Positions 1-22,748 of a stretch of 22,748 nt of DNA are shown piece by piece. The notes below the pieces were generated by a model. The model was not told where the DNA came from, made no database searches, and was given only the letters and a program-made list of their open reading frames with translations. The first letter of the stretch is position 1, and each line of letters begins with the position of its first letter. The stretch lies in the IMG/VR virus record IMGVR_UViG_3300046373_000015, positions 1 to 22,748 of that record; one strand, given 5' to 3'. Position numbers and translations under genes: made by a program. The stretch is from a virus.

Positions 1-2
1 GG

Positions 3-170
3 CTCGATTGCGCACGACTCGCGCATGGCGATCTCTGGGAAGCAAAGAAAATCTACGAGTTCGTCTCGGGCACAAAGGAGACGCTGACAGACGGCCAGGT
101 AACGATGAAGCCTACTTACTTCGTGAAGCACCCGGACGAAAGCTTCACTGTCGCCGATCCGCAACCCTAA
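3..170 (+). CDS. 3' end of an unidentified gene (5' truncated by window)
   Basis: An open frame enters from the left edge and reads 55 codons to TAA at 168-170. The residues are balanced, with motifs such as LWEAKKIYEFVSG and KPTYFVKHPDE, unlike the Arg-rich alternative frame over the same DNA. It has no start inside the window, so a start-to-stop scan would miss it. I do not recognise the family. Its position just before the terminase genes is where phages often carry small late-early-boundary genes, but no function can be given. Confidence 0.55.
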   Translation, partial: LDCARLAHGDLWEAKKIYEFVSGTKETLTDGQVTMKPTYFVKHPDESFTVADPQP

Positions 171-221
171 TTGTCTCGGCCAAGCGGCGCGCCGATGAGT
201 GCCGCACACTGAAAGGTAGAT

Positions 222-512
222 ATGGCCGGCAAGAAGCAAAGCGCTCCGGAGGGTTTTTTAACTACTGAGCAGGCCGCATTAAAGCTTGGGGTGCAGCAGG
301 GAACAGTGCGGAGATGGTCATCTGAGGGTGGACCGATATGTCCGATAAAGTTCGGGATTTCACTGCTCTGGAAAGTAGAAGAAGTCGATGCGTTGCTAAG
401 CGCTAGAAAATTGCCGACAAGACCAAAGCCAAAGCGCCAAAGATCAAAAAGGGCAAAATGGTCTGAAGAAGAGGTGTCCGCTTATATGAAATCAATAACG
501 ATTCAAGATTGA
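222..512 (+). CDS. Small helix-turn-helix DNA-binding protein (MerR/excisionase-like)
   Basis: This 96-residue protein carries a helix-turn-helix at about residues 13-36 (LTTEQAALKLGV, then TVRRW). A short wing and LWKVEEVDALL follow, the layout of the HTH_17/excisionase-like family. Residues about 67-79 are strongly basic (KPKRQRSKRAK). An AAAGG precedes the ATG. It sits immediately before the terminase genes, so it could be a late-gene regulator or an accessory packaging DNA-binding protein. The gene and the 80 bases after it look more AT-rich than the rest, which may mean separate acquisition. The DNA-binding role follows from the fold; the target is unknown. Confidence 0.75.
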   Translation: MAGKKQSAPEGFLTTEQAALKLGVQQGTVRRWSSEGGPICPIKFGISLLWKVEEVDALLSARKLPTRPKPKRQRSKRAKWSEEEVSAYMKSITIQD

Positions 513-566
513 TGCTGTGTACAGACACCGAGTTCAACAACCACAGTAAAATTGAGTACGCAACAA

Positions 567-586
567 AACGCTGAGAAGCGCAGGAG
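567..586 (+). promoter_or_regulatory. Leader hairpin plus Shine-Dalgarno before small terminase
   Basis: AACGCT-GAGA-AGCGC forms a 4-bp stem (569-572 with 577-580) closed by a GNRA-type tetraloop. It runs directly into AGGAG (582-586), 6 bases before the ATG at 593. It belongs to the repeated hairpin family seen before other head genes. The 3' part GCGCAGGAG is identical to that of the copy at 2212-2220. Confidence 0.5.
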
Positions 587-592
587 AAGTTA

Positions 593-901
593 ATGGAAAC
601 AGCAGAAAACAGCGGGAAAGCAGCAAAAGGCAAGCCGCGCGGCAAACCATTCGCAAAAGGCGTCACAGGTAACCCAGGAGGCCGCCCAGCGCGCACGCCG
701 GAGGAGCTTGACCTGATCCAAGCATGCAAGGAAAAAACGCCTCAGGCGCTTGCTGTGCTTGTCCGCATCATGGAGAGCGGCGAGAAAGAGCGCGACCAGA
801 TCACCGCCGCCAACATGATCATCGAGCGTGCGCACGGCAAGCCCGTCCAGCCGACAGACAACAACCACAGCGGCGCCGTAACGTTCGGATGGCTGGACTA
901 A
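593..901 (+). CDS. Candidate terminase small subunit (DUF5681-like)
   Basis: The 102-residue protein has a basic, Gly/Lys-rich N-terminus with the signature KGVTGNPGGRPARTPEEL at about residues 22-39. This is typical of the DUF5681 family, often encoded directly before large terminases. A helical segment (about 37-80) follows. The gene overlaps the large-terminase start by 13 bases. Small terminases recognise the packaging site and load the genome onto the motor. The assignment rests on position and the N-terminal signature; no classic small-terminase HTH is evident, and the upstream HTH protein is a rival candidate for DNA recognition. Confidence 0.65.
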   Translation: METAENSGKAAKGKPRGKPFAKGVTGNPGGRPARTPEELDLIQACKEKTPQALAVLVRIMESGEKERDQITAANMIIERAHGKPVQPTDNNHSGAVTFGWLD

Positions 902-2190
902 TCCGCATCCAGTACAAGCCGCGCGGCGCTTTCCTCGACTTGCATCGCAGGAAGCAGCGCTGGGCTGTGGTCGTCGCTCACCGCAGGGCAGGGAAGACTG
1001 TCGCCTGCATCAACGACCTTATCAAGGCCGCGCTCACGTTTCACCGCTCTGACGGGCGGTTTGCCTACGTGGCGCCCTTCTATTCCCAGGCTAAAGCTGT
1101 GGCATGGGACTACCTCAAACAGTTCAGTAGTGCTATCCCGGGGATTGAGATAAATGAGAGCGAACTTCGCATTGATTATCCGAATGGTTGCCGCATTCGC
1201 TTGTTCGGAGCTGACAACGCTAATGCTCTGCGCGGCTTGTTCTTTGACGGGATTGTTGCTGACGAGTATGGAGATTGGAAGCCCAGCGTTTGGAGTTACG
1301 TTATTCGTCCTGCCTTGGCTGATCGCGGAGGTTGGGCCATCATTATTGGCACGCCTAAAGGCCGCAATCAATTCTGGCAAGTCTACGAAGCGGCCAAGCT
1401 GAACGACAAATGGCTGTGCCTGACTATTAAGGCGAGCGAGTCGGGCTTGCTGCCTGCGTCCGAGCTGGCGGAACTGCAAAGCGAGCTGACCGAGGATGCA
1501 TGGCGCCAGGAGATGGAATGCGACTTTGACGCTGCTCTGCCTGGCGCGATCTATGGCAAGGAGCTGTGGCTAGCCGAGCAGCAAGGGCGCGTCAAGCCCG
1601 ACTTGTACGACCCCGAGCTGCCCGTGCATGCCGTCATGGACTTGGGTTTCAGCGATGACACGGCAATCTTCTGGTTCCAGGTCGGTAAAGAGCTGCGAAT
1701 CATTGACTGCTATGCAACAAATGGCATGCCGATCTCGCATTACAACGACGTTCTACGCGCGAAACCGTACAAATACGGTCAATGGCTGTGGCTTCCACAC
1801 GACGCCCGTGCCAAGAGTTTGCAGACCGGCCGCAGCATTGAGCAGCAGTTCACCAGCCTTGGATGGAAGCCGCGCATTGTGCCCGAGTTGGGCTTGGTTG
1901 ACGGAATCCAGGCTGCGCGCCTGACACTTGCAGAAATTTTCATCGATTCTTCTTGCGTTGACGGCTTAGATGCTCTCAAACAATATCAAAGAGAGTATGA
2001 TGAGGATAAGAAATGCTTTCGCGACAAGCCGCGCCACGATTGGACTAGCCATTACGCTGACGCGTTCCGGTATGCCTGCCTAGTCTGGCGTGAAGAATAC
2101 AAGCCGAAGGAAGAGGCGGCGCCAAGATGGCCGCATCAGCGAACGATCAACGAAATAATCGCCCGGCAGGGGCGAAGCAGGCAAGAGTAG
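889..2190 (+). CDS. Terminase large subunit (packaging ATPase/nuclease)
   Basis: This 433-residue protein drives genome packaging into the prohead and cuts the DNA. A Walker A-like loop HRRAGKT lies at residues 31-37, Walker B GIVADE at 121-126, and the coupling motif IIIGTPKG at 151-158. The C-terminal RNase H-like nuclease shows VMDLGFSDDTA at about 249-259 and DWTSHYADAFRYA at 384-396, with Asp251 and Asp391 as likely metal ligands. I chose ATG 889 because the longer frame from 724 adds only Arg/His/Gln-rich sequence shadowing the small subunit. The start overlaps that gene, so the two are probably translationally coupled. Confidence 0.95.
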   Translation: MAGLIRIQYKPRGAFLDLHRRKQRWAVVVAHRRAGKTVACINDLIKAALTFHRSDGRFAYVAPFYSQAKAVAWDYLKQFSSAIPGIEINESELRIDYPNGCRIRLFGADNANALRGLFFDGIVADEYGDWKPSVWSYVIRPALADRGGWAIIIGTPKGRNQFWQVYEAAKLNDKWLCLTIKASESGLLPASELAELQSELTEDAWRQEMECDFDAALPGAIYGKELWLAEQQGRVKPDLYDPELPVHAVMDLGFSDDTAIFWFQVGKELRIIDCYATNGMPISHYNDVLRAKPYKYGQWLWLPHDARAKSLQTGRSIEQQFTSLGWKPRIVPELGLVDGIQAARLTLAEIFIDSSCVDGLDALKQYQREYDEDKKCFRDKPRHDWTSHYADAFRYACLVWREEYKPKEEAAPRWPHQRTINEIIARQGRSRQE

Positions 2191-2196
2191 CCAAAT

Positions 2197-2220
2197 TCTT
2201 AACGCCGTGAGGCGCAGGAG
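2197..2220 (+). promoter_or_regulatory. Leader hairpin plus Shine-Dalgarno before the 79-aa gene
   Basis: TCTTAACGCCGTGA (2197-2210) continues into GGCGCAGGAG. CGCC (2203-2206) pairs with GGCG (2211-2214) across a GTGA tetraloop, and AGGAG (2216-2220) is 5 bases before ATG 2226. The 14-base 5' half recurs exactly at 2478-2491, so this copy and the next flank the small gene as direct repeats. Confidence 0.55.
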
Positions 2221-2225
2221 CATAT

Positions 2226-2465
2226 ATGCAGCAGACCGTCATGACTTACGGCAGCTTTCAGCCCGTAACGCCGAGCGACAGCACCCTCATCAATTGCCGC
2301 GCCATCTGTGTAGGTGGTGCCGGAAACCTCACCATCAGCAAGGACGCAACCAGCACAGGCGTGCTGTTCACAGTCATTGCCGGCCAGACCATCCCCATCA
2401 TGCTTGAACAAGGCCGAATCATGGCTACAGGCACGACCGCGACTCTTATGGTGGCCCTGGCCTAA
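2226..2465 (+). CDS. Small beta-rich phage structural protein, function unknown
   Basis: The 79-residue product has alternating Thr/Val/Ile/Gly stretches, with no predicted helix bundle, signal peptide or cysteine motif beyond two Cys (near residues 24 and 28). The C-terminal part, with MLEQGRIMATGTTATLMVALA-like chemistry, suggests a compact beta domain. It sits between large terminase and portal, a slot where several podoviruses carry a tiny unassigned virion protein. A good Shine-Dalgarno AGGAG precedes the ATG. It is flanked by the 14-base direct repeat that forms the leader hairpins, so it may be an exchangeable cassette. I cannot assign a function. Confidence 0.7.
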   Translation: MQQTVMTYGSFQPVTPSDSTLINCRAICVGGAGNLTISKDATSTGVLFTVIAGQTIPIMLEQGRIMATGTTATLMVALA

Positions 2466-2477
2466 ACCGATTCGAAC

Positions 2478-2498
2478 TCTTAACGCCGTGACGGCGCT
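2478..2498 (+). promoter_or_regulatory. Leader hairpin before the portal gene
   Basis: AACGCCGTGACGGCGCT (2482-2498) folds as CGCCG-TGA-CGGCG (or CGCC with a five-base loop) and ends 8 bases before ATG 2505. The same 17 bases occur at 8730-8746. Here no clear Shine-Dalgarno follows (CTGGACAA only), so the hairpin itself or its spacing may matter for initiation. Confidence 0.55.
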
Positions 2499-2504
2499 GG
2501 ACAA

Positions 2505-4976
2505 ATGAACGACTCAACCGCGAATAGCCTTGAGCGACCGCAGGACATCGGGACAAGCCCCGAAGCCGTAGCGCGCCGCTGGAAGCTCGAATTGAAGCTG
2601 GCCGACAAGCGCGAAAGCACCTGGCGCAAGAAAGCGGCCGAGATTTACAAAAAATACACGCCGGAATCGCCGGAAACGAACTCGTTCAATATCCTGTGGA
2701 CGAACACCGAGACGCTGCGGCAATCGGTCTACAACTCTCTTCCCCAGCCTGACGTACGGCGCCGCTATCAGGACGAAGACCCACTCGGCAAGGCTGTTAG
2801 CGAAGTGCTGACACGCGCCCTGGAGTTCGCGCAGGACACCTACGATTTCGACGCTGTGCTGCAAGATGATGTGCTGTGCATGCTGCTGGCCGGCAGAACT
2901 GTCTCCCGCGTGCGCTACGTGCCGGATATCCACAGCGAGCCAGGCGAAGCCAAAGAGGGCGGCGCGTCTGAGCCATACGAGTCAATCGCCTGGGAACAGG
3001 TCATCTGCGAGCGTGTGCAATACGATGATTTCCGCATCCTTGGGCCTGCCAAGTGCTGGAACGATGTGCCGGCCATCGCTTTCCGCCATCGGATGACGCG
3101 CGATGATTGTATCGAGAAGTTCGGCGAAGAAATCGGCAAAGCGATCACCCTGGACGCAGCCGACGACGAGGACATCAAAAACGATACCTCTGCCGACTTG
3201 TTCAAGACTGCCGAGATTTGGGAGATTTGGGACAAGGACAGCAAGCGCGTTATCTGGATTTGTAAAACCTACGCGCACCCATGTAAGGAGCAGGACGACC
3301 CATTGCAAATGTCGGGCTTCTTCCCCATTCCCCGCCCTCTATACGCTATCCAGAACGACCAGACGCTGATTCCGGCCTGCCTGTTCACGCAGTACGAGCA
3401 GCAGGCTAAGGAACTGAACAAGATCAGCATGCGCATCAACAAGCTGATCGACGCGCTGAGGGTTCGCGGCATCTATGACGCCACACTAGGCGAAATGGCG
3501 CAGTTGATGAAGGCGGCGGACAACGAACTGATCCCGGGCCAGAACATCACGGCGCTGCTGGAGCGCGGCGGCTTGGAAAAAGCTATCTGGATGATGCCGA
3601 TCGATGTCGCCGCGGCTGTGCTGAAAGAGCTGTATGTCCAGCGCGACGCCACGAAACAGGTCATCTACGAGATCACCGGCATCAGCGACATCATGCGCTC
3701 CGCAAGCGATCCGAACGAGACCTTCGGTGCCCAAAAAATCAAGACGCAATGGGGTACGCAACGTCTCCAGCGCATGCAAAAGGAAGTTCAGCGGTATATC
3801 CGCGATCTCGTGCGCCTCAAAGCCGAGGTCATCAGCGAGAAGTTCCAGATCGAGACGCTGGAGCAGATGACGCTGGTTCAATTGCCGCACCAGGCGCAGG
3901 TAGACGCGCAAATGCAGCAGATGCAGGCGCAATACCAGCAAGCCGCTCAAATGGCTCAGCAGCAGGGTCAGCAGCCGCCCCCGCCGCCTCAAATGCCGCC
4001 TGCACCGATCACCTGGGAAGCCGTCTCTGAGGCAATGCGTGGCGACGCCACCCGCACCTATCACGTTGATATCGAGACGGACAGCACGCTCTTGGCCACG
4101 CAAGACAGCGATATGGACGGGCTGACGAAGCTGCTGGGCGGCCTGTCGCAGCTAATTACCGGCTTTGGCCCGGCTGTGCAGGCCGGCGCAATCCCAATTG
4201 AGGCAGTCAAGGCGCTCATGGGCGTCGTGGTTCGCCGCGCCAAGATGGGAACGGCTGTAGAGGACGCGCTGGAGAAGATGCAGGCGCCGGCACCGGGCGC
4301 AGACCCCGAGGCAGCGAAGGCTCAAGCAGCCGCACAGCAGCAGCAGGCCCAGCAGCAGCACGAAGTCCAGTTAGAGCAGATGAAGGCGCAGACGACCGCG
4401 CAACTGGAGCAGATGAAAGCCAGCATTTCCGATCAGCAGCATCAGCGGGAGCTGGCCGCGAAGGTGCAGGCCGATCAGATGGCCGCTGAACAGTCCATGG
4501 CAATCGAGCAGCACAAGCAGCAGATGCAAGACGCCCAAGTGCAGCGCCAAAACGAAATGGAGGCTCAACGTGCAGCCCAGCAATCCGAGCTTGAACATGC
4601 GCGGGAAGTCCAGCGCATGCAAATGGAAGACGCCGCCAACCAGCGTCAGCAGGATTTGGACCGCTGGAAAGCTGAACTTGACGCGTCCACCAAGATTACC
4701 GTTGCCGAGATCGCCGCTAAAGCCTCCGCAGATGCCGCCTTGGCAGGCGCCGAGCAAGCCGCCAACGGCAAGGTTGCCGAGGACATCGCGCCCGATACCA
4801 GCGTAGCCGATGCGCTCAAGGCCATCAGCGAGAAGGTGGATGCGCTGCACCAGCACTCCGCATCACCCCGAACCATCGTCCGAGGACCGGACGGCAAGGC
4901 TACCGGCATTTCTGTCGGAGGCGTCACTAAAACCGTAACCCGCGACCCTGATGGGCGCGCAACAGGAGTCCAATAA
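2505..4976 (+). CDS. Portal protein (P22 portal family)
   Basis: This 823-residue protein forms the dodecameric ring at the head vertex through which DNA enters and leaves. The core up to about residue 480 fits the P22-type portal family, including a segment around 385-415 (TKQVIYEITGISDIM, then NETFGAQKIKTQWG). It is longer than P22 gp1 (725 residues). The extra length is C-terminal: a polyproline linker near 491-502, then a very Gln/Ala/Met-rich coiled coil about 600-735, probably a barrel-like extension into the capsid. Near the end RGPDGKATG and RDPDGRATG form a small duplicated turn. The stop overlaps the next start (TAATG). Confidence 0.92.
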   Translation: MNDSTANSLERPQDIGTSPEAVARRWKLELKLADKRESTWRKKAAEIYKKYTPESPETNSFNILWTNTETLRQSVYNSLPQPDVRRRYQDEDPLGKAVSEVLTRALEFAQDTYDFDAVLQDDVLCMLLAGRTVSRVRYVPDIHSEPGEAKEGGASEPYESIAWEQVICERVQYDDFRILGPAKCWNDVPAIAFRHRMTRDDCIEKFGEEIGKAITLDAADDEDIKNDTSADLFKTAEIWEIWDKDSKRVIWICKTYAHPCKEQDDPLQMSGFFPIPRPLYAIQNDQTLIPACLFTQYEQQAKELNKISMRINKLIDALRVRGIYDATLGEMAQLMKAADNELIPGQNITALLERGGLEKAIWMMPIDVAAAVLKELYVQRDATKQVIYEITGISDIMRSASDPNETFGAQKIKTQWGTQRLQRMQKEVQRYIRDLVRLKAEVISEKFQIETLEQMTLVQLPHQAQVDAQMQQMQAQYQQAAQMAQQQGQQPPPPPQMPPAPITWEAVSEAMRGDATRTYHVDIETDSTLLATQDSDMDGLTKLLGGLSQLITGFGPAVQAGAIPIEAVKALMGVVVRRAKMGTAVEDALEKMQAPAPGADPEAAKAQAAAQQQQAQQQHEVQLEQMKAQTTAQLEQMKASISDQQHQRELAAKVQADQMAAEQSMAIEQHKQQMQDAQVQRQNEMEAQRAAQQSELEHAREVQRMQMEDAANQRQQDLDRWKAELDASTKITVAEIAAKASADAALAGAEQAANGKVAEDIAPDTSVADALKAISEKVDALHQHSASPRTIVRGPDGKATGISVGGVTKTVTRDPDGRATGVQ

Positions 4977-5434
4977 TGGCCGCAGGCGCATTTACCTTCC
5001 CCGACAAGGCGAAGCTCAACTTTTTCAGTGCAACCGATCTGCTGAACCCGGCAAACTCGTTCAAGATCACGCTGCACACCAGTTCTTTCACCCCGGCGCC
5101 TTCCACCATGGAAGTCTACGCAGACCTGACCAATGAGCTAGCAACGGCAAACGGGTACACCAACGGTGGCCTTGCGCTTACCAGCATTGCCCTGACTCAG
5201 ACATCCGGAGTAGTTAAGTTTACAAGCGCTGCTGCTGTGTGGACCGCATCAGGTGGATCGATTCCGGCATGGCGCTACGGCGTGGTGCGCGCGGTCGGCA
5301 CCTTGAACGGCAAGGTTGACCCAATCGTAGGCTACTTCCTGGGCGATGCGACACCCGCCGACGTGCCGGCTACGACCTCTGGCAACACCCTCACGGTGAC
5401 GCCGAATGCATCTGGTATCTTGAGCGCGACGTAA
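4976..5434 (+). CDS. Beta-rich accessory head/virion protein, uncharacterised
   Basis: The 152-residue product opens with AGAFTFPDKAKLNFF and continues as Thr/Val/Ala/Gly-rich beta-type sequence without Cys, signal peptide or membrane segment. It resembles small virion proteins of the head module in composition only; I do not recognise a named family with certainty. AGGAG at 4964-4968 lies inside the portal end, and the ATG overlaps the portal stop, so the two are made from one message. It begins a run of eight closely packed genes between portal and scaffold. Confidence 0.75.
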   Translation: MAAGAFTFPDKAKLNFFSATDLLNPANSFKITLHTSSFTPAPSTMEVYADLTNELATANGYTNGGLALTSIALTQTSGVVKFTSAAAVWTASGGSIPAWRYGVVRAVGTLNGKVDPIVGYFLGDATPADVPATTSGNTLTVTPNASGILSAT

Positions 5435-5874
5435 TGACGCCCGCACAACTCCAAACGCTTAAGGCTGCGATCCTGGCTGATGCGACAGCCGGGCCGCTGG
5501 CAGCAGCGAACAATCACATCGCAATTGCGGCGTACCTAAACCAGGCCGGCAGCGGACTGGTCTACCGCCCCGCCATCCCTAGCTGGGAGATGAACACGAG
5601 CATCGTTTGGACTGAGTACGCAGTTCTAACTGCGCTGCAACAGAACTGCTATCAGGCCATGATCTCGCCCGGCACCGTGGATGCGACGAGTGCCAACATT
5701 CGCGCTGGGCTGGCGGCGATCTTCGGCGCTGCTGCCACGACTAAAGCCAATCTGACGGCGCTGATTTCGAGAATCCAGACCAAAGGCGAATCGGTATTCA
5801 CGAGTGCTAACGTCTGCCCGCTGTTTGGGATCATCTTCACCGCCAACGACGTGGCGCAAGCCCTGGGAAGCTAA
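5434..5874 (+). CDS. Conserved phage protein of the portal-scaffold interval
   Basis: The 146-residue helical protein starts MTPAQLQTLKAAILAD and has ISPGTVDATSANIRAGLAAIFG-like and NDVAQALGS segments. This pattern recurs in an uncharacterised phage protein family I recognise by its N-terminal 'MTPAQL-TLK' opening and its partition into three helical blocks. The start overlaps the preceding stop (TAATG) with only a weak upstream purine run, so translation is probably coupled. No enzymatic motif is visible. A structural or assembly role is inferred from context. Confidence 0.75.
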   Translation: MTPAQLQTLKAAILADATAGPLAAANNHIAIAAYLNQAGSGLVYRPAIPSWEMNTSIVWTEYAVLTALQQNCYQAMISPGTVDATSANIRAGLAAIFGAAATTKANLTALISRIQTKGESVFTSANVCPLFGIIFTANDVAQALGS

Positions 5875-5877
5875 ATC

Positions 5878-6237
5878 ATGACCGCGACAAAATCACTTTC
5901 TACCATTATCGCCGCGGGTACAAGCAACGCGGCGGCTGGCACGACCACGGGAACCGCAGTTGACCTGACCACGAAATACGGCGCCTTCATCACCGGCCTG
6001 CTGACCAATGGCGGCACCGGCCCGACTGTTGCCCCGACCGCTTATGTGGAAGTCTCAGGAGACAATACGAACTGGAAGCAGGCTTTTGCGGTCGGAGGCG
6101 ACACGACCGCCAGCAGCGTGACGCCGTTCAGCTACGATGTGCCCGCAGGTGTAATGTACGCCCGCGTGCGCGTGACCGGCAACACGGGGCAGGCAGTAAC
6201 GTGCGAGGCGTTTGCGCAGGTCCTGGCGACGATTTAA
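5878..6237 (+). CDS. Small beta-sandwich-like virion protein
   Basis: This 119-residue protein has a Thr/Ala/Gly-rich N-terminus, then strands such as AYVEVSGDNTNWKQAF and FSYDVPAGVMYARVRVTGN with the TGNTGQAVTCEAF ending. That is the pattern of a discoidin/carbohydrate-module-like beta sandwich seen in minor phage virion proteins. A GGGAAG stretch precedes the ATG. It stands directly before the LamG-like gene, so the two may act together on the virion surface. The role is inferred only. Confidence 0.72.
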   Translation: MTATKSLSTIIAAGTSNAAAGTTTGTAVDLTTKYGAFITGLLTNGGTGPTVAPTAYVEVSGDNTNWKQAFAVGGDTTASSVTPFSYDVPAGVMYARVRVTGNTGQAVTCEAFAQVLATI

Positions 6238-6240
6238 GCG

Positions 6241-7713
6241 ATGCGCTATAACCAGCCGCAAAGCGGGCCATTCCAGCCTGATCTAAATGGCGAACTGTTG
6301 GCGGGCGGCAAACTGCTGGCGTTGATTATCGGTTCTGGATACAGCCATAATCTCGCTGACGGCGAGCCCCTCGTAAAAAACGGGACATTGCAGCGCACTG
6401 CCATTTCTCAAGGCTTGAGCGTATTTAACCCGCTTGGCGGCGGCGATCTCTCAGCAAACATCGACGCAGCAGGCGGCAGTATCGTCGTGGATTTCTGGTG
6501 CGGCCGGTTCGACCTTGGCAGCCCTGCCAATCCCTATCTATTCGGCGATTACGACGGCACCAACGGCACCGGGCTTGCGGCGCGCCATCCAAGCATCGGC
6601 AATCGATGGGGATATTTTGAAGGCGCTTTGAACGATAGCGGCGAAACGCTGGTCGATGGAACGTACTATACCTTTGTCGTTGTACGTGACACGATTGCCG
6701 GCACGGCCAAGATTTATCGTGATGGCGTCTATAAATTTACCTCAGCAGGCGCGCCTGTGTTCCAAGGTAAATTTGCCGTTGGGTCGATCGGGCAAAATCA
6801 GTATTCCAGCTTTGGCGCAGAAACAATGACGGTGCTTGCGGGCCGCATCCGTTTCAAGGCCTGGGATGCCAGAATGGTGGCGTCGTTCACGCGCAACCCA
6901 TGGCAGTTGTTCCAGTCACCCCAGCGGCGCATCTTTTCAGCGGCGACAGGAGGTACAGATACGCCAGTTAATCCATCTGTGGGTGCACTCGCGCTGAGCG
7001 GCTACAGCCCAAGCATCGCACAGACCGCCAATCAAGCATTAACCCCTAATTCTGGCACCCTGACATTTACGGGGTATGCGCCAGCGATTACGCAGCCTCA
7101 AAGCGTGACGCCTGCCCAAGGATCGCTTTTTATCACCGGCTATGCGCCCTCAATTACACAGGGCGTGACCACGACCATTGCTCCGGGAGCTGGCACGTTA
7201 GCCATTACGGGCTACGCCCCGGCCATCGCTCAGTCGGCAAATAATTTAGTCTTTCCGCCAACAGGGACGCTTACCCTCACTGGCTACGCACCAGCGCTGG
7301 CGCAGACTACCAATCAGGCCATTACTCCAGCGCAAGGCGCCATCGCAATTACCGGGTACGCGCCCACAGTAGCGCAGGCTGCCGCCTCGCCCAGTCTTAC
7401 GCCCGATCCCGGCTTGCTCCAGATTGTTGGCTACGCCCCAAGCGTCACCCAAAGCGCTCCAGTCACCAAGATCGGCGGCGACGACGTTCCCCGCCACGAG
7501 GACGAAGAGCGCATCGAGATTTGGGAGCCGCGTAAGCCGCAGCCCAAGCGCGATGACTCGCTCGACAAGGTTGTGCGCGAGGCCTATGCCAAGGCCACCG
7601 GAAAGCCAATCGCAGCAACAATCGCCAAGCCTGGGCCATCTGTGCGCGCGCCCGACCCTGAACCATTCGACTATGAAGAGGACGATTTCGAAGTCCTCCT
7701 CCTTTCCTACTGA
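6241..7713 (+). CDS. LamG/concanavalin-like protein with seven GYAP repeats
   Basis: The protein has 490 residues in three parts. Residues 1-235 look like a LamG/concanavalin A-type jelly roll (VDGTYYTFVVVRD, AKIYRDGVYKFTS), ending in ARMVASFTRNPWQLFQSPQRR. The closing NPWQLF signature is common in phage LamG-type proteins. Residues 243-404 hold seven tandem repeats of 22-25 residues, each ending GYAPxIxQ. Residues 411-490 form a charged tail (PRHEDEERIEIWEPRKPQPKR). Such a protein could decorate the capsid or bind a glycan on the host surface. The location in the head module favours decoration over a tail fibre. Spacing to the previous stop is 3 bases with a poor Shine-Dalgarno. Confidence 0.8.
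   Translation: MRYNQPQSGPFQPDLNGELLAGGKLLALIIGSGYSHNLADGEPLVKNGTLQRTAISQGLSVFNPLGGGDLSANIDAAGGSIVVDFWCGRFDLGSPANPYLFGDYDGTNGTGLAARHPSIGNRWGYFEGALNDSGETLVDGTYYTFVVVRDTIAGTAKIYRDGVYKFTSAGAPVFQGKFAVGSIGQNQYSSFGAETMTVLAGRIRFKAWDARMVASFTRNPWQLFQSPQRRIFSAATGGTDTPVNPSVGALALSGYSPSIAQTANQALTPNSGTLTFTGYAPAITQPQSVTPAQGSLFITGYAPSITQGVTTTIAPGAGTLAITGYAPAIAQSANNLVFPPTGTLTLTGYAPALAQTTNQAITPAQGAIAITGYAPTVAQAAASPSLTPDPGLLQIVGYAPSVTQSAPVTKIGGDDVPRHEDEERIEIWEPRKPQPKRDDSLDKVVREAYAKATGKPIAATIAKPGPSVRAPDPEPFDYEEDDFEVLLLSY
6967..7452 (+). repeat. Seven in-frame tandem repeats (GYAP-type, about 72 bp)
   Basis: The units encode a short beta-hairpin-like block ending GYSPSIAQ (254-261), GYAPAITQ (278), GYAPSITQ (300), GYAPAIAQ (324), GYAPALAQ (348), GYAPTVAQ (372) and GYAPSVTQ (397). 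Spacing is 24, 22, 24, 24, 24 and 25 residues. Protein identity exceeds DNA identity because codon choices differ, so the array is old and maintained by selection rather than a fresh slippage tract. Confidence 0.85.
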
Positions 7714-7720
7714 GGACGCC

Positions 7721-8113
7721 ATGCCTGTCTATCAAGCCGTCTGCACTGCCTGCGACTCATACCACGAGTATATCCGCCCGGCCTCGCGCTGCCTTGAGAC
7801 GCCCGAGTGTTGCGGCACCGCCACGGAAAAGCGCATTTTCAGCGCACCTGCCATGCGTGCTGACATCGCGCCATGGGATGCGTACGAATCCCCCGCGACC
7901 GGCAAGATGATCACAAGCTACGCAGAGCGCCGCGCCGATATGAAGGCTGCCGGTTGCCGCGACTGGGAAGGGCAAGCCGTGGAGCGCCGCGAAGCCGCGA
8001 AGAGCAAGGCCGCTGACGAAGCGAAGCTGGACGCCTCAATCGATGCCACCGTGCGGCAGGCATGGGCAAATCTACCCCCAAGCAAAAAAGCCGCCGCCCT
8101 GGCGCAAACCTAA
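7721..8113 (+). CDS. FmdB-like zinc-ribbon phage protein
   Basis: The protein has 130 residues. The N-terminus MPVYQAVCTACDSYHEYI with CxxC at residues 8-11 and a second Cys group C-x(4)-CCG about 25 residues later matches the FmdB-type single zinc ribbon seen in small regulatory and phage proteins. The rest is Ala/Lys/Glu-rich helix (about 70-130). ATG 7721 follows GAGGAC in the overlap region, 7 bases after the previous stop. Upstream in-frame codons are a shadow of the LamG gene. Zinc binding is likely from the motif, but the role in head assembly is unknown. Confidence 0.72.
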   Translation: MPVYQAVCTACDSYHEYIRPASRCLETPECCGTATEKRIFSAPAMRADIAPWDAYESPATGKMITSYAERRADMKAAGCRDWEGQAVERREAAKSKAADEAKLDASIDATVRQAWANLPPSKKAAALAQT

Positions 8114-8125
8114 AGGAGCAACACC

Positions 8126-8341
8126 ATGGCTTTCACCGAAGCACAGCTCGTCGCCCAACTCGACCCAGCATCGACCGGGCTGACCATCAAAATTCAGAGC
8201 CTGATTCCAGGCCCGACCATTACGGACGTGTACGCCGTGGGCGAAGTGGCGCCGTACGCCGGCCGTAGCCGCTGGGTACAGGTTCAATCGAGCAACACCG
8301 CGGCACAGGCCGCAGCAGCAATTCAAACCGCACTCGCATAG
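8126..8341 (+). CDS. Small hypothetical phage protein (71 aa)
   Basis: The product begins MAFTEAQLVAQLDPASTGL and ends in an Ala-rich helix (SSNTAAQAAAAIQTALA), with a beta-type centre ITDVYAVGEVAPYAGRSRW. A strong Shine-Dalgarno AAGGAG (8113-8118) lies 7 bases before the ATG and overlaps the previous stop, indicating efficient expression in the same operon. No family is recognised and no membrane segment is seen. Confidence 0.7.
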   Translation: MAFTEAQLVAQLDPASTGLTIKIQSLIPGPTITDVYAVGEVAPYAGRSRWVQVQSSNTAAQAAAAIQTALA

Positions 8342-8350
8342 GAGAAATGT

Positions 8351-8518
8351 ATGGATATGGACTTCGCAAAAGCACTATCGGTCGCCATTGCCAAGGCAAA
8401 CGGCCATCCCGACCCAGAAGCATGGGCCGCAAACGTCGCAGGACATTTGGAGCCTGCGCCCGCCGAACCCACTTCCGCCGATCCGGCCCCAGCCGAACCA
8501 GAGCAGCCCGCACCATGA
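8351..8518 (+). CDS. Mini-protein with GHPDPEAW motif, paralogue A
   Basis: The 55-residue frame starts MDMDFAKALSVAIAKANGHPDP and ends in a Pro/Glu/Ala-rich tail (PAEPTSADPAPAEPEQPAP). GGAG at 8341-8344 is 6 bases from ATG 8351, which fits better than the out-of-frame ATG at 8347. It shares the pattern GHPxPxxWAxxxAxxxxP with the next gene, so the two are a likely duplicated pair. The stop overlaps the next start (ATGA). No function is known. Confidence 0.65.
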   Translation: MDMDFAKALSVAIAKANGHPDPEAWAANVAGHLEPAPAEPTSADPAPAEPEQPAP

Positions 8519-8691
8519 AAATCGACCATGAAGCGGTTCGCCAGATAGCCCAACGGGTGGCGGCGTTTCATGGTCACCCGAATCCGGATCGGTGGGCGCT
8601 TGTCATTGCCGACAAGTTCCGGCCGCAAACAGTGCAAATAGAAAATATTCCTGCTGAAAATACATTACAGCCGGAAATACCTGCCGTATAA
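8515..8691 (+). CDS. Mini-protein with GHPNPDRW motif, paralogue B
   Basis: This 58-residue helical protein starts MKIDHEAVRQIAQRVAAFHGH and carries NPDRWALVIADKFRP, aligning with the preceding 55-residue protein. The last third, from about residue 40, is AT-rich and includes the probable promoter of the scaffold-capsid operon: the stop codon TAA is part of the TATAAT box. ATG 8515 is chosen because the longer frame from 8347 adds an Arg-rich shadow of paralogue A. Confidence 0.65.
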   Translation: MKIDHEAVRQIAQRVAAFHGHPNPDRWALVIADKFRPQTVQIENIPAENTLQPEIPAV

Positions 8692-8692
8692 T
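8664..8692 (+). promoter_or_regulatory. Probable sigma70-type promoter for scaffold-capsid genes
   Basis: A perfect TATAAT (8687-8692) lies 17 bases after ATTACA (8664-8669, four of six matches to TTGACA). The predicted start, around 8699-8700, coincides with the first base of an inverted repeat, so the message would begin with a hairpin. It is the best -10 box seen in the window and stands before the genes needed in greatest amount. Confidence 0.5.
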
Positions 8693-8700
8693 TGTGCAAC

Positions 8701-8718
8701 GATACTCCTGGGAGTATC
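8701..8718 (+). promoter_or_regulatory. Perfect inverted repeat at the predicted 5' end of the capsid-operon message
   Basis: GATACTCCTGGGAGTATC is an 18-base perfect palindrome, folding as GATACTC-CTGG-GAGTATC in RNA. No T-tract follows, so it is not a standard terminator. It lies just downstream of the TATAAT box, so it could be a 5' stabilising stem or, as DNA, a dimeric operator. Confidence 0.55.
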
Positions 8719-8729
8719 CGACCACTATA

Positions 8730-8746
8730 AACGCCGTGACGGCGCT
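8730..8746 (+). promoter_or_regulatory. Leader hairpin before the scaffold gene
   Basis: AACGCCGTGACGGCGCT is identical to 2482-2498 before the portal. The CGCCG arm (8732-8736) pairs with CGGCG (8740-8744). It is the second stem in the leader, 41 bases before the preferred scaffold start at 8786. Confidence 0.6.
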
Positions 8747-8785
8747 AGTGACTGATGCGAATCGGTCAAAGACATGGAGCTGCAA

Positions 8786-9844
8786 ATGCAACTCGAAGAC
8801 CAAGGGGCTACCCCCGACGTTGAGAATCAACAGGCTGCGCCGTCGATGGAAGACACCATCCGCGACACGTACCGCAATCTGACCTCCGCCGAAGAAACCA
8901 CCGCTGCCGCGCCTGAAAATGGCCCGGCGGCTGGTGGCGTTGAAGACCCCGAAGCAGCTGCGCAGCGCATCCGTGACGCCCAAGGCAAGTTTGCCGCGAA
9001 GGCGCCGGAAGATTCCGCCCCGCCTGTTGCCGAGGCCGCACCAACCGATGCGCCTATTGAGCAAGTTAAGCCAGCCCCGAACACCTGGAAGAAGGAGGCC
9101 GCTGAAAAGTGGGCGACCGTCGATCCTGTCGTGCGCGCCGAGATCGAGCGCCGCGAGCAGGACTTCCACAAGGGCGTCGAGCAGTACAAAGAGCGTGCAG
9201 CCTTCGCTCAGTCCATGGAGCGGGCGATGGCCCCCTTCATGCAGACCATTCAGCAATTGGGCGTGCCGCCCGACCGCGCCATTGGCGAGTTGATGGCGGC
9301 CGACCACAAGCTGCGCTATGGCTCCGCCCAAGAGAAGACCACATTCTTTGCGCAACTGGCGCAAAACTACGGCGTCGATATCGGCCAGGCCGCGCATCTT
9401 CACCAGAACACCGACCCCAGCGTATTTGCAGCCCAAAACGAGGCCCAGCAACTGCGCGCCCAACTACAGAATTATCAACAGACGGCTCAGCAGCAAGCAG
9501 AGAGTGCGCTCAACAGCGAAATCGATGCCTTCAAAGCAGACCCGTCACATAGCCATTTCGAGACGGTTCGAGGCCATATGTCCGCGCTTCTACAAGCCGG
9601 CCAAGCCAAAGACCTCGCGGATGCCTATGAGCAGGCCATCTACGCCAATCCCACTACGCGGGCCGCTGTTCTACAGCAGCAGGAAGCCGCGAAGCGCGAG
9701 GAAGCAGCGAAGAAGGCGCAAGCGGCAAAAGCCGCGGCAAGCATCAACGTGCAACGCCGCCCAGCCATGCCAACAGCCCAGCCCATAGGTTCTATGGACG
9801 ACACCATTCGCGAGACTCTGCGCCGATTGCAGGGTAACGCCTAA
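8786..9844 (+). CDS. Capsid scaffolding protein
   Basis: This 352-residue acidic, Ala/Gln/Glu-rich, helical protein lies directly before the major capsid gene, the classic scaffold position. It would template prohead assembly and then leave. The motif SMEDTIRDTYRNL occurs near residues 20-32 and SMDDTIRETLRRL at the C-terminus; the terminal helix is probably the capsid-binding element. The centre has long coiled-coil stretches (for example QQLRAQLQNYQQTAQQQAES) and a basic Ala/Lys segment before the end. I prefer ATG 8786 because GGAG at 8776-8779 gives a 6-base spacer; ATG 8774 (four residues longer) lacks one. Confidence 0.85.
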   Translation: MQLEDQGATPDVENQQAAPSMEDTIRDTYRNLTSAEETTAAAPENGPAAGGVEDPEAAAQRIRDAQGKFAAKAPEDSAPPVAEAAPTDAPIEQVKPAPNTWKKEAAEKWATVDPVVRAEIERREQDFHKGVEQYKERAAFAQSMERAMAPFMQTIQQLGVPPDRAIGELMAADHKLRYGSAQEKTTFFAQLAQNYGVDIGQAAHLHQNTDPSVFAAQNEAQQLRAQLQNYQQTAQQQAESALNSEIDAFKADPSHSHFETVRGHMSALLQAGQAKDLADAYEQAIYANPTTRAAVLQQQEAAKREEAAKKAQAAKAAASINVQRRPAMPTAQPIGSMDDTIRETLRRLQGNA

Positions 9845-9854
9845 ATTTTAGGAG
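9836..9854 (+). promoter_or_regulatory. Hairpin covering the capsid Shine-Dalgarno
   Basis: CCTAA (9840-9844) can pair with TTAGG (9848-9852) across ATT. The right arm contains AGG of the capsid Shine-Dalgarno AGGAG (9850-9854), and the left arm contains the scaffold stop codon. The block is preceded by AACG as in the other leader hairpins. The stem is short and AU-containing, so masking would be partial. Confidence 0.45.
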
Positions 9855-9861
9855 CATCACA

Positions 9862-10857
9862 ATGCCATCCCCAGGACAAGGTTACGCCGCTGGTAACTTC
9901 GGCGTTTTTTCGGAGCTGGTCACCACCACGTTCCGCAACCACTCGAAAGAAGTGGCCGACAACATCACCAAGCACAACGCGCTGTATCGCAAGTTGACCG
10001 ATGGCGGCAAAGTTCGCCTCGAAGACGGCGGCCTATCGATTGTGCAGCCGCTGGAATATGCTAACAACACCACGTATCAGCGCTACTCGGGCTATGACGT
10101 ACTGAACATCGCCGCTGTCGATGTGCTGTCCGCCGCAGAATTCCCATGGCGCCAAGTGGCCGTCAACCTGGCCGTCTCCGGCCTGGAGATGCGTACCAAC
10201 TCGGGCGAGAACCGCATCATCAACTTCGTGAAATCGAAGGTGAAGAATGCTCAGCACTCGTTTGCCAACGGCCTGTCGGCTGACCTGTACAGCGACGGCA
10301 CCGCCGCCAACCAGATCAACGGCCTGCAAGCCCTGATTGCGGATGCCGGCACCGGCACCATCGGCGGCATCAACAGCTCGACCTATGCCTTCTGGCAGAA
10401 CGTCGTGCAATCGGCTGCGGCGCCCCTGCAAGGCGGCTCTGCCATCACCCCATCGGCAACCACCATCGAATCGCTGATGCTGCCGATGTGGATCAAGCTG
10501 ACCCGCGGCATGGATATGCCAAACCTGATCGTGATGTCGGACGACTACTTCACGTTCTACGAGCAGTCGCAGACCTCGCTGAAACGCTACACCTCCAGCG
10601 AAGACGGCAAGGGTGGCATGATCGGCATGAAGTACAAGACTGCCGATGTGTTCTTCGATTCCTCGGGCGGCATCCCAGCGGCCCACGCCTACTTCCTGAA
10701 CACGAACTATCTGGATCTGGTCGTGCACAAGGACGCCAACATCACCATGTTGGACGACGTTGAGTCGATCAACCAGGACGCCCTGGTGAAAACGATCATC
10801 TGGCAGGGCAACCTGGCAGTTGCCAACCGCTCGCTGCAAGGCGTGATGAAAGCGTAA
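9862..10857 (+). CDS. Major capsid protein
   Basis: This 331-residue protein forms the icosahedral shell. It follows the scaffold gene directly and has the look of a phage major capsid of the HK97-fold superfamily. The N-terminal region reads FSELVTTTFRNHSKEVADNITKHNAL; QHSFANGLSADLYSDGTA and NGLQALIADAGTG follow; the C-terminal part includes DNLIV-type strands (MDMPNLIVMSDDYFTFYEQ). Codon use is strongly biased to C-ending codons, unlike the flanking accessory genes, in keeping with very high expression. AGGAG lies 7 bases before the ATG. A hairpin terminator follows within 10 bases of the stop. The assignment rests on position plus overall sequence pattern. Confidence 0.92.
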   Translation: MPSPGQGYAAGNFGVFSELVTTTFRNHSKEVADNITKHNALYRKLTDGGKVRLEDGGLSIVQPLEYANNTTYQRYSGYDVLNIAAVDVLSAAEFPWRQVAVNLAVSGLEMRTNSGENRIINFVKSKVKNAQHSFANGLSADLYSDGTAANQINGLQALIADAGTGTIGGINSSTYAFWQNVVQSAAAPLQGGSAITPSATTIESLMLPMWIKLTRGMDMPNLIVMSDDYFTFYEQSQTSLKRYTSSEDGKGGMIGMKYKTADVFFDSSGGIPAAHAYFLNTNYLDLVVHKDANITMLDDVESINQDALVKTIIWQGNLAVANRSLQGVMKA

Positions 10858-10863
10858 CCCGGT

Positions 10864-10890
10864 GGCCGGCCCAGTGCCGGCCTTCGTTCT
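10864..10890 (+). terminator. Intrinsic-type terminator after the capsid gene
   Basis: GGCCGGC (10864-10870) and GCCGGCC (10876-10882) form a 7-bp GC stem with a CCAGT loop, followed by TTCGTTCT. The T-tract is broken, so termination is probably partial. That would lower decoration-protein mRNA relative to capsid. Confidence 0.6.
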
Positions 10891-10897
10891 ACCGCAT

Positions 10898-10917
10898 AAC
10901 GCCCTAAAGGGCAGAGG
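10898..10917 (+). promoter_or_regulatory. Leader hairpin before the decoration gene
   Basis: AACGCCCTAAAGGGC: GCCC (10901-10904) pairs with GGGC (10909-10912) across TAAA. It is followed by AGAGG (10913-10917), 8 bases before ATG 10926. It keeps the AACGCC start of the family though the loop differs. Confidence 0.45.
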
Positions 10918-10925
10918 AAAATAGA

Positions 10926-11648
10926 ATGCCTTACTCGCAAATTACCCCAGTGATCGGCCTGCCCCAACAGGGCTACGTCAACAGCGTCGATCTCGTCCAG
11001 AAGAATATCCTGGGCACCACCGTCATGGCCGTGGATAACTACTTCGGCTTCGGTGAGTTCAAATACGTCCAGTTCCCGGCCGGCGCCGCCATCACCCAAG
11101 GCCAAGTGGTTACGTGGTCGGGCTTCGGTGGCTCGGCAGGCTACTCCGCAGCAGTCGCTGCCAACACTGCCAACACCGGGCGCCCCATCGGTATCGCGAT
11201 CAACTCGGTCGCTAACTTGGCGGTCACCCAGTACGGATGGATCCAGATCAGCGGCCAAGCAGTTATCAAGGCTGTCGCTTCGGTTGCTGCCGGCTCGGCC
11301 TTTGGTATCGACGCGACGACCGGCGGCTCGGTCAACGCCAACAGCGCCGGTCGTCAAGTGCTGAACGCTGTCGTATCGGCTGCTTCGACCCTGACCGTCG
11401 TCAAGACCGCGCAGCTTACCAACGGTTCGCCCGTCATCACCGTCTCCGACACTGCCGGCTGGGTTCCTGGCTTGACGGCTTCCGGTACTGGTGTGTCGGG
11501 CACGGTGCTGTCGGTCGATCCTGATAACCGCCGCGTCACGCTGTCGGCCAATGCCACCACGGGCGGCGCCAGCTCCGTGACGATGACCTACACCGGCTTT
11601 ATCGTGGCGACCATCGACCGCAGCTTCCTGCAAGGCGCGATCACCTAA
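10926..11648 (+). CDS. Capsid decoration/cement-type protein with inserted beta-module
   Basis: The protein has 240 residues. Residues 1-153 and 224-240 look like one beta domain (QGQVVTWSGFG, RPIGIAINSVANLAVTQYGWIQISG, then GFIVATIDRSFLQG), the pattern of capsid-stabilising jelly-roll proteins encoded right after the major capsid in podoviruses. Between them, about 154-223 is a Gly/Thr/Ser-rich module (TAQLTNGSPVITVSDTAGW, then VTLSANATTGGASSVTMTY) of a type found in many unrelated phage proteins. I read it as an insertion into a surface loop. The gene has its own leader hairpin and AGAGG, and a strong terminator follows. High C-ending codon use matches the capsid gene. Confidence 0.8.
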   Translation: MPYSQITPVIGLPQQGYVNSVDLVQKNILGTTVMAVDNYFGFGEFKYVQFPAGAAITQGQVVTWSGFGGSAGYSAAVAANTANTGRPIGIAINSVANLAVTQYGWIQISGQAVIKAVASVAAGSAFGIDATTGGSVNANSAGRQVLNAVVSAASTLTVVKTAQLTNGSPVITVSDTAGWVPGLTASGTGVSGTVLSVDPDNRRVTLSANATTGGASSVTMTYTGFIVATIDRSFLQGAIT

Positions 11649-11657
11649 TCGCAAGCG

Positions 11658-11682
11658 GCGTCCTCGAAAGAGGGCGCTTTTC
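11658..11682 (+). terminator. Intrinsic terminator after the decoration gene
   Basis: GCGTCCTC (11658-11665) pairs over 8 positions, including one G-U, with GAGGGCGC (11670-11677) across a GAAA tetraloop, followed by TTTTC. This is the clearest rho-independent terminator in the window and closes the scaffold-capsid-decoration unit. Confidence 0.75.
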
Positions 11683-11716
11683 AATGCAGACAGGGCATTG
11701 ACAAGCGCTACCGCTT
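11682..11716 (+). promoter_or_regulatory. Two further inverted repeats in the 11649-11734 gap
   Basis: CAATGC (11682-11687) and GCATTG (11695-11700) are separated by 7 bases. AAGCG (11703-11707) and CGCTT (11712-11716) enclose CTAC. The second lies 6 bases before AGGAG (11723-11727) of the next gene and may be a divergent member of the leader-hairpin family. A TTGACA at 11698-11703 has no matching -10 box. Confidence 0.35.
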
Positions 11717-11734
11717 ACCACCAGGAGAAACACA

Positions 11735-12349
11735 ATGGCCTACGCCGACCCGATGTCCCGAGTACCGTTTTTCATGTTCCAAGACCGCGAGCATGGCGTT
11801 GATGCCGTCGCTTCCGCTGAGCGTGGCTATGAAGTACCGCGCCTGATGACGTTCATCCTGATTTCCCCGCATGGCCACAAGGGTGATCCCATCGAATTCT
11901 TCGCAGAAGAGTTCATCGAGCGCAAGGACAAGGAATCGCGGGATGGTCGGTATGACCGGGAATGGGTCAAGGAGTTTCGCCAAGGCCTGGAAATGCACCG
12001 CGAAGGCAAGGAAATCCCCCGCCATGGCACGCCGCTGATTACGTGGGAGCGAATCCTCAAGACGCGCCGCGAAGCCTTGGCACGTCGCTTCCCGACCGTG
12101 GAAGACCTGGCGGCAGTGCCTGATTCCTCGCTGGGCGACATCGGCCTTGATGGCCGCGTGCTGCGCGATATGGCAAAGGGTGACATTCAGGCCAAGAAAG
12201 ACCTTTCTCCAGTGGTCAAAGAGCTGGCCGACGAGAAAGAAAAGACGCGCCGCCTGGAAGAAATGGTAGCGGCTATGGCTTCCCGCATCGATGCGCTGGA
12301 AGAAGACAAGCCCAAGCGTGGTCGCCCGCGCGCTGAAACCACGGAGTAA
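11735..12349 (+). CDS. Conserved phage head protein with C-terminal AT-hook-like motif
   Basis: The protein has 204 residues. The N-terminus is compact (MAYADPMSRVPFFMFQDRE), then charged helices with FIERKDKESRDGRYDREWVKEF. Residues about 115-145 (RRFPTVEDLAAVPDSSLGDIGLDG) resemble a helix-hairpin-helix-like 'TVEDLA' unit found in related podovirus proteins. A coiled coil (about 160-190) leads to KPKRGRPRAETTE, whose RGRP core matches an AT-hook that binds the minor groove. It may contact packaged DNA or the connector. AGGAG lies 7 bases before the ATG. No precise function is known; it belongs to the head-completion block with the next gene. Confidence 0.7.
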   Translation: MAYADPMSRVPFFMFQDREHGVDAVASAERGYEVPRLMTFILISPHGHKGDPIEFFAEEFIERKDKESRDGRYDREWVKEFRQGLEMHREGKEIPRHGTPLITWERILKTRREALARRFPTVEDLAAVPDSSLGDIGLDGRVLRDMAKGDIQAKKDLSPVVKELADEKEKTRRLEEMVAAMASRIDALEEDKPKRGRPRAETTE

Positions 12350-12355
12350 AACCCT

Positions 12356-13063
12356 ATGGCGCTTACATGCCTGCAAATCATCCAGTCGGCCTGTAAGCGC
12401 ATCGGCATCCTGTCGCCAAATGCGGCCGTGACCGCCACCGACCAGCAGATTATCCAGCTGGTCGCCCTGGCGGAAGAAGAGGGTCAGGAATTGGCGACCC
12501 GGTACAACTGGGAGACGCTTCAAACTGAGGCGACTTTTACCACTGTGGCGGCGCAAGTTCAGACCACGTTGGCAGCCACCGCGCCCGGCTTCGACTACAT
12601 CATCAACGATACGATCTGGAACCGCACGCTGCGGCGTCCTGTCTACGGGCCAAAGTCTCAGCAGGACTGGCAGCAGGACAAGGCGAACCAGATCAACGGC
12701 CCTTTCAACTCTTTCCGCATCATCGCGGATGCGATCAACTTTTACCCCAACCCGGTCGCCGGCCAGACTTGCGCTTTCGAGTACCAGTCGCGTAACTGGG
12801 TCTCCACTTCTGGCGGTACTTCCGAGACGTGGACCGCCGACAGCGACACGCCCCGAATCGATGGGCAACTGATCGTCTTGGGCGTAATTTGGCGATGGAA
12901 GGCAGCGAAGGGCCTGGACTACGCCGAAGACTACGCCAAGTACGAGCGCCGGGTATCCGATGCCATGGGTCGCGACGCAGGTAAAGCCACGCTGAATATG
13001 TCGGGCGGCAGCTGGGAAATTCAGCCCGTCGTGCTTGTCCCTCGCGGATCGTGGGGTAACTGA
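12356..13063 (+). CDS. gp4-like head-tail adaptor (P22 tail accessory factor)
   Basis: The 235-residue protein has the pattern of the gp4-like connector family that binds under the portal ring and seals the head after packaging. Helical N-terminus ACKRIGILSPNAAVTATDQQ with LALAEEEGQELATRYNWETL, a beta middle (FNSFRIIADAINFYPNP, FEYQSRNWV), and a C-terminal helix DYAEDYAKYERRVSDAMGRD. Order after capsid and before a large tail-hub protein matches P22-like phages. GGAG lies 9 bases before the ATG; the stop overlaps the next start (TGATG). Confidence 0.82.
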   Translation: MALTCLQIIQSACKRIGILSPNAAVTATDQQIIQLVALAEEEGQELATRYNWETLQTEATFTTVAAQVQTTLAATAPGFDYIINDTIWNRTLRRPVYGPKSQQDWQQDKANQINGPFNSFRIIADAINFYPNPVAGQTCAFEYQSRNWVSTSGGTSETWTADSDTPRIDGQLIVLGVIWRWKAAKGLDYAEDYAKYERRVSDAMGRDAGKATLNMSGGSWEIQPVVLVPRGSWGN

Positions 13064-14853
13064 TGCGGATGCCGCAAAAGCAGCTTAACCGCCGCCAGGT
13101 GTCCAGCACATTGTCCGTGCCTGCACCTGTAGGCGGCTGGAATGCACGCGATCCGCTTGCAAAGATGAAGCCTGCCGATGCCGTCATGCTGGAAAACTTC
13201 TTCTGCACGCCGTACGACGTAATGGTGCGCTATGGTTCCACGAACTACGCGACCGGGATTACTGGAACTGTCAACACGCTCGTATCGTATTCGCCTCCAA
13301 GCGCTGCATTGAAACTGTTCGCGGCAGCCGGCGCCAATGTCTACGATGTGAGCGCGCCGGGTGCAGTCGGCACTGCTGCCGTCACCGGCATGACCTCTGA
13401 CCGCTACCAGACAGCAAACTTTGGCACTGCGGGCGGAAATTTCCTCGTCATGGCGAATGGAGCCGACCTGCCGCTGGTGTACAACGGGTCCAGCTGGGGA
13501 AATATCTTCGCAGCAGCTTTCAGCACTGCCGTCACCAGCATCACGAGCAGCGGCACGCTTGCGACCGTGACAATGGCATCGCCGCACAATTTGAAAACAG
13601 GGATGCAAGTTGTAGTGGCAGGGTTCACGCCTACCGGCTACAACGGCACGTACACGATCACGGTCACAGGTGCGTCCACTTTCACGTACGTCCTGGCCGG
13701 CGCACTTGGCGCGACGACTGTGACCGGAACCGTAACCCCGGGCGCCAACTTTGCCATTACCGGCGTTGATCCTACCTTGCTGATCAGCGCATATGCCTTT
13801 AAGAGCCGTCTGTGGTTTGTCGAAAAGAACAGCACTCGTGCTTGGTATTTGCCGACTTTACAGATCGGTGGGGCTGCGCAGCAACTGGACTTCGGCAGTC
13901 TTTTCAGCCGCGGGGGTTACTTGGTGGCCATGGCCGATTGGTCGCTTGATGCTGGCTATGGCATGGATGACTATGCCGTTTTCGTGTCGTCCGAGGGGCA
14001 GGTCGCCGTCTACAAGGGCACCGATCCTGCAAGTGCATCGACCTGGGCGCTCGTGGGCATCTACGATGTCGGCTCACCCATCGGCCGGCGCTGCTTGATG
14101 AAATACGCGGGCGACCTGACGATGATCTGCCAGGATGGTTTGGCGCCACTTTCCAAGGCGCTGATGTCCTCGCGAGTCAATTCGCAGGTAATGCTGACCG
14201 ACAAAATCCAGCATGCCATCAGCGACTACGTGTCCACGTACGGCACCAGCTTTGGCTGGGAAGTGGCGCTGTTCCCCAAAGAAAATATGCTGCTGCTGAA
14301 TATTCCGGTCGGCGGCGGCAATTCTGTCCAGGCCGTCATGAACACGATTAGCGGCGCGTGGTCGAAGTTCACCGGTTGGAATATCGCCACGTTCCAACTG
14401 CACGGCGACAACCTGTATTTCGGGACGCTCGGCGGCGTTTGCCGGGCCTGGGATACGACAGCCGACGCGGGCGCCAATATAAATTTCGATGCGCTGCAAT
14501 CGTTCAACTATTTTGGTCGTACCGGGCAGCTCAAAAAAGTGAACATGGTGCGCCCCATTATCTCCACTGATGGCACGCCGACAATCCTTTTCGATGTCAA
14601 CGCTGATTTTGATACTTCGGCGCCGAAAGGATTGCCGACCTTTGCCCCTTCATCGCTTGCCCCTGCAATTTGGGATGCCTCCGCTTGGGATGGCGTAGGC
14701 GTATGGGGCGGGGAATTGTCGATAAAGCGCGACTGGCAGACGGCGTTTGCGATTGGGTACTGCCTCGCCGGCCACATGAAGGGATATGCAGCAAACACGC
14801 GTGTTCGCTGGGCTTCTACCGATTTCTTGGTTGATGCTGGAGGCGTCATTTGA
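13063..14853 (+). CDS. Tail-hub/stabilisation protein (gp10-like position) with inserted beta-module
   Basis: This 596-residue protein lies where P22-like phages encode the gp10-type plug that extends the tail. The N-terminus VPAPVGGWNARDPLAKMKPADAV and following beta-strand pattern (YGSTNYATG, LKLFAAAGANVYD, NFLVMANG, RLWFVEKNS) fit a beta-propeller-like tail protein common in podoviruses. Residues about 155-227 (SITSSGTLATVTMASPHNLK, then YNGTYTITVTGASTFTYVL) form a separate beta-module seen in many unrelated phage proteins, apparently inserted between propeller strands. ATG 13063 overlaps the previous stop. I am confident of a tail structural role, less of exact orthology. Confidence 0.78.
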   Translation: MRMPQKQLNRRQVSSTLSVPAPVGGWNARDPLAKMKPADAVMLENFFCTPYDVMVRYGSTNYATGITGTVNTLVSYSPPSAALKLFAAAGANVYDVSAPGAVGTAAVTGMTSDRYQTANFGTAGGNFLVMANGADLPLVYNGSSWGNIFAAAFSTAVTSITSSGTLATVTMASPHNLKTGMQVVVAGFTPTGYNGTYTITVTGASTFTYVLAGALGATTVTGTVTPGANFAITGVDPTLLISAYAFKSRLWFVEKNSTRAWYLPTLQIGGAAQQLDFGSLFSRGGYLVAMADWSLDAGYGMDDYAVFVSSEGQVAVYKGTDPASASTWALVGIYDVGSPIGRRCLMKYAGDLTMICQDGLAPLSKALMSSRVNSQVMLTDKIQHAISDYVSTYGTSFGWEVALFPKENMLLLNIPVGGGNSVQAVMNTISGAWSKFTGWNIATFQLHGDNLYFGTLGGVCRAWDTTADAGANINFDALQSFNYFGRTGQLKKVNMVRPIISTDGTPTILFDVNADFDTSAPKGLPTFAPSSLAPAIWDASAWDGVGVWGGELSIKRDWQTAFAIGYCLAGHMKGYAANTRVRWASTDFLVDAGGVI

Positions 14854-15251
14854 TTACCTTTGGCGAGGATATTGCGCGCTGGGTAGCCGAACGCACGGGC
14901 GGAAAGTATTTCGCCGGCTCGGGGCAGGGGATTGGCTGGCAGAAGAACGGAAATCTGATCGCTGGGGTGTTGTTTGATAACTACACAGGGCGCTCAGTTC
15001 AGATGCACGTTGCCGCGATTGGCAAGCGTTGGATGGTGCGCGAATACCTGAATTTTTGCTTCCGTTATCCATTTGAGCAGTTGCGCGTCGAGAAGATTAT
15101 TGGGCTTGTGGATTCGACCAACGCCGATGCACTCCGGTTTGATCGCCATCTTGGCTTTACGGATGAGGCAGTAATCGCTGACGCAGGGCAGCATGGCGAC
15201 ATCATCATTTTGAGTATGACCCGCGGCCAGTGCCGCTTTCTCAAGGACTGA
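14850..15251 (+). CDS. GNAT-like protein (acetyltransferase fold) of the ejection block
   Basis: The 133-residue protein has the GNAT family ending: YPFEQLRVEKIIGLVDSTNA followed by DALRFDRHLGFTDEAV, where the helix-turn and LGF motif shape the acetyl-CoA pocket. Earlier strands (LIAGVLFDNYTG, VQMHVAAIGKRWM) match the family. It starts with TTG (14850) overlapping the previous TGA, after GGAGG at 14839-14843, 6 bases away. Similar GNAT-fold proteins occur beside internal virion genes of T7-like podoviruses. It may modify a host or virion protein, or be a structural relic of the fold. The substrate is unknown. Confidence 0.75.
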   Translation: MITFGEDIARWVAERTGGKYFAGSGQGIGWQKNGNLIAGVLFDNYTGRSVQMHVAAIGKRWMVREYLNFCFRYPFEQLRVEKIIGLVDSTNADALRFDRHLGFTDEAVIADAGQHGDIIILSMTRGQCRFLKD

Positions 15252-15254
15252 ATC

Positions 15255-16235
15255 ATGGGTAAAAGCTCCGCACCACCAGCACCGGACTACACAGGCGCCG
15301 CACAAGCGACTGCCTCAGGCAACCTGCAAGCTGCTCAACAGGCAACCGAAGCGAACCGTGTCAACACCTACACGCCGTATGGCAGCTTGACCTATTCGCA
15401 GGACGCGAGCAACCCCAATAAATGGAGTTCGAACGTAAATCTGTCGGACACCGGCAAGCAGTTGCTTGACCAGCAAAACAAGACCAGTCTCGGCTTGGGT
15501 AATTTGCAGGACGCTGCAACGGCTCGCGTAGGGGCAAGCCTAGGCAGTCCAATGCCATCGGCTTACGACCCGACGAAGGCTACGAACAACGCCGCAGACC
15601 TGATTAATGCGCGTCTCCTGCCGCAGCAGCAGCGAGACCATGCCGACCTCGACACCCAGCTTGCTAACCAAGGCATCATGCCAGGCTCCGAGGCATACCA
15701 GCGCGCCCAGGATCAGCTGGGCCGCACGCAGAACGATGCAAGGTCCCAGGCCCAATTGCAGGGCATTACGCTGGGGCAAAGCCAGCAGGGGCAGCAGTAC
15801 GCCCAGGAGACCGCTAATCGAAATATCCCGATGAACGAACTCAACGCGATCCGCACTGGCGCGCAGGTGACGAACCCGACATTCCAGAATGCCCCGCAGC
15901 AGGCGACAACGAGCGGACCGGATATGCTCGGCGCTGCTGGCATGCAGAACCAGTACAACATGGGCCTGTATGGCTCCCAGGTCGGACAGCAAAATGCGCT
16001 GCTTGGAACGGCCGGCCAACTTGGCAGCGCGGCCTTGATGTTCTCGGATGCCCGCTTGAAGAGCGACATTCGCCGGATCGGTACGCATGATTCGCTTGGC
16101 ATTGGCATTTACTCCTACGAAAAGTTCGGTGCGCCTGAAATTGGCGTCTTGGCGCATGAATTGGAAGCCGTCATGCCGGGCGCCGTTTCGACTCATGAGA
16201 GCGGGTTTAAAGTCATCGATATGGGGGCCTTGTAA
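15255..16235 (+). CDS. Virion protein with C-terminal S74 intramolecular chaperone motif
   Basis: The protein has 326 residues. The first 250 are Gln/Asn/Ala-rich and helical (QQQRDHADLDTQLANQG, QAQLQGITLGQSQQGQQYAQ). The last 63 begin SDARLKSDIRRIG, the signature of peptidase family S74: Ser264 and Lys269 would form the self-cleaving dyad, followed by YSYEKFG and IGVLAHELEAVMPGAV. S74 domains trimerise spikes and then cut themselves off. Here the domain is short and attached to an ejection-block protein rather than a tailspike. AAGGA lies 8 bases before the ATG. The N-terminal part could be a needle or internal protein; that is inference. Confidence 0.75.
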   Translation: MGKSSAPPAPDYTGAAQATASGNLQAAQQATEANRVNTYTPYGSLTYSQDASNPNKWSSNVNLSDTGKQLLDQQNKTSLGLGNLQDAATARVGASLGSPMPSAYDPTKATNNAADLINARLLPQQQRDHADLDTQLANQGIMPGSEAYQRAQDQLGRTQNDARSQAQLQGITLGQSQQGQQYAQETANRNIPMNELNAIRTGAQVTNPTFQNAPQQATTSGPDMLGAAGMQNQYNMGLYGSQVGQQNALLGTAGQLGSAALMFSDARLKSDIRRIGTHDSLGIGIYSYEKFGAPEIGVLAHELEAVMPGAVSTHESGFKVIDMGAL

Positions 16236-18028
16236 TGCCAACCGGGAATCCTTTTACGACCGCCCAGGCGCCAGCCGCCTTGCAGATGCTTGCGCCCGAC
16301 ATCGCAACGCAACAGACGCAACTCGCACGCCAGCAGCAGATGGCTGATTTACTGCGCCAACAGGCTTTGCAGCCGGATCAGGGCACGCAAGTTATCAATG
16401 GCTGGGCGGTCCGCAAAAGCCCTTTGGAAGCGCTTGGGCGAATGGCAACAGCATTAATGGCAAAGAATGGGCAGTCTGATATTGATGAGAAGCAGATGGC
16501 GCTGTCGAAAGCACTTCAGGGGCGCATGGGCGATATTCTTGGCGGGGGCGCCAGTCAAGATCAGGCATCGGCGGCATTGAAACAAGGCGCTGCTGAGCAG
16601 CCTAGTCAACCGGACGAGACCGGAGCACTTGTCAACCAGGGCGGAGTAGGGCCGACCGTTCAAAATGCTGCGCGAATGGATGCGTTGCCTCCGCCACAGC
16701 CAAATAATTTCAATATGGGCAACCTACTCAAAGGCCAAGTGATCGCTGACCTCGGCGGTCAAGCGGCAGGGGCGGCGTATTGGGATCAGTTCAAGCCAAC
16801 CGAAGGCATGAAGACCGACAAGTATCTTGGAATTTCGCAAGATCAGGCGCGCGCTTTTGAGACTGCGAAACGCGGCAAAGAGGGCTACATTGCCCCGACC
16901 CGGTTGGGCGAGGGTGCTTACGCCGACAGCAATGGCAACGTGCAAGGACTTCCGACTGCGGCGCCAGCTGGCTACATCAACCAACGTGGCCCGGATGGGC
17001 AGTGGATGACGGCCCCTGTTGGTGGAGGTACGGAAGCAGTTCAAACCTCCGAACAGGCAAAAACACTGGGCAAAACACTTGGAACGTTGAACCAAGGTGT
17101 TGATTCGAGCGGCGCACCGATCTACTTTATCGGCGTCCCATCGGGCGCGCCGGGCATGCCAAGTCGCGGACCGGCGCCATCGCTACCGCAAAGTGCGCCG
17201 CCTGCAACGCCGCCAATCGATTTGAACCACATGACACCGCAAGAGCGCGCCAAAGTGCAGCAGCAGGCCCAAGCGCAGTTTAATTTGCAGCCTGGCAGTG
17301 CCCCGGGCCGCAGCGTACAAGGCGCCATGCCGCAAAATCAGCCGACCGCTGCGCCAGCACCTCAAACAGGGATGATCCGCCCTGGTAACGCGCCGGGGTT
17401 CAATGATTACCAGCAATCGCAGGCAAAGGCGACGAGCGACCGTCGCAGCGACCTGATTAAACAGGCGCAGGACTCTCCTGGGCGGGTGAATGTGCTGGAC
17501 AATATCCTCGATCTTTCGAAAGCCGGTGTACAGACCGGACCGACTGCTGATTGGAAAAATCAGTTTAAGGGCTTCGCTGCCGACACCTTGGGCATTAAAG
17601 ACTGGAAGGATGATGTGGCCCATTACCAAGAGGCAGTGAAATTCATGTCGCAGAACGCGACACGCGCTTGGCAGGCGGCTGGAGGTAGTGGGACGGATGC
17701 GCAGCTTGCTCAGATCACAAAGGGCAACGTGAACAATGGCATGTTCCCGCAAGCAGTGCAGGGCATGGCAAGGTATGCGAAAGCCGGCGAGTTGGCATTG
17801 CAAGGGATGACGAATGCCATGCAGGCAGCGAACATCACCGACCCGGCTTCACAGCAGAAATTTGAAAGCACTTGGCGCCAGAATCTTGACCCGCGAATCT
17901 ATCAGATGAAAGTTATGGACCCAGCAGAAGCAAAGGCATTTGTGACCAATCTGCAAAAAACAGATCCTGCCGGCTATGCAACCCTGCTTAAAAAAGCGCA
18001 AGTACTGAAACAGATGGGGGGACTATGA
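16235..18028 (+). CDS. Large internal/ejection-type virion protein A
   Basis: The 597-residue protein is Gln/Ala/Pro/Gly-rich with low-complexity helices (TQLARQQQMADLLRQQ) in the first 200 residues and a Pro-rich middle (about 305-390). A more ordered helical C-terminus starts at DWKNQFKGFAADTLGIKDWK and includes HYQEAVKFMSQNATRAWQAAGG. There is no enzyme motif such as a lytic transglycosylase Glu. Its position after tail hub and before a second such protein is where P22-like phages encode the proteins ejected ahead of DNA. It overlaps both neighbours (TAATG, ATGA), so the block is one operon. Confidence 0.68.
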   Translation: MPTGNPFTTAQAPAALQMLAPDIATQQTQLARQQQMADLLRQQALQPDQGTQVINGWAVRKSPLEALGRMATALMAKNGQSDIDEKQMALSKALQGRMGDILGGGASQDQASAALKQGAAEQPSQPDETGALVNQGGVGPTVQNAARMDALPPPQPNNFNMGNLLKGQVIADLGGQAAGAAYWDQFKPTEGMKTDKYLGISQDQARAFETAKRGKEGYIAPTRLGEGAYADSNGNVQGLPTAAPAGYINQRGPDGQWMTAPVGGGTEAVQTSEQAKTLGKTLGTLNQGVDSSGAPIYFIGVPSGAPGMPSRGPAPSLPQSAPPATPPIDLNHMTPQERAKVQQQAQAQFNLQPGSAPGRSVQGAMPQNQPTAAPAPQTGMIRPGNAPGFNDYQQSQAKATSDRRSDLIKQAQDSPGRVNVLDNILDLSKAGVQTGPTADWKNQFKGFAADTLGIKDWKDDVAHYQEAVKFMSQNATRAWQAAGGSGTDAQLAQITKGNVNNGMFPQAVQGMARYAKAGELALQGMTNAMQAANITDPASQQKFESTWRQNLDPRIYQMKVMDPAEAKAFVTNLQKTDPAGYATLLKKAQVLKQMGGL

Positions 18029-19761
18029 ACGACCCGTTGCTGGAATTGCTGGGACAATCGCAACCTCCCCCAAGCAATCAGCTTAAGCCAGCTCAAGGCA
18101 TCGATCCCTTGCTCGGGCTTGTGCGCGGCGAGGAATCGATGCCTACGGCAGATCAGCCTGCTCCCGCTGCTCCTGTCGGCGGTGGGGCGCCTATGTCTGC
18201 CCTTGAAAAGATTGGCAAAGGGATGGCGGACCCATTCAAGGGTGCTGCGCAGTTGATTACTCATGCTCTGCCTCAAAGCGTTATCGATGCTGGAACGCAG
18301 TTGAACGGCTGGATGGCGGACAAAGGCCTTGCTCCGCGTATTCACCCGCAAGGCCTTGACGCAGATATTTCGTCCAAAGAAGCAGACTACCAGGCGCGCA
18401 GGTCAGCCGCTGGCGAATCGGGAATTGATGGATACCGGCTTGCCGGGAACATAACAAGCCCGATAAACCTTGGCTTGGGGGTTGCGGGCGGAGCCGTTGC
18501 CCCAGTATCGCTATTGGGTAGGATGGGCATAGGCGCCACTCTTGGTGCGGCGAGTGGCGCGCTCAACCCGGTCACTAGCGGTAATTTCGCTGATGAGAAG
18601 CAGTCCCAACTCGCTTCTGGCGCTGTGGTTGGTGCCGCCCTTCCAGGCCTTGGCGCACTAGCAGGAAAAATCATCAGCCCCGAAATTCGGCAAAGCGTCA
18701 AAACTCTGCTCAGTGAAAATGTCACGCCGACCATGGGTCAAATTCTCGGTGGGGGCTATCAAAAACTGGAAGACAAGTTGATGAGTGTGCCTTTACTTGG
18801 CGATGCGATTGCATCTGCTCGGGGTAAAGGGCTGGACGAGTTTAACCGCGCCGCTATGGCACGCGCGCTCTCGCCAATCGGCGGCGAAATCCCGAAAGAA
18901 GCAGGGCGAGATGCAGTGGCGTCTGTACGGACTCAACTAGGGAATGCGTACGACAATCTGATCCCCCGACTTTCGTTTAAGGCCGATCCCCAGTTTTCTC
19001 AGGATATGGCGAAGATTGGGCAAATGGCGCAGAACTTGGCACCCCAGGAAGCCGCCAAGTATACGAGCATCATGAAGCAACACCTGAGCAAAATGACGCC
19101 TGCCGGCACAATGACTGGTGAGACGTTTAAGACCGTGGAAAGTGCCCTAAGTCAGGACGCTAAATCCTTTTCTTCATCGCTCGACCCATACCAACGGGAA
19201 TTGGGCAGCGCCTTGCAGGAAACGCTCACTGCAATGCGAAGTGGCCTTGCGCGCAGTACGACCAACCCAGCGGACGCCGCGGCCTTAAAAGCAGTCAACG
19301 AAGGCTACGCGAACTATGCAACGATTAGAAAAGCGGCCGGCGGAGTTGGCGCGACAGATGGCAAGTATACGCCAGCGCAGTTGGCTTCCGCAGTTCGATC
19401 TGGCGATAGCAGTACTGGGAAGCGTGCCTATTCAGAAGGCCGCGCGCTCATGCAGGATTTGACGGACGCCGGGAAGGATGCATTGTCGCAGAAATACCCT
19501 GACTCGGGTACCGCTGGCAGGATGATGGCGGGCTTACTAGCTACGGGTGGACTTGGTGCGGCAGCAGCCAGCAATCCAATTTCAGTTGCGGCCGCAGGAG
19601 CGACCGCAGTCCCATATTTACCCGGCGGGAGGCAACTTATGGCGGCTCTTTTGGCTAAGCGGCCAGATCTTGCTAAGCCAGTGGCGGCGGCGGTTAAGAG
19701 CGGGTCCATGGTTCTTGCTCCGGGAGCTGCTCCAGCGCTTGGCGGTGCTTACAACAAGTGA
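18025..19761 (+). CDS. Large internal/ejection-type virion protein B with hydrophobic Gly/Ala stretches
   Basis: The protein has 578 residues. An N-terminal helical part (EKIGKGMADPFKGAAQLITH) is followed by Gly/Ala-rich hydrophobic stretches near residues 155-185 (NLGLGVAGGAVAPVSLLGRM) and 500-535 (MMAGLLATGGLGAAAASNP). Together with a helical central region (KMTPAGTMTGETFKTVESAL) these fit a protein that inserts into or crosses the host membrane during DNA delivery. The start overlaps the previous stop (ATGA) after GGGGG. No catalytic motif is seen. The ejection role is inferred from order and composition. Confidence 0.68.
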   Translation: MNDPLLELLGQSQPPPSNQLKPAQGIDPLLGLVRGEESMPTADQPAPAAPVGGGAPMSALEKIGKGMADPFKGAAQLITHALPQSVIDAGTQLNGWMADKGLAPRIHPQGLDADISSKEADYQARRSAAGESGIDGYRLAGNITSPINLGLGVAGGAVAPVSLLGRMGIGATLGAASGALNPVTSGNFADEKQSQLASGAVVGAALPGLGALAGKIISPEIRQSVKTLLSENVTPTMGQILGGGYQKLEDKLMSVPLLGDAIASARGKGLDEFNRAAMARALSPIGGEIPKEAGRDAVASVRTQLGNAYDNLIPRLSFKADPQFSQDMAKIGQMAQNLAPQEAAKYTSIMKQHLSKMTPAGTMTGETFKTVESALSQDAKSFSSSLDPYQRELGSALQETLTAMRSGLARSTTNPADAAALKAVNEGYANYATIRKAAGGVGATDGKYTPAQLASAVRSGDSSTGKRAYSEGRALMQDLTDAGKDALSQKYPDSGTAGRMMAGLLATGGLGAAAASNPISVAAAGATAVPYLPGGRQLMAALLAKRPDLAKPVAAAVKSGSMVLAPGAAPALGGAYNK

Positions 19762-19858
19762 GACCGCAACGGTGCTGGCACTCGTAACAATTACCCTAAT
19801 CCATTGATCTTCAGTCATAATTTAGCTTAAGTTGGCAGCAGGAAATACGGTCAATTTA

Positions 19859-19877
19859 CCCCTGTGAAGGGGCCTTT
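19859..19877 (+). promoter_or_regulatory. GTGA-loop hairpin in the tailspike leader
   Basis: CCCCT (19859-19863) pairs with AGGGG (19868-19872) around GTGA, followed by CCTTTG. It may be a weak terminator for the ejection operon or a leader stem; the GNRA loop resembles the head-gene hairpins but the AACGC flank is absent. The 138-base gap 19762-19899 also holds a poor promoter candidate (CATAAT at 19816-19821) that I do not call. Confidence 0.4.
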
Positions 19878-19899
19878 GTAGTACAGACGAAAGTACATC

Positions 19900-21471
19900 A
19901 TGCCACGTAACGGACTCGGGGTCTATGTCCCGCCAGTGGGTCAGCCAGTTGTTCCCGGCACGACCATCAGCAGCACAGTGTTCAATGCTCTTGTCGCCGA
20001 CCTAGGCGCAGAGGTTACGCGGTCAGTTAGTACTGACGGTCAAACCCCAATGGCGGCCAGTCTGCCTATGGGGGGCAACAAGATCACTGGCCTTGCAGCA
20101 GGCGTCAATCCCTCCGATGCAGTCCGCGTTGATCAGCTCTCCAACTCATCGCTGAAAGTTAACGTTTCCGATCTTGCCGCATCAAGCGGAGCAAGCCTTG
20201 TTGGCTTTGCTGCGCTTGGAACTGGCGCGGTCGCACGTACAGCGCAAACTGAATTTCGCGACACTGTGAGTGTCAAACAGTACGGCGCAATAGGCGATGG
20301 TGTGACAAGCGATTACGCCGCCTTTGTAGCTGCCATCGCTGCTAATCCCGGCAAAGTAATACGTGTTCCCGACCCTGCCGTTGCTTACGTTCTTGACGGC
20401 GCAACGATAACGCTCCCTAATAAAACGCGTCTAAAGGGTGATGGCAAGTGGTCCACTAAGTTACTGCATGCATTTAACGGCGATGCTTTTATTTTGGGCG
20501 ATGGTGCAGGCTTGTCAGAGTTATACATTGAGGGCCAAGGTGCCACCTTTACCGGCCGTGGCCTGCTGCTGAATAATTCGGACGGCCGGCAACTGGTCGA
20601 ACACTGCCGCGTGATCAACTTCAGCAATTTTTGTGTCGATTTCACCGCACTTCTGGCTGGATCGCAGTCCTATTTCCACGACTGCGAAATCTCACAGTAC
20701 AACGCTGCTACCGGCTCAGGTAAGTGGGCCGTCAACATGCTGGAAGGTTTTATCGATGCGGCCGTACCGCGCAAGTTTGTCGCCATCGAAACGAACGGCA
20801 CCCCCGCCTTTAACCTGGCTGGTTCCAACGATGTTTTTATTCTTGGCTCGTTCCTGGGCGACCTAGCTTTTACCAGCAATTCCCGGGGTGTCAACATCGT
20901 TGCAACCCGCATTTCTAATCAAGTCGCCCTGACCATCGACGGCCACAATAATTCGCTGGTGGGCTGCGACATCGCACCGCAGATCACGATTGCCGCCGGC
21001 GCCGATGCGATCACCGTGGGGCCAGGCTCGTTCAATAACTTCACCGGCGTGACCGACAATTCCGGCAACCCGCGCAATAGCATCTTTCATTGGGTCATTT
21101 CGTTCACCTCGACGCTTACCAGTGGCGGCACCGCCCCAGTACTTGGCAATGGCTCGCTCGTCGCTTCTTACACTCGCCACGGATCGGCTGTCACGCTCGA
21201 CATCAACCTGACCCTTGGCACCACGACGACATTGGGCACCGGTGGCTTGTCGTTCTCGCTGCCGTTCGCGCGCAAGTCGGCCGACATCGTAACGGGCGGC
21301 TTGGTGGCGATCAATCGCGGCGGCACGATCTACAGCGGATTTTGCCAGATCGCCGGCGCGTCCTCGGTCGTCACGCTGCTGCGCGATACCACCGGAGCAA
21401 TCACCTTCAACTCGCCCGGGGTGTTTGCCACCGGCGACACGATCCGAGTGTCGATCACCTATCCAGTTTGA
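19900..21471 (+). CDS. Tailspike with right-handed beta-helix (pectate-lyase-like)
   Basis: The protein has 523 residues. Residues 1-110 are a virion-attachment region (GVYVPPVGQPVVPGTTISST, then LPMGGNKITGLAAGVNPSDA). From about 123, VSVKQYGAIGDGVTSDYAAF is the standard entry into a pectate-lyase-type beta-helix, running to about 395 with repeated short strands (LSELYIEGQGATF, NVDFTALLAGSQSYFHDCE-like turns). A C-terminal beta domain (about 395-523; LGNGSLVASYTRHGSAVTL) probably trimerises or binds glycan. Tailspikes bind and often cut host surface polysaccharide; the target cannot be read from sequence. The Shine-Dalgarno is weak (GAAAG). No S74 domain is present here. Confidence 0.88.
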   Translation: MPRNGLGVYVPPVGQPVVPGTTISSTVFNALVADLGAEVTRSVSTDGQTPMAASLPMGGNKITGLAAGVNPSDAVRVDQLSNSSLKVNVSDLAASSGASLVGFAALGTGAVARTAQTEFRDTVSVKQYGAIGDGVTSDYAAFVAAIAANPGKVIRVPDPAVAYVLDGATITLPNKTRLKGDGKWSTKLLHAFNGDAFILGDGAGLSELYIEGQGATFTGRGLLLNNSDGRQLVEHCRVINFSNFCVDFTALLAGSQSYFHDCEISQYNAATGSGKWAVNMLEGFIDAAVPRKFVAIETNGTPAFNLAGSNDVFILGSFLGDLAFTSNSRGVNIVATRISNQVALTIDGHNNSLVGCDIAPQITIAAGADAITVGPGSFNNFTGVTDNSGNPRNSIFHWVISFTSTLTSGGTAPVLGNGSLVASYTRHGSAVTLDINLTLGTTTTLGTGGLSFSLPFARKSADIVTGGLVAINRGGTIYSGFCQIAGASSVVTLLRDTTGAITFNSPGVFATGDTIRVSITYPV

Positions 21472-21537
21472 CCTAATCGCCGACAGAGCGTTTTCTAAGC
21501 CCTAAGCCGACGATGAGCGGCCAACCTGAAAGAGCCC

Positions 21538-21774
21538 ATGACCGACCAAAACAACGCCATCAGCATTGCGAGACTCGAAATGGAGGTTTCGTTTCTCAAG
21601 GCCGGGGTCGCTGATCTGCGATCCACAAATGCACAACAGACAGCGAAACTTGACTCCATTATCAAAACCATGGACGAGGCCCGAGGAGGCTGGCGAACAT
21701 TGCTGCTCGTAGGCGGCGCATCCGGTTCAGTGGGCGGCATTCTCGCCTGGATCATTCCACACATGAGAGGTTGA
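21538..21774 (+). CDS. Small coiled-coil/membrane protein, holin candidate
   Basis: The 78-residue protein has a heptad-like N-terminal coiled coil (SIARLEMEVSFLKAGVADLR to about 45) and one C-terminal membrane span near 53-74 (WRTLLLVGGASGSVGGILAW). That is the layout of haemolysin XhlA-type/single-span holin accessory proteins. It opens the lysis cassette and is 1 base from the next gene. It could be holin, antiholin or an accessory membrane protein. Confidence 0.72.
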   Translation: MTDQNNAISIARLEMEVSFLKAGVADLRSTNAQQTAKLDSIIKTMDEARGGWRTLLLVGGASGSVGGILAWIIPHMRG

Positions 21775-21775
21775 T

Positions 21776-22006
21776 ATGAACATCCAACTTGTAGAAAACT
21801 GGTCCGCCATCCTAAAGAAGGCTTGGTCGATCAAATTCACCGGCCTGTCGCTGCTCCTGAGCGCCGCGGAGGTCTACGTGCAACTGGTGCAACCTGCCAG
21901 CATTCCCGGCGGCGTGTTCGCGGGGATCGCCGGCGCCGTGTCGCTGATGGCCGGCATTGCTCGGCTGCTTGCCCAGCAGGAGGTATCCAGTGCCAGCAAC
22001 AAATAA
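21776..22006 (+). CDS. Two-span holin candidate
   Basis: The 76-residue protein has two hydrophobic segments, about 21-41 (FTGLSLLLSAAEVYVQL) and 46-66 (GVFAGIAGAVSLMAGIARLL). A short charged N-terminus and a polar C-terminal tail flank them. The opening MNIQLVENWSAILKKAW resembles phage membrane proteins that start with a 'LVENW' or 'LVDDW' amphipathic helix. It lies directly before lysozyme, and its last 17 bases overlap that gene. It would make the inner-membrane hole that releases or activates the endolysin. Confidence 0.78.
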   Translation: MNIQLVENWSAILKKAWSIKFTGLSLLLSAAEVYVQLVQPASIPGGVFAGIAGAVSLMAGIARLLAQQEVSSASNK

Positions 22007-22448
22007 GCAGCGCGCCGCATGGTGCGCAATTGCTGTCACGTGCGTGAGTGGCTTCGAGGGCCTACGCCAGGCAGCGTATAGCGATCCTGTGGGCATCCCG
22101 ACGATCTGCTTTGGCGAGACCAAAGGCGTCCAACTAGGCCAGCGCGCCACCATTGACGAATGCAAAGGAATGCTGGCCGACTCGCTCGAGATCGCTAACC
22201 GCGGCGTCGATGCCTGCATCCGTGCGCCGCTTCCAGACTATCGCCGCGCCGCTCTCGTTTCGTTCACCTACAACGTGGGTCAAGCCAATCTATGCGGCTC
22301 AACCCTGGCGCGCAAGCTGAATGCTGGCGACACTGTAGGCGGCTGCAATGAGCTATCACGCTGGACGCGTGCTAGGGGCGTCGAGTTGCCCGGGCTGGTA
22401 AAGCGCCGTGCCGCCGAGCGGGAAATGTGCCTGCGGGGTGTCTTGTGA
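21990..22448 (+). CDS. Endolysin, T4/P22-type lysozyme (GH24)
   Basis: The 152-residue muramidase cleaves the MurNAc-GlcNAc bond of peptidoglycan. The catalytic layout E-8-D-5-T of the family is intact: Glu23, Asp32 and Thr38 (FEGLRQAAYSDPVGIPT). FTYNVGQANLCGSTLARKL and LPGLVKRRAAEREMCL are further family segments. I choose GTG 21990 because AGGAGG at 21978-21983 is 6 bases upstream; the ATG at 21957 lies inside the holin without one. A weak hydrophobic stretch with two Cys (residues 9-19) abuts the catalytic Glu, perhaps a short export signal, but it is too short for a confident SAR anchor. Confidence 0.92.
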   Translation: MPATNKQRAAWCAIAVTCVSGFEGLRQAAYSDPVGIPTICFGETKGVQLGQRATIDECKGMLADSLEIANRGVDACIRAPLPDYRRAALVSFTYNVGQANLCGSTLARKLNAGDTVGGCNELSRWTRARGVELPGLVKRRAAEREMCLRGVL

Positions 22449-22748
22449 ACCCGCTCACCCTCATTGGCATCAAATGCGCGGTCGTCCTGGCCTTGTTTGC
22501 CGGCCTGTATGGATACGGCCACCATAACGGCGCCAAGGCTACCCGCGCCCTGTGGGACGCCGATAAAGTCAAGGTGGCCGCACAGTCCGAGGCCGCCATC
22601 CTCGCCGCCCAAGAGCGCTATGTGCGCATCCAGAAATTCAACGAAGTCACCGCCAGAAAGGCATCCGAAGCCCATGAAAAAGCTATTTCCGATCTTCAAG
22701 CGCAGTACGATGCTGCTCGCGCTGCCATTCGCGCTGCTGGCGGGCTGC
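22445..22748 (+). CDS. Rz-type inner-membrane spanin (3' truncated by window)
   Basis: A GTG start at 22445 overlaps the lysozyme TGA (GTGA) and follows GGGG at 22435-22438. The product begins VNPLTLIGIKCAVVLALFAG, one membrane span, then GYGHHNG and a long Ala/Glu/Lys/Gln coiled coil to the window end (AAILAAQERYVRIQKFNEV). This is the i-spanin layout: with an outer-membrane lipoprotein it fuses the membranes in the last lysis step. About 101 codons are visible. The start is non-ATG, so simple ATG scans miss it. Confidence 0.85.
   Translation, partial: MNPLTLIGIKCAVVLALFAGLYGYGHHNGAKATRALWDADKVKVAAQSEAAILAAQERYVRIQKFNEVTARKASEAHEKAISDLQAQYDAARAAIRAAGGL
22674..22748 (+). CDS. Rz1-type outer-membrane spanin lipoprotein, embedded in Rz (5' part only)
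   Basis: In the +1 frame inside the Rz gene, ATG 22674 opens MKKLFPIFKRSTMLLALPFA followed by LLAGC. This is a signal peptide with basic start, hydrophobic core and the lipobox LAGC, whose Cys is residue 25 and the last codon of the window. Embedded Rz1 genes of this kind are standard for Rz/Rz1 pairs of lambda-like lysis cassettes. The rest of the gene, expected to be short and Pro-rich, lies beyond the edge. It is too short here to appear as an ordinary ORF. Confidence 0.82.
   Translation, partial: MKKLFPIFKRSTMLLALPFALLAGC

Follow-up and report, generated by a model that had tools for sequence, protein, structure and literature searches.

The window, that is, the whole 22,748-nucleotide stretch of phage DNA analysed here, carries genes for a small terminase, a 79-aa protein, a portal, a scaffold, a capsid and a decoration protein, and the original prediction placed a short stem beginning with AACGCY before each of the six. 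To search for such stems, a covariance model (R1) was built from 77 sites, the training set including three window copies but not the one at 8730. Scanning the window with R1 returned exactly four hairpins (567, 2201, 2482 and 8730), the next-best match having an E-value of 3.3. Four of the six stems were thus recovered, while those at 9836 and 10898 yielded no R1 match. The features of the locus, all on the + strand, are as follows.

567..586, +, hairpin before the small terminase gene: AA 567-568, stem CGCT 569-572/AGCG 577-580, loop GAGA 573-576
3' part of the small-terminase hairpin, +: C581, Shine-Dalgarno AGGAG 582-586, ATG 593
2201..2220, +, hairpin before the 79-aa protein gene: stem CGCC 2203-2206/GGCG 2211-2214, loop GTGA 2207-2210
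3' part of the 79-aa protein hairpin, +: C2215, AGGAG 2216-2220, ATG 2226
2482..2501, +, hairpin before the portal gene: stem CGCC 2484-2487/GGCG 2493-2496, loop GTGAC 2488-2492
3' part of the portal hairpin, +: C2497, TGGA 2498-2501, ATG 2505; alternative fold of 5 bp with a TGA loop
8687..8692, +, TATAAT-like box 5' of the scaffold leader, found by eye: candidate promoter, outside the hairpin
8725..8748, +, scaffold leader hairpin 1: inner stem 8732-8735/8741-8744, loop GTGAC 8736-8740
Possible outer stem of scaffold hairpin 1, +: CTA 8725-8727/TAG 8746-8748
8749..8768, +, scaffold leader hairpin 2, from fold prediction: TGACTGAT-GCGA-ATCGGTCA, 8 bp
8771..8788, +, from the scaffold-leader alignment: GAC, Shine-Dalgarno GGAG 8776-8779, then ATG 8786 as the likely genuine start of the scaffold gene
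9836..9844, +, claimed capsid copy, rejected: AACGCC formed by the final scaffold codons, then TAA
10901..10912, +, claimed decoration copy, a hairpin of another type: GCCC-TAAA-GGGC

The R1 scores were 33.0 bits (E 3.9e-9) before the small terminase gene, 39.9 bits (E 1.2e-11) before the 79-aa protein gene, 39.2 bits (E 2.1e-11) before the portal gene and 22.8 bits (E 1.8e-5) for scaffold hairpin 1. The two copies said to share 17 identical bases proved to be those at 2482 and 8730. Related phages bear the hairpin at the same genes, in the form of CGCC-GGGA-GGCG, CGCC-GTGA-GGCG or CGCC-GAGA-GGCG at the small terminase gene and of CGCC-GCGAT-GGCG at the equivalent place of the 79-aa protein gene in L059; the portal-leader hairpin is retained in L004, L005/L029, L008, L010 and L059.

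The copy at 9836 was rejected, having no R1 match at E-values up to 10 and a stem that is not kept in relatives: where the capsid protein is 92-94% identical, the site reads ggcgcctaa, ggcgccgcataa or ggcgcttaa, none of which forms a stem. The copy at 10898 was likewise excluded on account of its missing R1 match and its non-GNRA loop, TAAA. Some hairpin is kept before the Shine-Dalgarno of the decoration gene in relatives, but with unrelated sequences and loops.

The scaffold leader

Scaffold hairpin 1 is equivalently placed in L003, L004, L005, L008 and L010, as well as in the more distant L016, L018, L037 and L038. The distance of 41 bases originally given between this hairpin and the scaffold start holds with the ATG at 8786 rather than with the longest-ORF ATG at 8774, and relatives align as ...GACAGGAGTAGCAAATGCAACTCGAAGAC. 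The counterpart of hairpin 2 covaries in nine other scaffold leaders, with both-side changes in 5 of 7 pairs (the window is not part of this alignment). This more elaborate, two-hairpin version suggests extra control of scaffold genes. A riboswitch, considered for hairpin 2 because of its cobalamin-like look, was rejected for want of an Rfam match. TATAAT is also found, similarly placed, in L004, L005 and L010.

Structure of the hairpin

The hairpins conform to the consensus AA-[4 bp]-GNGA(Y)-[4 bp]-C-N-GGAG (in full, CTTAACGCCGNGAGGCGCTGGAG), typically 11-15 bases 5' of the ATG. Read from 5' to 3', the fuller layout consists of a G-poor single-stranded tract of ~14 bases, C-N-N-A-A, a 4-bp stem, a GNGA tetraloop with at times one additional pyrimidine, an unpaired C and, directly thereafter, the Shine-Dalgarno; the distance from stem to ATG is mostly 11-15 bases, a stretch within which GGAG lies. 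The AACGCY hexamer alone was not enriched (36 found versus 30.7 expected), and the signal is thus the combination of stem, loop and Shine-Dalgarno rather than the hexamer.

Throughout the 77-site alignment all stem cells pair, and three of the four stem pairs show compensatory changes on both sides. Leaving the stem sequence open in the search recovered the compensated stems CGTC/GACG, TGCC/GGCA and GGTC/GACC. Conversely, when the loop was left unconstrained in a scan of the whole collection, 28 of 30 sites had GNGA; at these same 30 sites the variable stem pair was C-G in 15, U-A in 13, U-G in 2 and C-A in none, and in nearly all the ATG lay 5-9 bases 3' of GGAG. These compensated changes, the GNRA-type loop and the lack of a fixed upstream -10 box make a T7-like phage promoter unlikely. 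Nor do the leaders resemble CsrA/RsmA sites, in which ANGGA occupies a hairpin loop: here the GGA lies outside the stem and the loop is GNGA. Rfam 15 covariance models, which score very small hairpins poorly, matched nothing in the window, L037 or L038 at E-values up to 5, nor anything at the leaders of L113, L198, L211 and L016, and our literature searches found no description of the motif.

The outer C-G pair, whose covariation exceeds that of shuffled controls, touches the Shine-Dalgarno, and some copies, such as that of the 79-aa protein, fold UUCUU against AGGAG, as might be expected of an RNA thermometer or riboswitch hiding the Shine-Dalgarno. Yet predicted Shine-Dalgarno accessibility was not clearly below that of controls (0.36 unpaired versus 0.41 at other starts of the same genomes, p 0.07), and swapping the upstream sequence left it unaffected. 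Accessibility thus resembles that of other starts, and no simple on/off occlusion is seen. Considering also that copies of the CAAAA class, which lack UCUUAA, are unable to pair with the Shine-Dalgarno, and that Rfam gave no match, a thermometer of the FourU or ROSE kind or a riboswitch is hardly plausible.

The same UCUUAA could be taken for a boxA and the GNRA-like hairpin for a boxB, with an antiterminator being loaded repeatedly along the late operon. YCUUAA does lie 5' of a GNRA or pentaloop hairpin, terminators occur between late genes, and many carriers have putative nin-region-like genes. The absence of UCUUAA from the CAAAA class and the tying of copies to the Shine-Dalgarno and to an ATG 11-15 bases away, within the initiation region, nevertheless render antitermination very unlikely.

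Finally, G is under-represented over the 14 bases preceding the stem. A G-poor single-stranded tract immediately 5' of a stable stem is what one would look for if the late polycistronic mRNA were cut in this tract, for instance by RNase E, and the hairpin then shielded the 5' end thereby created on the following cistron. Some copies also occur directly 3' of terminator-like hairpins with T-runs (14/81, versus 37/644 control starts), and tandem copies exist, as in an Undibacterium prophage, both being in keeping with processing or stabilization. Protection would require the stem only, however, whereas the GNGA loop, the AA flank and the Shine-Dalgarno distance are conserved too, and we regard this explanation as unlikely.

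Genes and phages carrying the hairpin

Approximately 29 gene families lie downstream of a hairpin, among them terminase, portal, scaffold, several capsid families, tail tube and tail spike; wherever a profile matched, the family proved to be a virion or packaging one. In the window, the model scan bore out that tail and lysis genes are devoid of the hairpin. Elsewhere, tail-tube (PF18906) and tail-spike/pectate-lyase genes carry it, as do DNA-ejection genes of other phages, while the capsid and decoration genes of this phage do not, and a signal specific to head genes can no longer be upheld. The distance from the preceding gene was never <23 bases for 57 hairpin-bearing genes, based on crude gene calls.

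A single consensus pattern matched 93 IMG/VR stretches, versus 0 for the reversed control. The carrier phages (852 kb) contained ~58 model matches at E below 0.02, training sites included, and relatives and named phages (750 kb) none at that threshold. Carriers come from five or more structurally distinct lineages of phages, and the named isolates with the hairpin are Oxalobacteraceae. Six host genomes gave matches below E 0.1 in prophages only, and convincing copies in bacterial DNA were seen only in prophages or phage contigs. There was no significant match in named phages that infect other hosts (Rhodoferax P26218, EBPR podovirus 1, Xanthomonas PBR31, Methylophilales Venkman, Bradyrhizobium ppBeUSDA76-2 and MW202489), and none of six pattern matches in Rhizobiales genomes preceded a convincing start.

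An all-against-all comparison, run with E-value limits of 1e-4 and 0.01, revealed no gene family common to all carriers, although it would miss a small, rapidly evolving phage protein, or any phage protein absent from incomplete contigs. An Undibacterium prophage region with a hairpin-led tail-tube gene has almost nothing in common with the other carriers. These results leave without support the recognition of the hairpin by one conserved phage protein. They also make it quite improbable that the hairpin is an operator through which a phage-encoded RNA-binding protein jointly represses or activates late genes in the manner of T4 gp43 or MS2 coat protein, even though its anatomy next to the Shine-Dalgarno is operator-like, its loop and flanks are conserved while the stem sequence is free, and its most elaborate form precedes scaffold genes.

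Discussion

The fixed orientation, the fixed spacing to Shine-Dalgarno and ATG, the compensatory stems and the constrained GNGA loop uphold the proposal of a common element acting at the RNA level. The hairpin looks like an undescribed RNA signal, probably one acting on late-gene translation. Our best reading, put forward with moderate confidence, is that it serves late phage mRNAs as a cis-acting RNA element, which would act at translation initiation and have the ribosome or a host factor as its reader. The hairpin would mark cistrons that initiate translation on their own, its shape being read as RNA by the 30S subunit or by a host RNA-binding protein; we look to these two as readers because unrelated phages without a common gene all carry the hairpin and host genes do not. 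That host genes leave it unused is odd for a host regulator and counts against a host factor. Tentatively, unrelated phages may have independently adopted the GNGA hairpin to engage an Oxalobacteraceae host factor or a 30S feature that host genes do not use in this way, which, if true, would make it a host-specific phage translation signal.

A structured initiation signal in phages without a common gene family would mean that a late-gene regulatory RNA logic is shared per host group. The ~30-base leader would offer a simple handle on late virion gene expression in the poorly studied phages of Burkholderiales, and the hairpin a marker for phages of these hosts in metagenomes.

Several known systems invite comparison. 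In stem and loop, the hairpin is like the boxB of lambda-type nut sites, which has a 4-5 bp stem and a GNRA loop or GNRA-like pentaloop; unlike nut, which is not tied to a start codon, it keeps a fixed distance to the ATG and precedes many genes. The scaffold gene of P22 is autoregulated by a special post-transcriptional control, and here scaffold leaders are the most elaborate, but the hairpin is also found on many other genes. Phage translational operators are mostly autogenous, and that of the MS2 coat gene is a small hairpin adjoining the Shine-Dalgarno, with a conserved loop, bound by a phage protein. The T4 gene 43 operator is built and bound likewise (PMC3014915). The leaders described here share with both the conserved loop and the position of the hairpin at the ribosome binding site; unlike them, they occur on many genes and have no common phage protein that we could find.

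The SAS/ESAS of cluster K mycobacteriophages is a short repeat that includes a Shine-Dalgarno and sits immediately 5' of the start codon in a subset of genes belonging to many families; it hardly occurs in the host genome and is of unknown function (PMC3203893). The hairpin leaders resemble it in being start-codon-adjacent repeats that contain the Shine-Dalgarno. SAS, however, is a 13-base sequence, GGGATAGGAGCCC, without supported RNA pairing and limited to a single phage cluster, where it precedes non-structural genes only (PMC3203893), and it does not match the hairpin consensus. In contrast to SAS, the element reported here is a hairpin with compensatory changes that precedes virion and packaging genes in several unrelated phage lineages.

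Conserved leader hairpins in the window

The window is a 22,748-base virus record from IMG/VR. It carries late genes of podovirus-like type, among them tail genes and the following features:

593-901, small terminase
889 (ATG), large terminase
2226-2465, 79-aa protein
2505-4976, portal
8774-9844 (ORF), scaffold
9862-10857, major capsid
10926-11648, decoration

The closest named relative found with the capsid protein was the metagenomic phage MW202489 (62% identity). Terminator-like hairpins lie 3′ of the capsid (10866-10886) and decoration (11653-11682) genes.

The original prediction placed a common leader hairpin before six head genes, at 567, 2201, 2482, 8730, 9836 and 10898. When the leaders of relatives were located by tblastn, near relatives were found to keep stems upstream of the small terminase, 79-aa protein and portal genes. 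The scaffold copy was conserved furthest, being the only one retained in the distant relatives L016, L018, L037 and L038. Small terminase leaders read CGCT-GAGA-AGCG, CGCC-GGGA-GGCG, CGCC-GTGA-GGCG or CGCC-GAGA-GGCG, four variants in which stem changes are compensated and the GNRA loop is free at its second base. R1, a covariance model trained on 77 sites of this element (hereafter the GNGA hairpin), matched the window four times (E 1.2e-11 to 1.8e-5); three of these copies were in its training alignment, and the scaffold copy (8730) was not. The prediction thus held at the small terminase, where the stem is compensated, and at the 79-aa protein, portal and scaffold genes, all four being kept in relatives and matched by R1, and was abandoned at 9836 and 10898, which R1 did not match. 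The 9836 copy is coding sequence unconserved in relatives. At 10898 relatives carry other hairpins, differing in sequence and loop, and this is therefore a different feature. In decoration leaders (window 10901-10912; L003, L004, L006, L008, L009, L010, L015 and L037), a hairpin directly 5′ of the Shine-Dalgarno persists while its sequence and loop change completely; it appears to be a second leader hairpin unrelated to the GNGA hairpin.

The GNGA hairpin recurs beyond chance before virion genes

A consensus pattern from the window copies matched 93 IMG/VR stretches and a second variant 17; a reversed control pattern matched none in IMG/VR. The sites precede start codons of virion genes unrelated to those of the window. 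Across the 77 sites, every cell was paired, with both-side changes at three of four pairs and a covariation of 0.286 versus 0.139 in shuffles. In carrier phages (852 kb), R1 found ~58 matches at E < 0.02, training sites included; in element-less relatives and named phages (750 kb) it found none (best E 0.4). These E-values are rough owing to a short calibration. Because the patterns that retrieved the training set prescribed most bases of stem and loop, part of the constancy of those bases is built in, and the fair tests are scans in which loop or stem was left free. With the loop free against search-pattern bias, a scan of the whole collection returned GNGA in 28 of 30 distinct sites, the free fourth pair being C-G in 15, T-A in 13, T-G in two and C-A in none. 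Leaving the stem free (AA-4bp-GNRA-4bp, placed 8-16 bases upstream of an ORF start) gave 49 hairpins in 25 carrier genomes or contigs; three control loop classes gave 16, 6 and 9, and other flanks gave 1-6. The 49 include the compensated stems CGTC/GACG, GGTC/GACC and TGCC/GGCA.

The sites precede 29 gene families. Profile-matched targets comprise terminase, portal, scaffold, tail tube, tail spike/pectate lyase, DNA ejection protein and several unrelated major capsid families (SU10 type, P22 type and phrog_212). Because tail tube, tail spike and DNA ejection genes are included, the GNGA hairpin is a late virion-gene element rather than the head-gene element first proposed.

Anatomy of the GNGA hairpin

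The consensus is CTTAACGCCGNGAGGCGCTGGAG. The stem with its 5′ AA and 3′ C, and the GNGA loop, are nearly invariant, the constancy of AA and C being partly by construction since the search required both. A fifth loop base, where present, is a pyrimidine in aligned sites, and G is scarce in the 14 bases 5′ of the stem. In 91% of sites, versus 78% in shuffles, the nucleotide five positions 5′ of the stem (mostly C) pairs with the fourth nucleotide 3′ of it, and scaffold-type copies have outer stems GCA/TGC, CCT/AGG, GCG/CGC and CTA/TAG; on these grounds at least part of the outer helix is real, and it contacts the Shine-Dalgarno. Predicted Shine-Dalgarno accessibility did not clearly differ from that of other starts, and simple Shine-Dalgarno hiding is therefore unsupported.

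Tandem double copies occur at some genes in an Undibacterium prophage, L210 and L141, and also in G006, L126, L119 and L189. All direct copies have, on the 5′ side of the stem, an internal loop CUUAAC/GCUGG that equals the 11-nt tetraloop receptor (CCUAAG/UAUGG) in size. A receptor-sized internal loop and a GNRA-type loop on one hairpin might conceivably let it self-associate or let tandem copies pair.

Scaffold leaders carry a second hairpin

In scaffold leaders, a second hairpin sits between the first and the Shine-Dalgarno, followed by GAC or GAT. It covaries in nine leaders, with both-side changes at five of seven pairs (0 of 500 shuffles as high). As the window's scaffold protein shares no significant similarity with that of the compared stretch L206, the two-hairpin leader type precedes at least two scaffold families without recognisable kinship. 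In the window (8774-8788), ATG 8774 runs into the Shine-Dalgarno used in relatives; scaffold translation probably begins at ATG 8786 instead. A perfect palindrome, GATACTCC-TG-GGAGTATC (8701-8718), lies upstream of the scaffold hairpin and downstream of a TATAAT-like box (8687-8692); L003 keeps its arms with an altered centre. The element-less relatives L013, L014, L007, L033, L019 and L034 instead have a terminator-like hairpin and T-run (AGCACCTTTCGAGGTGCTTTTTTT or a similar sequence) immediately upstream of the scaffold Shine-Dalgarno.

Carriers and hosts

The strict pattern matched seven stretches among 85,000 bacterial and archaeal species. Matches before phage genes came from Undibacterium rivi (now Cognatundibacterium), Undibacterium sp. 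TS12 and Massilia sp. PDC64, and one was a phage contig within a Devosia MAG; three of the seven were coding coincidences. The named isolates that were looked up belong to the Oxalobacteraceae. Of 393 genomes sampled from the same family group, ten matched: six before phage genes (five at one decoration-like gene, one at tail tube) and four in what look like coding coincidences. Among 300 Burkholderiales genomes the sole match was the Undibacterium genome, and in six host genomes R1 matches with E < 0.1 were confined to prophages. Host range is inferred from few isolates, as most carriers are metagenome contigs without an assigned host. In the 52,221-base contig G007 (L238-L240), identical hairpin contexts recur ~49,000 bases apart (1382/50382 and 2061/51061), so its ends are probably terminally repeated. 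The carrier phage L113 has a weak HDV-like (CPEB3) ribozyme match at 3488-3556 (24.1 bits versus a gathering score of 35, E 0.035).

Proposed mode of action and relation to known elements

With its RNA structure, orientation, spacing, target class and phage restriction established, the GNGA hairpin would act at translation initiation, since it forms part of the initiation region at a fixed distance and the genes that carry it do not overlap the preceding gene: over 57 such genes, the smallest gap was 23 bases by crude, mechanical gene calls. One main rival is that it serves as an mRNA processing or protection element; the other makes it an operator for a phage protein. No gene family was common to all carriers, which span at least five lineages. 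Less certainly, this suggests that a host protein or the 30S subunit reads the hairpin; the missing shared gene is weak evidence because some contigs are incomplete.

Rfam has no fitting family, and no description of the hairpin was found in an open-access literature library. Among known elements, the start-associated sequence of cluster K mycobacteriophages (PMC3203893) comes closest; it occupies the same place and likewise has no assigned function. It differs in lying on non-structural genes without supported RNA pairing (PMC3203893), whereas the GNGA hairpin has compensated RNA pairing and precedes virion genes.
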